Of a DNA stretch of 64,000 bases, positions 1 to 64,000 are shown piece after piece. The position numbers and the translations under genes are program-made. Within the stretch, counting starts at the first letter, position 1. Every line of letters starts with the position of its first letter. This DNA comes from Cellulomonas sp. WB94 (GTDB taxonomy: Bacteria > Actinomycetota > Actinomycetes > Actinomycetales > Cellulomonadaceae): NCBI RefSeq assembly GCF_003115775.1, contig NZ_QEES01000005.1, forward strand, positions 186,001 through 250,000, in the 5' to 3' direction. The notes beneath the pieces are model-generated. The model made no database searches. It was not told the DNA's origin and was given only the letters and a program-made list of their open reading frames with translations.

Positions 1-207
1 CAATCGGACCCCTGGAAGCACAGTCCCGGGACCTCGGCGAACCGGCGTGCTGGGAGTGCTACTCCCCACCTGGCGCTCAAGGGACCAACGGCCCGATTTG
101 TCCGAATCCTAAGTGCCGGCACCATCGGTCGCGTCGCGCGTCCAACAGTGGAAGTCTGGCTGTCAGGACGTGAGGCGACTGGTGCGATGGCTGAGTCTGC
201 GCGTTGT
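1..207. other. No gene recognised at the left edge
   Basis: No reading frame in this stretch has a ribosome binding site together with a recognisable product on either strand. It may hold the promoter of the membrane protein gene that follows, but I see no convincing -35/-10 pair. Confidence 0.4.
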
Positions 208-222
208 GGAGGCGCTCGAATG
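208..222 (+). promoter_or_regulatory. Strong ribosome binding site with out-of-frame ATG
   Basis: GGAGG at 208-212 lies 7 bases before an ATG at 220. That ATG opens a 21-codon frame whose TGA (283-285) overlaps by one base the ATG at 285 of the membrane protein gene. It is either a short coupled leader ORF or the true start of the gene, separated by a missing base in the G run 270-273. Adding one G there would join the two frames. Confidence 0.5.
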
Positions 223-284
223 TCGACTCCGATGAGGCGGCCGACCCCGATCTCCCGCTCCGGCGGACCGGGGCGACGACGGTG

Positions 285-1025
285 ATGGATCGCGCCACGA
301 AGGTCAACGTTCCCCGGGTGAACGCCGCTGAGCCGGCGGACCTGGACATGTCATGGGCGTCCTTGTACCGGGCCGGCGCTCTGTCGGCGCTGCTCTATGT
401 GCTGCTCGTGCTGGTGCCGGTCGTGCTGGTCTTCGTCGCGCCCGTCCCGCCCACTGACGGACGCGAGCTGCTCGAGTACATCGCCGCCCACAAGGTCGTC
501 TACCTGACCGAGCTGGTGTGCTTCGTCGGGCTGAGCGTGCCCGCACTCATCGTCTTCGGCGCCCTGGCTGTGGCGCTGGGGCGGTCGAACAAGAGCATGG
601 CGGCCATCGGCGGTCTGTTCGGGATCGCCTCGGAGGCCATCGCACTTGCCCTGGGCAGCAGCCCTCAGTCCCTGCACGGCGGGCTGGTCGTGCTCAGCGA
701 CTCCTACCTGGCGGCCGGTACGGACGCCGAACGGGCCGGCCCGGTCAGCGCGGCGGACGCACTCATCGCGGCCACCAACGCGGTGTCCTGGGCCGGGATC
801 CTGACAGCGGCTGCGATCCTCGTCCTGTCCCTGATCATGCGGAAGGCGCACTTCGGCAGCGTGGTCGGAATCCTCGGGGTTGTCGCCGGCGCGGCCGGGA
901 TCATCTCCGAGTCGCTGCGACCCATGATCGGGTCGGCCTACCTGTTGTATGGGCTCCTGCTGCCGACCTGGTTCGCTCTGGTGGGCTGGAAGCTCCTTCG
1001 ACTCGACCGTCGGCGCACCTCGTGA
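285..1025 (+). CDS. DUF4386-like integral membrane protein
   Basis: About 246 residues with roughly six hydrophobic segments, the first at SALLYVLLVLVPVVLVFVAP and the last near the C-terminus before a KLLRLDRRR tail. Hydrophobic pattern and length resemble DUF4386 membrane proteins of unknown function. I chose ATG 285; ATG 348 would still keep the first membrane segment. The start is uncertain because a strong ribosome binding site serves an ATG at 220 in another frame. The stop overlaps the next gene's GTG by 4 bases, so the two are co-transcribed. The DUF4386 assignment is from pattern memory only. Confidence 0.7.
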   Translation: MDRATKVNVPRVNAAEPADLDMSWASLYRAGALSALLYVLLVLVPVVLVFVAPVPPTDGRELLEYIAAHKVVYLTELVCFVGLSVPALIVFGALAVALGRSNKSMAAIGGLFGIASEAIALALGSSPQSLHGGLVVLSDSYLAAGTDAERAGPVSAADALIAATNAVSWAGILTAAAILVLSLIMRKAHFGSVVGILGVVAGAAGIISESLRPMIGSAYLLYGLLLPTWFALVGWKLLRLDRRRTS

Positions 1026-1462
1026 GCCGGGTGCGAGGAAGTCTGGACATCGCCCGCCCGGTCGAGGAGGTCTTCGACCTCGTCGCCGACCAACGCAACG
1101 AGCCGAGCTTCAACCCCAAGATGACCGAAGCGACCATGCTCACCGACGGCCCGCTCGGCGTCGGGACCCGTTTCGGTGCAAAGGTTCTCAGCCGCGGCAA
1201 GCCGCTCCCGGTGACGATCGAGTACACCGCCTTCGACCGCCCGCACCGCATCGTCAGCCGCAGCGTCATGGCAGACGCGATCGCCGAGGGGCACGTGCAG
1301 TGCGACCCGACCCCGAGCGGCACGCGGTTCTCCTGGGACTGGACCGTGACGGTCTCTGGACCCGGCCGGTTCGCCGGGCCGCTGGTCGGTGTGATCGGGC
1401 GACGCCAGGAGCGCACCATCTGGACGAGCCTCAAACACCACCTCGAGGGCCGGGACACGTAG
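1022..1462 (+). CDS. SRPBCC family (START-like) protein
   Basis: 146 residues starting at GTG 1022, translationally coupled to the preceding membrane protein (GTGA overlap). The opening RGSLDIARPVEEVFDLVAD followed by N-x-x-x-F-N-P-K, and the late TVTVSGPGRFAGPLVG and C-terminal long-helix segment, are typical of polyketide cyclase/SRPBCC proteins, which bind small hydrophobic ligands in a helix-grip fold. No ligand or enzymatic role can be deduced. Shared transcription with a membrane protein suggests a joint, unknown role. Confidence 0.8.
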   Translation: MSRVRGSLDIARPVEEVFDLVADQRNEPSFNPKMTEATMLTDGPLGVGTRFGAKVLSRGKPLPVTIEYTAFDRPHRIVSRSVMADAIAEGHVQCDPTPSGTRFSWDWTVTVSGPGRFAGPLVGVIGRRQERTIWTSLKHHLEGRDT

Positions 1463-1606
1463 ACCCGCGGCGGCGGCCACGACGGTTCATCGAGTGCGCC
1501 GGGAATGCGCGCCGGGCGCCCGTCAGGCTCACGGGCGGTCGTCGTGACGTGGCCCACTCGGGCTGAGCGTCGGGTGCGCACACCACGAGCGGTCACCCTT
1601 GGCCCA

Positions 1607-6139
<4,533 letters not shown>

Positions 6140-6696
6140 CGGTTGCGTGAGCTCGCGCGCATCGCAGCGATCGGCGTGGCGGGGTGTCCCTCCGCAGCAG
6201 CGGGCGTGGAGCGGCGACACCCGTCGGAGCGGGTCGACCGGACGGCGCTCACCCGTCACAGGGACAGGCAGGCGCTCCGGAGCCGCGGTTGTCGTCGAGC
6301 ATCCGCCCGGCCCGTTCTACACTTCAGACGCGGCAGGACCGTGCGAACGGTATGCCGCTCCGCCAGCCAGCGGCCTGACCGGGACGTCGCACGCGATCGA
6401 TGTCCCGGAAGACTCGATCGCGGTGTCCGGCGGGAAGCTCCAGGTTCTCCGGCGATCGCGCGGGGCCACGGCCGTGCCCCGCGGTGGTTGACCGAGACGC
6501 CCGCACCATCGGCGTGAGCACGGGCCGACGGGCGGCGCGGGCGGGGACGCTGCGCGGTGACGTGGCGCCCGATCTCCGCACCCTGGCGCGGACTGCACGG
6601 AGCACGAGGCACGGGGCCGACGCCCGGTCGGTCCCGTGCGAGCACGGTACGTCGCGCTGCGCCGCAGACGCGGTGCGGGTGTGCGAGAAGGAGGAG
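6140..6696. other. 557-base gap without a recognised gene
   Basis: Several open frames cross this gap, but none combines a ribosome binding site with recognisable protein sequence; their composition is that of GC-rich noise. No convincing terminator follows the GH2 gene. The right end carries the ribosome binding site of the helicase gene. Confidence 0.5.
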
Positions 6697-8852
6697 ATGT
6701 GGCACGACCTGGCCAACGCCGGTCCGGTGGCACGCGCACTGATCCCGGTGCTCAGCGACGCCGCGCCTCGCGTCCCACCGAGCAGGGGATCATCCCGGTC
6801 CTCGCCGAGGTCGCCCGCGAGGTCGACAGCGCTGTGCAGCGACCCCCGACACGCCCGGCGGTGCGCACGAAGTTCCAGGTCGTGGCATTGCTCGTGCGCG
6901 AGGAGCGGGCCCGGGTGAAGGCCGACGGCGCTCTGACGGAGCCTGCGCGAACCAAGGAGCTCAAGCGGCTCGACGGGGTGGCGACGCTGCTGGCCAGGAC
7001 CGCTGCCCGCGACACCTCGTTGCTCGCGCTGCTCGCCGAGGACGCGCGGGTCTCCGACGCGGCGCGCGCCTTCAAGGCGTCCGTGATGCGCGCCGGCGGG
7101 CTGGAGCCACCCGAGGAGCCCGCGCACGCCGCGCCGGTCGCACCGGTGCCCGGCACCGAGAACCGGGTGGTGCCCCGGTCCGTCATCTCGCGCCAGCTCG
7201 CCAACCCGTTCCTCGCCCCGGACTACGAGGGCGCGGCCGAGCGGATCGCTTCACGGGCCCGTCGGCTGGCCGGCTGGGAGCTGCTCGAACCGCTCTTCAG
7301 GTCGTTCGAGAAGGCCGCACCCGGTGCACCCGCCTGCATGCCGCTACCCGAGGCCCGCTCGGTGTCCGTTCCACCCGGCCGGGAGCTGATGCCGCACCAG
7401 GCCCAGGTCGTCACGGCCACTGCCCGCGGCCATCGCACGTTCCTGCTCGCCGACGAGCCAGGGCTCGGCAAGACCGCCCAGGCGCTGCTCGCGGCCCAGG
7501 TGGCCGGCGCCTACCCGCTGCTGGTCGTGGTGCCCAACGTGGTGAAGACGAACTGGGCGCACGAGGTCGAGATGTGGACGCCGTCGCGCCGTTCCACGGT
7601 GGTCCACGGTGACGGTGACCGGGTCGACGCGTTCGCGGACGTCGTGATCGTGAACTACGAGCTCCTGGACCGGCACGTCGGCTGGCTCGGCGACCTCGGC
7701 TTCCGCGGCATGGTCGTCGACGAGGCGCACTTCATCAAGAACAAGACGTCCCAGCGCTCCCAGCACGTCCTCGCACTCTCGGAGCGGATCCGCGCCCGCA
7801 CATCCCGGCCGCTGCTGATGGCGCTCACCGGCACCCCGCTGATCAACGACATCGAGGACTTCCGAGCGATCTGGCAGCTCCTCGGCTGGATCGACGACAC
7901 CAAGCCGCTCGGCGCGCTGCAGACCGCGCTCGAGGAGACCGGGCTCACCCCGGCCGACCCGGGCTTCTCCGCCGCCGCGCGGGCCAGCGTGATCGACATG
8001 GGCATCGTGCGTCGCCGCAAGGCCGACGTCGTCGCCGACATCCCCGCCCGCCGGGTGGCGGACCTGCCGGTCGAGCTCGACGGCGCGGCCGGCCGCTCGA
8101 TCCGCGCCGCCGAGGCCGCGCTCGCCCGCGAGCTGGTCAGGCGCTACCGGTCCGCCATGGAGGTGCGTACCGGCGGTGGCGGGGCGGTGGTGGACGGGAT
8201 CGACCACGAGCTCGCTCGCCGGGTGGCGGCGGCGGAGCTCAAGGACTCGAGCTCGCAGACCGGTGGCGAGAACGTGTTCACGATGGTCCGCCGGATCGGC
8301 CAGGCCAAGGCCGGGCTGGCCGCCGACTACGCCGCACAGCTCGCCCGCAACGTCGGCAAGGTGGTGTTCTTCGCCAAGCACGTCGACGTGATGGATCTGG
8401 CCGAGAAGACCTTCGCCGAACGGGGAATCCGCTACGCCTCGATCCGCGGCGACCAGACGCCCAAGGTGCGCGAGAAGAACATCGCCGCGTTCGTGAACGA
8501 CCCCGACGTGTCGATCGTGGTGTGCTCCCTCATGGCCGCGGGTGTGGGGCTGAACCTCCAGGTCGCCTCCAACCTGGTGCTGGCCGAGCTGTCCTGGACC
8601 GACGCCGAGCAGACCCAGGCCATCGACCGGATCCACCGGATCGGCCAGTCCGAGCCCGTCACCGCGTGGCGGATCATCGCCGCGCAGACCATCGACGCCA
8701 AGATCGCGAAGCTGATCGACAGCAAATCGGGGCTGGCCGCCCGCGCGCTGGACGGAGCAGCGGACGAGGACGTCTCCTCGTCCACGGACGTTCAGCTCGA
8801 GGCCCTGGTCGGTCTGCTCACCGACGCGCTCGCCGCCGAGGGCGTGGGCTGA
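6697..8852 (+). CDS. SNF2-type DEAD/DEAH helicase, frameshifted near N-terminus
   Basis: Superfamily 2 ATPase of the Swi2/Snf2 class. Visible motifs include Walker A (DEPGLGKTAQ), motif II DEAH in VVDEAHFIKN, LMALTGTPLIN, and motif VI QAIDRIHRIGQ near the C-terminus. The role is ATP-driven remodelling or translocation on DNA; partners unknown. The N-terminus MWHDLANAGPVARAL lies in the frame of ATG 6697, behind AAGGAGG at 6688-6694 (short 2-base spacing; GTG 6673 and 6679 are alternatives). The rest is in the next frame. Adding one C to the run 6774-6776 gives a continuous 718-residue protein reading RVPTEQGIIPVL. I treat it as one gene with a probable sequencing error. Confidence 0.85.
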
Positions 8853-8939
8853 GCCACCGGACGACCCAGTCGAGCCGTGCAACCCCGTCGGGCCCTGTCG
8901 AGCAGCCGGGCCGGACGGTGCTGTCGAGCTCTTGACGCG

Positions 8940-8960
8940 ACACTTGCTATTTGCAAGTGT
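8940..8960. promoter_or_regulatory. Palindromic operator, HxlR type
   Basis: Perfect 8-base inverted repeat ACACTTGC-TATTT-GCAAGTGT just upstream of the VOC-HxlR gene pair, with a TTGACG at 8932-8937 immediately before it. ACTTGC(N5)GCAAGT matches my memory of HxlR-family operators. Position and symmetry suggest autoregulation of the pair by the HxlR protein encoded at 9441. Binding is inferred, not shown. Confidence 0.75.
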
Positions 8961-9000
8961 GGGTACCGCCACATACCGGGCCCACGAGACGGAGAGCATG

Positions 9001-9435
9001 ATGACTTCGATGTTCGTCAACCTGCCGGTGACCGACCTCGAACGCGCGAAGGCGTTCTACACGGCGATCGGATTCACCATCAACCCGGCCTTCAGCGACC
9101 ACAACGCGGCCTGCGTCGTCGTCGAGGAGGACCACAGCTACTTCATGATCCTGACGCGCGAGTACTTCCAGACCTTCACCGAGCTGCCGATCGGCGACCC
9201 CGCAGTGAACCCGTCGGCGTCGACGGCGATCTTCCTCGACAGCCGCGAGGCCGTCGACAAGGCTGTCGCCGACGGCCTCGCAGCGGGCGGCTCGGAGCCG
9301 CAACCCGCCACCGACTACGGCTTCATGTACCAGCGCCAGCTCACCGACCCCGACGGCAACGCCCTCGAGTTCGGCTGGATGGACCCGGTCGCCGCCGCGC
9401 AGGGCCCCGAGGCCTACATGAACCAGCAGGCCTGA
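9001..9435 (+). CDS. VOC family (glyoxalase-fold) protein
   Basis: 144 residues. ATG 9001 is preferred over 8998 because GGAG at 8991-8994 then has 6-base spacing. SMFVNLPVTDLERAKAFYTAIGF at the N-terminus and QLTDPDGNALEFGWMDP near the C-terminus are the two halves of a vicinal-oxygen-chelate fold. The second half retains the typical Glu of the metal site (LEFGW). Substrate unknown; relatives act as lyases, dioxygenases or binding proteins. It is followed after 5 bases by an HxlR regulator, so it is probably the regulator's target in a detoxification response. Confidence 0.88.
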   Translation: MTSMFVNLPVTDLERAKAFYTAIGFTINPAFSDHNAACVVVEEDHSYFMILTREYFQTFTELPIGDPAVNPSASTAIFLDSREAVDKAVADGLAAGGSEPQPATDYGFMYQRQLTDPDGNALEFGWMDPVAAAQGPEAYMNQQA

Positions 9436-9440
9436 GGTCG

Positions 9441-10081
9441 ATGGCCGCACGCGAGTACGGGCAGTACTGCGGCGTCACGCGAGCCCTCGAGCTCGTGGGC
9501 GAGCGCTGGGCACTGCTCATCGTTCGCGACCTGCTCGTCGGGCCGCGCCGCTACGGCGAGCTCGCCGCGGGGCTCCCCCGCATCCCGAGCAACATCCTGG
9601 CGGCGCGGCTCAAGGAGCTGCAGGCAGCCGGCATCATCCGCCGGGTACCGCACTCGCGCGTCATCGTCTACGAGCTGACGCCCTACGGCCGCGAGCTCGA
9701 GCCCGTCGTGCTCGCGTTCGGCGCCTGGGGCTTCAAGGCGATGGGCGAGCCGCGGGAGGAGCAGATCATCACCCCCGACTCGATGACCATGGCCCTGCGC
9801 ACTGCCTTCCGGCCGCAGGTGGCGGCGAACCTGCCCGCGACCGCCTACGCGGCGCGCTTCGGTCCCGCCGAGCTGCTCATCCGGGTGGCCGGCCCCACCC
9901 TGGACGTGACGCGCGGGATGGACCGGTCGACCTCGCCTTTGCCGCGGGTCCGGGCATCCGCCGGGTCATCTCCGGCGAGCTCGCCCCGGATCGCGCGATC
10001 GCAACCGGCGTGGTGGAGGTGCTGCGCGGGCGCGGCGACCTCCTCGACCGCTTCGCGAGCACGTTCCACCTGGCCGCCTGA
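9441..10081 (+). CDS. HxlR family transcriptional regulator, frameshifted C-terminus
   Basis: Winged-helix regulator. CGVTRALELVGERWALLIVRDLL, then GPRRYGEL, LPRIPSNILAARLKELQAAGII and the wing VIVYELTPYGREL are the standard HxlR sequence (near residues 10-85). A C-terminal SCP2-like effector region follows. From about 9918 the reading frame is lost. Adding one G to GGG 9915-9917 restores RGDGPVDLAFAAGPGIRRVI and ends at TGA 10079-10081 with FASTFHLAA, giving 213 residues. As sequenced, translation runs on to 10124 with an unrelated tail. It probably controls itself and the VOC gene through the palindrome at 8940-8960. Confidence 0.88.
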
Positions 10082-10189
10082 GCCGAGCCACGAACGCGCG
10101 CGGCGACTCGCGACGCGGTTCTGACCGCCGCTTGGTCGCTGGGAACGACGTCCCTGTACGGGCAGTAGCGAGCGGCGCAGGATGAAGAC

Positions 10190-11131
10190 ATGAGGCGTCG
10201 TCGGGCGTCGGTCGTCGTCGTGCTGGCCTTCCTGCTGCTCGCGGCGGGCTGTGGCGGCCCTGACGAGGCTCCGCGCCCCACGACTGCCTCCCCGACCTCG
10301 ACCGTGGCACCGTCGCCACGTCCGTCGGCCTCCGACGACGAACCTGCTTCGCCACCGGCCGCAGCGACCACACCGGCCGCCACCAGAACCGCCGCGCCAC
10401 CCTCGACGGCTCAGCCCTCTGTCCCCGCCCCCGCCCCACCGGCGCCCGCGCCGGCCCCAGCAACCCCGTCTCCCCCCGCACCCGACACTCACGTCCCGAC
10501 GGCTCTCCTCGGGACCGACTGGGAACGCCTGCCGACCACAGACCGCGTCGTCGCGCTGACGTTCGACAGCGGATCGAGCGACTCAGCGGTGGCGAGCATC
10601 CTGTCGACCCTGGCGACCGAGCACGTCTCTGCGACCTTCTTCGTGACCGGCGACTTCGCCCGGCGCTACCCCGGCCAGGTCGCCGCGATCGCGTCGGCCG
10701 GTCACCGCGTGGGGAACCACAGCGACAGCCACGAGCACTACCCGGCCCTCACGGATGCGCAGATCTCTGACGACCTCGGACACGCCGAGGCGGCGATCGT
10801 CGCTGCCGGCGCGACTGCGGCGCCGTGGTTCCGGTTCCCGTACGGCGACCGCACGTCCGGGGACATCCGGGCGGTCAACGCCGCGGGCTACGTCCCGGTG
10901 CCATGGACGGTGGACACCCTCGGCTGGAAGGGCACCAGCGGCGGTCAGACGAAAGCAACCGTGGTGCAGCGCACCCTGGGCGCCGCCCAGCCGGGTGAGA
11001 TCGTCCTGATGCACGTCGGCGCGAACCCGGACGACGGGACGATCCTGGACGCCCATGCCCTTCCGGAAGTCATCGCGCGCCTGCGGGCCGCGGGGTACAG
11101 CTTCGTCACCGTGGACCGGTTGCGCGGCTGA
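10190..11131 (+). CDS. Polysaccharide deacetylase-like lipoprotein (NodB fold)
   Basis: 313 residues. It starts with a lipoprotein signal, LLLAAGCGG, so it should be lipid-anchored outside the membrane. A Pro/Thr/Ser/Ala-rich linker (about residues 28-105) leads to a NodB homology domain. Motif 1 reads TFDSG (Asp126, Ser127) instead of TFDDG, so the usual metal-binding Asp is replaced. The HSDSH zinc motif, RFPYG and the late LMHVG are present. Family members remove N- or O-acetyl groups from cell-wall polysaccharides or peptidoglycan; activity here is uncertain because of the motif-1 change, though TFDxG variants occur in actinobacteria. Confidence 0.85.
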   Translation: MRRRRASVVVVLAFLLLAAGCGGPDEAPRPTTASPTSTVAPSPRPSASDDEPASPPAAATTPAATRTAAPPSTAQPSVPAPAPPAPAPAPATPSPPAPDTHVPTALLGTDWERLPTTDRVVALTFDSGSSDSAVASILSTLATEHVSATFFVTGDFARRYPGQVAAIASAGHRVGNHSDSHEHYPALTDAQISDDLGHAEAAIVAAGATAAPWFRFPYGDRTSGDIRAVNAAGYVPVPWTVDTLGWKGTSGGQTKATVVQRTLGAAQPGEIVLMHVGANPDDGTILDAHALPEVIARLRAAGYSFVTVDRLRG

Positions 11132-11610
11132 GTCGGCGCGACGGCTGCGGCCCGCGTTGCCCGTCAAGCTCACTCGCGAACCTCGACGCTGTGCCGGACT
11201 GGCGACGCGGCGTTGCGTTGGACGTGGGGCATTCGTGCCACGCGCGAAAGGGCCGTGACCGGAGGACCGCCCGGACGCGAAGAAGCAATCCCCGCCAGGC
11301 TCACCGGAGGCCGTCCAGACGAACCATCGAAAGCGCGGTCAGTAGTGCCCCGTCACCAGCAGGTCGGGCTGATGGCCGGAGCTCGGGATCCGCGCTGACG
11401 CTGCGCACGACGGGGTGGTCTCTCCCCCGAGTGGTGACGCCGACGCACACAATTGTCGCCGGGTTGCCGCACGCCAGGGACGACCGGGACCTATGACCCT
11501 TCGCACAGTCCTCGCGCCAGCGGGACGATTCAGGTGCCGCCCTCGGGGCGTGACGCGATGGGCGGGTAGGAGAACAAGCGAAGCGGTTTCCCACCGAAGG
11601 AAGCGCCGAG
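11132..11610. other. 479-base gap without a recognised gene
   Basis: Small open frames occur on both strands, but none has a credible ribosome binding site with a recognisable product. I see no terminator with a T tract after the deacetylase gene and no clear promoter for the DUF6326 gene. Confidence 0.45.
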
Positions 11611-12108
11611 ATGAACCCTCAGAACTATGCCGCCCGCAGTGCCCGACCAGAAGAGCAGACCTCCGGGACGACGACGACCAGGCGGTACCGAGACGTCCCC
11701 GTCGATGTCAAGCTCGTTCTTTGTGCGCTGTGGATCGCGATGCTGTTCGTGTTCGCCTACGTCGACATCTTCGGGTTCTATCGCGCTGACGTTCTCAACG
11801 CAGCGCTGGACGGCAAGGTGGCGACCACGGGATTCACGATCGACCAGACATTCCTGAGCCTCACCCTGGTCTACATCCTGATCGCCGCTCTGATGGTGGT
11901 CCTGTCGCTCGTTCTCCCACCACGCGTCAACCGGATCGTCAACATCGTCGTCAGCCTCGTCTACATCGTCACCATCATCGGGTCGGCCGTCGGCGAGACG
12001 TGGATCTACTACTTCCTCGGAAGCATCGTTGAAGTGATGCTCCTCGCCGCCGTCGCCCGGACCGCCTGGACGTGGCCGGCACCTCAGATCGCACCCGCGC
12101 TGCCATAG
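11611..12108 (+). CDS. DUF6326 family membrane protein
   Basis: 165 residues. A polar 30-residue N-terminus precedes four hydrophobic segments: LVLCALWIAMLFVFAYVDIF, LSLTLVYILIAALMVVLSLV, NIVVSLVYIVTIIGSAVG, and the last before AWTWP. The conserved VPVDVKL, YVDIFGFYRADV and GETWIYYF pattern matches my memory of DUF6326 proteins, whose function is unknown. It lies alone between two surface-protein genes on the same strand. Confidence 0.8.
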   Translation: MNPQNYAARSARPEEQTSGTTTTRRYRDVPVDVKLVLCALWIAMLFVFAYVDIFGFYRADVLNAALDGKVATTGFTIDQTFLSLTLVYILIAALMVVLSLVLPPRVNRIVNIVVSLVYIVTIIGSAVGETWIYYFLGSIVEVMLLAAVARTAWTWPAPQIAPALP

Positions 12109-12111
12109 GCA

Positions 12112-12130
12112 AGCGAGGACAGCCCTCGCT
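12112..12130 (+). terminator. Weak hairpin after the DUF6326 gene
   Basis: AGCGAGG (12112-12118) and CCTCGCT (12124-12130) form a 7-base perfect stem with a 5-base loop, starting 3 bases after the stop codon. No T tract follows, so the terminator role is only suggested by position. Confidence 0.4.
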
Positions 12131-12375
12131 GGGGCGCTTGTTGGTCGCGGAACCGGGGGCACGCACAAGGGCGCGCCTCGGCAGCCTTCGGGTCGACTGA
12201 GCTTCCGCCTCGTCCGCACGACCGCTCCCGAGTCCGGCGCCCGTGAGACGTTTCAGACTTCACCCCGTCAGAACGCGGTCGGCACCCGTTCGGCCCATGC
12301 CCGCTTTGCCTGGTTCGTGCCACTGTGCGAGCTATGGGGGACCCGAGTCTTCCTGGTCCGATGAGGAGGATTCCC

Positions 12376-15300
12376 GTGAAGCTCAGCTGGAGAGTCGGCG
12401 CCACGATGCTGGCAGTGGCCGCTGTCGTGGCCGTGCCGGTGCCTGCCTTGGCTGACACCGTCGCCGTGACGAACGCGGTCGTCGCTGGAGACGGGTCAAA
12501 GAGTGTCCGGACTGACACGGGGGTAGGGGTTACCGTCAGCTACACGCTCACCGCAGAGAACAACCCGGTCGGCGACCTGCAGGGCTGCAATGCGCAGACG
12601 AAGCCGGGCGGCGGTGTCACGGTCACGATCCTGCCGGCGGCGAACGTGACGGCCTCCCCGTCGGCCCTGATCTTCACCGACTGCAGCACCGCGCAGTCCG
12701 TCACCTTCTCGGCATCGTCACCCGGCGACTACTCGGTCACGTCCTCCGCGACCGGAGGCAAGACCGGTTCGCTCTTCACGACGACGGCCTCGAACTTCAC
12801 CCTGCACGTCGTCAGTCCAAACCAGCCGCCCACGGTGACCGTCAGCGGCGTCCTGCAGGGCGCCAGCTATGAGCACGGTTCGGTGCCGGCGGCGATGTGC
12901 AACGTGACCGATGACCACGACGTGGCGCGCACCTTCGCCGCCACGCTCAGTGCCATCACCGGCACGCTGACGAGCTACGGCCTCGGCGGCCGGACCGCCA
13001 CCTGCGCCGCCACCGACACGGGCGGACTCACCTCGACGACCGCAGCCTCCTACACGATCGTGGACACCACGAGGCCGATCCTGACGGTGCCGGGTGATCT
13101 CACCGCGGAGGCGACGAGCAGCTCGGGCGCTGTGGTGACCTGGAGCGCATCAGCCACCGACGCGGTCGACGGCTCACCCGCCGTTGCGTGCTCCGGAGCC
13201 GGTGGGCTCACGTCCGGCGCCACGTTCCCCCTGGGCGCGACCTTGGTGGGGTGCACCGCCACGGACGTCGCGGGCAACCAGGCCACCCAGCAGTTCCAGG
13301 TCACAGTCCAGGACACGACCCCACCGCTGTTGACGCTGCCTGCCAGCTCGACGACAGAAGCGACCGGTCCCAGCGGTGCGTCCGTGACGTACTCCGCGTC
13401 GGCCACCGACAGTGTCGACGGCGACCTCACCCCGACCTGCACCCCGGCCTCGGCGACCACCTTCGGGATCACCACGACGACTGTCGACTGCACGGCAACC
13501 GACGCCCATGCCAACCACGCGCAGGGCCTGTTCAGCGTGACCGTCCAGGACACGACCCCGCCAACCCTCACGCTGCCAACCGTGGCGCCTCGTGAGGCGA
13601 CCGGCCCCAGCGGGGCGACCGTCACGTACGCGGCGACGGCGTCCGACGTCGTGGACCTCACCGTCCCGGTGACGTGCGACTACCCGACCGGCAGCGTCTT
13701 CCAGGTCGGCGACACCACGGTCAGCTGCACAGCCACTGACTCCCACGGCAACACCACCCCGGGCCACTTCACCGTCACGGTCACGGACACGACGGGACCC
13801 GTGCTGACGCTGCCCGGCAACATCAGCGAGGAGGCCACCAAGTCCACCGGCAGCGACATCGCCTACAGCGTGCTCGCCAGCGACCTGGTCGACGGCACCG
13901 TCGCCACCTCGTGCGACCCTGCCAACGGGACCTTCGCGATCGGCACCACCACGGTGACCTGCACGGCCACCGATGCCCACGCCAACACCACGACGGGCAG
14001 CTTCACCGTCACCGTCGTCGACACCACCGCGCCCGTCTTCAGTGCCGGCCCTGGTGACCAGACCCTCGAAGCCGCCGGCGCCGACGGAACCGTCGCCACG
14101 TTCGCGTCACCGACGGCCGTCGACCTCGTCGATGGCGATCGCGCGGTCTTGTGCGTGTCGAGCTCTGGACTCGGCTCGGGCAGCACGTTCCCGCTCGGCA
14201 CCACGACGGTCACCTGCGTCGCCTCCGACACTCGGGGCAACGTCAGTGACCAGACGTTCACCGTGAAGGTCAGTGACACGATCGCTCCGCTGGTCGGCGT
14301 TCTGGAGAACCTCACCCCGGAGGCCACCGGCCCGGACGGCGCGGTCGTCAGCTTCACGGCACCGACCGCCACAGACGCCGTCAGCGGCTCCCCCGCGGTC
14401 ACTTGTGACCCGGCCTCCGGGTCGACCTTCGCCATCGACACCGTGGCCACGATCACCTGCTCGGCCACGGACTCCTCCCGTAACACCGGCAGCTCGACCT
14501 TCACCGTCGTCGTGCACGACAGCACCGGTCCGGCGCTGGCCGTCCCGGCCAACATCACCGAGGAAGCCACCAGCCCCGACGGCGCGGCAGCGTCCTGGAC
14601 CGACGCCAGCGCGACCGACCTGGTCGACGGACCGCTCCCGGCCACCTGCGACCCAGCCTCCGGGAGCGTCTTCCCCCTCGGCAACGCGACCGCGGTCACC
14701 TGCACCGCCTACGACGTCCGCCACAACAAGGGCGTCGGCGGCTTCACCGTCACCGTCCTCGACCGCACCGCACCGACCTTGGCTGTCTCCGGTGACAGCG
14801 CCCTCGAGGCCACCGCCCCCAGCGGTGCACCGGCCACCTTCACCGCGACCGCTACCGACCTCGTCGACGGCGTCGTCACCCCGACCTGCACGGCAGGTGG
14901 TGACCCGGTCGCCAGCGGCGCCACCTTCCCCCTCGGGACCACCACGGTCACGTGCTCGGCGACCGACTCTCACGGCAACAACGCGCCGTCCCAGTCGTTC
15001 ACGATCACCGTGCAGGACACGACGCGGCCATCCGTCACTGTGCCAGCCACCATGACGCTGGAAGCCACCAGCGCCAACGGGGCTCCGGGCACCTTCGCCT
15101 CGAGCGCCACCGATCTCGTCGACGGCACACTCACCCCCACCTGCACGCCGGCCAGCGGCGCCACCTTCCCGCTCGGGGCCACCACGGTGACCTGCAGCGC
15201 CACCGACGCCCACGCCAACACGGCCACCGGCAGCTTCGCCGTCACCGTCGTCGACACCACAGCGCCCGTGGTCAGCGTGCCGGCGAACGTCGCCACGTTC

Positions 15301-15840
15301 GCGACGTCGGCGGCCGGAGCAGTGGTCACGTTCGCCGCGCCGACCGCCTCCGACGCCGTCGGAGGCAACAGCCTGGCTGTCTGCACCCCACCGTCGGGCA
15401 GTCTGTTCAAGCCGGGCGACACAGTGGTGTCCTGCACGGCGACCGACGCGGCCGGCAACTCCGCCTCGCGGACCTTCAAGGTCATCGTGCGCTTCGACTG
15501 GACGGGCTTCTTCGCCCCTGTGGACAACGCGATCCTCAACGGGATGAAGGCTGGCTCGACGGCACCGATCAAGTGGCAGGTCTCGAACCAGGGCGGCGGC
15601 TACGTCCCGGACCTGACCATCGTGAGCAAGACCACCTCCGGCATCGCGATCTGCGCGACCGGTGCCCTGGTGGATGACCTGGAGGCGTATTCCACCGGCG
15701 GTACCCAGCTGCGCTACGACTCCACCGCACACCAGTTCATCTACAACTGGCAGTCCCCGAAGAAGCCGGGGACCTGCTACACCATCATCATCGGCCTGAC
15801 AGATGGGACGTCCCACTCCGCGACCTTCCAGCTGAAGTAG
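12376..15840 (+). CDS. Secreted protein with ten HYR-type modules and C-terminal PxKF-like domain
   Basis: 1154 residues. GTG 12376 is preferred because AGGAGG at 12364-12369 lies 6 bases before it; ATG 12361 is the alternative. A Sec signal (MLAVAAVVAVPVPALAD) is followed by a unique N-terminal part. Ten modules of about 81 residues follow (about 230-1039), each opening with D-T-T-x-P and holding an EAT, a (T/S)DxVDG and paired Cys in forms such as PTCTPAS...TVTCTATD. The module looks like the HYR Ig-like domain. The last part (AGSTAPIKWQV, GTCYTIIIGLTDGT) resembles PxKF domains. No LPxTG anchor or catalytic motif is visible. A cell-surface adhesion or structural role is inferred. Confidence 0.9.
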   Translation: MKLSWRVGATMLAVAAVVAVPVPALADTVAVTNAVVAGDGSKSVRTDTGVGVTVSYTLTAENNPVGDLQGCNAQTKPGGGVTVTILPAANVTASPSALIFTDCSTAQSVTFSASSPGDYSVTSSATGGKTGSLFTTTASNFTLHVVSPNQPPTVTVSGVLQGASYEHGSVPAAMCNVTDDHDVARTFAATLSAITGTLTSYGLGGRTATCAATDTGGLTSTTAASYTIVDTTRPILTVPGDLTAEATSSSGAVVTWSASATDAVDGSPAVACSGAGGLTSGATFPLGATLVGCTATDVAGNQATQQFQVTVQDTTPPLLTLPASSTTEATGPSGASVTYSASATDSVDGDLTPTCTPASATTFGITTTTVDCTATDAHANHAQGLFSVTVQDTTPPTLTLPTVAPREATGPSGATVTYAATASDVVDLTVPVTCDYPTGSVFQVGDTTVSCTATDSHGNTTPGHFTVTVTDTTGPVLTLPGNISEEATKSTGSDIAYSVLASDLVDGTVATSCDPANGTFAIGTTTVTCTATDAHANTTTGSFTVTVVDTTAPVFSAGPGDQTLEAAGADGTVATFASPTAVDLVDGDRAVLCVSSSGLGSGSTFPLGTTTVTCVASDTRGNVSDQTFTVKVSDTIAPLVGVLENLTPEATGPDGAVVSFTAPTATDAVSGSPAVTCDPASGSTFAIDTVATITCSATDSSRNTGSSTFTVVVHDSTGPALAVPANITEEATSPDGAAASWTDASATDLVDGPLPATCDPASGSVFPLGNATAVTCTAYDVRHNKGVGGFTVTVLDRTAPTLAVSGDSALEATAPSGAPATFTATATDLVDGVVTPTCTAGGDPVASGATFPLGTTTVTCSATDSHGNNAPSQSFTITVQDTTRPSVTVPATMTLEATSANGAPGTFASSATDLVDGTLTPTCTPASGATFPLGATTVTCSATDAHANTATGSFAVTVVDTTAPVVSVPANVATFATSAAGAVVTFAAPTASDAVGGNSLAVCTPPSGSLFKPGDTVVSCTATDAAGNSASRTFKVIVRFDWTGFFAPVDNAILNGMKAGSTAPIKWQVSNQGGGYVPDLTIVSKTTSGIAICATGALVDDLEAYSTGGTQLRYDSTAHQFIYNWQSPKKPGTCYTIIIGLTDGTSHSATFQLK

Positions 15841-15854
15841 CGAGGGATACCGCT

Positions 15855-15893
15855 CTCCGTGGGGAGGCCAGCCAGAACGGTCTCCCCACGGAG
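15855..15893 (+). terminator. Strong hairpin after the HYR gene
   Basis: CTCCGTGGGGAG (15855-15866) and CTCCCCACGGAG (15882-15893) form a perfect 12-base stem with a 15-base loop, 14 bases after the HYR stop codon. It lies between convergent genes and could act for both. It lacks a T tract, which is common in high-GC actinobacteria. Confidence 0.7.
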
Positions 15894-15949
15894 GGTCCCG
15901 CTCGTCCGACGGAACGATCGACGCGCGGGTTCGGCGCGCGAGTCGCGTC

Positions 15950-16717
15950 TCAAGGAATCTCGACGACCGCGCGCACGGCCCACGCGATCGCGTCGACCAC
16001 GAACGGACCCGCGGGCAGGATCGCGCGACACCGCGCGCGGACGTCCTCCCGCCGGCCAGGGTCGAGGGCGGCCAGCTGGGCGCCGGCTGGTCCGGCGCCG
16101 AGCGTGAACGGCTCCCACCACTCGTCGAACGAGGCGAACGGCACCGTGACATGCAACGCCTGCGCCACGGTTCCCGTGAGACCTGCAGCCTCGTAGACGG
16201 CCTCCAGGTCGCCTTCGCGGACACCGACGAGGCCTCGCTCGGTGTCGACGTCGGGCACGACCTCGGCGAACCCCCGGTAGAAGGCCTGCAAGGGGCCGGC
16301 GTCTGACGCCTCATCCCAGACGCAGGCCGCGACGACCCCGCCCGGCCGCGTCACCCGTGCCATCTCCCGGACGCCCGCGACGGGGTCGTTCATGAAGTGC
16401 ACGACCAGCTGGGCGAGCGTCCGGTCGAAGGAGGCGTCGGGGTGCGGCAGGTGCTCAGCCACCGCCGAGGCGACCTGCACGCCCGGGAATCGCTCGGCGA
16501 GTGCGGCGACGAAGGGCGCTGACGGATCCACTGCGGCGACCGCACCGGCCCCCAGACGCCTGACGAGCTCGCCGGTCAGCGCTCCGGGCCCGCAGCCCAC
16601 GTCGAGGGCGCGCTGGCCCGGCCGTACGTCGGCGAAGTCGGCGAGCACGGGGGCGAGCGGGCGGGAGAACCGGCCCATGAACCGGTCGTAGGACTCGGCA
16701 GCGACGTCGAAGCTCAT
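15950..16717 (-). CDS. Class I SAM-dependent methyltransferase
   Basis: 255 residues. The AdoMet-binding motif LDVGCGPGALTGELVRRLG (about residues 38-56) is followed by VDPSAPFV and a late post-I motif (FDRTLAQLVVHF), the order of class I Rossmann methyltransferases of the UbiE/Methyltransf_11 type. The opening FDVAAESYDRFMGRFSRPLAP is common to small-molecule methyltransferases of actinobacteria. Substrate unknown. It is transcribed alone toward the HYR gene. Confidence 0.88.
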   Translation of the reverse strand: MSFDVAAESYDRFMGRFSRPLAPVLADFADVRPGQRALDVGCGPGALTGELVRRLGAGAVAAVDPSAPFVAALAERFPGVQVASAVAEHLPHPDASFDRTLAQLVVHFMNDPVAGVREMARVTRPGGVVAACVWDEASDAGPLQAFYRGFAEVVPDVDTERGLVGVREGDLEAVYEAAGLTGTVAQALHVTVPFASFDEWWEPFTLGAGPAGAQLAALDPGRREDVRARCRAILPAGPFVVDAIAWAVRAVVEIP

Positions 16718-16886
16718 CGCTCAGCCGTTGATCACCGAGACGATCATTTTCGGCCCCTTGTCGTCGTCGCGGTCGGCACCCAGCTGCCCGGCTGGTGATC
16801 TCCTGACGCTACCCGGGGGCACCGGGCATCGACAGATCCCGAGGATCGGTGCCCGAGAAGCCCGACGCCGACCGGCCCGACGCCGA

Positions 16887-17102
16887 CTACAGGAAGGTGC
16901 CCTGCTGCGACGTGAGGTCGTGACCGGCGCTGCGGCCGCGCTCGATGTCTCGGGAGATCTGCGCCAGCGCCTCGGCACGAGCGGTATCCTCACCGCTCGA
17001 GTCGGGACGTGGGCGGTCCGCCCTGCGCCGCACTGAGCGAAGCGCGAGCCCCGCCACGGCGAGCACAAGGGTGGCGACGACGATCCACGCCAGCGGAGTC
17101 AT
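16887..17102 (-). CDS. Small single-pass membrane protein
   Basis: 71 residues: one N-terminal membrane helix (LAWIVVATLVLAVAGLALRSV), an arginine-rich stop-transfer stretch, then a polar tail with a predicted helix (AEALAQISRDIERGRS). The start lies 3 bases after the stop of the VOC gene, so it is probably co-transcribed and translated from the same message. No family recognised. It is more credible than the overlapping frames because of the membrane helix and spacing. Confidence 0.6.
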   Translation of the reverse strand: MTPLAWIVVATLVLAVAGLALRSVRRRADRPRPDSSGEDTARAEALAQISRDIERGRSAGHDLTSQQGTFL

Positions 17103-17105
17103 GGG

Positions 17106-17501
17106 CTATGCCGCCGAGGTGTCGGGCTGGTGGATGCCGAACGTGTTGCCCTCGGTGTCGAGGTAGTAGCCCTGCCACGCCATGCCGGTCAGCGCCATCT
17201 TCGGCATCGCGACCTGGCCGCCCGCCGCGAGGATGCGCCGCTCCGTCTCGTCGTAGTCGCCGACGCCCATCGTGCAGACGAACGCGTTGGTGCCCTGGCC
17301 CGCTCCCGGTGCGGGCGCGGGCCGCTGGAGCAGTCCGCCGTTGATGCCGGGCTCGTCCTCCGGGCCAGTCGTGATGCCCCAGTAGGCCGAGCCGGCCATC
17401 TGGCCGTAGTCCTCGAACGACCAGTCGAACACCGCCGCGTAGAACGACTTGGCGCGCTCCACGTCGTCGGCCTGGATCTCGAAGTGCACGACACGGGACA
17501 T
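17106..17501 (-). CDS. VOC family protein
   Basis: 131 residues. A clear AAGGAG ribosome binding site precedes the ATG. VVHFEIQADDVERAKSFYAAVF, then WSFEDYG, and a second half ending in GYYLDTEGNTFGIHQPD give the paired beta-alpha-beta modules of the glyoxalase/bleomycin-resistance fold. The closing T-F-G-I-H-Q-P-D is typical of the actinobacterial VOC group often annotated as glyoxalase. Substrate unknown. It is first in a two-gene unit with a small membrane protein. Confidence 0.88.
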   Translation of the reverse strand: MSRVVHFEIQADDVERAKSFYAAVFDWSFEDYGQMAGSAYWGITTGPEDEPGINGGLLQRPAPAPGAGQGTNAFVCTMGVGDYDETERRILAAGGQVAMPKMALTGMAWQGYYLDTEGNTFGIHQPDTSAA

Positions 17502-17628
17502 GGTGATCTCCTTCGCTGGAAGACCTCACCGAGTCTGGCACGGACGTGCTCCCGCGACCGGGTGATGCTGCCGCCGGGGGCCAGATGACGGCAGTCTCAC
17601 GTTGTAGAGTTTCGCGCCGGACCTGCTC

Positions 17629-17643
17629 GGATCGATTCGATCC
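17629..17643. promoter_or_regulatory. 15-base palindrome upstream of cytosolic GH3
   Basis: GGATCGA-T-TCGATCC is a perfect 7-base inverted repeat around one central base, 48 bases before the GH3 start. Its place in the short upstream region suggests an operator. No regulator gene is adjacent and the sequence does not match the classic cellobiose-repressor site known to me. Confidence 0.35.
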
Positions 17644-17690
17644 ACGCCCCGCGGCGGTCGACGCGCCGCGCCTCCTGATCGGACTATCCC

Positions 17691-19978
17691 ATGACCTCAC
17701 TGCTCCCCTACTGGGACCCCGCCCTTGCGGTAGCGGACCGCGTCGCCGATCTCGTCGGGCGCATGACGCTCGAGGAGAAGGTCGGGCAGATGCTGCAGCT
17801 CAACTCCCAGGACGGGGTCGAGCACCTGGTGATGGACCTGCACGTCGGCTCGATCCTGCACACGTCCTGCGAGCGCGTCCGCCAGGGCCACGAGCTGACC
17901 GCGCGAACCCGCCTGCAGATCCCGCTGCTCGTCGCGGACGACTGCATCCACGGCCACTCGTTCTGGGAGGGTGCGACGATCTTCCCCACCCAGCTCGGCA
18001 TGGCGGCGACGTGGGATGCGGGCCTGCTGCAGCAGGTGGCTCGTGCGACGGCGGTCGAGGTGGCCGCGACGGGCCTCCACTGGACGTTCTCGCCCGTGCT
18101 GTGCATCACGCGTGACCTGCGCTGGGGGCGGGTGAGCGAGACGTTCGGCGAGGACCCGTTCCTGATCGGGGAGCTCGCCTCGGCGATGGTCCGCGGGTAC
18201 CAGGGGGGCGGACTCGACGACCCGACGGCGATCCTCGCGACCGCCAAGCACTTCGCCGGGTACTCCGAGACGCAGGGCGGGCGCGACGCCAGCGAGGCGG
18301 ACCTCTCCCGGCGCAAGCTGCGCTCCTGGTTCCTGCCGCCGTTCGAGCGGGTCGCGAGGGAGGGCTGCCGGACGTTCATGCTCGGGTACCAGTCGATGGA
18401 CGGGGTACCGATCACGGTCAACGACTGGCTGCTGAACGACGTCCTGCGTGGCGAGTGGGGCTACACCGGCACGCTCGTGACCGACTGGGACAACGTGGGT
18501 CGCATGGTCTGGGAGCAGCACACCCAGCCCGACTACGCGCACGCCGCCGCGGCGGCGGTCCGAGCGGGCAACGACATGATCATGACGACACCCCGCTTCT
18601 TCGAGGGCGCGCTCGAGGCAGTGCGCCTGGGCATGCTCGACGAGGCGCTCATCGATGCGGCGGTCGGGCGGATCCTGACCCTGAAGCTCGAGCTCGGCCT
18701 CTTCGAGAACCCGCGCCACCCCGACGCCGCCCGCCAGGCCGCCGTCATCGGCTGCCGGCAGCACGCCGACCTCAACCTCGAGGTCGCGCGTCGCTCGCTC
18801 GTGCTCCTGACGAACGACGGAACGCTCCCCTCGGCCGCGACCTCGTGGCCGACGCCGACGGACGGGCGAGCGGTGGCGACGGCGCCGCCCGCACGATCGC
18901 CGTCGTCGGCCCCAACGCCGACGACCCGGACACCCAGCTCGGGGACTGGGCGGGCAACAGCGGCCAGGTGGGCTGGCTGCCCGACGGCCAGCCGCGCGCG
19001 ATGACCCAGACCGTCCTCGACGGGTTCCGCGCCCACGCCCCCACCGGCTGGACGGTCACGCACGCCCGCGGCGCCGACATCGTCACGAGCGGCACCCACC
19101 CTGACGGCGAGTTCTTCCCCGACGGGCAGCCGCGACCCCCGTTCGCTCTCCCCGCCGCGGTGGACGACGCCCTGATCGCCGACGCCGTGGCCGCCGCGCA
19201 GGCGGCCGACTGGGTCGTCGCCGTCGTGGGTGACCGCATCGAGCTCGTCGGCGAGGGCAGGTCCACCGCGACCCTCGACCTCCTCGGCGGTCAGGTCGCC
19301 CTGCTCGACGCCCTCGCGGCGACCGGCACACCGATGGTGGTCGTCGTCATCGCCTCCAAGCCGCTCGTCCTCCCGCCGTCGGCCCGCGGCGCGGCCGCGA
19401 TCGTGTGGGCAGCCAACCCGGGCATGCGCGGCGGACGGGCGCTCGCCGAGCTGGTCCTCGGGTTGATCGAGCCGTCCGGTCGGCTGCCCGTGTCGTTCGC
19501 GGAGCATGTCGGCCAGCTGCCGGTCTACTACAACCAGGTCGCGGGCCAGCACGGGAGCCGGTACGCCGACCTCACCCAGCGTGCGCCGTTCGCCTTCGGC
19601 GAGGGGCTCAGCTACACGAGCGTCGAGTACGCCGACCTGCGGGTCACGAACCCGGCGGTCGGCCCCGACGACACCGTGCACGCCCAGGTCACGGTGCACA
19701 ACACCGGCACGCGCCCCACGCGCGAGACCGTCCAGGTCTACGTCCACGACACGGTCACCTCGGTCACCTGGGCCGAGAAGGAGCTCAAGGCCTACCGCCA
19801 CGTCGACCTCGCCCCCGGCCAGCGACGCACGGTCGACCTCGAGCTCCCCGTCGCCGACTGCAGCCTCGTCGATGCCGACGGTCGGCGCGTCGTCGAGCCT
19901 GGCCGGTTCGAGCTTCTCGTCGGACCGTCCTCCCGCGACGAGGTGTTGCTGCGCGCCCCGTTCGACGTGCTGGGCTGA
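17691..19978 (+). CDS. Cytosolic GH3 beta-glycosidase (frameshifted)
   Basis: Family 3 glycoside hydrolase, retaining mechanism. No signal peptide is seen, so it acts in the cytosol on imported oligosaccharides. The barrel domain holds the K-H-F-A motif (TAKHFAGYSE) and nucleophile Asp265 in TGTLVTDWDNVG. An alpha/beta sandwich (TIAVVGPNADDPD onward) and a fibronectin-III-like C-terminus follow (FGEGLSYTSVEYADL). The frame breaks at the C run 18827-18830; adding one C gives NDGTLPLGRDLVADADG and a continuous 762-residue protein. The most likely products are beta-glucosidase or beta-xylosidase; specificity cannot be read from the sequence. Confidence 0.9.
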
Positions 19979-20152
19979 CCTCGAACTGGCACCATTCTGG
20001 CGGTGCGTGCGATGGCCGTACGCGCTCAATGTGGCGCCGTCGCGCGTCGATAGAACGACGACGGCCTCGACGCCGGCGCGGTCCGGCAGCTCCGCCTCCG
20101 TGCCACGCAGGCCATCGACACAGCGGACCCAGCGATAGGGAGGGGCAACGGC

Positions 20153-21745
20153 ATGGGCAGCGCACCGGTCCAGGTGAGCACCTGCCGCGCGCTCGCCAGC
20201 CTCTCGGAGTTCGGCCCGTTCGACCTCTTGTCGGACATCGCCCACCGGTACTACGTCGACGGATTCTCGGAGCAGGCGATCTCGGCGTGCGAACGGTGGC
20301 TGCCGTTGACGGTGGCGGCCGGCGACGTGATCACGACTCGATACCTCCTCTACATCGAAGCCATCGCGCTCGAGGATCGCGGGCTCAACGACGAGGCGAT
20401 CTCCGTGGCCCGGGCTCTCCTCACCAACCTCGGTGACGACCTGGAGCCGATGTGGCGGGCCAAGGCCTTGTCGGTCGTCGCCGAGTCGAGCACCAGGCTG
20501 GGCCGGCACGGTGATGCGATCGCCGCCCTCGCTGAGGCCGACTGGCTGCTGCAAGCGATCCCGACGGACACCTACGGGCATCTCTCCGCGAGCATGGCGG
20601 TCGCGCTCGCCCTGCGGTCGCTCAGCCTCCTGGAGCAGGCGGATGCGGCGCTCTCACACATCCGAGGCGGCCAGGACGCCGCGGCCGACATCTACGTGAT
20701 GCAGGAGCTGGCACTGCTGAGCACCTACTGGGGTGCCGCACTCCTGCTGATCGGCTACGACCGCGAGGCCGCCGGGCACTTCGTGGTCGGCGCGTCCCGG
20801 GCGCGTGCGATGGTGCGGCTCGCCGCCGCTGAGGGCGACAGTCAGATGGTCGCGCGCGGCGAGGTGATCGAGGCCTACACGGCCATGCACCTCGGAGAGC
20901 TCGCGTTGGCTGCCGCCCGCGTGCGAGCCGCGGCCCAGCAGTTCGTGGCCCGTCCGGAGCTCGTGGAGACGCTCCTCATGCAGCTGGTGCTCGCCCAGGA
21001 GGCCACCACGGCCGGGAGCTTCACCGACGCGCAGGAGCGCCTGACGTCGCTGATCTCCCACACCGAGATCGCCTCACGCGAGGTGTGGTCCGCCACGGCG
21101 CGGGCTTCGCTCGCCGAGGTGTTCGAGGCTCAGCTCGGCCCGCACCCGGGCCTGGACGAGTGGCGGACCGTCGCACGCAACGCGCTCATCCGGGTGTGGT
21201 CGGAACGTGAGACGCGGTTCGCCGCCCTGCGCGACCACGACCACCTGCGTGAGCTCGCCGCCGAGACCGACCGTGTCGGCCAGGCCGCGATGCAGGACCC
21301 ACTGACCGGGTTGGGCAACCGTCGCGTCCTCGACGACTTCGTCGACCAGACCCCCGGGCGCGCCTGGGCCGTGTTCGTCGACGTCGACGACTTCAAGCAC
21401 ATCAACGACACCTACTCCCATGCCGCCGGCGATCGCGTGCTCATCGCCCTCGCCGACATCCTGCGAGCGCAGTCCCGCGACGCCGACCTCCTCGTCCGCT
21501 ATGGCGGAGACGAGTTCCTCATCCTTCCCGCGGGCGGGGAGGATGCCGCCGTCGCGGTCGCGCACCGCGTGCACGAGGCGGTCGCCGCAGGGCCCTGGAG
21601 CTCTATCGCCGACGGGCTGGGCGTCACCGTCTCGATCGGCGTGGGCCAGGCCGTCGACTCCTCACCCGACCCGCTCACGGCCGCCGACGTCGCGCTCCTG
21701 TCCGCGAAGCGCAACGGCCGCAACCGCATCGTCATCGCCCGGTGA
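20153..21745 (+). CDS. TPR-like repeat diguanylate cyclase (GGDEF)
   Basis: 530 residues. ATG 20153 follows GGGAGGGG with 7-base spacing. Residues 1-350 are helical and rich in Ala-Leu pairs, resembling tetratricopeptide repeats. The GGDEF domain occupies about 375-530, with DPLTGLGNRRVLDDF, DVDDFKHINDTYSHAAGDRVL and active-site YGGDEF at 450-455. The signature is intact, so cyclic di-GMP synthesis is likely. There is no membrane helix. Repeats suggest control by protein-protein contact. It stands alone between the GH3 and a PhnB-like gene. Confidence 0.9.
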   Translation: MGSAPVQVSTCRALASLSEFGPFDLLSDIAHRYYVDGFSEQAISACERWLPLTVAAGDVITTRYLLYIEAIALEDRGLNDEAISVARALLTNLGDDLEPMWRAKALSVVAESSTRLGRHGDAIAALAEADWLLQAIPTDTYGHLSASMAVALALRSLSLLEQADAALSHIRGGQDAAADIYVMQELALLSTYWGAALLLIGYDREAAGHFVVGASRARAMVRLAAAEGDSQMVARGEVIEAYTAMHLGELALAAARVRAAAQQFVARPELVETLLMQLVLAQEATTAGSFTDAQERLTSLISHTEIASREVWSATARASLAEVFEAQLGPHPGLDEWRTVARNALIRVWSERETRFAALRDHDHLRELAAETDRVGQAAMQDPLTGLGNRRVLDDFVDQTPGRAWAVFVDVDDFKHINDTYSHAAGDRVLIALADILRAQSRDADLLVRYGGDEFLILPAGGEDAAVAVAHRVHEAVAAGPWSSIADGLGVTVSIGVGQAVDSSPDPLTAADVALLSAKRNGRNRIVIAR

Positions 21746-21824
21746 CCGGCTTGACGCCCATCCCCTGCTGACGGCAGTGTGACGTGGACCACCCGCGCGC
21801 AGTGATGTCCGAGGAGGCAGTGCC

Positions 21825-22241
21825 ATGGCGACACGTCTGAACCCCTACCTCACCTTCCGGGACACGGCGAGGCAGGCGATGGAGTTCTACCAGTCGGTGT
21901 TCGGCGGCGAGCTCACGGTCAGCACCTTCGCGGAGTTCCACGCGAGCGAGGACCCCGCCGAGCAGGACAAGGTCATGCACTCGCAGCTGACGACCGACAA
22001 CGGTCTGGTGCTCATGGGCGCCGACACCCCGAACACCATGGACTACACCGTCGGCTCCAACTACTCGGTCTCGCTGAGCGGGGAGGACGACGCCGAGCTG
22101 CGCGGGTACTGGGACAAGCTCACCGTCGGCGCGACGATCGGCGAGCCGCTGACGACGGCACCCTGGGGCGACGCCTTCGGCATGTTCACCGACAAGTTCG
22201 GCGTGAGCTGGCTCGTCAACATCTCCGGTTCGCAGCCGTAG
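21825..22241 (+). CDS. PhnB-like VOC family protein
   Basis: 138 residues, start supported by GAGGAGG 7 bases upstream. RLNPYLTFRDTARQAMEFYQSVFGGEL and the closing WGDAFGMFTDKFGVSWLVNI are the standard ends of PhnB/3-demethylubiquinone-like glyoxalase-fold proteins. These are abundant in actinobacteria, and despite the PhnB name no phosphonate gene is nearby. Reaction unknown. A glutamine amidotransferase gene follows after 13 bases, so they may share a transcript. Confidence 0.88.
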   Translation: MATRLNPYLTFRDTARQAMEFYQSVFGGELTVSTFAEFHASEDPAEQDKVMHSQLTTDNGLVLMGADTPNTMDYTVGSNYSVSLSGEDDAELRGYWDKLTVGATIGEPLTTAPWGDAFGMFTDKFGVSWLVNISGSQP

Positions 22242-22254
22242 GCCGCCGGCCGAG

Positions 22255-22986
22255 GTGAAGCCGTTCCTGCTGCTCGCCACGCGCCCGGAGGACGACGTCG
22301 CGGACGCCGAGTACGAAGCGTTCGTCCGGTTCGGCGGGCTCGCGGACGGCGAGCTGAGGCGGGTGCGGTTGGAGGCGGCCCCGCTGCCCGACCTCGACCT
22401 GGACGACTGGTCCGGGATCGTCGTGGGCGGCAGCCCGTTCACCTCGAGCGACCCCGACCCGGACAAGACCCCCGTGCAGCGACGGGTCGAGGCGGAGCTC
22501 GACGCCCTCGTCGCGGAGGTCGTGCGGCGTGATGTGCCGTTCCTGGGCGCCTGCTACGGCGTCGGGACGCTCAGCCGCTACCAGGGCGGCGTCGTCGACG
22601 GCACCTACGCCGAGCCCGTCGGCCCGGTCGACGTGAACCTCACCCCGGAGGGCCTCTCCGATCCACTCCTCGAGGGCGTCCCACCGACGTTCACCGCATT
22701 CGTGGGGCACAAGGAGGCGTGCCGCACCCTGCCGCCGGGGACGACGCTGCTCGCGTCCTCGGCGGCGTGCCCGGTCCAGATGTTCCGCGTGCGCACCAAC
22801 GTCTACGCCACGCAGTTCCACCCCGAGCTCGACCTGCCCGGGATCCTTCACCGCGTCGCCGCCTACCGCTACGCCGGCTACTTCGCCCCCGACGAGCTCG
22901 ACGACGTCGTCGCACGGCTCGGCACCGTTCCCGTCGAGCAGCCGCACCAGATCCTCGCGAACTTCGTGCGCCGGTACGCGCGCTGA
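22255..22986 (+). CDS. Class I glutamine amidotransferase-like protein
   Basis: 243 residues from GTG 22255. The nucleophile elbow FLGACYGVG holds the catalytic Cys, and the late QFHPELDLPG holds the His-x-Glu pair, so the Cys-His-Glu triad is complete. The layout matches stand-alone GATase1 proteins (GuaA-N-like, COG0518), which hydrolyse glutamine or gamma-glutamyl amides. The partner is unknown: no synthetase gene lies nearby. It may be co-transcribed with the PhnB-like gene. Confidence 0.87.
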   Translation: MKPFLLLATRPEDDVADAEYEAFVRFGGLADGELRRVRLEAAPLPDLDLDDWSGIVVGGSPFTSSDPDPDKTPVQRRVEAELDALVAEVVRRDVPFLGACYGVGTLSRYQGGVVDGTYAEPVGPVDVNLTPEGLSDPLLEGVPPTFTAFVGHKEACRTLPPGTTLLASSAACPVQMFRVRTNVYATQFHPELDLPGILHRVAAYRYAGYFAPDELDDVVARLGTVPVEQPHQILANFVRRYAR

Positions 22987-23057
22987 CGCATCCGGGTCAT
23001 ATCCCTCATGTCGCCCCCGCGTCGGCCGATGCGTGCGGTGAGCGAGGTGACGCACCG

Positions 23058-24428
23058 ATGGAGATGTTCGAAGGCTCGAAGGAGAGCGTCGACAGCCTCA
23101 CGCCCGCAGACGCTTCCGCGTTCGACGACCTGTACAGCCGCAACCTCCTGAATGCCGCTGAGGAGGTCATCTACTTCAAGGACCTCGAGAGCCGGTTCGT
23201 TCGCGTCAGCCTCGGCTGCGCCCAGCTCCATCGCCGCACGCAGGACGAGATGATCGGGCTCACGGACTTCGACCTCTTCGACGTCTCCCACGCGCGCGCG
23301 GCCTTCGCGGACGAGCAGGAGATCATCCGGACGGGCGAGGCGGTCGTCAACAAGGAGGAGCGGGAGCGGTGGAGCGGGCGGCCCGACACGTGGGTCGCCA
23401 GCAGCAAGTTCCCGTTCCGTGACCCCGACGGCACGATCACCGGGACGTTCGGGATCTCCCGCGACGTGACCCGCCGCGTCCTCGCGGAGCAGGAGAGCGC
23501 CCGGCTGGCGCTGGCCACGCAGGCGACCAACAGGCGGCTCAAGGAGGTCGAGGCGCAGCTCCGTTCAGTCCTCGACGGGTCGACGGACACGATCGCGCGC
23601 TACGACCTGGCGCTGCGGTACCGGTACATCAACCCGGCCGGTGAGCGGTTGCGCGGCCTGCGGCTCGACCAGCTGCGCCGTCGCACCGACCGCGAGATCG
23701 GCATGCAGGAGCACGCGCTCGCCCTGTGGGAGCCGGCTCTGCGGCGCGTCATCGCGACCGGGCGGCCGGAGCAGGTGGAGTTCTGGCTCACGGACGAGAG
23801 CAGCGAGGGCCAGCGGTGGCACCACACCACCCTCGCCGCCGACCGGGAGCCCGGAGGCGCCGTCGTGGGTGTGCTCGCGTCGACCCGCGACATCACCGAG
23901 CTCAAGCTCGCCGAGCAAGCCCTCGCCCACCAGGCCATGCACGACCACCTCACCGGCCTGGCGAACCGGCACCTGCTCATGAAGACGATCGAGCAGGCCC
24001 TCGAACGACTCCACCGCGCCCCACGCCAGCACGTGCTCTTCTTCGTCGACGTGGACAACTTCAAGTCGATCAACGACACCTACGGCCACGACCGGGGCGA
24101 CAAGGTGCTCGTCCAGCTCGCCGATCGCCTGACCGGCCTCGCCCGCCGCGACGACACGGTGGCGCGGCTCGGTGGCGACGAGTTCGTCGTCCTCTGCGAG
24201 GGCGTGTCGAACCTCGCCCATGTCCGCGACATCGGCGACCGCTTCGTCGCAGCGCTCTCTGAGCCCTACCGCGACGGGACGACGACGATCGAGGTGTCGG
24301 CGAGCGTCGGCGCCGCCATGACGGACGACCCGGCGTCGAGCCCTTCGGACCTGCTCAGCCGGGCCGACGGAGCGATGTACCTCGCGAAGACGAACGGCCG
24401 GAACCAGTTCCACCTCAGGGACGGCTGA
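23058..24428 (+). CDS. PAS-PAS-GGDEF diguanylate cyclase
   Basis: 456 residues from ATG 23058. The first PAS domain (about 25-135; AAEEVIYFKDLESRFVRVS, FRDPDGTITGTFGISRDVT) joins through a coiled-coil-like helix to a second (about 165-275; LDGSTDTIARYDLALRYRY). The GGDEF domain follows, with HDHLTGLANRHLL, DVDNFKSINDTYGHDRGDKVL and the intact LGGDEF at 371-376. It is probably soluble. It should make cyclic di-GMP in response to a small-molecule or redox signal at the PAS domains. A terminator hairpin overlaps its stop codon. Confidence 0.92.
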   Translation: MEMFEGSKESVDSLTPADASAFDDLYSRNLLNAAEEVIYFKDLESRFVRVSLGCAQLHRRTQDEMIGLTDFDLFDVSHARAAFADEQEIIRTGEAVVNKEERERWSGRPDTWVASSKFPFRDPDGTITGTFGISRDVTRRVLAEQESARLALATQATNRRLKEVEAQLRSVLDGSTDTIARYDLALRYRYINPAGERLRGLRLDQLRRRTDREIGMQEHALALWEPALRRVIATGRPEQVEFWLTDESSEGQRWHHTTLAADREPGGAVVGVLASTRDITELKLAEQALAHQAMHDHLTGLANRHLLMKTIEQALERLHRAPRQHVLFFVDVDNFKSINDTYGHDRGDKVLVQLADRLTGLARRDDTVARLGGDEFVVLCEGVSNLAHVRDIGDRFVAALSEPYRDGTTTIEVSASVGAAMTDDPASSPSDLLSRADGAMYLAKTNGRNQFHLRDG

Positions 24429-24443
24429 TCGTCCGTCCCTGAG
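24414..24443 (+). terminator. Hairpin overlapping the GGDEF gene stop codon
   Basis: CTCAGGGACGG (24414-24424) and CCGTCCCTGAG (24433-24443) form a perfect 11-base stem, with the 8-base loop containing the TGA. It sits between convergent genes. Confidence 0.7.
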
Positions 24444-24456
24444 ATGTCACCGTGCC

Positions 24457-24481
24457 GGTCAGCGGCCGGTCAGCGGCCGCT
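24457..24481 (-). terminator. Tandem 11-base repeat and small hairpin between convergent genes
   Basis: GGTCAGCGGCC occurs twice in tandem (24457-24478). Within it AGCGGCC (24461-24467) pairs with GGCCGCT (24475-24481). It directly follows the NmrA-type gene on the minus strand and may serve as its terminator. Confidence 0.4.
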
Positions 24482-25335
24482 CAGAGGGCGGCGCGCAGCC
24501 CGTCGACGAGCGGCGTCGTGGGCCTGCCGATCAGCCGGGCGAGGTCACCAGTCGTCTCTGCCAGCAGACCGTCCCTCGTGTTGCCCTCGAGCGCGACCAC
24601 GAACTGCGCGGTCCCCTCGTCCAGGCCCGCGGCGAGCAGCCCTGCGAGCCGCTCGGCGGGCGTGACCGAGCGGTAGACGACGTCACGGCCGATGACCTGG
24701 GAGATCGCGGCGGCCAGCTCGGCGAAGTCCCACGCCGTGTCACCTGACAGCTCGTAGACGGCGCCGTCGTGGCCCGTCCCGGTCAGCACCGCGGCCGCGG
24801 CGGCGGCATAGTCGGCCCGCGACGCGCTCGCGACCCGCCCCTCGCCGACGCTCGAGAGGACCTCTCCGGTGCTGCGCGCCTGCTCGAGGTCACCGAGGTA
24901 GTTCTCGGTGTACCAGCTGTTGCGCAGGAACGTGAAGGGCAGGCCCGAGGCGCGGATCAGCTCCTCGGTGGCCTTGTGCTCCGGCGCGAGGATGAGCGAC
25001 GTGGTGTCGGCGTGCGGGGCGCTCGTGTACGCCAGGTGCCTGACGCCGGCGGCCTGGGCGGCATCGATCACCTGAGCGTGCTGCGCCACGCGCCGGCCGA
25101 CCTCGCTCCCCGAGACGAGCAGGACGGACTCGGCACCGCGCAACGCCTCGTCGAGCGACGCGCGGTCTCCGAAGTCGGCGCGGCGCACCTGCACACCGCG
25201 TCCGGCCAGGTCAGCCAAAGTCTCTGCACGGCGGCCGACCGCCACGACCTGGTCCGCGGGCACTCCCCGGTCCAGCAGGTTCTCGACGACAAGACGACCC
25301 AGGTGGCCGGTGGCTCCGGTGACGACGACAGACAC
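24481..25335 (-). CDS. NmrA/QorB-type NAD(P)-binding reductase
   Basis: 284 residues. GTG 25335 is preceded by GAGAGGAA. The Rossmann motif VVVTGATGHLGRLVVENLL opens the protein, followed by VGRRAETLADL (cofactor selection) and RRADFGDRASLDEAL. RNSWYTENYLG in the middle and the C-terminal substrate lobe match NmrA-like SDR proteins such as quinone oxidoreductase 2 (QorB). The usual YxxxK dyad of classical SDRs is absent, as is typical for this atypical group. It is divergent from the SulP gene. Confidence 0.87.
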   Translation of the reverse strand: MSVVVTGATGHLGRLVVENLLDRGVPADQVVAVGRRAETLADLAGRGVQVRRADFGDRASLDEALRGAESVLLVSGSEVGRRVAQHAQVIDAAQAAGVRHLAYTSAPHADTTSLILAPEHKATEELIRASGLPFTFLRNSWYTENYLGDLEQARSTGEVLSSVGEGRVASASRADYAAAAAAVLTGTGHDGAVYELSGDTAWDFAELAAAISQVIGRDVVYRSVTPAERLAGLLAAGLDEGTAQFVVALEGNTRDGLLAETTGDLARLIGRPTTPLVDGLRAAL

Positions 25336-25446
25336 GATGCGTTCCTCTCGGGGGGGGTACGGCGAACGACGCTGCAACGCCGTCGGGCCGTGATTGCTTC
25401 CGGGACCGCCGGATGCCGCGCGTCGGGCGCGGCCTACGCTGACGAC

Positions 25447-26766
25447 ATGGACCGCGGACGGGTCGAGCGCCTGGTCCCCGCCGTGGGTGTGGCCAGGAGC
25501 TACGAACGCTCGTGGCTCCGGCCGGACGTGACCGCGGGCGCCGCTCTCGTCGCCCTCGTGATCCCGGCGGGGATGGCGTACGCCGAGGCGGCCGGGCTCC
25601 CGCCCGTCACGGGTCTCTACACCACGATCGTGCCGCTGGTCGCCTACGCCGTCTTCGGTCCGTCGCGGGTCCTGATCCTGGGACCCGACTCCTCGCTCGC
25701 ACCGATGATCGCGGCGACCATCCTTCCGCTCGCTGTCGCACGTTCCGAGCGCGCGGTCGCGCTCGCCGGGCTGCTCGCGCTGATGATGGGTCTCATCCTG
25801 ATCGTCGGCCGGGCGCTCGGGCGCTGGGCCGATGTCGTGGCCCTGGTCGGGCCGGCCGCCGGCATCGCCCTGATCGCCTTCGCCGACACGAGCGTGCTGT
25901 CCCGAAGCCTCGGCACGCGACACGGCTACGACGTCGACGGCGACCAGGAGATGGGCGCCCTGGGTGTCGCCAACGCCGCCAGCGGGCTGCTCGGCGGTTT
26001 CCCCGTGTCCGGGAGCGCCTCGCGAACGCCCGTCGCCGTCCAGGCAGGGGCTCGCACGCAGCTCGTCGGGGTGGTCGCCGCGGGCCTCCTGGTCGTCTTC
26101 ATGCTCGTGGCGCCCGGTCTCACCGCGTACCTGCCGTCCAGCACGCTCGCCGCGGTCGTCATCGTCTCCGCCGCATCGCTCGTGGACATCAGGACCCTCG
26201 TCCGGCTCGCGCGCATGAGCCGCACCGAGACCGCACTCCTCGTCGCAGCCTTCCTCGGGGTCGCCTTCATCGGCGTGCTGCAGGGCGTCGTCGTGGCGAT
26301 CGGGCTGTCGTTGCTGGCGTTCGTCCGCCAGGCGTGGGATCCGTACCGCACCGAGCTCGTGAGCCTCGACGGCGTGCCCGGGTACCACGACCTGAGCAGG
26401 CATCCCGACGGGGAACGTGTTCCGGGCCTCGTGATCGCCCGGTTCGACGCCCCGCTGTTCTTCGCCAACGGGGCAGTCTTCGAAACGTTCGTCCGTGGTC
26501 TGGTCGAGGGCGCGCCCGGACCCGTCCGGTGCGTGGTCGTTGCGGCCGAGGCCCTCACCGGGATCGACACGACGGCGCTCGACGACCTCGTCGAGCTGGA
26601 CGACCATCTCGACCGGCTGGGCATCAGCCTGGTGTTCGCCGAGATGAAGGGCCCGATCAAGGATCGCCTGGTCAGGTTCGGCGTCGGCAGCAGGTTCGGA
26701 CCCGAGCACTTCTTCCCGACCGTGAACAGCGCCGTCAAGGCGTATCGCAAGACGTACGACCTCTGA
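25447..26766 (+). CDS. SulP/SLC26 anion transporter with internal deletion
   Basis: 439 residues, against about 560 for complete SulP proteins. The N-terminal half is normal (WLRPDVTAGAALVALVIPAGMAYAEAAGLPP, then LGPDSSLAPMIAA), as are the later FADTSVLSRSLG, FPVSGSASRTP and the C-terminal STAS domain (PGLVIARFDAPLFFANG onward). Around Arg126-Trp127 (DNA about 25820-25826) GRALGR runs directly into WADVVALVGPAAGIAL. Relatives have roughly 115-130 residues between these points, so several helices of the transport core are missing. The frame is kept. Transport is doubtful; it may be a decayed or repurposed gene. Confidence 0.85.
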   Translation: MDRGRVERLVPAVGVARSYERSWLRPDVTAGAALVALVIPAGMAYAEAAGLPPVTGLYTTIVPLVAYAVFGPSRVLILGPDSSLAPMIAATILPLAVARSERAVALAGLLALMMGLILIVGRALGRWADVVALVGPAAGIALIAFADTSVLSRSLGTRHGYDVDGDQEMGALGVANAASGLLGGFPVSGSASRTPVAVQAGARTQLVGVVAAGLLVVFMLVAPGLTAYLPSSTLAAVVIVSAASLVDIRTLVRLARMSRTETALLVAAFLGVAFIGVLQGVVVAIGLSLLAFVRQAWDPYRTELVSLDGVPGYHDLSRHPDGERVPGLVIARFDAPLFFANGAVFETFVRGLVEGAPGPVRCVVVAAEALTGIDTTALDDLVELDDHLDRLGISLVFAEMKGPIKDRLVRFGVGSRFGPEHFFPTVNSAVKAYRKTYDL

Positions 26767-26851
26767 ACCGGGAGGACCGGGGCGCGGTCTCGGGCGGGGG
26801 CGTCGGCCGGTCGGGCGCCGTCGCGCCCCCGTTTCTGGTAGACCGACCCCC

Positions 26852-27729
26852 GTGACTTTGACGCCCACCGCATCCACGTGGAGAGACGAGCCGGCGCACC
26901 GCGTCGTCGGCGGCACCGGACTGACGGCGCTCGTCGTCCCGGGACGCGGCGGGAAGATCGCCTCCCTGCGCGACGGGACAGGTCGCGAGTGGCTCGCGCA
27001 GCCGGGTCCGACGCTGCCGGCGCCTGCGCGCGGCCCGGTCTCCTTCGTGGACGCCGAGATGTGCGGCTGGGACGAGTGCGCGCCGACCGTGGACGCCGAC
27101 ACTCTCGACGGCACGCCGCTGGCCGACCACGGTGAGGCATGGACGACCCCGTGGACGTCACGCGCCGCGGGCGCGTGGGGCTACGACGGCCGGAGCCTTC
27201 CCTACCGGTTCAGCCGGCGGATCGAGCCGACCGGCACCGGGCTGGACCTCGTCTACACCGCCGAGGCGACGGCCGGCGGCCCTGTGCCGTTCCAGTGGGC
27301 GGCCCACCCGCAGTTCGTCGCTCCCCCGGGCTCACGGGTCGTCCTGCCCCCGCAGGTGCTCCACGTGGACGGGATCTACGGGGTCGACGGCCGCCAGCCG
27401 TGGACCGACGAGCTCGCCCGCGTCGATGCCCTGCCCGACGGGGCGCCCTCAAGTACTGGGTCGACCCCGACCGGCCCGTGGCGTGGGCCGGGCTCCTGAC
27501 GGCCGACGGGACGATGCTTCGGCTGTCCTGGGACCCGGCGCTGGTGCCCTACCTCGCACTGTGGGTCGACGCCGGTCTGCACTCACGGGAGCGCGTCATC
27601 GCCCTCGAGCCGTCGACCGGGTCCCGGGAGGCACTCAGCGGGTCTCGCGCCGACGGGCGCTGCCAGTGGCTGGAGCCGGGGTCGCCCGCGACCTGGACCG
27701 TGCACGTCGAGGTCTCCCCCGCGAGCTGA
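26852..27729 (+). CDS. Aldose 1-epimerase family protein (frameshifted)
   Basis: 292 residues after correction, from GTG 26852. The N-terminus TGLTALVVPGRGGKIASLRD, then WGYDGRSLPYRFSRRI, WAAHPQFVAPPGSRVVLP and the late IALEPSTGSREAL follow the galactose-mutarotase fold of aldose 1-epimerase relatives; the late Glu is the candidate base. The frame breaks at the G run 27440-27443. Adding one G gives DALPDGGALKYWVDPDRP and an open frame to 27729. It probably interconverts sugar anomers, but substrate is unknown. It follows SulP after 85 bases. Confidence 0.85.
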
Positions 27730-27740
27730 CGACGCGGCCG

Positions 27741-28256
27741 TCAGCCGCGGCTGCGCCGCTCGAGCAGGACCACGTCGCGCCACTGACCCTCGAGCGGCCC
27801 GTACGCCATCCGACCGAGACGCTCGCGGGTGCCGACGACGCGGAACCCCGCAGCCGCGTGCAGCGCGAGGCTGGCCGCGTTCTCGGTGAACACCCCGGAC
27901 TGGATCGTCCAGACCCCGGCGGCCTCGGTCGAGGCGATGAGGGCCTCGAGCAGCGTCCGTCCGACGCCCCGGCCGCGCGCGTCGGGGTGGACGTAGACGG
28001 AGTGCTCGACGACGCCCGCGTAGACGCACCGGTCGGAGACGGCGGTGGCCGCCACCCAGCCGAGCACCGAGCCGTCCGCGTCGAGGGCCACGGCCCGGTG
28101 GGCAGGCAGCTTGGCCGCATCGAACTGCTCCCAGGTGGACGGCTCGGACTCGAAGGTGGCGTGCCCGGTCGCGATCCCCGCGGCATAGATGTCACGGACC
28201 GCCGGCCAGTGCTCGGCCGTCAGCGGAACCACCGTCACCTCGGGTGCGCCCGTCAC
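27741..28256 (-). CDS. arsN1: GNAT N-acetyltransferase, ArsN1/Pat-like
   Basis: 171 residues from GTG 28256, overlapping the preceding arsC stop by 4 bases. TVVPLTAEHWPAVRDIYAAGI, YAGVVEHSVYVHPDARGRGVG (the acetyl-CoA pyrophosphate loop with R-x-x-G-x-G) and GQWRDVVLLER near the end match phosphinothricin acetyltransferase-type GNATs. Last place in an arsenic operon points to ArsN1, which N-acetylates the arsenical antibiotic arsinothricin and can act on phosphinothricin. The substrate is inferred from family and context. It converges on the epimerase gene. Confidence 0.82.
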   Translation of the reverse strand: MTGAPEVTVVPLTAEHWPAVRDIYAAGIATGHATFESEPSTWEQFDAAKLPAHRAVALDADGSVLGWVAATAVSDRCVYAGVVEHSVYVHPDARGRGVGRTLLEALIASTEAAGVWTIQSGVFTENAASLALHAAAGFRVVGTRERLGRMAYGPLEGQWRDVVLLERRSRG

Positions 28257-28702
28257 GCGACCGGCTCCACGCCGAGCTCGCCGAGCAGCGTCAGGACGCG
28301 GGTGCGGATCTCGTCCCGGATCGGTCGGACCGCCGCGACGCCCTGTCCGGCCGGGTCCTCCAGGACCCAGTCCTCGTACCGCTTGCCCGGGTAGAACGGG
28401 CACGCGTCGCCGCAGCCCATCGTGATGACGACGTCGGACGCCTTGACCGCGTCGGTGGTCAGGACCTTCGGCTTCTCGGCGCGGATGTCGATGCCGACCT
28501 CGCCCATCGCCTCGACCGCAGCGGGGTTGATCTGGTCGGCGGGCATGGAGCCGGCCGAGCGGACCTCGACGGCGCCACCGGACAGCGCCGTCAGGAAGCC
28601 GGCCGCCATCTGCGACCGCCCGGCGTTGTGCACGCAGACGAACAGCACGCTGGGTCGGGTCGCCGGAGCGTCGGGCAGCGCGGTCGTGGGGTTCTCGGTC
28701 AC
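28253..28702 (-). CDS. arsC: Arsenate reductase, LMW-phosphatase type
   Basis: 149 residues from GTG 28702, with GAGGAG upstream. The catalytic loop is in VLFVCVHNAGRSQMAAGFL (Cys-x5-Arg), and the late TMGCGDACPFYPGKRYEDW carries the conserved acid loop and a Cys pair, as in thioredoxin- or mycothiol-linked ArsC proteins of actinobacteria. It reduces arsenate to arsenite for export. The start overlaps the arsR-arsC fusion stop by 4 bases, and the stop overlaps arsN1. It is the second arsenate reductase module of the operon. Confidence 0.93.
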   Translation of the reverse strand: MTENPTTALPDAPATRPSVLFVCVHNAGRSQMAAGFLTALSGGAVEVRSAGSMPADQINPAAVEAMGEVGIDIRAEKPKVLTTDAVKASDVVITMGCGDACPFYPGKRYEDWVLEDPAGQGVAAVRPIRDEIRTRVLTLLGELGVEPVA

Positions 28703-29784
28703 AGGGGGCTCCTCGGGTGGGTGGGCGGGCTGTGGGGGGTCGTGGGGTGGGCAGCCGGGACGAGGTCGGCGAGCAGCGCGCGGACCCGTCGGTCGATGTC
28801 GTCGCGGATGGCGGCCACCCCGTCGGGCGATGCCAAGGCAGGGTCGCCGACGACCCAGTCCTCGTACCGCTTGCCCGGCAGGACGGGGCACGTGTCGCCG
28901 CAGCCCATCGTGATGACGACGTCGGCAGCGCGCACGGCGTCATCGGTGAGCGGCTTCGGGAAGGCTTCGTCTGCGTCGACGTCGACCCCGAGCTCGTCGA
29001 GGAGGCCCCGGACCGTCGCGTGCACGGCACCGGCGGGCGCCGAGCCGGCCGAGCGTGCGACGACCGCGTCCCCGGCGTGGTGGCGCAGCAGCGCCGCGGC
29101 CAGCTGCGAGCGACCGGCGTTGGCGACGCACACGAACAGCACCTGCGGGACCCCGGCCGACCGGTCGGCGCCGGCGCGGACGATGTCCGTCAGTCGCTGC
29201 TCAGCGAACCGCTGCGTCGTCGGGACGAGGTGGGCGCGCAGTCCTGCGTTGCGCACCAGGGCCGCGTAGGACTCGCGGACGGTGCGCAGGACGACGTCGG
29301 CGGCGAGGTCGGGGAACCTCGCGGCCAGGTCGTCGCTGACGCGCGTCAAGGCCGCATCGACGTCGCGCAGTCCCGTCAGGGGGGTCTGCTCGGGATGGTG
29401 CGCGTCGAGCGCGCTCGGGGCGAACGACTGCAGCAGCGTCGAGACGGCCTCGCGGACCTCGGGAGCGACCCGGTAGTACACCCACGTGCCGCGCCGCTCG
29501 GACGTCACGATGCCGACGTCCTTGAGGACCTTGAGGTGGTGGGACACGGTCGGCTGGGACACGTCGGCCACGCCGGCGATGTCGCAGACGCACGCCTCAC
29601 CCGTCGAGCTCGTGGTGATGAACGACAGCATCCGCAGGCGCAGCGGCTCGGCCAGGGCCTTGAGCATCTCGGCGACCTGCACGGCCGCGGCACTGCCCAT
29701 GGCGCGGGCCTCGGCCGGGGTCGCGCAGGGCGTGCCGCTGCCCTGCGCGACCGTAGCTGCCGAGGACGGCGACCGGGTGCTCAT
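28699..29784 (-). CDS. arsR-arsC: ArsR repressor fused to arsenate reductase
   Basis: 361 residues. An ArsR winged helix fills about 30-125, with metalloid-sensing EACVCDI and recognition helix SQPTVSHHLKVLKDVGIV. A helical linker resembling the N-terminal bundle of actinobacterial arsenate reductases is next (about 145-210). Then comes a full LMW-phosphatase domain with VLFVCVANAGRSQLAAALL and TMGCGDTCPVLPGKRYEDW. It should both repress the operon and reduce arsenate. It overlaps acr3 by 4 bases upstream and arsC by 4 bases downstream. Confidence 0.92.
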   Translation of the reverse strand: MSTRSPSSAATVAQGSGTPCATPAEARAMGSAAAVQVAEMLKALAEPLRLRMLSFITTSSTGEACVCDIAGVADVSQPTVSHHLKVLKDVGIVTSERRGTWVYYRVAPEVREAVSTLLQSFAPSALDAHHPEQTPLTGLRDVDAALTRVSDDLAARFPDLAADVVLRTVRESYAALVRNAGLRAHLVPTTQRFAEQRLTDIVRAGADRSAGVPQVLFVCVANAGRSQLAAALLRHHAGDAVVARSAGSAPAGAVHATVRGLLDELGVDVDADEAFPKPLTDDAVRAADVVITMGCGDTCPVLPGKRYEDWVVGDPALASPDGVAAIRDDIDRRVRALLADLVPAAHPTTPHSPPTHPRSPL

Positions 29785-30890
29785 GCGGAGACCTCCTCGC
29801 GGGGGCCAGGGACGCGTGACGGACCGTCGGCGAACCAGCGGCGCGCACCGTACAGGGACACGTAGACGAGGCCGACGAGCACCGGCACCTCGATCAGCGG
29901 TCCGACGACCCCGGCCAGGGCCTGGCCGGATCCCGCACCGAACGTCCCGATCGCGACGGCGATCGCGAGCTCGAAGTTGTTGCCGGCCGCCGTGAACGCA
30001 AGGGTCGTGGAGCGCGCGTAGCCCAGACCCAGGGACCTGCCCGCGGCAAGACCGACGCTCCACATGACGGCGAAGTAGACGAGGAGCGGCAGCGCGATCC
30101 GGACGACGTCGAGGGGACGACGGGTCACCGCGTCGCCCTGCAGTGCGAAGAGCAGCACGATCGTGAACAGCAGCCCGTACAGCGCCCAGGGGCCGATCCG
30201 CGGGATGAACGTGGTCTCGTACCACGCCCGTCCCCTCGCGCGCTCGCCGACCCGACGCGAGGCGAACCCGGCCGCCAGGGGGACGCCGAGGAAGACGAGG
30301 ACGTTGAGCGCGATCTGGCCGACCGACACGTCGAGGCCCTGCAGGTCCAGACCCAGCCACCCCGGCAGCACGGTCAGGTAGAACCAGCCGAGCAGGGAGA
30401 ACGCCACGACCTGGAAGAGCGAGTTGATCGCGACGAGCACCGCCGCGGCCTCTCGGTCACCGCACGCCAGGTCGTTCCAGATGACGACCATCGCGATGCA
30501 CCGCGCCAGCCCCACGAGGATCAGCCCGGTGCGGTACTCGGGGAGGTCGGGCAGGAACACCCAGGCGAGCACGAACATGAGTGCCGGACCGACGACCCAG
30601 TTCAGCAGCAGGGAGCTGACGAGCAGGCGCTTGTCGCCCGTGACTGCAGCGATCCGGTCGTAGCGGACCTTGGCCAGCACCGGGTACATCATGACGAGCA
30701 GACCCAGGCCGATCGGCACGGAGATCCCGCCGACCTCCATCGCGCCGAGCACGCCCGCGAGCGCGGGCACCGTCCGCCCGATCGCCAGACCCCCGACCAT
30801 CGCCAGGCCGATCCAGACGGGCAGCCAGCGGTCGAGCGTCGACAGCCGACGCTGATCGAGCTGCGGGGCTGCGGTGGTGACCTGGGGCAC
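29781..30890 (-). CDS. acr3: Arsenite efflux permease, Acr3 family
   Basis: 369 residues from GTG 30890, with AGGA upstream. About ten hydrophobic segments are seen. The Acr3 signature occurs in GLARCIAMVVIWNDLACGDREAAAVLVAINS, here given in parts as GLARCIAMV and WNDLACGD, with the conserved Cys and the N-x-x-F-Q pair. FTAAGNNFELAIAVAIG near the C-terminus is also typical. It exports arsenite using the proton gradient. It is the first gene of the four-gene operon acr3, arsR-arsC, arsC, arsN1. Confidence 0.94.
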   Translation of the reverse strand: MPQVTTAAPQLDQRRLSTLDRWLPVWIGLAMVGGLAIGRTVPALAGVLGAMEVGGISVPIGLGLLVMMYPVLAKVRYDRIAAVTGDKRLLVSSLLLNWVVGPALMFVLAWVFLPDLPEYRTGLILVGLARCIAMVVIWNDLACGDREAAAVLVAINSLFQVVAFSLLGWFYLTVLPGWLGLDLQGLDVSVGQIALNVLVFLGVPLAAGFASRRVGERARGRAWYETTFIPRIGPWALYGLLFTIVLLFALQGDAVTRRPLDVVRIALPLLVYFAVMWSVGLAAGRSLGLGYARSTTLAFTAAGNNFELAIAVAIGTFGAGSGQALAGVVGPLIEVPVLVGLVYVSLYGARRWFADGPSRVPGPREEVSA

Positions 30891-30932
30891 GGGACATCCT
30901 GTCGTCGGCTGCCGGCTGTATGTAGCCGCGTC

Positions 30933-30966
30933 TATATTGACGTTCGTCGAATCAAGAGTCAACTCG
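30933..30966 (-). promoter_or_regulatory. ars operon promoter and likely ArsR operator
   Basis: Read on the minus strand, TTGACT is followed after 17 bases by CAATAT. Overlapping half-sites TTGAC and GTCAA, and TTGA and TCAA, give a partly symmetric AT-richer patch, the usual setting for an ArsR operator. It lies about 45-75 bases before the acr3 start. Promoter assignment is from motif reading only. Confidence 0.5.
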
Positions 30967-30982
30967 ACCCGCGAGGTCGCGC

Positions 30983-31996
30983 CTACAGCCAGTCGCGGCG
31001 CTTGAACGAGATGTAGAGGCCGACGCCGAACCCGACGATGACGACGACGCTCAGGATGTAGCCCGACGGCTGCGCGAACCCCGGGTAGGGCACGTTCTGC
31101 CCGAACCACCCGGTGACGGCGGTCGGCACGGCGATGATCGCGGCCCAGGCCGTGAGCTTCTTCATGACGGTGTTGAGCCGCGCGTCCTGCAGCGACAGGT
31201 TGGTCTCGAAGATGGTCGTGACCATGTCGCGCAGCGACTCGGTCCACTCCGACGCGCGCAGCACGTGGTCGTACAGGTCGTCGTACCACGGGTCCATCTC
31301 GGCCGGTGAGTCCAGGTCCTTGCGGTGGCGGACGACGGCGCTGACCACCTCGCGCATCGGCAGGACGACCCGGCGCAGCTCCACGAGGTCGCGCCGGATC
31401 CGGTACGTCTGGCGCTGCAGCTCGGTGGTCGGGGCACGGTCGTCGAACAGGAGGTCCTCGAGACCCTCCATGGCCTCGTCGAGCACCTCGACGGCCTCGA
31501 AGTGGCCGTCGACGACGGCGTCGAGCAGCCCGTGCACGAGGGCGGACACCCCGAACTTCATCAGGTCGGGGTTGTCGTCCCAGCGGCTCACGACCTCGTT
31601 GATGTCGAAGCCCGAGTCCTGCCGGACGGTGACGACGCCGCGGGGCAGGATGAACGCCGAGATCCGCGACACCTCCAGGCTCGGCGCGTGACCGGGCTCG
31701 ACGCCGTCGCCCGTTGCGAGCCGGGTGGCGTAGACCGTGAGGAACGTGTGGGTGGCGTAGCGGATGGACTTGACCCGCTCCTGCCGCGCCAAGGCGTCCT
31801 CGACCGCCTGCGGGACGAGACCGAGCTCGCGTGCGAGCTCGTCGAGATGGTCGGGGTCCGGCGCGCACAGGTCGACCCACACGAGGCAGTCCGCCTGCCC
31901 GAGGTACTCCGAGACGTCCTCGAACGGGAAGTCCTCCGTCTCGAGCACACCGTTGCGCCACAGCCGGGTTCGGAGGATCCGGTCCGATGAGGTCAT
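30983..31996 (-). CDS. corA: CorA family divalent cation transporter
   Basis: 337 residues: a long cytoplasmic alpha-beta and helical domain, then two C-terminal helices (AWAAIIAVPTAVTGWFG and SVVVIVGFGVGLYISF) and a basic end (KRRDWL). The usual GMN selectivity motif reads GQN in FGQNVPYPGF, a variant I recall in other actinobacterial CorA paralogues. It probably moves Mg2+ or another divalent ion as a pentamer; selectivity is uncertain because of the variant motif. It lies 92 bases upstream of acr3 on the same strand. Confidence 0.9.
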   Translation of the reverse strand: MTSSDRILRTRLWRNGVLETEDFPFEDVSEYLGQADCLVWVDLCAPDPDHLDELARELGLVPQAVEDALARQERVKSIRYATHTFLTVYATRLATGDGVEPGHAPSLEVSRISAFILPRGVVTVRQDSGFDINEVVSRWDDNPDLMKFGVSALVHGLLDAVVDGHFEAVEVLDEAMEGLEDLLFDDRAPTTELQRQTYRIRRDLVELRRVVLPMREVVSAVVRHRKDLDSPAEMDPWYDDLYDHVLRASEWTESLRDMVTTIFETNLSLQDARLNTVMKKLTAWAAIIAVPTAVTGWFGQNVPYPGFAQPSGYILSVVVIVGFGVGLYISFKRRDWL

Positions 31997-32081
31997 GGCC
32001 CCAGTCTGCCTCCACGGGCGACTCGTTCACGCGGATTGGCGGCCCACGCCGGGGACCGGTCCCCCGTGCCGTCCGGACGTG

Positions 32082-33443
32082 TCAGCCGCGCGCGGCCGCA
32101 TACCGACGCAGCGCCTCGTCCCGCTCTGCGCCGTGGTCGACGATCGGTGCGGGGTACCCGCCGTCGTACGCGCCGGCGACCCTCCACGGCTGGTGCACCG
32201 CGCGCCCGGCGACGTGACCGAGCTCGGGGACGTACCGGCGCACGTAGTCGCCGAGCGGGTCGAACCGTTCCCCCTGAGCGACCGGGTTGAACACACGGAA
32301 GTACGGAGCGGCATCCGTGCCCGTGCCTGCGACCCACTGCCAGCCGTGACTGTTGGAGGCGACGTCGCCGTCACGCAGGTGCGCCAGGAAGTGCCGTGCA
32401 CCGTGGGGCCACCACACGTGCAGGTCCTTGACGAGGAAGCTCGCCGTGACCATCCGCACCCGGTTGTGCATCCATCCCTCCGCGAGCAGCTGGCGCATCC
32501 CGGCGTCCACGAGCGGGTAGCCCGTCCGCCCGGACTGCCACGCCGCGAAGGCTGGGGTCGCCGGGTCGTCGTAGGCCATGGCGCTCAGCCCGGGTCGGAG
32601 GTCGGCCCAGGCCGAGGCGGGCCGGTGCCACAGCACGTCGGCGTAGAACTCGCGCCAGCACAGCTCGTTGACGTACGTCGTCACGTCCGGACCGCGGTCC
32701 GCAGTGACCGCAGCGAGGTCGGCGAGCATCGTGCGCGGGTGGATGGTGCCGTACTTCAGGTGGACGGACATGCCCGAGGTGCCCGCCAGGTCGGGTCGGT
32801 CGCGGTCGACGGCGTAGGTCTCGATCCCGGCGTCGAGGAACTCGTGCCAGCGTTCGAGCGCGCCACGCTCGTCGACACGCGACCGCGCGGCGGACGGTCC
32901 GTCGGAGCCCGCAGGGAGCGGCTCGGACGTGACGCCCCTGTGCCATCGCACGCCGGGTGGCGCCGCGGCGGGTCGCCGCCAGCCATGGTCACGCCAGGCC
33001 CGCGAGAAGGGCGTGAAGACCTGGTACGGCGTCCCGCCGCCCGTGCGGACCCGTCCTGGGGTCACGGCGTACGGGCTGCCTGTCATGACGAGCGGGACGT
33101 CGGGCGACAGGGCAGCACGAACGCGCTCGTCCCGGCGGCGCCCGTAGGGGGTCGTCTCGGCGGTGACGTGCACGCTCGCGGCCCGGACCTCGCGCGCCAG
33201 GGCGGGGAGGACCTCCTCCGGTCGCCCGTGGCGCACCACGAGCGCGTCGTCGAAGGACTCTCGAGCACCGCTGAGCGCCTCGTGCAGCGCGGCCAGGCGC
33301 GCGGGTCCCGCAGAAGCGGTCAGGGTCGGGTCGACGACGAAGACCGGCAGCACGCCCCCTGCACCCGCCGCGTCGTGCGCGGCCACCAGCGCAGGGTGGT
33401 CGCTGCGGCGCAGGTCGCGCCTCAGCCACAGGATGCTGGTCAT
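32082..33443 (-). CDS. phrB: Deoxyribodipyrimidine photolyase
   Basis: 453 residues. An N-terminal Rossmann domain (ILWLRRDLRRSDHPAL) for the antenna chromophore is followed by the helical FAD domain with ELCWREFYADVLW, DAGMRQLLAEGWMHNRVRM and GDVASNSHGWQWVAGTGTDA. The asparagine in WMHNRVRM and the conserved tryptophans fit a class I CPD photolyase. It splits pyrimidine dimers using blue light and reduced FAD in the cytosol. The adjacent divergent gene is unrelated. Confidence 0.95.
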   Translation of the reverse strand: MTSILWLRRDLRRSDHPALVAAHDAAGAGGVLPVFVVDPTLTASAGPARLAALHEALSGARESFDDALVVRHGRPEEVLPALAREVRAASVHVTAETTPYGRRRDERVRAALSPDVPLVMTGSPYAVTPGRVRTGGGTPYQVFTPFSRAWRDHGWRRPAAAPPGVRWHRGVTSEPLPAGSDGPSAARSRVDERGALERWHEFLDAGIETYAVDRDRPDLAGTSGMSVHLKYGTIHPRTMLADLAAVTADRGPDVTTYVNELCWREFYADVLWHRPASAWADLRPGLSAMAYDDPATPAFAAWQSGRTGYPLVDAGMRQLLAEGWMHNRVRMVTASFLVKDLHVWWPHGARHFLAHLRDGDVASNSHGWQWVAGTGTDAAPYFRVFNPVAQGERFDPLGDYVRRYVPELGHVAGRAVHQPWRVAGAYDGGYPAPIVDHGAERDEALRRYAAARG

Positions 33444-33550
33444 GCGGCGAGCCTAGAGCGACCCGCGTCCCCGCAGGCGCGCGCCTGGGTAGGGTCGGGT
33501 CGGCTGGTCAAGCGGCGCCCGTGGGGTGCCGAGCGGAGAGGAGTGCTGGG

Positions 33551-34198
33551 GTGGACGTCGGCGTCCTGACTGTGGTCGTCGCGGCCCTGGTGGCTCTGGT
33601 GCTGCGCCGCGTCGTCGTGCTGCGCCGCGACTGGCACACAGCCCGCGGCTTCGCGACCGGCATGCTCGTCGTCTGCGTCGCCCTGCTGGTCACGGCGGGC
33701 GGCTTCGAGCTCAAGCACCAGTGGGTGCAGGCCCGCGCCACGGCGCTCGTCGTGCACGTCTCGGGGTCACGGGAGGCGCAGGCCGACTGCCAGCGGTTCA
33801 CCCCCGAGCTGGTCGACCTCTCCGTCACGTCGGGCTTCGTGTTCTCCGACAGCCAGAACGTCGCCCACCTGCGCCGAACGGTGTGCAACGACCTGTACGC
33901 GTGGCTGCTGAGCAGCAAGCGCGCTCCGACCGACGGCCAGGTCCGAGCCCTGCACATCACCGTCCACGAGGCCATGCACGTGCGCGGGGAGTTCAACGAG
34001 GCGAGAGCCGAGTGCTTCGCGATGCAGCAGGACGCGGACGCCGCCCGGTTCCTCGGTGCCTCGCGGACGCAGGCCACCGCGTTGGCCGAGCGGTACTACC
34101 GCGACGTCTACCCCCGGATGTCCGCGGAGTACGTCAGCGGGGACTGCGCCGCCGACCGCGCGCTCGACCTGACCCCGGGTGACGGTCAGTTCCCCTGA
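33551..34198 (+). CDS. Membrane protein with HExxH metalloprotease-like motif
   Basis: 215 residues from GTG 33551 (GAGAGGAG about 9 bases upstream). Two N-terminal membrane helices (VGVLTVVVAALVALVLRRVV and MLVVCVALLVTAGGF) precede a soluble domain. It carries HEAMH at 139-143 and acidic residues in FNEARAEC (Glu150, Glu154), the pattern of a zinc metallopeptidase with a Glu third ligand, plus several Cys. Similar small actinobacterial proteins are uncharacterised as far as I know. The substrate and even proteolysis are unproven. Confidence 0.72.
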   Translation: MDVGVLTVVVAALVALVLRRVVVLRRDWHTARGFATGMLVVCVALLVTAGGFELKHQWVQARATALVVHVSGSREAQADCQRFTPELVDLSVTSGFVFSDSQNVAHLRRTVCNDLYAWLLSSKRAPTDGQVRALHITVHEAMHVRGEFNEARAECFAMQQDADAARFLGASRTQATALAERYYRDVYPRMSAEYVSGDCAADRALDLTPGDGQFP

Positions 34199-34204
34199 CG
34201 ACGC

Positions 34205-34435
34205 TCAGGGGGCGCCCACCAACGGGTACCCCTCCGCGGTCCAGGCCGGCACGCCGCCCGCGAGGTCGACGACGTGCGTGAACCCGGCGGCGGTGAGCTT
34301 CTCGAGGGCCAGCTCCGAGCGGTGCCCGCTCTGGCAGTACACGGCGTAGGACGCGGAGGTGTCCAGCTCCGCGACTCGCGCAGCGAAGTCGCTCGCCTGG
34401 ACGGCCACGTTGATCGCGTCGCGCGCCGCACGTGG
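34205..34435 (-). pseudogene. Rhodanese domain remnant
   Basis: From the first codon after the stop of the siderophore-interacting gene, the same frame continues as a rhodanese C-terminal part: DAINVAVQASDFAARVAEL, active-site loop YCQSGHRSELALEKL with the catalytic Cys, and DLAGGVPAWTAEGYP. The first 35 or so residues of a normal rhodanese, including the DVR motif, are absent. GTG 34408 could start a 67-residue protein, but without the N-terminal strands it is unlikely to fold normally. It is probably the leftover of a deletion that joined two genes. Confidence 0.7.
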
Positions 34436-35389
34436 TCACGCGCTCTCCGCACGCCCGAGCCGCCAGTAGCCCATGAAGGCGACCGACCGTCGGTCGATGC
34501 CGCGTTCCGACACGAGGTGGCGCCGCAGCGCCTTGATGACCCCGGCCTCCCCGGCGAGCCACGCGTACAGCTCGGTGGTCGCGATCAGCGGGCCGCCGTC
34601 GGCGTCCACCGGCACCTCCCACAGCAGGCCCTGGTCCACGTCGACGTCGTCCAGGTGGATGTCGTGCGGCCGGCCCTGGGACCCGAGCAGCCGGGCGGCG
34701 GCGGCCTGCACAGCGGGGACCAGACGCGTCCCGTGCCCGGAGCCGTCCCGCGGCAGCCACGTCACCGTGATGCCGGTCGGGCGGTCGATCGGGAGCTGGT
34801 CACCGGTGCACGGCACCTCGAGCAGCACCTCGCCGCGGGCATCGCGAGGGAGCCGCTCGATGATCGAGGCGATCGCCGGGACGGCCGTCTCGTCGCCGGC
34901 CATGAGCACCGCGCGGCTGTGCGCGGGTGGGGCGAAGTCGACGCCGCCGTGCGGCCCGGGGTGGTGCGCGTCGGGCCCGCAGACCACGAGGCGATCCCCG
35001 GGCCGCGCAGCCCCCGCCCACCGCGAGGCGGGCCCGAGGTCGCCGTGCTGCACGACGTCGACGTCGATCTCGCGCATGCGTGGCCGCGACGCACGGACGG
35101 TGTAGGTCCGCAGCGCCGGCCGCTCGTCGTCGGACAGCGTGCGCCACGCGCCGTACCAGTCGGCTGCGACCGCGTCGGGCCCGGTCAGGCGGCCCAAGGC
35201 GCGTGCTTGCGGCGCCGTGGTGGGGATGAGGAGCTTGATCCGCTGGTCGAAGCCGTTGTCCGCGAACCGGTGCAGCTCCGGACCTGTGAGGGTGAGCCGA
35301 CGGAAGCTCGGGCACAGCCGCTCGACGCGCGCCAGCTCGACGTCGAAGAGGCGGAACGGGGTGATCGCAGGCGCGACGGTCGTGGTCAC
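34436..35389 (-). CDS. Siderophore-interacting FAD reductase
   Basis: 317 residues from GTG 35389. A flavin-binding barrel (RTYTVRASRPRMREIDVDVV, with the R-x-Y-T FAD motif) and an NAD(P)H-binding half (MAGDETAVPAIASIIERLP, and the late ELYAWLAGEAGVIKALRR) define the SIP/ViuB family. These enzymes reduce ferric siderophores in the cytosol to release iron. A DtxR/IdeR-type iron box just upstream indicates repression by iron. No siderophore biosynthesis gene is in the window. Confidence 0.93.
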   Translation of the reverse strand: MTTTVAPAITPFRLFDVELARVERLCPSFRRLTLTGPELHRFADNGFDQRIKLLIPTTAPQARALGRLTGPDAVAADWYGAWRTLSDDERPALRTYTVRASRPRMREIDVDVVQHGDLGPASRWAGAARPGDRLVVCGPDAHHPGPHGGVDFAPPAHSRAVLMAGDETAVPAIASIIERLPRDARGEVLLEVPCTGDQLPIDRPTGITVTWLPRDGSGHGTRLVPAVQAAAARLLGSQGRPHDIHLDDVDVDQGLLWEVPVDADGGPLIATTELYAWLAGEAGVIKALRRHLVSERGIDRRSVAFMGYWRLGRAESA

Positions 35390-35404
35390 CAGAAGTCCTT
35401 CGCT

Positions 35405-35423
35405 GTAGGTATGCCTACCCTAA
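35405..35423 (-). promoter_or_regulatory. DtxR/IdeR-type iron box
   Basis: On the minus strand this reads TTAGGGTAGGCATACCTAC, matching 15 of 19 positions of the consensus TTAGGTTAGGCTAACCTAA. It ends 16 bases before the GTG of the siderophore-interacting gene. Iron-loaded repressor binding here would block transcription when iron is plentiful. Confidence 0.82.
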
Positions 35424-35480
35424 CCTTCCGTCTCGACCCCATGACGACCCTCGGTCGCTACCCTGATCCCGTCTCTCTCC

Positions 35481-36770
35481 GTGACTCTGCTCACGTCAGC
35501 GCCCCGCATCGCCGATAGAGAGACCAGCGAGGAACACGCGTTCCGCTCTGACCGGCGGGACAAGGGGAAGCGGGTGGCATCGGCCGTGCATCGGCAGGAC
35601 TGGTCGGCACTGTTCACCCGTGCCGTCGTGCGCGGCGCCCGGGCGCCCATGGCTCTGGTGATCGCCGTGCTCGTCGCGATGCTCGTCGCGATCTGGTTGC
35701 TGGTCTACGCGACCGGCGGCACCAAGGTGGCCCTGCCGCACCTCTTCTACCTCCCGATCATCCTGGCCGCGCTGGCCTTCGGCTTTCGCGGGGCCGGGGT
35801 GACGGCATTGGTCGCGACGGTCCTGGCGGGTCCCGCCATGCCCCTCGACGTCTCGACAGGCGAGCCCCAGACCAGTCTCGGCTGGCTGCTCCGCGGCGCG
35901 ATGTTCATCCTGGTGGGCGCCGTCGCCTCGCTCGCCCTCGTCATGCGCGAGCGCGCCGACGCGCAGCAGCTGTCCACCGAGATCCGCTCCGCAATGACGC
36001 CGACGACCCACGACGACCACGCGCACGGGGCTCTGCTCCCCCTGATCGACGCCGCGATCGACGGCGGGACCTTCCACCCGGTGTTCCAGCCGATCTACGC
36101 GCTCGCGGACGGACGGTTGGTCGCGGTCGAGGCGCTGACCCGGTTCGACGTCCTGCCATATCGCACCCCCGACCTCTGGTTCGCCGCCGCCGCGCACGTC
36201 GGACGCGGGGTCGAGCTCGAGATCGCGGCGATCGCGGCCGCCATCGTCGCGGCGGAGGACCTGCCGGCCGACGTGAGCCTCTCGGTCAACGCCTCCCCCG
36301 CGACCCTCGGTCACCCCAGCCTGATCGAGCTCGTCCGGGCGTGCGACGGGCGACAGCTCACCGTGGAGGTGACCGAGCACGCGGTCATCGAGGACTACCA
36401 CCTGATGAAGGAGCGGCTCGTCGAGCTGCGGGTCCTCGGCGTGCAGATCGCCGTCGACGACGCGGGTGCCGGCATCGCCAGCCTGCAGCACATCGTCCAG
36501 CTGGCTCCCGACATCATCAAGCTCGACATCTCGCTGACCCAGCACGCCGGGTCGAGCCCGTTCCGGCGGGCCATGGCCGGCGCGCTGATCGACTTCGCCC
36601 ACCACAGCGGTGCCAAGCTCGTCGTCGAGGGCGTCGAGGACGCGACCGATCTCACGCTCTGGTCCGCGCTCGGCGCCGACGCGGTGCAGGGCTACCTGGT
36701 CGGGTACCCGGCCGCGCTCCCCGCGCTGTCGTCGAGCCCGCTCATCGTCGCCATGGCCCCGCTGCACTGA
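35481..36770 (+). CDS. Membrane-anchored EAL domain protein (c-di-GMP phosphodiesterase)
   Basis: 429 residues from GTG 35481; a later start is possible. Three to four hydrophobic segments (MALVIAVLVAMLVAIWLLV through FILVGAVASLALVM) form an N-terminal sensor-like region. The EAL domain (about 190-425) has EAL at 217-219, NASP, EVTEH, DDAGAG in place of DDFGTG, IKLD, VEGVED and QGY. Key metal ligands seem present, so hydrolysis of cyclic di-GMP is plausible, though the loop change may reduce activity. It converges on the secreted GH3 gene. Confidence 0.87.
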   Translation: MTLLTSAPRIADRETSEEHAFRSDRRDKGKRVASAVHRQDWSALFTRAVVRGARAPMALVIAVLVAMLVAIWLLVYATGGTKVALPHLFYLPIILAALAFGFRGAGVTALVATVLAGPAMPLDVSTGEPQTSLGWLLRGAMFILVGAVASLALVMRERADAQQLSTEIRSAMTPTTHDDHAHGALLPLIDAAIDGGTFHPVFQPIYALADGRLVAVEALTRFDVLPYRTPDLWFAAAAHVGRGVELEIAAIAAAIVAAEDLPADVSLSVNASPATLGHPSLIELVRACDGRQLTVEVTEHAVIEDYHLMKERLVELRVLGVQIAVDDAGAGIASLQHIVQLAPDIIKLDISLTQHAGSSPFRRAMAGALIDFAHHSGAKLVVEGVEDATDLTLWSALGADAVQGYLVGYPAALPALSSSPLIVAMAPLH

Positions 36771-36785
36771 CGGCTCCGCACACGG

Positions 36786-36822
36786 CGAAGCGCGCCGCCC
36801 CTGGTGCGGGCGGCGCGCTTCG
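36786..36822. terminator. Bidirectional terminator hairpin
   Basis: CGAAGCGCGCCGCCC (36786-36800) and GGGCGGCGCGCTTCG (36808-36822) form a perfect 15-base stem with a 7-base loop, between the convergent EAL and GH3 genes. Confidence 0.85.
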
Positions 36823-36835
36823 TCGTCTCTCGGGA

Positions 36836-39109
36836 CTACTCGCGGCCCGCGGGCGTCCGTACGGTGATCGACTGGGACAGCAGCACGTTGTTCGACGCGT
36901 TGCCGACGTACACCGTGTACTCGCCGTCAACCGTTGTCCACGTGTCGGCCGCAGCGTCCCAGACGCTCAGCGGATGGTTCGCTGCGGACGGGTCGATCGT
37001 CACGGTGACCCTCTTCTTCTCCCCGGGATCGAGCGTGACCTTCTCGAATCCGACCAGCCGCTTGGGCGGCTCGTTCGCTGCGGCGGGCAGGCCGAGGTAG
37101 ACCTGCCCGACCTCCGCACCCGTCACCTGGCTGGTGTTGGTGATGGTGAACTGCACCTTGATCGGGTGGGTGCCGTCGAGCGTCCTGGGCGTCGCCTCCA
37201 GCTTGGAGAGCTCGAAGCTCGAGTACGACAACCCGTAACCGAAGGCGAACGTCGGCGCCACGTCGTTGGCGTCGTACCAGCGGTAGCCCATCTCGAGGCC
37301 TTCGCTGTAGGTGGCCGTCAGCGGCAGCGGACCGGCACCGTCCGGGTCGATCCCCGGCCACTGCGCGACCGTGGCGTTGGCGGCCTCCCGCTCCTGGGTC
37401 GGGAACGTGATCGGCAGCTTGCCCGACGGGTTCCTGATCCCGAACAGCAGGTCGGCGACGATGTTCCCGTCCTCCTGCGCGGGGTACCAGGCCTCGAGGA
37501 CGGCCGGGACACTGTCGAGCCACGGCAGCAGGACGGGCCCGCCGTTCTTCAGCACGACGACCGTGCGGGGGTTGGCGGCGACGACCGCGGCGACGAGCGC
37601 GTTCTGGTCCACACCGTCCGTGACCGGAAGGGCGAGCGTCGTGCGGTCCACACCCTCACGGGAGATGTCACCGACCATGACGACGGCGACGTCCGATGCA
37701 GCGGCGAGCGCGGCAGCGGCCGCGATGTCCGTGGCGTCGTCGTACGTCACCGACGCCGTCGACCCGAGCGTCGCGAGCGCGTTCTTCAGGCCTTGCTCGG
37801 GCGTCACCGTGTAGGGCGACGTGACCACGATGGTGTTCGACGGACCCTGCGAGTTGAACTTCGCCTGGCCGGCGAAGGTCCGCGGGCCGATCAGGGCCAC
37901 CGAGTCCAGCGACCCGGCGTCGAGCGGCAGAGCGCTGTTCGCGTTCTTGAGCAGCACGCTGCCCTGCTCGCCGATCTCCCTGACCCGCTCGCCGTTGGTG
38001 GCGAAGTCGATCGGGGTCAGCGAGCTGATCGGGTCGTCGAACTGGCCCAGCTCGAACATCACCGTGAACCGGCGGTCGAGCTGCTGGTCGATGTCCGCGA
38101 CCTGGAGCGTTCCCGCGTCGAGCGCGGCGTGGATGAGCTCCGGGGTGAACCAGCGCGGGCTGGCGAACTCCAGGTCGAGGCCGGCCTTGATCGCGGCGGC
38201 TGTGCTGTGCGTCGCTCCACGGTCGGACATGACGTAGCCCGTGAAGCCGAGGTCGTCGCGCAGCCAGTCGGTCAGGAGCTCGGGGTTCTCGCAGGCGAAG
38301 ACGCCGTTGAGGTGCGGGTACGAGCACATGACCGAGGCCAGGTTGGCCTCCTGGATCGTCATCTCGAACGGCAGCAGGTACAGCTCGTGCATGGTGGCGT
38401 CGTCGACGACGGTGTCCATCGTGTTGCGGCCGGTCTCCTGCTCGTTCGCGGCGAAGTGCTTGGCCACGGACTGGACGCCCCAGCTCTGCACCGCGTTCAC
38501 CTGGGCCACGGCCATGGTTCCGGCCAGGTAGGGGTCCTCTCCGAAGTACTCGAAGTTGCGGCCGGCGTTCGCGATCCGGCCGAGGTTGATGCCCGGCGTC
38601 AGGAGCACGTTGTGCGCGCTGGCGCGGGTCTCCTCTCCGATGATGTTGCCCCACGCGGTCGAGACCGCGGCGTCCCACGAGGAAGCCACCGTGAGCGCAC
38701 TGGTGAGGCCTGTCGATGTCGGTGCGACCGCGCAGTCGCCGCCACCGAACGGACCGTTGGTCATCCGCAGCGTGGGGATCGCCAGCTCGGGGATGCCCTC
38801 GACGTGCCGGCCCCCGGCCGAGAAGTCGCAGCCGGGGATCGTGGTGTTGGCGACGGGCTTCATCGCGATCTGCTGGATCTTCTGGTCGAGCGTCATCGCG
38901 CTGATCAGCAGCTCCGCCCGCTGTGCGGGAGCGAGCGCTGGGTCCATCCAGGGCAGACCTGTCCACGCCGATGCTGCTGGGCCCCGGGACTGGTGTGCGG
39001 CGGATCCCGCCTGGCCGGGCGCCGCTGTCGCGGCCCCCGTGGCGACGATCGTGAGCGGGACGGTGACGGCGACGATGGCCAGCCACGTCCGACGAGAGCG
39101 AGTTCTCAA
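36836..39109 (-). CDS. Secreted GH3 beta-glucosidase
   Basis: 757 residues from TTG 39109. This start is chosen because AAGGAGA lies 8 bases before it and it opens directly into a signal peptide (RTRSRRTWLAIVAVTVPLTI, then ATGAATAAP). GH3 barrel motifs include KHFAANEQETGRN and the nucleophile Asp296 in VMSDRGATHS; Arg replaces the usual Trp after Asp. The alpha/beta sandwich (VALIGPRTFAGQ) and fibronectin-III-like C-terminus (FGYGLSYSSFELSKL) follow. It would release glucose or related sugars from oligosaccharides outside the cell. Likely regulated from the shared region with the divergent alcohol dehydrogenase. Confidence 0.92.
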   Translation of the reverse strand: MRTRSRRTWLAIVAVTVPLTIVATGAATAAPGQAGSAAHQSRGPAASAWTGLPWMDPALAPAQRAELLISAMTLDQKIQQIAMKPVANTTIPGCDFSAGGRHVEGIPELAIPTLRMTNGPFGGGDCAVAPTSTGLTSALTVASSWDAAVSTAWGNIIGEETRASAHNVLLTPGINLGRIANAGRNFEYFGEDPYLAGTMAVAQVNAVQSWGVQSVAKHFAANEQETGRNTMDTVVDDATMHELYLLPFEMTIQEANLASVMCSYPHLNGVFACENPELLTDWLRDDLGFTGYVMSDRGATHSTAAAIKAGLDLEFASPRWFTPELIHAALDAGTLQVADIDQQLDRRFTVMFELGQFDDPISSLTPIDFATNGERVREIGEQGSVLLKNANSALPLDAGSLDSVALIGPRTFAGQAKFNSQGPSNTIVVTSPYTVTPEQGLKNALATLGSTASVTYDDATDIAAAAALAAASDVAVVMVGDISREGVDRTTLALPVTDGVDQNALVAAVVAANPRTVVVLKNGGPVLLPWLDSVPAVLEAWYPAQEDGNIVADLLFGIRNPSGKLPITFPTQEREAANATVAQWPGIDPDGAGPLPLTATYSEGLEMGYRWYDANDVAPTFAFGYGLSYSSFELSKLEATPRTLDGTHPIKVQFTITNTSQVTGAEVGQVYLGLPAAANEPPKRLVGFEKVTLDPGEKKRVTVTIDPSAANHPLSVWDAAADTWTTVDGEYTVYVGNASNNVLLSQSITVRTPAGRE

Positions 39110-39199
39110 GGTCCATTCTCCTTCGAGTGGATCCCCGGGGCGCACTCCCTTGTGGGCCCCGGCGGTGACCCGATTCAGTCGTCGGAGGGCATTCCCGGT

Positions 39200-39232
39200 C
39201 AACGCGTTGCCACATGTTGCCTCGGCCGAGGC
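39200..39232. promoter_or_regulatory. Two perfect palindromes upstream of secreted GH3
   Basis: CAACGCGTTG (39200-39209) and GCCTCGGCCGAGGC (39219-39232) are perfect palindromes about 90-120 bases before the GH3 TTG start. The first resembles LacI-family operators with a central CG. A LacI-type repressor is a guess; no such gene is in the window. Confidence 0.4.
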
Positions 39233-39251
39233 GGGACCGTAGCCCCAGGTG

Positions 39252-39290
39252 GTAGGACCAAGGTCACGTGTTCCCGTAGGACCTTGGTCA
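39252..39290 (+). promoter_or_regulatory. Tandem 15-base boxes upstream of alcohol dehydrogenase
   Basis: GTAGGACCAAGGTCA (39252-39266) and GTAGGACCTTGGTCA (39276-39290) differ only by AA versus TT and are spaced 24 bases apart. Each core GACC(A/T)(A/T)GGTC is nearly self-complementary, and the two cores together form an inverted repeat. They resemble degenerate DevR/DosR-type boxes of hypoxia and dormancy regulons. They end about 60 bases before the alcohol dehydrogenase start. Confidence 0.6.
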
Positions 39291-39351
39291 TTGACTGGGG
39301 GGATCGCCGTCAGAGTCGACGGCGGCACATCACTCCTGAAGGAGTTCCACC

Positions 39352-40407
39352 GTGAAGGCACTCGTTTACCACGGCCCCGGACAGAAGTCGTGGGATGAGG
39401 TCCCCGACCCGACGATCCAGTCCCCCACCGACGCGATCGTCCGCGTCGACATGACGACGATCTGCGGCAGCGACCTGCACATCCTCAAGGGGGACGTCCC
39501 GGCGGTCACGCCCGGCCGGATCCTCGGTCATGAGGCCGTCGGCACAGTCGTCGAGATCGGCTCGGCGGTCTCCGACCTCAGTGTCGGCGACCGCGTGATC
39601 GTGTCGTGCATCAAGTCGTGCGGCAAGTGCTCGTTCTGCAAGAAGGGCCTGTACTCCCACTGCCTCGGAGACGAGGGCGCGTCGGGCATGGGCTGGATCT
39701 TCGGCCACCTCATCGACGGCACCCAGGCCGAGCTCGTCCGCGTCCCCTACGCCGAGAACTCCGTCTACAAGGTGCCCGAGGGCGTCAGCGACGAAGAGGG
39801 CGTCATGCTCTCCGACATCCTGCCGACCGGGTTCGAGATCGGGGTCCTCAACGGCGACATCCACCCCGGCGACGTCGTGGCGGTCGTCGGTGCCGGCCCG
39901 GTGGGCCTGGCCGCGATCATGACCGCGGGCCTGCGCGGACCCGCGCGGATCATCGCGATCGACCTCGACACGAACCGCCTCGAGCTCGCCCGGACGTTCG
40001 GCGCAACGGACACGGTCAACTCCGGCGACGCCGACTGGCTCGAGCAAGTGAAGGCCCTGACCGACGGGCTCGGCGTCGACGTGGCGATCGAGGCCGTCGG
40101 CCTGCCGGCGACCTTCACGATGTGCGTCGACTCGATCCGCCCCGGCGGTCACGTGGCGAACGTGGGCGTGCACGGCAAGTCCGTCGACCTGGCGCTCCAG
40201 AACCTGTGGATCCACAACGTCACCATCACGACCGGGCTCGTCAGCACGAGCTCGACGCCGATGCTGCTGAGCCTCGTGGCTCAGCACAAGCTGCCCGCCG
40301 AGAAGTTCGTCACCCACCGGTTCAAGCTGGACCAGATGATGGACGCGTACGACACCTTCGGCCGTGCGGCGGAGACCAAGGCGCTCAAGGTGGCGATCAG
40401 CCGGTAG
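39352..40407 (+). CDS. Zinc-dependent alcohol dehydrogenase (MDR family)
   Basis: 351 residues from GTG 39352, preceded by AAGGAG. MTTICGSDLHILKGDVP carries the catalytic zinc Cys, GHEAVGTVVEIG the zinc His-Glu, and SCIKSCGKCSFCKKGLYSHC the structural zinc Cys set. The coenzyme-binding GAGPVGLAAIMTAG and DLDTNRLELARTFGA, with Asp after the second strand, indicate NAD(H). It resembles class III-related alcohol dehydrogenases acting on short alcohols, possibly for redox balance in low oxygen. Two strong hairpins follow. Confidence 0.93.
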   Translation: MKALVYHGPGQKSWDEVPDPTIQSPTDAIVRVDMTTICGSDLHILKGDVPAVTPGRILGHEAVGTVVEIGSAVSDLSVGDRVIVSCIKSCGKCSFCKKGLYSHCLGDEGASGMGWIFGHLIDGTQAELVRVPYAENSVYKVPEGVSDEEGVMLSDILPTGFEIGVLNGDIHPGDVVAVVGAGPVGLAAIMTAGLRGPARIIAIDLDTNRLELARTFGATDTVNSGDADWLEQVKALTDGLGVDVAIEAVGLPATFTMCVDSIRPGGHVANVGVHGKSVDLALQNLWIHNVTITTGLVSTSSTPMLLSLVAQHKLPAEKFVTHRFKLDQMMDAYDTFGRAAETKALKVAISR

Positions 40408-40415
40408 CCGTCGGC

Positions 40416-40441
40416 GCCGGGGGACCTCACGGTCCCCCGGC
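40416..40441 (+). terminator. Terminator hairpin after alcohol dehydrogenase
   Basis: GCCGGGGGACC (40416-40426) and GGTCCCCCGGC (40431-40441) form a perfect 11-base stem with the tetraloop TCAC, 8 bases after the stop codon. Confidence 0.85.
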
Positions 40442-40448
40442 GGGACAT

Positions 40449-40485
40449 CGATCGCGCAGGCCGGGACGGACGGCCTGCGCGATCG
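40449..40485 (+). terminator. Second hairpin after alcohol dehydrogenase
   Basis: CGATCGCGCAGGCC (40449-40462) and GGCCTGCGCGATCG (40472-40485) form a perfect 14-base stem with a 9-base loop. Together with the hairpin at 40416 it gives two terminators in series before amt. Confidence 0.8.
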
Positions 40486-40564
40486 GGTGTCCGGTGCCAG
40501 TACGCTCGCGGGCGGCGCAGCCACGGACGGGACCGACCGGCCGCCACGCGAGAGAGTTGGGCCG

Positions 40565-42186
<1,622 letters not shown>

Positions 42187-42206
42187 CGACACCGGAGTGG
42201 CGCGCG

Positions 42207-43163
42207 TTAGGGCGCGACCTCTGCGTTCTTGGCCAGGTACATGCGTCGGTCGGCCTCGCGCAGGAGCGACCTCAGCGCGAGGTCGGGCGTTCCCGCGGCG
42301 GCCACGACGACCCCGATGCTCGCGCCGATCCGGACGAGGTCGCCTTCGTCCGGGCCGAGCCGGATCGGCTGCTGGAGCAGCGGCAGGAGCCGATCGGCGA
42401 GCCTCTGCGCGTCGAGCGCGTCGGCGAGGTCGGGAACCAGGATGGCGAACTCGTCGCCCCCCACCCGGGCCACGACATCGGCCCCCCGTACCGCGCCGGC
42501 CAGGCGGCGGCCCACGACGATCAGGAGCTCGTCGCCGCTGTCGTGGCCCAGCCTGTCGTTGACCGACGTGAAGCCGTCGAGGTCGAGGGCGAGCAGACCC
42601 ACGAAGCGCGTGCCTGGCTCGTGCCGGTCCAGGTCCGCCAGCGCGACCTCCGACCGACGACCGAGCTCCTGGCGGTTCGCCAACCCCGTCAGCGGATCCG
42701 TCATCGCCCGGTGCTCGAGCTCGGCGAGCAGCGGGACGAGCGCCATCTCTGCCTTGGTGCGCGCGGTGACGTCGCTGACGAGGACGAAGAAGCCGATCAC
42801 TCGCCCGGCTGCATCCACGTCGGGGACGTAGTCGGCCTGCGAGTACCGGGTCTGGCCGCTCGCGTCGACGATCGTCCGGTCGAAGTGCTGCGCGCCGCCA
42901 CGGAGCGCAGCCTGCATGTAGGGCAGGTTCAGCTCGAACAGCTCCTCACCCAGCACCTCGCGGATGTGGATGCCGAGGATCTCGTCGGGCGACTTGCCGA
43001 ACCACTCGACGTAGGCCTCGTTGGCCAGCACGTTGAGCAGGTCGCGGTTCCAGTACCCGATCATCGCGGGGACCTGGTCGATCACCGATCTCAGCAGTCG
43101 CCGGCTCTCGGCGAGCTGGGCGACCAGCTCGTCGATCGGATCGGGTCCGCTCGGGACAGGCAT
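42207..43163 (-). CDS. PAS-GGDEF diguanylate cyclase
   Basis: 318 residues. The PAS domain (about 20-135; VIDQVPAMIGYWNRDLLNVLANEA, read here as VIDQVPAMIGYW and LANEAYVEWFGKS) ends at FFVLVSDVTARTKAE. A GGDEF domain follows, with MTDPLTGLANRQEL, DLDGFTSVNDRLGHDSGDELL and intact VGGDEF at 234-239. No membrane helix. It should make cyclic di-GMP. It converges on amt-glnK with about 20 bases between stops, which is probably coincidental. Confidence 0.92.
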   Translation of the reverse strand: MPVPSGPDPIDELVAQLAESRRLLRSVIDQVPAMIGYWNRDLLNVLANEAYVEWFGKSPDEILGIHIREVLGEELFELNLPYMQAALRGGAQHFDRTIVDASGQTRYSQADYVPDVDAAGRVIGFFVLVSDVTARTKAEMALVPLLAELEHRAMTDPLTGLANRQELGRRSEVALADLDRHEPGTRFVGLLALDLDGFTSVNDRLGHDSGDELLIVVGRRLAGAVRGADVVARVGGDEFAILVPDLADALDAQRLADRLLPLLQQPIRLGPDEGDLVRIGASIGVVVAAAGTPDLALRSLLREADRRMYLAKNAEVAP

Positions 43164-43292
43164 CGGGGTCTCCTGGCGTCACAAAGGGGGGCGTCGAGCC
43201 GCAGCACTGATCGCTGCGAAGCCCTCTCCTCTATCGGCAGGCCGCCACCGACCGTGAGGCCGCGAGCGCCGCCGTTCCGCCGGTGCCCCGGC

Positions 43293-44165
43293 TCAGAGCA
43301 CCGGCAGCGCAGTGGTGAGGGGCGCGCCGACCATCCCTGGCCGAGCGCGGAACAACGAGCCCAGGGGCTTGCCGGCACGTCCGGGGTCGACGGGCGACGT
43401 CGTGATGTAGAGGTCGCCCAGGTCGAGCCCTCCGAACGCGCACCCGGTGACCTGGCTCGCGGCGACATGGACCACTCGGTCCAGCGCGCCGTCGACGGCG
43501 TACCGGAGCACCAGGGAGCCGCCGCGCACGGCGACCCACACGCCGCCGTCGGAGTCGATCGCCGTGCCGCCCGGCGTGCCGTGCGCCGCGACGGTCACCC
43601 ACGGCCGCAGCTCGCCGCACCGTCCCGCGTCGTCGAGGTCGGCCACCAGCACCGCCGCGGGCGCGTCCGTCACGTACAGGCGCGCCCTGACCGGGTCGAA
43701 CGACAACCCGCGCGGGTCGGCCAGGCCCTCGGCCAGCGTCTCCCAGCCTCCGTCCGACCGGTGGCGGTGCACGGCTCCTGACGCGGTGCCCGACGCCGAC
43801 GTGGCCACGTGCAGGAGGCCGTCGGGGCCCCACTGCGCGTCGTTGACCGGACCCCAGCCCTCACCGAGCGGCACCGACAGGCCCTCGGGTCGCAGCCCGG
43901 CGTCGAGCGCCACGACGTTGTGCTGCGTGACGAGCGCCCAGCCGCCGCGGCGCGCGCGCAGCGCCACAGCGCCTCCGCGGACGTGCTGGCGCTCGGCGAG
44001 GCCGGTCTGGGTGTGGAACGTGAGGATGTCGCCGCGGCTGACGTCGACGTAGCGCAGCGCCTTCGAGCGGGCATCCCAGACGGGGCTCGCACCGTCGTCA
44101 TCCACCGGCCCCGAGACGCGCTCGGCGGAGATCTCTGTCACGGACTGATCTGCCCACATCGTCAT
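43293..44165 (-). CDS. SMP-30/gluconolactonase/LRE-like protein
   Basis: 290 residues from ATG 44165, preceded by GGATGGAA. A six-bladed propeller is suggested by repeats such as ASPVWDARSKALRYVDVSRG, GPVNDAQWGPDGLLHVATS, DPRGLSFDPVRARLYVTD and GTAIDSDGGVWVAVRGG. The metal-binding Glu near the start of SMP-30 enzymes appears replaced (GASPVWD), while the N-D-A and D-P-R-G-L sites remain. It may hydrolyse a sugar lactone; substrate unknown. Its upstream region shares a 14-base element with that of alcohol dehydrogenase. Confidence 0.85.
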   Translation of the reverse strand: MTMWADQSVTEISAERVSGPVDDDGASPVWDARSKALRYVDVSRGDILTFHTQTGLAERQHVRGGAVALRARRGGWALVTQHNVVALDAGLRPEGLSVPLGEGWGPVNDAQWGPDGLLHVATSASGTASGAVHRHRSDGGWETLAEGLADPRGLSFDPVRARLYVTDAPAAVLVADLDDAGRCGELRPWVTVAAHGTPGGTAIDSDGGVWVAVRGGSLVLRYAVDGALDRVVHVAASQVTGCAFGGLDLGDLYITTSPVDPGRAGKPLGSLFRARPGMVGAPLTTALPVL

Positions 44166-44251
44166 TGACGTTCCATCCTCTTGCTCGAAGCGGCGCCGTT
44201 GCCCAGCCAGATCATGCTCCGCAGCGCGCCGTCGGACCCGGGACGTAGGGA

Positions 44252-44265
44252 CTACGGGAGCACGT
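44252..44265 (-). promoter_or_regulatory. Shared 14-base element facing SMP-30
   Basis: Read on the minus strand, ACGTGCTCCCGTAG matches 13 of 14 bases of ACGTGTTCCCGTAG at 39266-39279 upstream of alcohol dehydrogenase. Both copies point to their gene at about 75-90 bases from the start, and similar YCCYTxxGTC sequence follows each. This suggests a common regulator. Confidence 0.5.
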
Positions 44266-44410
44266 CCTGGGTCTGATCTCGCGGCCGCGACCTGGCGGAC
44301 GCCACCCTCGGCCGCGAGAGCTCGCGGCACCCGCTCAGGCTGTGCGTGGCCGTGACCAGCACGTCCGCTCACGGGACCGCTCACGGCAGGATCCCCCGGC
44401 CCGCCGCGCC

Positions 44411-44453
44411 TTGACGGCCCGACGAACGCCTGTTAGTTTTCCACTTTATTAAC
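44411..44453 (+). promoter_or_regulatory. ROK operon promoter and operator
   Basis: TTGACG (44411-44416) and TAGTTT (44434-44439) are 17 bases apart. An imperfect palindrome GTTAGT...ATTAAC (44432-44453) overlaps the -10 and start region, where bound repressor would block transcription. AT-rich sites of this kind are typical ROK/NagC-type operators; autoregulation by the adjacent ROK protein is inferred. Confidence 0.6.
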
Positions 44454-44472
44454 CACTGAACGAAGGTGTTCC

Positions 44473-45702
44473 ATGGCTGGCACGTCCCGTCCCACTGCTC
44501 GCGGGGACCTCGTCCCCTCGGCGGTGCTCGCGCTGCTCGGCACGCGCGGGCCGACCTCCCGTGCCGACGTCGCCCGCGCGCTCGACGTCAGCCCGGCCAC
44601 CATCACGCAGCTGACCAAGGCCCTCATCGCTCGCGGCCTCGTCGCCGAGCTCGACACCGCACCGTCGCAGGGTGGACGCCCCGGACGACTCCTGGGGCTC
44701 GTCCGCTCCGCGGGTGGCGCGATCGGCGCCAAGGTGACGGCCGACCATGTCGCGATCGTCGACGTCGACGTCGACGGCACGGTGCGCAGCTCGACGTCTC
44801 ACCGGTTCGACCCGGACGCGCCGAACGCCCTGGACGTCCTCGGGCACATCCTGGGCTCAGCGGTCGACGACCACCCCGGCCACCTGCTCGGCGTCGGGGT
44901 GGGGATCCCCGGCGCGGTCGACACCCAGGCCTCGGGAGTCGTCAACGCGCCGACGCTCGGCTGGGCGGACGCCCATGTGGGCGCCGTGCTCCGCACGATG
45001 CTGGGCGTGCCGGTGCTCGTCGAGAACGACGTGAACGCCCTCGCCGTTGCCGAGCGCCTCTACGGCACGGGACGCGACTACAGCTCCTACCTGGTCGTGA
45101 CGATCGGACGCGGGATCGGCTGCGGGATCGTCGTCGACGGTGCGATCTACCGCGGCGCGTCGGGAGGGGCGGGCGAGATCGGCCACATCCCCATGAGTGT
45201 CGACGGTCCGCTGTGCGGCTGCGGCTCGCGCGGCTGCCTCGAGGCGCACATCGGCGACGACGCCCTGGTCCGCCAGGCGCTCGAAGCCGGGGTGATCGGA
45301 CCGCGCGGCACTCTCGACGGGCTCAAGGTCGCCGCTGGACTCGGCAACCCGGCCGCGCAGGGGATCTACCGCGAGGCCGGCGCGGTCCTCGGACGGGCCC
45401 TGGCCGGTGTCGTGCACACGGTCGACCCGGAGGTCGTCGTGCTCCTGGGCGAGGGCATCGACGCCTGGCCGCACTGGGAGCTCGGCTTCGAGCAGTCCCT
45501 GCGCAGCCACCTGATGCCCGCGCGGCGTGGCCTGCCGTTCATCGTCGAGCCGTGGGCCGAGGACAAGTGGGCGCTGGGCGCCGCGGCGCTCGTGCTCGCC
45601 ACGCCGTTCGACTCCGCCGGAGCCGCCGGCGACCAGGGTCAGCTCGTGCGCGACCGCCTGCAGGCCGGCGGTCCCGCCATCGCCGCCGGGGCACCCCGAT
45701 GA
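44473..45702 (+). CDS. ROK family transcriptional repressor
   Basis: 409 residues. An N-terminal winged helix (about 15-70; [24 protein letters not shown]) is fused to a ROK sugar-kinase-like domain with [30 protein letters not shown], the ROK signature [20 protein letters not shown] and zinc-binding CGCGSRGC. It probably represses the sugar-uptake operon it heads and releases DNA on binding a sugar or sugar phosphate. Its stop overlaps the permease start (ATGA). Confidence 0.92.
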
Positions 45703-46679
45703 CCGCCGCGCAGCCCGTGCCGACGTCCGCGGTCCTCACCGCGCCGGGCGCAGCCACCCCGACGGCTCTGGCGCCCCGCCGCACGGCCGCGTCCCGCGCG
45801 GGTCGCAGCCGTGGATGGAAGAACACCGCATGGGTGCTCTTCTTCCTCCTGCCGAGCGCGGTGCCCCTCGTGGCCTTCACGTTGATCCCGATGGTCACCT
45901 CCGCGTGGATCAGCCTGCACAAGTGGAACCTGATCTCGGCGATGGAGTTCGTCGGGCTGGACAACTACACGAAGCTGCTGAGCGATCCGGGCACGCGGCG
46001 GGTGTTCGGCCACACCCTGCTGTACATCGCGGGGTACCTGCCGCTCGTCTACGTGGGCGGGCTCGTGCTCGCGATGGCGCTCAACCAGGCATTTCGCGGC
46101 CGCTCGTTCTTCCGTGCGGCGTACTTCCTGCCGGTGGTGACGAGCTGGGTCGTGGTCGCGCTGGTGTGGCAGTGGCTGCTGAACCCCAAGAACGGGCTCG
46201 TGAACCAGGTGCTGGCGGTCTTCCACCTCCCCCAGCCGGGGTGGTGGACGGACCCGACGTGGGCGATGCCCTCGGTCATCGTCGCCTCGGCCTGGAAGGA
46301 CCTCGGCTTCGTCATGGTCATCCTGCTCGCCGGGCTGCAGGCGATCCCCGCGGACGTCCAGGAAGCCGCGCGGATCGACGGTGCCAACGCCTGGCAACGC
46401 TTCCGCCGGATCACCCTTCCGCTGCTGTCCCCCTCGACGTTCTTCGTCCTGGTGATCTCGCTGATCAACGGCTTCCAGGTGTTCGACCAGGTCTACGTCA
46501 TGACCGGCGGCGGCCCGGCGGGCTCGAGCCAGGTCGTCGTCGGCCAGATCTACGACCTGACGTTCCGCTACGGACGGGCCGGTGAGGCCTCCGCGCTGTC
46601 CTGGCTGCTGTTCATCCTGATCCTGGCCATCACCGCGCTCCAGCTGCGCGGGCAGAGGAGGTGGGTGACCCATGCGTGA
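45699..46679 (+). CDS. Sugar ABC transporter permease, MalF/UgpA type
   Basis: 326 residues with six membrane helices after a polar N-terminus ([20 protein letters not shown] first). The EAA loop reads [20 protein letters not shown], contacting the ATPase. [15 protein letters not shown] and [11 protein letters not shown] are characteristic of carbohydrate-uptake class 1 (CUT1) permeases. It pairs with the next permease, whose start overlaps its end by 8 bases. No ATPase gene is in the operon, so a shared MsiK-like ATPase elsewhere is likely. Confidence 0.94.
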
Positions 46680-47562
46680 GATCACGGACCGTGCACCCGC
46701 ACGGGCGATCGCCGCGGTGACGTCGGCCACCCGCGCGCCACGGCGGCGGACCCTGCGGCCGGCCCGCGTCGCGCTGTACGTCGGGGTCGTCGTCGGGGCG
46801 GTCGCGATGCTGTTCCCGTTCCTGTGGACGGTCATCACCTCGATCACACCCGACGGGACGCTCGCCGGCGGCCCGACCCTCGTCGTCGACAACCCCACCC
46901 TCGAGGCGTACACGACGCTGTTCGCCTCGATGCCCATGTGGCGGATCGTGGCGAACTCCTTCGGGATCGCGATCGCCTCCACCGTGCTCCAGATGATCAC
47001 CGGGTCGATGGCTGCCTACGCCTTCGGCCGTCTGGAGTTCCGCGGCAAGAACGTGCTCTTCGGGCTGTACCTGGCGACCCTGATGGTCCCGCTGCAGGTG
47101 CTCGTCGTGCCGTTGTTCATCGAGATGACCAAGCTCCACGTGCAGGACACCTACTTCGCCCTCCTCGCGCCGTCGATCGCCGCCGCATTCGGCATCTTCC
47201 TGCTCAAGCAGGCCGTCGAGGGCGTTCCCCGCGAGCTCGACGAGGCGGCCACCATCGACGGTGCCGGTCACCTGCGCATCTTCACCTCCATCGTGCTGCC
47301 CCTCATCCGGCCCGCCCTCGCGACGCTCGCCGTCTTCGCGTTCATGGGCAGCTGGAACAGCTTCCTGTGGCCACTCGTCGCCATCCGCTCCCCGGAGCTC
47401 ATGACCCTGCCGCTGGGGCTGTCCACGCTCCAGGGGCAGTTCACCACCCAGTGGAACGTGGTCATGGCCGGCTCGGTCGTGTCCATCCTGCCGATCGCCG
47501 TCGTCTACCTGTTCGCGCAGAAATACATCATCGCGGGCATGGCGCACACCGGCCTCAAGTAG
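46672..47562 (+). CDS. Sugar ABC transporter permease, MalG/UgpE type
   Basis: 296 residues with six membrane helices. AMLFPFLWTVITSITPDGT opens the membrane part; DEAATIDGAGHLRIFTSIVL is the EAA loop; QKYIIAGMAHTGLK ends the protein, as is usual for CUT1 MalG homologues. It forms the translocation pore with the preceding permease. The lipoprotein gene follows after 83 bases. Confidence 0.94.
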   Translation: MREITDRAPARAIAAVTSATRAPRRRTLRPARVALYVGVVVGAVAMLFPFLWTVITSITPDGTLAGGPTLVVDNPTLEAYTTLFASMPMWRIVANSFGIAIASTVLQMITGSMAAYAFGRLEFRGKNVLFGLYLATLMVPLQVLVVPLFIEMTKLHVQDTYFALLAPSIAAAFGIFLLKQAVEGVPRELDEAATIDGAGHLRIFTSIVLPLIRPALATLAVFAFMGSWNSFLWPLVAIRSPELMTLPLGLSTLQGQFTTQWNVVMAGSVVSILPIAVVYLFAQKYIIAGMAHTGLK

Positions 47563-47645
47563 CGCTCGCGCGCACCGCGTCCGCACCAGACATCCCAGGC
47601 CCACACCGGGCGGTAACGATGCCGCCCGCCAGGAAAGGACGAACA

Positions 47646-48932
47646 ATGCACCGCAGCACGACCTCCCGCCGTCCGCGGATGGTGGCCGCCCTCGTCTCGG
47701 GGGTCGCCCTCGCGCTGACCCTCACGGCCTGCGCTCAGGGCTCCGCGACGCGTTCCGACGCGGCCGCCGACTCCACGTCGGCCGGGCCGACAACGGTTCG
47801 CTACATGAACTTCTCGGCGAACGACGGCCACGAGGCCGACCTCGCCGCGATCGTGGCCGCGTTCGAGGCCGCGAACACCGGCATCACCGTCCAGGTCGAG
47901 ACGATCCCGTACGCCGACTACTTCACGAAGCTGCAGACGGCCGTCGCCGGTGGCACCGCGTCGGACGCGTTCGAGCTCAACTACGAGAACTTCGTCACGT
48001 ACGCGGCCAACGGGACCCTCGCCGAGCTCAAGGGTGTCGACCCGAGCACCTACAAGGAGTCCCTGCTCACCGCGTTCACGAACGACAAGGTGCAGTACGG
48101 CCTCCCGGAGTCGTTCTCGAACGTCGTGCTCTTCTACAACAAGGCACTGTTCGACGCCGCCGGCATCGCCACGCCGACCTCCAGCTGGACCTGGGCGGAC
48201 GAGAAGAAGGCAGCCGTGGCCCTGACGGACAAGGCCGCCGGGGTGTGGGGCGACTACCAGCCGGTGTCGTTCCACGAGTTCTACAAGACCCTCGCGCAGT
48301 CCGGCGGTGAGTTCTTCAACGCGGACAAGACCAAGGCGACGTTCGCGTCGCCGCAGGGCATCGAGGCGGCCACGTGGCTGGTCGCGAAGTCCGGGGCGAG
48401 CATGCCCACCGAGGCAGACGGGGCCGGCACCCCCGACTTCGACACGAACCTGTTCAAGCAGGGCAAGCTCGCGATGTGGCACTCGGGCATCTGGATGTTC
48501 AGCGGGCTGAGCGAGGCCTCCGACCTCAGCTGGGACGTCGCCGTCGAACCGGGCAACACGCAGAAGGCCTCGGCGATGTTCACCAACGGGGTCGTCGTCT
48601 CGGCAGCCAGCAAGCACCAGGAGGCGGCCCAGAAGTGGATCGAGTTCCTGACCGCCTCTGACACGACCGTCGCCACCAGGCTGAAGACCGCCTGGGAGCT
48701 TCCGCCGGTCGACGAGTCCAAGCTCGGCGCCTATCTCGACATCACGCCTCCCGCCAACCGGCAGGCCGTGTTCGACTCGCTCGACGCGGTCGTCCTGCCC
48801 CCGGTGATCGAGTCCCAGCAGGAGATGCAGGACGTCGTCACCGAGGAGCTCGGCAACGCCGCAGCGGGCCGGAAGAGCGTCGAGCAGGCGCTCACGGACG
48901 CCCAGACCAGGGTGGACGCACTCCTGGGCTGA
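47646..48932 (+). CDS. Sugar ABC transporter substrate-binding lipoprotein
   Basis: 428 residues from ATG 47646 (AGGAAAGGA upstream). The lipoprotein signal ALALTLTACAQGS puts it on the outer face of the membrane. The family 1 extracellular solute-binding fold follows: TTVRYMNFSANDGHEADLAAI, YGLPESFSNVVLFYNKALFD and LFKQGKLAMWHSGIW. It captures the oligosaccharide and delivers it to the two permeases. The ligand is unknown; GH15 and GH31 downstream suggest an alpha-linked glucan or glycoside. A long hairpin follows the gene. Confidence 0.94.
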   Translation: MHRSTTSRRPRMVAALVSGVALALTLTACAQGSATRSDAAADSTSAGPTTVRYMNFSANDGHEADLAAIVAAFEAANTGITVQVETIPYADYFTKLQTAVAGGTASDAFELNYENFVTYAANGTLAELKGVDPSTYKESLLTAFTNDKVQYGLPESFSNVVLFYNKALFDAAGIATPTSSWTWADEKKAAVALTDKAAGVWGDYQPVSFHEFYKTLAQSGGEFFNADKTKATFASPQGIEAATWLVAKSGASMPTEADGAGTPDFDTNLFKQGKLAMWHSGIWMFSGLSEASDLSWDVAVEPGNTQKASAMFTNGVVVSAASKHQEAAQKWIEFLTASDTTVATRLKTAWELPPVDESKLGAYLDITPPANRQAVFDSLDAVVLPPVIESQQEMQDVVTEELGNAAAGRKSVEQALTDAQTRVDALLG

Positions 48933-48939
48933 TCCTCCT

Positions 48940-48980
48940 TGCTGGGTCCGGGCCACGGCAGCACCGGCCCGGACCCAGCA
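48940..48980 (+). terminator. 15-base hairpin between binding protein and GH15 genes
   Basis: TGCTGGGTCCGGGCC (48940-48954) and GGCCCGGACCCAGCA (48966-48980) form a perfect 15-base stem with an 11-base loop, 7 bases after the binding-protein stop. It is inside the operon, so it may be a partial terminator or an mRNA stabiliser that raises binding-protein levels over the enzymes. Confidence 0.8.
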
Positions 48981-49046
48981 CAGGTGACCACTGTCACGAC
49001 AGCCGGCTCGGACCTCGCCGGCACCGACTCCCCAGGACACCCCGAC

Positions 49047-50210
49047 ATGACCGAGAACTCCCCCGCCCAGCTTCCCGCCGTCGATGCGCCGCGGCTGGTG
49101 GACCTCGCCCGCGCCAGCCACGAGGTGATCACCCGGCACCAGGACGCGGGCGGGGCGTACCCGGCGTCTCCGACGTTCTCCGCCTATCGAGGCTATGCGT
49201 GGCTGCGCGACGGGGCCTTCACCGCGGAGGGCGTCTCGCGCTACGGGGACGTCGCCTCCGCCGGCCACTTCCACACGTGGGCGGCGGGAGTGCTGGCGGG
49301 GCGAGCAGACCAGGTCGCCGACCTCCGGGCAGCGGCTGCCCGCGGCGAGGACGTGGCTCTCGACCGGATGCTGCCCACCCGCTTCACGTTCGACGGGGGC
49401 GTCGGGTCGGACCCCTGGTGGGACTTTCAGACGGACGGCTACGGGACGTGGCTGTGGTCGGTCGTCGAGCACGCCCGACGCCACGGGCTCTCGCTCGAGC
49501 CCTGGCAGGCCGGGATCGACGTCGCCGTGGACTACCTCACGACCTTCTGGGACCGGCCCTGCTACGACTGGTGGGAGGAGCACGTCGAGCAGCGGCACGT
49601 GTCGACGCTCGGTGCGATCTACGGGGGGCTGCGGGCAGTCGCCACGACCGGCACGCTTGAGGCCGCACGGCAGTCGCGCGCCCTGACGGCCGCCGCAGCG
49701 GCGCGCGACGTCGTCCTGCACGCCGGCACGACGACCGGGGACGACGGCACGCCCCACCTGGCGAAGTGGCTCGGCTCGGCCGACGTCGACGGGTCACTGG
49801 CCGCATGCGTCGTCCCGTTCGGCCTGCTCGAGCCCACCGATGCGCTCGCAACGGCCACCCTCGAGACGATCGCCCGCGATCTCGAGGTCGAGGGCGGAGT
49901 GCACCGGTTCGCCGCCGACGTGTTCTACGGCGGAGGCCAGTGGCTCCTCCTGTCCTGCCTCCTCGGGTGGAACCGTGCCGCCGCCGGCGATCGCGAGGGC
50001 GCCCTGCGCTCTCTGGTGTGGGCCGCCGACCACTTCCTGCCCGGCGGCGACATGCCCGAGCAGGTCGCTGACCACCTGCTGCACCCCGAGCACCGCGCCG
50101 AGTGGCTGGCGCGCTGGGGTCCCGTCGCGAGCCCGCTCCTGTGGTCGCACGGCATGTACCTGATCCTCGCCGACGAGCTCGGCCTGCTCCCGAACGGTGA
50201 CGCCTCATGA
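49047..50210 (+). CDS. GH15-like glycoside hydrolase
   Basis: 387 residues from ATG 49047; earlier starts fall within the hairpin. No signal peptide, so it is cytosolic. An (alpha/alpha)6 barrel is indicated by YRGYAWLRDGAFTAEGVSRYG, WWDFQTDGYGTWLWSVVEHAR, WDRPCYDWWEEHVEQRHVST (here the segments WDRPCYDWWEE and EQRHVST) and FLPGGDMPEQV. Glu in WWEEH is the likely general acid. Family 15 covers glucoamylase, glucodextranase and trehalase. Substrate unproven. It overlaps the GH31 gene by 4 bases. Confidence 0.85.
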   Translation: MTENSPAQLPAVDAPRLVDLARASHEVITRHQDAGGAYPASPTFSAYRGYAWLRDGAFTAEGVSRYGDVASAGHFHTWAAGVLAGRADQVADLRAAAARGEDVALDRMLPTRFTFDGGVGSDPWWDFQTDGYGTWLWSVVEHARRHGLSLEPWQAGIDVAVDYLTTFWDRPCYDWWEEHVEQRHVSTLGAIYGGLRAVATTGTLEAARQSRALTAAAAARDVVLHAGTTTGDDGTPHLAKWLGSADVDGSLAACVVPFGLLEPTDALATATLETIARDLEVEGGVHRFAADVFYGGGQWLLLSCLLGWNRAAAGDREGALRSLVWAADHFLPGGDMPEQVADHLLHPEHRAEWLARWGPVASPLLWSHGMYLILADELGLLPNGDAS

Positions 50211-52555
50211 CCAGCACGACCTCGCACGCCAACGAGCCCGCCGTGCTCCACCGGCCGTTCGGCATCGAGCACCCCTACGCGACGTCCGCCGACCAGCGCC
50301 GTCCCGTGCGTCCCGAGGCCGGGCAGTCGGTGCACCTCGGTGTGGTCTGCCGGCCCGACGTCTCGGCGGTCACGTGCGAGTGGCAGCGCGTCGGCGAGCC
50401 CGCGACCACCCTCCAGCTCGGCACCGTCGATCCGGACGCCACCGACGCCGCGGCGCTCGCGGGAGGTGACGGTCACCTCGCCGGTGCCCAGGCGGCACAG
50501 CTGACCTCCGCGGGCGGCTGGGAGGTCGAGAGCCCGGCCCTCGAGGCCGGCGTGCGCTACCGGTACCGGTTCGTCGCACAGACGCCCGCAGAAGCCGGCG
50601 CCGGCGACCCGCAGGACGAGATGACCCCGTGGTTCGAGGTCTCGGCCGGCGTGTGGGTGGCCGACGGCGGCCGCCTGACGTTGACGGACCGGGCGGCGAC
50701 CCGCTCGACGGAGCCCGAGACCGGCCTCGTGACCGACCACCCTCGCCTCGTCCCCGGGTCGGTCCGGTGGCTGCGCGATGCCGACGGCGTCCACCGGGTC
50801 CGCTTCGCGCTGCGGCTCGAGCCGACCGAGCACGTCGTCGGCTTCGGCGAGCGGTTCGATGCGGTCGACCAGCGGGGTCGGCGCCTGGACGCCGTCGTGT
50901 TCGAGCAGTACAAGTCCCAGGGCCGGCACGGGCGCACCTACCTGCCGATGCCGTTCGCGCACGTCATCGACGAGTCCGGCGAGCCGGGGTGGGGGCTGCA
51001 CGTCCGCACGGCGCGCCGCACCTGGTTCGACGTCGGCGCGTCCGACCCCGACCAGCTGGTCGTCGAGGCCGCGCTCGAGGGGGCTGCCGACGAGACCCTC
51101 GACGTGGCCGTCTACCACGGCGCCCCGCACGAGGTCCTGCACGCGTTCGGCGACGAGGTCGGCCGCGCCGAGCTGTTGCCGGAGTGGGTGTTCCGGCTCT
51201 GGGCCTCCGGCAACGAGTGGAACACGCAGCAGATCGTGACGGCCCGCATGGACTCCCACCGCGACCTCGAGATCCCGGTCGGCGCGGTCGTCATCGAGGC
51301 ATGGAGCGACGAGGAGGGGATCACGATCTTCCGCGACGCGCGGTACGACGTGAACCTCGACGGGGCCGCGCACCAGGCGGCCGACTTCACCTACCCGCCG
51401 GACGGCGCGTGGCCCGACCCCAAGGCCATGATCGACGAGCTCCACGAGCGAGGGATCAAGGTCATCCTGTGGCAGATCCCGCTGCAGAAGACCGAGTTCG
51501 ACCTGGGCCCCGGCGTCGGGCAGGACAGCCAGGTGCTCGCCGACGCCCGCGCCATGGTCGACGGGGGTCACGCCGTGCTCGAGGCCGACGGCTCGCCGTA
51601 CCACAACCGGGGCTGGTGGTTCCCGCAGGCCCTGCTCGCCGACCTGACGACCCCGCGCAGCCGGGACTGGTGGACGGCCAAGCGGCGCTACCTCGTCGAG
51701 GACCTGGACGTCGACGGGTTCAAGACCGATGGCGGCGAGCACGCGTGGGGTCATGACCTGCGCTACGGCGACGGTCGACGCGGCGACGAGGGCAACAACC
51801 TCTACCCGGTGCACTACGCGCGGACCTTCGGCGACCTGCTGCGCTCGTGCGGCAAGGCCCCGGTGACCTTCTCGCGTGCCGGGTTCACGGGGTCGCAGGC
51901 GCACGGCATCTTCTGGGCAGGCGACGAGGACTCCACCTGGGAGGCGTTCGCCCACTCGGTCACAGCCGGCATCACCGCGGCGGCGTGCGGGATCGTCTAC
52001 TGGGGCTGGGACCTCGCCGGGTTCTCCGGGCCGGTCCCGGACTCCGAGCTCTACCTGCGCGCGACCGCGGCCGCGACCTTCATGCCGATCATGCAGTACC
52101 ACTCCGAGTTCAACCACCACCGCCGACCGCTGCGCGACCGCACGCCCTGGTTCGTCGCGGAGACGAACGGTGACCCCGGCGTCGTCGACACGTTCCGGCG
52201 GTACGCCGAGCTGCGCGAACGCCTGGTTCCCTACCTGTCCGAGCAGGCCGCGGCTGCCGTCGCGACGAGCCGGCCGCTGATGCGCGGGCTGTTCTTCGAC
52301 CACCCCGACGACGCCGCGGTCTGGGACCACCCCGGTCAGTTCCTGCTCGGGGACGACCTCCTCGTCAACCCTGTGACGAGCCCGGGAGCGGCCACCTGGT
52401 CGACCTACCTGCCCGCGGGCACCTGGGTCGACGTCTGGACCGGTACGACGCACGCCGGGGCGCAGGTCACGCAGCGCGACGTCCCGCGCGACGTCGTCCC
52501 CGTGTACTGCCGCGCCGAACGCTGGGGTGCGCTGCGCCGCATCTTCGAGGCCTGA
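50207..52555 (+). CDS. GH31 alpha-glycosidase
   Basis: 782 residues, cytosolic. A beta-rich N-terminal half (GFGERFDAVDQRGRRLD) leads to the barrel, with FRLWASGNEWNTQ, VIEAWSDE and catalytic nucleophile Asp508 in DGFKTDGGEH. Asp573 in WAGDEDSTWEA is the likely acid/base. C-terminal sheets (DDLLVNPVTSPGA) are typical. GH31 includes alpha-glucosidases, alpha-xylosidases and sulfoquinovosidases; the FKTD form fits alpha-glucosidase or alpha-xylosidase. Last gene of the ROK-ABC-GH15-GH31 operon. Confidence 0.93.
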   Translation: MTSTTSHANEPAVLHRPFGIEHPYATSADQRRPVRPEAGQSVHLGVVCRPDVSAVTCEWQRVGEPATTLQLGTVDPDATDAAALAGGDGHLAGAQAAQLTSAGGWEVESPALEAGVRYRYRFVAQTPAEAGAGDPQDEMTPWFEVSAGVWVADGGRLTLTDRAATRSTEPETGLVTDHPRLVPGSVRWLRDADGVHRVRFALRLEPTEHVVGFGERFDAVDQRGRRLDAVVFEQYKSQGRHGRTYLPMPFAHVIDESGEPGWGLHVRTARRTWFDVGASDPDQLVVEAALEGAADETLDVAVYHGAPHEVLHAFGDEVGRAELLPEWVFRLWASGNEWNTQQIVTARMDSHRDLEIPVGAVVIEAWSDEEGITIFRDARYDVNLDGAAHQAADFTYPPDGAWPDPKAMIDELHERGIKVILWQIPLQKTEFDLGPGVGQDSQVLADARAMVDGGHAVLEADGSPYHNRGWWFPQALLADLTTPRSRDWWTAKRRYLVEDLDVDGFKTDGGEHAWGHDLRYGDGRRGDEGNNLYPVHYARTFGDLLRSCGKAPVTFSRAGFTGSQAHGIFWAGDEDSTWEAFAHSVTAGITAAACGIVYWGWDLAGFSGPVPDSELYLRATAAATFMPIMQYHSEFNHHRRPLRDRTPWFVAETNGDPGVVDTFRRYAELRERLVPYLSEQAAAAVATSRPLMRGLFFDHPDDAAVWDHPGQFLLGDDLLVNPVTSPGAATWSTYLPAGTWVDVWTGTTHAGAQVTQRDVPRDVVPVYCRAERWGALRRIFEA

Positions 52556-52606
52556 CCGGGTCGACGACGCTCGAGCGCTGACGTGCCGTCTCGGACCCTC
52601 CTCCGC

Positions 52607-54400
52607 CTACGCGCGGATGTCGAACTCCTGGAGGCGCCGGCGATCCTTCTTGGAGGCCGACGCCTGCAGGGCCAGCAGCTCGGCGTAGATGCCGCCCGTC
52701 GCGGCCAGCTCAGCAGGCGTCCCGATCTCGTCGACGTGCCCGTCCTTGAGGGTGATGATGCGGTCGACGGACGAGATCGTCGAGAGCCGGTGGGCGATGA
52801 TCAGCGTCGTCCGGCCGGCCATCAGGTGGTCGAGGCCCTCCTGGACCAGCCGCTCCGACTTGGAGTCCAACGAGCTCGTCGCCTCGTCGAGGATCAGGAT
52901 GGGCGCGTCCTTGAGGATCGCGCGGGCCACGGCGATCCGCTGCTTCTGACCACCGGAGAGCTTGATGCCCCGCTCGCCGATCTGGGAGTCGTAGCCCTGG
53001 GCGAACCGCGCGATGAACTCGTGTGCGTTGGCGGACCGCGACGAGGCCACGACGTCGTCGTCCGAGGCGTCCGGGCGCGCGTAGGCGATGTTCTCCCGGA
53101 TGGTCCCGGAGAACAACGACGGGTCCTGGAAGACGACCCCGATGTCCGCCCGCAGGTCCTGCAGGGCGAGCGACCGGACGTCGGTCCCCCCGATCCGGAT
53201 CGTGCCCGCCGTCGGTGTGTACAGCCGCAGCAGGAGGCTGACCAGCGTCGTCTTGCCGCCACCGCTCTCGCCGACGAAGGCGACGTGCTCGCCTCGGCGG
53301 ACCGCGAAGCTCACACCGCTCAGCACGACCTCGCCGCCCTGGTAGCCGAAGTCGACGTGGTCGAACTCGATCGCGGCCGGCTTGTGACCGTGCGCCGGCG
53401 GGTGCGCCTGGACCATGGGCAGCACCTCGGCCTCGGCCAGCTCCTCCATGACCGCGAAGTAGTCGCGGCTCCCCGCGACGGCCCGCTGCGAGGAGTCCAC
53501 CAGGAAGCTCATGGAGAACACCGGCTGGCGGGCCATGTTCACGAGCTGGATCAGCAGGACCATCGCCCCGATCGTGAAGGCGCCCCGGACGGTCTGGACG
53601 AAGATGATCGCGAACACCGCGAAGAAGATCAGGTTCAGGGCACCCCGCCGGGAGACGTCCATCGTGTGCCAGTACCGCGACTGCCGCCGCGTCGTCTGGA
53701 TCGTCCGGTCGTAGTGGTCGTTGAAGCTGGTCAGCTCGCGCCGCTCCTGGACGAAGCTCTTGACCACGCGGATCTGCCCGACGACCTCCGCGAAACGGCC
53801 GCCCGCCACGTCGAACGTGCGGTTCTTCTCCCCCTCCAGCACCTGCCAGCGCGCGCTCGTGATCGTCGTGAGCCAGGCGAAGACCGGGTAGATCACCGCG
53901 AGCAGCAGAGCCAGGGGCCAGGAGTAGAACGCGGTGATCGCGAGCACAGCGGCCACGGTCAGGACCATCTGGAAGAACGAGTTGGCGAACATGTTGAGGA
54001 AGCCCGTGGTCTCCGTGATGGACCGCGAGAGCCGGTTGATCACCGTCCCGGTGAGCTCGTTGTCGAAGTACCGCTGCGGCAGCGAGAGGAGCTTGGCGAA
54101 GTACGTGCCGGACAGCCGCGCACGGAGCCTCGACGCCATCGTGTCGCCGAGGTAGCCGCCGATGTTCGTGAGCACCGTGTTCGCCAGGTCGGCGGCGAGC
54201 AGCGCGGCGGCCAGCCAGAGGACCGTCGAGATCCCCGAGACCTGCCCGGCGTGCGCGGCGACGACGTAGTCGGTGGCGGACTTGATGATGAACGGGGTCA
54301 GCAGCCCGGTGACCGCCACCGCCAGCGAGCACACGACGATGGCTGCGTAGTAGGGCCACAGCTCGCGCGCGACGAACAGGATCCGGACGATGCTGCGCAC
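52607..54400 (-). CDS. ABC exporter, fused membrane and ATPase domains
   Basis: 597 residues from GTG 54400. Six membrane helices (about 1-310; YYAAIVVCSLAVAVTGLL first, then LPQRYFDNELTGTVINRLS in the coupling region) precede an ATPase domain with Walker A GESGGGKTT, Q-loop VVFQDP, signature LSGGQKQR, Walker B ILILDEATSSLD and H-loop IIAHRLST. It is a homodimeric half-transporter of the MsbA/multidrug type. Substrate unknown. It converges on GH31 and is not part of that operon. Confidence 0.94.
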   Translation of the reverse strand: MRSIVRILFVARELWPYYAAIVVCSLAVAVTGLLTPFIIKSATDYVVAAHAGQVSGISTVLWLAAALLAADLANTVLTNIGGYLGDTMASRLRARLSGTYFAKLLSLPQRYFDNELTGTVINRLSRSITETTGFLNMFANSFFQMVLTVAAVLAITAFYSWPLALLLAVIYPVFAWLTTITSARWQVLEGEKNRTFDVAGGRFAEVVGQIRVVKSFVQERRELTSFNDHYDRTIQTTRRQSRYWHTMDVSRRGALNLIFFAVFAIIFVQTVRGAFTIGAMVLLIQLVNMARQPVFSMSFLVDSSQRAVAGSRDYFAVMEELAEAEVLPMVQAHPPAHGHKPAAIEFDHVDFGYQGGEVVLSGVSFAVRRGEHVAFVGESGGGKTTLVSLLLRLYTPTAGTIRIGGTDVRSLALQDLRADIGVVFQDPSLFSGTIRENIAYARPDASDDDVVASSRSANAHEFIARFAQGYDSQIGERGIKLSGGQKQRIAVARAILKDAPILILDEATSSLDSKSERLVQEGLDHLMAGRTTLIIAHRLSTISSVDRIITLKDGHVDEIGTPAELAATGGIYAELLALQASASKKDRRRLQEFDIRA

Positions 54401-54539
54401 GGGCGGTTGGCTCCCTGACGGTGGTGGCGGACGAGCAGCGCGCGCGACGCCGACGGGTGCCGCACTGCACCATCCTCTCCCGCCCGACGTACAGTCGGCC
54501 CCGGGCGTGACCACGCCGCCAGCCACGGAGGGAACCATC

Positions 54540-54884
54540 ATGATCGTCTGCATCACCGTGTCCGAGGACGGCCGCGCGGGCGGCGGCTGGGGTCGTGCGC
54601 ACCGCGTCGCGCTCGCCACCACGTCCGACGGCACGATCACCGACTGGCGCGACGTCGAGGTCGGCTGGGACACCGCCCACGACGAGGGGACCGAAGGGTC
54701 CCACCACGCGCGCATCGCCCGCTTCCTCATCGACAACCACGTCGAGGCGGTCGTCACCGGCCACATGGGACCGCCGATGTCCCGGATGCTGGGCACCATG
54801 AGGATCCGCACATCCTTCGACGCCGACGGCGACGCCCGCGCGGCTGTGCTGGCCGCGCTCCCCGCACTCGAGGGGCCCGTGTGA
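54540..54884 (+). CDS. NifB/NifX-type cofactor-binding domain protein
   Basis: 114 residues from ATG 54540, with GGAGGGA upstream. IVCITVSEDGRAGGGWGRAH, VGWDTAHDEGTEGSHHARIAR and VEAVVTGHMGPPMSRML match the dinitrogenase iron-molybdenum cofactor biosynthesis fold (PF02579), an RNase H-like domain that binds metal clusters in NifX and NafY. No nitrogenase gene is nearby, and stand-alone copies are of unknown role. It is divergent from the ABC exporter. Confidence 0.85.
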   Translation: MIVCITVSEDGRAGGGWGRAHRVALATTSDGTITDWRDVEVGWDTAHDEGTEGSHHARIARFLIDNHVEAVVTGHMGPPMSRMLGTMRIRTSFDADGDARAAVLAALPALEGPV

Positions 54885-54978
54885 CCACACTGCCGACCGG
54901 CTGGTTCGGTTCGCGACCCGACGAACGGTAGCCACGGCGATCCCCTCAGCCTGCGAGCCGCGCAGCCGATAGGGACGT

Positions 54979-57864
54979 GTGGCCTCCGACAGCACCGAAC
55001 CGCGCGAGACGTCGGGCGCGACGACGAACCTGCTGCTGCGCTACGTCCGTGACCAGGGTGGGGACAGGGCCGTCGCCGCGACGCTCGCGCTCGCTGACGT
55101 GCCGTACTCCGTGGACTCGCTCCAGGACACCTCCACGTGGGTCAGCTACGCCACGCGGCTCCGCCTGTTCGAGGCCGCGACCGCCGTCCTGGGGGATCCC
55201 CGCACGGCGTTCGAGATCGGCGCGACCGGGCTGAAGCACGGAGTCCATCCGGCGATCGTGCCGTTGCTGCGGGCGTTCGGCTCGCCCCGTGAGGTCTACC
55301 GCCAGCTGCCGCTCACGGTGCCGAAGTTCACATCGACGTCGACCATGGACGCCGTCGAGTGCACCGAGACCTCGGCGACGATCCGGTACACGCTGCACGC
55401 CGGCTTCACGCCGTCCCGGTTGGACTGCGAGTACGCGCAGGGCCTCTTCGCGGCCGTGCCCTGCATGTTCGGCCTGCCGCGGGCGCACGTCGAGCACCAC
55501 GAGTGTGCGTCGGACGGGTACCCCGCATGCGTCTACCGGGTGGCCTGGACCCGGCTGCGCCGGTGGTACTCGGTCGTCGGCAGGCGCCGGGCGGACCGGA
55601 TCGCCGTCGCCGCGCTGCACGCCCAGCTGGAGGAGTTCCAGCAGGCCGCCGCCGACCTGGTGAGCAGCAACGACATCGACCAGGTGCTCGACCGGATCGT
55701 CGGCCGTGCCGCGGCGGCCATCCTCGCGCCGTCCTACCTGCTCGTGGTCTTCGGGACGGACAGCAGCGAGCCGGTCGTCCGGCACCAGGGTCTCGACCCC
55801 GAGGCCGCCGCCGATCTCACCGGACGGCTGCTGCGCGGCGACGACCTGGGCGACGCAGCCGTCGTGGCAGACGTCGCGTCGACCCGCCACGTGCACGGCA
55901 GGCTCGCCGCGGTCTACGCCCCGGGGTACCGGCCGATGGAGGGCGACCGGTCGCTGCTCGAGGCGTACGCGCACCACGCGGCTGCCGCCCTCGACCTCCT
56001 GATCGCCCTGGAGGACAGCCGGCTGGAGGAGAGCCGCGCGACGGCGCTGCTCACGCTCGCGCACGAGCTCGCCTCCTCGAACGACGCGGTCGCCGTCGCT
56101 GTGGTCGTCGCGAACGCGCTGCCGCGGATCGTCGGGTGCCGGGCCGCCACCGTGCTGCTGTGGGACCCCGACCTCGGTGCGCTCGAGGTCGCCGCGGTGT
56201 CCGACCGGGATCCGGCCAGGCGGGCCCTCCTCCTGGCGACCCGGATCCGTGCCGACGAGACACCCGAGCTCGTCGAGATGCTCACGCACCACAGCCCGAC
56301 CGTGCTCTGCGCGAGCGAGGCGAGCCCGGTGCTCGCCGCCCTGCTGGCGGCCGCCGGGACACCGAGCGCCGTCGTCGTGCCGCTGCTGGCGGGCGATGCG
56401 CTGCTGGGCGTCGCCGCGGCGGCCTGGGACCCGGACGTCGGGGCGGAGGTGCAGCAGACCGCGCTCGACCGGATCGGGGGCGTGAGCGAGCAGGCAGCCG
56501 CAGCCCTGCAGAACGCCCGACTGCTCAGCACGGTCCGTCGCCAGGCGCTCCACGACTCCCTGACGGGACTGCCCAACCGGGTGATGTTCGCGCAGAGCCT
56601 CGACGCGACGCTGCAGGCCGCAGACGAGCGCCGCACGACAGCGATACTGTTCTGCGACCTCGACAACTTCAAGCACGTCAACGACGACCTCGGCCACGGT
56701 GCGGGCGACGAGCTGCTGCGGCAGGTCGCCGAGCGGCTGCGCGACGCGGTCGGAGCCCAGAACGTCATCGCGCGGCTGGGCGGCGACGAGTTCGCCGTCG
56801 TGGTCGACGACTGCGAGGGTGGCGGCGCCGCAGCGGTCCTGGCGCGGCGGATGGTCGACAGCCTCGACGTGCCGTTCCGGATCGAGGGGCGCGAGCTGCG
56901 CATCACCACGAGCGTCGGCGTCGCCGTGCACCCGGGTCCGGATGGCCACGGCGGGCGGCTGCTGGCGGCGTCCGACCGCGCGATGTACGAGGCGAAGAAG
57001 CGCGGTCGCAACCAGGTCGCGCTCGCGACCGAGGCGCCGCGCACGGCACCCGGCCCGTCCCTCCAGGCAGAGCTGCGGATCGGCGTGGCCCGCGGCGAGC
57101 TGCGCCTGCACTTCCAGCCGGTCGTCGACGTCTCCGTCGCAGCCGCACCGGTCATCGTCGGCTGCGAGGCGCTCGTCCGCTGGCAGCACCCGCGGCTCGG
57201 TCTCCTCGCGCCGGCAGCCTTCCTTCCGCTCGCCGAGGACACCGGCCTCGTCACCGAGATCGACCTGTGGGTGGTGGGCGCCGCCTGCGCGGCGCTCGCG
57301 GCCCGGCACCCGGCCCCCGCGTCGCTGCAGGTCGCGGTCAACCTCGCGAGTGCCACCCTCGTCGATCCGCGTCTGCTCCCGACCGTCCGCGCGGCGCTCA
57401 GCCACAACCGGCTCGCCCCGGACCGGCTCGTCCTCGAGATCATCGAGAGCAGGTCCCTGGTCGACCTCCCGGGCGTCGTCGAACGGCTCATCGAGCTGCG
57501 TCAGCTGGGTGTGCGCATCTCGCTCGACGACTTCGGGACCGGATTCTCGACGCTGTCCTGGTTGCAGACCCTTCCGGTCGACCAGATCAAGATCGATCGC
57601 AGCTTCACCATGGAGCTGCCCGACCCCCGGGCGCTGGCGCTCGTCAAGGGTGTCCTGGCGCTCGCGCACGAGCTGGGCATCGAGGTGATCGCGGAAGGGG
57701 TCGAGACGGTCGACCAGCTCGAGGCGTTGCGCGACGCCGGCTGCCTCCTCGTGCAGGGCTACCTGCTCGGCCGTCCAGGGCCGGCAGAGCACGTCCGGAC
57801 GATCGCCCCGACCGCGTCGCTCCGAGCCGGCACCCCGCGATCGGCAGCCGTTGCGGTCCTGTGA
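54979..57864 (+). CDS. V4R-like/GAF/GAF/GGDEF/EAL c-di-GMP protein
   Basis: 961 residues from GTG 54979. The N-terminus (about 1-190) is helical, then ends in a Cys-rich HHECASDGYPACVYRVAW segment similar to V4R-type small-molecule sensors. Two GAF-like domains (about 210-345 and 355-520) follow. The GGDEF domain has DSLTGLPNRVMFAQ, DLDNFKHVNDDLGHGAGDELL and GGDEF at 601-605. The EAL domain has EAL at 730-732, DDFGTGFSTL, IKIDRSF and AEGVET. Both catalytic domains look intact, so it could make or degrade cyclic di-GMP. No membrane helix. Confidence 0.9.
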   Translation: MASDSTEPRETSGATTNLLLRYVRDQGGDRAVAATLALADVPYSVDSLQDTSTWVSYATRLRLFEAATAVLGDPRTAFEIGATGLKHGVHPAIVPLLRAFGSPREVYRQLPLTVPKFTSTSTMDAVECTETSATIRYTLHAGFTPSRLDCEYAQGLFAAVPCMFGLPRAHVEHHECASDGYPACVYRVAWTRLRRWYSVVGRRRADRIAVAALHAQLEEFQQAAADLVSSNDIDQVLDRIVGRAAAAILAPSYLLVVFGTDSSEPVVRHQGLDPEAAADLTGRLLRGDDLGDAAVVADVASTRHVHGRLAAVYAPGYRPMEGDRSLLEAYAHHAAAALDLLIALEDSRLEESRATALLTLAHELASSNDAVAVAVVVANALPRIVGCRAATVLLWDPDLGALEVAAVSDRDPARRALLLATRIRADETPELVEMLTHHSPTVLCASEASPVLAALLAAAGTPSAVVVPLLAGDALLGVAAAAWDPDVGAEVQQTALDRIGGVSEQAAAALQNARLLSTVRRQALHDSLTGLPNRVMFAQSLDATLQAADERRTTAILFCDLDNFKHVNDDLGHGAGDELLRQVAERLRDAVGAQNVIARLGGDEFAVVVDDCEGGGAAAVLARRMVDSLDVPFRIEGRELRITTSVGVAVHPGPDGHGGRLLAASDRAMYEAKKRGRNQVALATEAPRTAPGPSLQAELRIGVARGELRLHFQPVVDVSVAAAPVIVGCEALVRWQHPRLGLLAPAAFLPLAEDTGLVTEIDLWVVGAACAALAARHPAPASLQVAVNLASATLVDPRLLPTVRAALSHNRLAPDRLVLEIIESRSLVDLPGVVERLIELRQLGVRISLDDFGTGFSTLSWLQTLPVDQIKIDRSFTMELPDPRALALVKGVLALAHELGIEVIAEGVETVDQLEALRDAGCLLVQGYLLGRPGPAEHVRTIAPTASLRAGTPRSAAVAVL

Positions 57865-57998
57865 ACCGCTACCACGAGACGGGACCGCTGCGGCGGCCCG
57901 ACCGGGTGCTCGACGGGGTCTGAAGCACCTCGCTACGGTGGGTCACGACCAGCAACTTGCCCGTCCCGAGCCGTGTCAAAGCCGACCGGAGGCCGATG

Positions 57999-58466
57999 AT
58001 GCAGACGATCAGCCCGTTCCTGTGGTTCGACGACGAGGCCGAGGAAGCCGCCACGTTCTACACCTCGGTCTTCCCGAGGTCCTCGATCCTCGACGTCAGT
58101 CGCTACGGCGAGGGGGCGCCGAAGCCCGGAACCGCGATGGTCGTCACGTTCGTCCTCGACGGGCTCGAGCTCATCGCACTCAACGGGGGTCCCGGCTTCC
58201 CGTTCACCGAGGCCGTCTCGCTGTATGTGAAGGCCGAGACGCAGGACGAGATCGACGAGCTGTGGGCCAAGCTCACGGACGGCGGCGAGCCCGGCCGGTG
58301 CGGATGGCTCAGGGACCGCTACGGGTTGTCGTGGCAGGTCGTCCCGCCGGTCCTCGGCGAGCTGCTGTCCGATCCCGACCCCGCTCGGGCCGGCCGCGCC
58401 ATGCAGGCGATGCTCGGCATGGCCAAGCTCGACATCGCCGCGCTGCGGGCTTCCGCCGACGGGTGA
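57999..58466 (+). CDS. PhnB-like VOC family protein
   Basis: 155 residues. ATG 57999 has 6-base spacing from GGAGG at 57988-57992; ATG 57996 is possible. TISPFLWFDDEAEEAATFYTSVF opens the fold, and SLYVKAETQDEIDELWAKLTDGGE, then GRCGWLRDRYGLSWQVVP, match 3-demethylubiquinone-9 3-methyltransferase-like (PF06983) VOC proteins. Despite that name, a ubiquinone role is unlikely in actinobacteria. Function unknown. It ends 14 bases before the convergent flippase-like gene. Confidence 0.88.
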   Translation: MQTISPFLWFDDEAEEAATFYTSVFPRSSILDVSRYGEGAPKPGTAMVVTFVLDGLELIALNGGPGFPFTEAVSLYVKAETQDEIDELWAKLTDGGEPGRCGWLRDRYGLSWQVVPPVLGELLSDPDPARAGRAMQAMLGMAKLDIAALRASADG

Positions 58467-58480
58467 CGGCGAGCGCCGGG

Positions 58481-60877
58481 CTACAGCTCGCCGGTGCGTC
58501 GCATGTGGCGCATGGCCAGCCAGCCGAGCGGGATCGGGAGCCAGAAGGTCAGCAGGCGGAAGAGCACGACCGCCGAGGCGGCCACCCCGGGGTTCATCCC
58601 TGCGGCCGTGAGCCCGCCGATGAGCGTCACCTCGATCGTGCCGATCCCGCCGGGGGTCGGGATGGCCGCCCCGGCCGCGTTGCCCACGAGGTAGATCACG
58701 GCGACCTCGACGATGCCCCGGTGCTGGCCGAACGCGGCGAGCGAGGCGTCGAACGCGAGCACATAGCCCATGGTCAGCATCACGTTGCCGAGGATCGCCA
58801 GGGCGACCCTGCCAGGGTGTCCCAGCACGTCGACGAGCCGCGGCCACGTCTGCCGCACCGTGGGCATCGACGTCCGCACGGCCCAGCGGCGCACGCCCGG
58901 GAACAGCAGCGCGGCCGCCAGGGCGAGAGCGACGACGCCGATCGCGACGAGTGCCCCTGGCCCCGGGGCGAACAGTGACGTGTCGTTCGAGCCGGAGACG
59001 AGCGACAGGAGCAGCAGCAGTGCGATCGTCACGATGAACTGCGAGACCTGGACGAGTGCGACGGTCGCGACCGCGAGGGACGTGCTGACCCCGCGCCGCG
59101 TGAGCAGCCGCAGGTTCAGCGCCGCTGATCCCACGCCGGCGGGCGCGGCCAGGGACACGAAGGCCCCCACGGCGTGCACGAGCGTCGCCGACCGCAGGCT
59201 GACCTTGACCGGAGCGAACGCGGCGAACGTCAGACCGGCCCCCACGTAGGTGGCGAGGCCCAGACCGAACGCGACGGCGCTCCAGCGCCAGTCGCTCGAC
59301 GTCAGCGCCGTGCCGATCTCGTCGACGTTGATGCTCGTGAGGATGACGACGACAGCCACCACCGGCAGCACCACGGTGAGCACCGTGCGCACGCCGAAGC
59401 GGGTCACCTGCTCGGGCTCGACGTCGGTGCCGGGCAGCCGCTCGACGAGCGCGGACCGCAGCTGGGCCAGCAGCCCCGGGTGCGCGCGCATCTCGTCGCG
59501 GGTGCGCTGCGGCAGGACGACGCTCTGCAGCAGTGGCCCGATCGCTGCGAGGTCCTGGCGTGGCAGGACGGCTGCGGCCGACTCGAGGGCACGCGCCGCG
59601 CCGACCCGCACCGCGAGCAGGGCCACGAGCTGCGTGAGGTCCATCCGGCGCGCGAGCTCCGTCGAGGCGACGTCGCCCGAGTCCCAGCCGACGAGCCACA
59701 CGACCGGCTCCCCGGCCCCCAGCTCGACCAGGATCGTGTCCGACGTCAGCGCGCGGTGCGCGATGCCGGCGTCGTGGGCCGACCTCAGCTGGCCCCAGAT
59801 CGCGTGCAGCAGCTCGTCCGAGAGCTGTGCGTCGTCGACGAGCCGCAGCGGCACCGCGCCCGTCAACGCCTCGATCACGAGCATCGAGTCCTGAGCCTCG
59901 GCGATGCCGAGGGGCTGCGGCGTGCGCACCCCGGCTGCGCGGGCCGCGTAGGCGAGCAGCGCCGTGCGTTCGACGGCCTGGCGCAGCGACACGAGCGAGC
60001 GCCCCTCGATGCCGCGCAGCCGTACCGACCGCCAGAGCCTCGACAGCGCGCCGACGACCTGCCGGTCACCGTCGAGCACGACGACGCGCAGGCCCTGCCC
60101 CGCGGCGGTGGTCAGGTCGTACATCCGGTGCTCGTCGGCGTCGCCGACCCGGACGAGCCGCGCGGGGTCGAACCCGGCGCGGCGGATCCCTGCGACGAGC
60201 GCCGCCCCGTAGGCGCGTTCGGACCGCACCCCCGACACGAAGCGCACCCCCAGGCCGGCGACCCTCCCGAGGAGCAGCGCCACGGCCGCACCGGACAACG
60301 AGACCTGGCCGGTCACCAGGACGACGCCGAGCGAGAACCACAGCAGGTTCCAGGACCACAGGACCGTCCGGCGACGCGCACGCGGGCCCGCAGCGGTCAG
60401 CACGCCCGCGAGGGCGGCCACCGACGCCGGGACCGACAGCACCCAGCGGCCGTCACGCGAGACCGAGAGTCCGTGCAGGAGCTCGGCGGACCCGAACGCG
60501 GTCAGAGCGGCGGTCGTCGCGACGCACAGGGCGAGTGCCACGAGACCGGCTGCTCCCACCTGGAGCAGCTGGCGACCGTTCCGTCGGACCGCGAGCTCGG
60601 CGAGGACCGCGACCGGCGCGATGAGCGTGACGAGCCCTTCGAGAACGGCCACCGGGAACACCAGCACGCGCCGGAGCAGCCAGCTGAAGCCGCGGACGTC
60701 CTGGGCGACCCCGGCCGTGGTGCCCTGCGCAGAGACGACTGCGACCAGCACGGCCAGGACGCCGACGGCGGACAGGACGAGACCGAGCAGGTCGCTCGGG
60801 TCGTGCACGCGGGCTGTCGGCGCGTCGACGATCTGCACGCCCGGGGCGCGGGTGTCGTCCTTCGGGGGCTCGTTCAC
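58481..60877 (-). CDS. Pseudokinase-fused LPG-synthase-type flippase
   Basis: 798 residues from GTG 60877; an upstream in-frame ATG at 61033 would add 52 residues, and the start is uncertain. The N-terminal third has about five membrane helices (LLGLVLSAVGVLAVLVAVVS first). A kinase-like domain (about 240-440) has lost the catalytic Asp: the HRD-like loop reads HRALTSDTILV, so it is probably a pseudokinase. The C-terminal 300 residues hold about eight helices with GGIGTIEVTLIGGL, the AglD/MprF flippase domain. A lipid-linked transport role is inferred. Confidence 0.85.
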   Translation of the reverse strand: MNEPPKDDTRAPGVQIVDAPTARVHDPSDLLGLVLSAVGVLAVLVAVVSAQGTTAGVAQDVRGFSWLLRRVLVFPVAVLEGLVTLIAPVAVLAELAVRRNGRQLLQVGAAGLVALALCVATTAALTAFGSAELLHGLSVSRDGRWVLSVPASVAALAGVLTAAGPRARRRTVLWSWNLLWFSLGVVLVTGQVSLSGAAVALLLGRVAGLGVRFVSGVRSERAYGAALVAGIRRAGFDPARLVRVGDADEHRMYDLTTAAGQGLRVVVLDGDRQVVGALSRLWRSVRLRGIEGRSLVSLRQAVERTALLAYAARAAGVRTPQPLGIAEAQDSMLVIEALTGAVPLRLVDDAQLSDELLHAIWGQLRSAHDAGIAHRALTSDTILVELGAGEPVVWLVGWDSGDVASTELARRMDLTQLVALLAVRVGAARALESAAAVLPRQDLAAIGPLLQSVVLPQRTRDEMRAHPGLLAQLRSALVERLPGTDVEPEQVTRFGVRTVLTVVLPVVAVVVILTSINVDEIGTALTSSDWRWSAVAFGLGLATYVGAGLTFAAFAPVKVSLRSATLVHAVGAFVSLAAPAGVGSAALNLRLLTRRGVSTSLAVATVALVQVSQFIVTIALLLLLSLVSGSNDTSLFAPGPGALVAIGVVALALAAALLFPGVRRWAVRTSMPTVRQTWPRLVDVLGHPGRVALAILGNVMLTMGYVLAFDASLAAFGQHRGIVEVAVIYLVGNAAGAAIPTPGGIGTIEVTLIGGLTAAGMNPGVAASAVVLFRLLTFWLPIPLGWLAMRHMRRTGEL

Positions 60878-60985
60878 GCCGCGGACACGCGTCCAGGCGT
60901 CGGCGTAGGGGCCATCCGGCGAGTCTATCGGCGCATGTCGCCACAACTGGGACGGCTCGGCTCCACCATGAGTGCGCGCGACCGG

Positions 60986-60996
60986 CGTATTATCGC
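60986..60996. promoter_or_regulatory. Possible bidirectional -10 patch
   Basis: GTATTATC is AT-rich within very GC-rich sequence. It reads TATTAT toward the PIG-L gene and ATAATA toward the flippase-like gene. Clear -35 elements were not found. If it is a promoter for the minus strand, it would favour the downstream GTG 60877 as the flippase start. Confidence 0.3.
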
Positions 60997-61047
60997 GGCT
61001 CACCAGCACCGACATCCGTACGGTCGACACCACCGCGAGGGACGAGC

Positions 61048-62034
61048 GTGATCAAGCGGCGTCACCCCGCTCGCCGTACCGGCGCGAGGCTCGCACGGGC
61101 CCTCGGTGCGTTCGGCGTCCTCGGCACCCTGTGGTTCACGCGGGGTGTGCTGATCTCCGTGGTCCTGGTGTCCGTGCCCCTCGGGGCCGCGCCCGTGGCG
61201 CTCCAGGTGCCCTCGACGGCCCCCTGCGCGGCGGGCGCGATGCAGGTCGTGGCCCACGAGGACGACGACCTGCTGTTCCAGAGCCCCGACCTCGCCCAGG
61301 ACGTCCTGGCGGGCCGGTGCGTGCGGACGGTCTTCCTCACCGCGGGTGACGCCGCCCAGGGCGAGACGTACTGGCGCGGCCGCGAGGCGGGCAGCCTGGC
61401 CGCGTACGCGCAGATGGCCGGCGTCGCGGACCGCTGGAGCTCGTCCGACGCCGGCGTGCCCGGCCACACCGTGCGGCTCATGACGTTGACGGACGCCCCC
61501 CAGGTGTCGGTCGTCTTCCTGCGCCTGCCCGACGGCAACCGGGCCGGGACGGGGATGCTGGTGCACGACCACCAGAGCCTGCGTCGGCTCTGGGACGGCG
61601 ACATCGCCGCGATCGACGCGGTCGACGGCTCGGCCACCTACACGGACGCGTCGCTCACCAGCACGTTGACCGACCTCATGACCGCGTTCCGCCCCACGAC
61701 GGTGCGCACCCAGGACTGGACCATCGAGTTCCGCCACGGCGACAACGCCGACCACACCGCGACGGCCCTGTTCACGCGACAGGCCGACCAGGGCTACCGC
61801 TCAGCCCACACGCTCCTCGCGTACGGCGGCTACCCGATGTGGACCCGGCTGCCGAACGTCACCGGCACCGACCTCAGGGCCAAGAAGGACGCCTTCCAGG
61901 CCTACGCGGCCCACGACCCGAAGATCTGCCTCGAGCCGTGGTGCCCGGGCGACCTGGTGTCCACGCTGCGCCTGGCGCGCCAGTACATCGTCGCGAGCGA
62001 GGCGACGGGCGACGTCGCGGCCGCCGACAGCTGA
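61048..62034 (+). CDS. PIG-L family deacetylase
   Basis: 328 residues from GTG 61048. One N-terminal membrane helix (GVLISVVLVSVPLGAAPVA) is a signal anchor or signal peptide, placing the domain outside the cytosol. The deacetylase motif reads AHEDDDLLF (His70, Asp72, Asp73) for the usual AHPDDE, and the late FRHGDNADHTATA holds the second metal-site His. PIG-L enzymes remove N-acetyl groups from GlcNAc conjugates using zinc, as in mycothiol synthesis, but MshB is cytosolic. An exported substrate is inferred. Confidence 0.87.
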   Translation: MIKRRHPARRTGARLARALGAFGVLGTLWFTRGVLISVVLVSVPLGAAPVALQVPSTAPCAAGAMQVVAHEDDDLLFQSPDLAQDVLAGRCVRTVFLTAGDAAQGETYWRGREAGSLAAYAQMAGVADRWSSSDAGVPGHTVRLMTLTDAPQVSVVFLRLPDGNRAGTGMLVHDHQSLRRLWDGDIAAIDAVDGSATYTDASLTSTLTDLMTAFRPTTVRTQDWTIEFRHGDNADHTATALFTRQADQGYRSAHTLLAYGGYPMWTRLPNVTGTDLRAKKDAFQAYAAHDPKICLEPWCPGDLVSTLRLARQYIVASEATGDVAAADS

Positions 62035-62061
62035 GCCGACGGCCGCCAGGCGCCCCGACGA

Positions 62062-63708
62062 TCAGATCGCAGTCGTCGGCTCCGGCACCATCCGGATCGC
62101 CCCGGCGGGGCACTCGGTCGCGCAGATGCCGCACCCCTTGCAGTAGTCGTAGTCGAAGCGGAACCCCTCGCCGACCCCCAGTTTGATGACCGCGTTGTCG
62201 GGGCACACGCCGTAGCAGTTGTCGCACTCGAAGCAGTTGCCGCACGACATGCACCGACGCGCCTCGTAGAGCGCGGTCGCCGGCTCGAGCGCCTGGACGA
62301 CCTCGTCGAACCCGGTCGCCCGCCGAGCCGCCTCGAGGTGCGGGCGCACCGCGTGCGGGGCATCGGCGAAGTACCAGGTGTTGAGCCGCTCGTACTCCGC
62401 GATCGGTGCCTCGACGGGCTCGGCCGGGCCGGCGGCCACACCGTCGAGCTGCGCGAGGTAGGCGTGGATCGAGTCCGCGGCGCGCGAGCCGTGCCCGACA
62501 CCGACCGTGACCGTGCGTTCGGCCGGCACCACGTCACCACCCGCGAAGATCCCCGGGTGGCCGGTCATGAACCGGTCGTCGATCTGCACGACGCCGTCGA
62601 CGAACGTGAGGTCGGGGATGCCGTCGAGCAACGACAGGTCGGTCTCCTGGCCGAGGGCGAGCACGAGCGAGTCGGCCTCGAGGTCCTCGAGCTCACCGGT
62701 CGGCTGCGGGAATCCCGTCTCGTCGAGCTCCATGCGCTCGACCATCAGGTGACCGGCGTCGGCGTGCGTGATCGTCGACAGCCAGCGGAAGGTCACGCCC
62801 TCCTCGAGGGCCTCCTCGACCTCCGAGTCGTGCGCGGGCATCCGGTCGCGGGTACGCCGGTAGACGATGACCGACTCGGTCGCGCCGAGCCTACGCGCGG
62901 TGCGGGCGGCGTCGACGGCCGTGTTGCCGCCGCCGTAGACCACCACGCGCCGACCGAGCATGGGCATCTCGCCGTCGGCGACGCCGTGCAGCAGGGTCAC
63001 CGCATCGAGGATCCGCGCAGCCTCCCCCGCCGGGACGTACGCGCGCTTGCCGATCTGGGCGCCGACCGCGAGGAAGACGGCGTCGAAGCCCTCGGCCATG
63101 GCGTCGACGACCGACGCGACGGTCGTCTGCATCTCGATCTTCACGCCGGTCGCCTCGATCCGGGCGATCTCGGCGTCGAGCACGGCGCGGGGCAGCCGGT
63201 AGGCGGGGATGCCGTACCGCATCATGCCGCCGGGCGTCTTCGAGCCGTCCCGGATCGTCACCTCGTGCCCGAGCCGGCGCAGGTGGTACGCCGCGGACAG
63301 TCCGGCCGGGCCGGAGCCCACCACGAGCACGCGACGGCCGGACGTCGTCTCCGGGACGGGTAGGGCCCAGCCCTTCTCGATCGCGAGGTCGCCGAGGAAC
63401 CGCTCGACCGCGTTGATCCCCACGGCCTCGTCGAGCTTGCCGCGGTTGCACGCCGTCTGGCACGGGTGGTAGCAGACGCGACCCATGATGGCCGGGAACG
63501 GGTTGGCCACCACGAGCGCGTGCCAGGCCTCCTCGTACGAGCCGTCCTCGGCCGTGTACAGCCAGTCCTGGGGGTTCTCGTGCGCTGGGCAGGCGTGCGC
63601 GCACGGCGCCGTCAGCGAGACGTACTCCGGCCGCTCGACGCGCCAGGCGCCCGTGCGGTTGGCCAGGGACGATCCGACGCCGAGCGTGATCGCGAACGGT
63701 GTGTCCAT
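62062..63708 (-). CDS. GltD-like FAD oxidoreductase with C-terminal 4Fe-4S ferredoxin domain
   Basis: 548 residues. The N-terminus has a Cys-rich cluster domain ([33 protein letters not shown]), then FAD-binding [21 protein letters not shown] and NAD(P)H-binding [21 protein letters not shown], as in the glutamate synthase small subunit. The C-terminal 70 residues add two ferredoxin sets, [18 protein letters not shown] and [18 protein letters not shown]. It probably moves electrons between NAD(P)H and ferredoxin for the 2-oxoacid oxidoreductase encoded upstream, whose stop overlaps this start by 1 base. Confidence 0.93.
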
Positions 63709-64000
63709 CAGAGCACCTCTTCCAGCAGCCCGTACCGGGCGATGTTGCGGTCGGCGATCGCCTGGAGGCGGTCGATCACGTCGTCACGACGCTGGGGGCG
63801 GAACAGGTGCGCGTACCGGCCCTGCAGCGTGAGGTACTCCTCGACGGGCACCTGGTGACGGATCTTGCGCACCGACGTGACCTCTCCTCGCTCGGCCTCG
63901 AACACCGGGAAGAAGCCGCTCTCGGTCGCGAGCCGGGCCAGCTTCACCGTGTCCGACGACGCCGAGCCCCAGCCGAGCGGGCACGGCACCATGACGTGCA
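63708..64000 (-). CDS. porB: 2-oxoacid:ferredoxin oxidoreductase beta subunit, C-terminal part
   Basis: Partial: the frame runs off the window's right end, leaving about 96 codons. [34 protein letters not shown], here read as [18 protein letters not shown] and [12 protein letters not shown], is the typical end of pyruvate or 2-oxoisovalerate ferredoxin oxidoreductase beta subunits. [17 protein letters not shown] follows. The complex oxidises a 2-oxoacid to acyl-CoA and reduces ferredoxin, as expected in facultative anaerobes. The substrate is not determined from this fragment. Confidence 0.88.

Follow-up and report, generated by a model that had tools for sequence, protein, structure and literature searches.

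The alcohol dehydrogenase locus and its boxes

The stretch of DNA analysed here, called the window throughout, spans 64,000 nucleotides (G000:C5:186001-250000; 71% GC) of a 3.87 Mb genome in 7 contigs. A gene for a zinc-dependent alcohol dehydrogenase (ADH) was located by its open reading frame and Pfam domains, in agreement with a preliminary description that had placed two short boxes in front of such a gene (Table 1). The nearest solved chain for the encoded protein was 5yln (E 1e-128), and the NCBIfam models that it matched all scored below their cut-offs. A family-3 glycoside hydrolase gene is divergent from it and could share the boxes; the start used for this gene is likely correct, judged from the signal-peptide-like N terminus of the predicted protein. 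Genes for an ammonium transporter and a P-II protein lie 3' of ADH on the same strand (window 40565-42186).

Table 1. Features of the ADH region (window coordinates) and of the devR-devS region (coordinates of locus L126)
Feature	Coordinates	Strand	Basis and remarks
Zinc-dependent alcohol dehydrogenase (ADH), 351 aa	39352..40407	+	Open reading frame; Pfam ADH_N and ADH_zinc_N
Family-3 glycoside hydrolase, divergent from ADH	36836..39109	-	Pfam Glyco_hydro_3 domains; probable start
Box 1, GTAGGACCAAGGTCA	39252..39266	+	Exact match; matrix score 17.66, window's best
Box 2, GTAGGACCTTGGTCA, gene-proximal	39276..39290	+	Exact match; matrix score 16.49, window's second best
Third, weaker box, CGGGACCGTAGCCCCA	39232..39247	+	Matrix score 9.86, ninth in window
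TTGACT, possible -35 element, abuts box 2	39291..39296	+	Sequence only
DevR/DosR response regulator	L126:8020-8700	convergent to DevS-like kinase	Receiver and LuxR-type HTH domains
DevS/DosT-like kinase, 571 aa	L126:8772-10487		Two GAF domains, HisKA_3 and HATPase

The two 15-mers were found where the preliminary description had put them, 24 nt apart from start to start, and nowhere else in the window as exact matches. They are direct repeats, identical at 13 of 15 bases. The further claim that together they form an inverted repeat held for a 10-bp core, in which GACCAAGGTC and GACCTTGGTC are mutual reverse complements, but not for the outer bases, which are repeated in direct orientation only. 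We also found a third box, missing from that description, whose register is that of the boxes near -121 of ADH homologues. Relative to the ADH start, the 16-bp matrix windows of the three boxes begin at -120, -99 and -75, with centres 21 and 24 nt apart, and box 2 ends 61 nt before the start codon. A scan for sigma-70 promoters and terminators gave no match, so that no complete promoter was seen beside box 2, though TTGACT abuts it.

To judge whether the boxes exceed chance, the 15-mer was counted loosely. With up to three mismatches it occurred 5 times in the window against an expectation of 2.15, and as many as 5 were reached in 9 of 100 shuffles; this excess was unremarkable and the count was dropped as support. 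A 16-bp matrix was then trained on 13 sites in other parts of the genome, none of them at ADH; these sites had been hand-picked among pattern hits and so are biased to plausible targets. Two positions in the real window scored at least 16, versus a mean of 0.06 in 200 shuffled windows. When the intergenic region 39116-39351 was shuffled 20,000 times, 10 shuffles reached 17.66, none contained two positions at 16.48 or above, and none contained three at 9.86 or above, as the real region does. Further intergenic sites were seen at window 80-95 (score 12.8) and 11485-11500 (11.7), each about 117 nt before a gene (at 204 and at 11611, respectively) for a membrane protein whose function is not known.

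Related boxes elsewhere in the genome

In the genome, the pattern GGACCWWGGTCM with 0 mismatches gave 24 strand-wise matches at 15 places, versus 16 strand-wise matches for the reversed control, and full palindromes of the form GGACCWWGGTCC accounted for 9 of the 15 places. Eight of these nine were intergenic according to a simple gene caller, versus 2 of 8 control palindromes CCTGGWWCCAGG (Fisher p 0.015). By the same gene caller, the two ADH boxes and the sites L005 and L006 fell within open frames that were called too long, and L002 fell within a gene, and the intergenic count was therefore restricted to the nine full palindromes; the site L062 (locus L125) was intergenic by gene calling. 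Allowing one mismatch in GGACCWWGGTCA gave 118 genome matches versus 72 for the control, whereas the wider GGGACCWWSGNCCC gave 113 versus 98, no clear excess, and was not taken as support.

The preliminary description had named the lack of other copies in the genome as a finding that would speak against its reading; copies were in fact present before several genes. The anaerobic ribonucleotide reductase gene nrdD is preceded by GGGACCTTGGTCCC, and AGGACCTTGGTCCC lies upstream of an operon for an amino-acid transporter, agmatine deiminase, putrescine carbamoyltransferase and carbamate kinase. The cydA box, GGGACTAAGGTCCC, begins 109 nt upstream of its gene; cydA itself was identified below NCBIfam cut-offs, cydB by Pfam, and cydD and cydC were named from sequence. 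Good boxes were also found before pntA (identified below cut-off), before gap and the citrate synthase gene, and before genes for an ArsP-type permease, for a universal stress protein with two domains, and for a sulfide-quinone reductase accompanied by a DsrE-like gene. A weaker site lies upstream of a 2-oxoacid oxidoreductase (L063), and the boxes in L069, L070 and L072 had no evident oxygen-related target. Universal stress protein genes as a target class were set aside, with a good upstream box at one (L132) of six. The boxed sulfide-quinone reductase (L073:5180-6448, G000:C7) scored above the NCBIfam cut-off for a selenoprotein subtype of type III; despite this match, its frame stays open when read with the standard code.

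A DevR-DevS pair in the same genome

A DevR/DosR-type response regulator and a DevS/DosT-like kinase are encoded in this genome (Table 1). The best solved relative of the regulator was M. tuberculosis DevR (3c3w, E 1.1e-49), and alignment to 3c3w revealed that all three residues at the core of DNA binding by DosR are kept, namely K179, K182 and N183 (PMC5999986). The best solved relatives of the kinase were the heme-binding GAF-A domains of DevS (E 3.8e-28). Hand counting on the GAF-A alignment placed His and Tyr in the candidate heme GAF domain at the positions of His149, the heme ligand of DevS, and Tyr171, the distal residue that contacts oxygen (PMC4082495). The kinase gene lies directly 3' of cydABDC on the same strand (L126:8772-16655, G000:C2), with devR convergent and the box before cydA.

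Sites at ADH homologues

We fetched 76 loci homologous to ADH (30 + 46) and scanned 59 upstream regions (L030-L058 and L180-L209). The best site reached a shuffle p of 0.05 or less in 25 of the 59, the window's gene included, where about 3 were expected, and these sites clustered mostly near -99 and -121. Tandem sites 21-22 nt apart were present in L031, L032, L035 and L036, one of the L031 pair being weak, and GGGACCTTCGGCCC was found upstream of the homologues L035 and L038. Micrococcales MAGs L180-L183, which are the nearest relatives whose records bear a name, had boxes at -89 to -91, for example TGGGACTTAGGTCCTA; Micrococcales MAGs carry the window's ADH at 75-78% identity. The other 34 of the 59 upstream regions were without a significant site, including those of the DevS-bearing hosts G013, G012, G033 and G022, and scanning of four homologues from Corynebacterium and two from Mucilaginibacter gave no significant site.

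The ADH gene is patchy in its distribution, since six further genomes sampled from the window's genus had no close ADH (best E 1.8e-64 to 2.3e-45, own gene 3e-236), although all six have DevS. It is possible that the gene was gained by transfer or repeatedly lost. The ADH boxes did not separate hosts with DevS from hosts without it, as most of the homologue hosts have DevS; they were discarded as a discriminator, and cydA was used for the test instead.

Boxes at cydA and nrdD among relatives

A DevS match at E of 1e-30 or less, partial in some cases, was present in 127 of 150 surveyed genomes of the family. From this survey we drew 28 genomes, 7 without a DevS match and 21 with a near-full-length DevS, and found cydA in all 28. 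With a matrix of 11 sites from which the cydA and nrdD sites had been left out, a cydA box was detected in 20 of the 21 genomes with DevS (scores 12.7 to 21.2) versus none of the 7 without it (best 7.6); this count omits L254 (score 8.7), where G033 has a second copy of cydA. The Fisher p of 7e-6 for this association ignores kinship, and the seven DevS-less genomes come from only two genera, so that the comparison is confounded. The exception, G005, has DevRS and no box at cydA. A DevR orthologue of 79-99% identity was present in the 21 genomes with DevS, and the best match in the other 7 reached 48%.

The gene nrdD was present in 18 of the 28 genomes; a fragment, L272, was omitted from the count. 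A box preceded nrdD in 15 of 16 scored genomes with DevS (12 at first reach and 3 with a longer upstream reach), and the matrix scan found none at L265. The single DevS-less genome with nrdD had a best matrix score of 9.8.

When Rex-like palindromes were sought, allowing up to 3 substitutions, they were found at cydA in all four genomes of a DevS-less genus, g24 (L245-L248; for example TTGTGAACATGTTCACAA, at -103 to -119), where the box is absent. This suggests that the box and the Rex-like site are alternative systems. The exchange is best described as a tendency, because such a palindrome occurred at cydA in 0 of 2 genomes read of genus g11 and in 3 of 19 genomes read that have DevS.

Interpretation of the boxes

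Together these data make it very probable that the ADH boxes are operators for a DevR/DosR-type response regulator that would activate ADH at low oxygen through DevS and DevR, and in this actinobacterium such a switch apparently governs genes that serve an oxygen-free life. The preliminary description had compared the boxes with DevR/DosR-type sites; that reading gained support from the DevR/DosR orthologue and DevS-like GAF kinase of the genome and from the cydA box, which tracks DevRS in relatives. The match to the mycobacterial core consensus is 11 of 14 for the third box and only 10 and 9 of 14 for boxes 1 and 2, with the outer TT..AA unmatched; it is the regulator and the comparative pattern, more than resemblance by itself, on which the DosR-type case is built. 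Counting against this reading are the 34 upstream regions of ADH homologues without a significant site, the missing cydA box of G005, the wide pattern without genome excess, the boxes in L069, L070 and L072, and the lack of a sigma-70 match beside box 2.

In the proposed mechanism, we infer that a drop in oxygen would be the signal, sensed by the heme-GAF kinase DevS through its heme and passed on by phosphorylation of DevR. Dimers of phosphorylated DevR would bind the boxes side by side and cooperatively, the distances of 21 and 24 nt between centres corresponding to about two helical turns. At the gene-proximal box, which would lie at the -35 region, phosphorylated DevR may recruit RNA polymerase, and its predicted effect on ADH transcription would be activation rather than repression. 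The enzyme could reoxidise NAD(P)H in fermentation, so that reducing power leaves as alcohol, with the direction and cofactor of the reaction being those that we infer for it.

Other explanations were weighed against this. The boxes might bind another response regulator of the NarL/FixJ type that is encoded in this genome and answers to a different signal. Related regulators of this type can bind similar palindromes, and the genome encodes nine HisKA_3 kinases, several of which adjoin a response-regulator gene; nevertheless we regard this as improbable, since the cydA box tracks orthologues of DevS and DevR among the relatives tested, the DevS-like kinase stands in line with the boxed cyd genes, and the sequence fits DosR/OsdR sites. 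Still less probable is that the boxes belong to a redox regulator outside the NarL group, of Rex, CRP/FNR or LacI type. Proteins of these kinds also control redox and anaerobiosis genes such as those found with boxes. The Rex operator, however, is a palindrome TTGTGAA-N4-TTCACAA and a CRP-type site has the form TGTGA..TCACA, and the ADH boxes by their sequence have neither form. The Rex-like palindromes at cydA of genus g24, standing where the box is absent, likewise speak for two separate systems.

The explanation that we consider least credible is that the boxes are chance repeats without function. The loose 15-mer count in the window, which is not significant alone, and the wide pattern without genome excess would agree with chance, but the matrix rank, the shuffles, the intergenic bias and the sites at ADH homologues all argue against it.

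We tentatively propose, as a possible reading that we do not yet favour, that in this actinobacterial family DevRS acts less on dormancy than as the chief switch of anaerobic growth and fermentation, with direct activation of cytochrome bd, anaerobic ribonucleotide reductase, agmatine use, transhydrogenase and ADH, with DevS in line with cydABDC, and that a lineage without DevRS gave cydA to a Rex-type repressor. The boxes extend a regulon known mostly from dormancy in tuberculosis to other actinobacteria with genes for anaerobic life, in which its targets and oxygen response would be readily testable. The box and the Rex-like site at cydA are a possible example of regulator replacement at a single operon, and the comparison sheds light on the relation that may exist between a switch for dormancy and one for fermentation.

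Comparison with known systems

Titles and the beginnings of abstracts gave no evident report on a DevR-type regulator in Cellulomonas, Micrococcales or Arthrobacter, or with cydAB, which is not a claim that none exists. In Streptomyces, OsdR is a functional orthologue of DevR, and EMSA demonstrated its binding to predicted sites, the SCO5978/SCO5979 region among them, for which CGGGACCTTCGGCCCT is listed; its predicted targets include SCO0200-SCO0199, an operon for a universal stress protein and an alcohol dehydrogenase (PMC5069765). OsdR-OsdK of Streptomyces coelicolor resembles the system described here in its DevR-type regulator and in the layout of sites such as CGGGACCTTCGGCCCT (SCO5979) and AGGGACCTTCGGCCCC (SCO0167, SCO0216). 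The consensus there is AGGGCCGATCGGCCCT with the half site GGCCG, whereas the boxes of our genome have GGACC, a variant that also occurs among the sites of the OsdR table (PMC5069765). In addition, osdR and osdK form one operon with clustered targets, whereas devR and devS are convergent in our genome, devS follows the cyd genes, and the targets are scattered.

In mycobacteria, the DosR/DevR consensus is the palindrome GGGACT-WW-AGTCCC with the half site GGACT (PMC2275270), and in M. tuberculosis several close boxes are bound cooperatively by DevR, the proximal box lying over the -35 element (PMC3029386, PMC7018068). The likeness covers the half-site spacing of TTSGGGACTWWAGTCCCSAA (PMC2275270), which is shared by the ADH boxes, the packing of one to four boxes per promoter (three at ADH), boxes common to divergent genes, as they may be here, and regulator and sensor families with key residues kept. 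The mycobacterial system differs in its half site, GGACT as against GGACC here, in the TT..AA flanks, which are lacking here, and in the gene arrangement, devR and devS of our genome not sharing an operon. The boxes of our genome, moreover, favour genes for cytochrome bd, anaerobic ribonucleotide reductase, agmatine use and fermentation. In summary, the ADH boxes extend a known system, as expected, this kind of site being already known from OsdR and DosR; less expected are the targets in fermentation and anaerobic growth, the position of devS in line with cydABDC, and, in one genus without DevS, the Rex-like palindrome that replaces the box at cydA.
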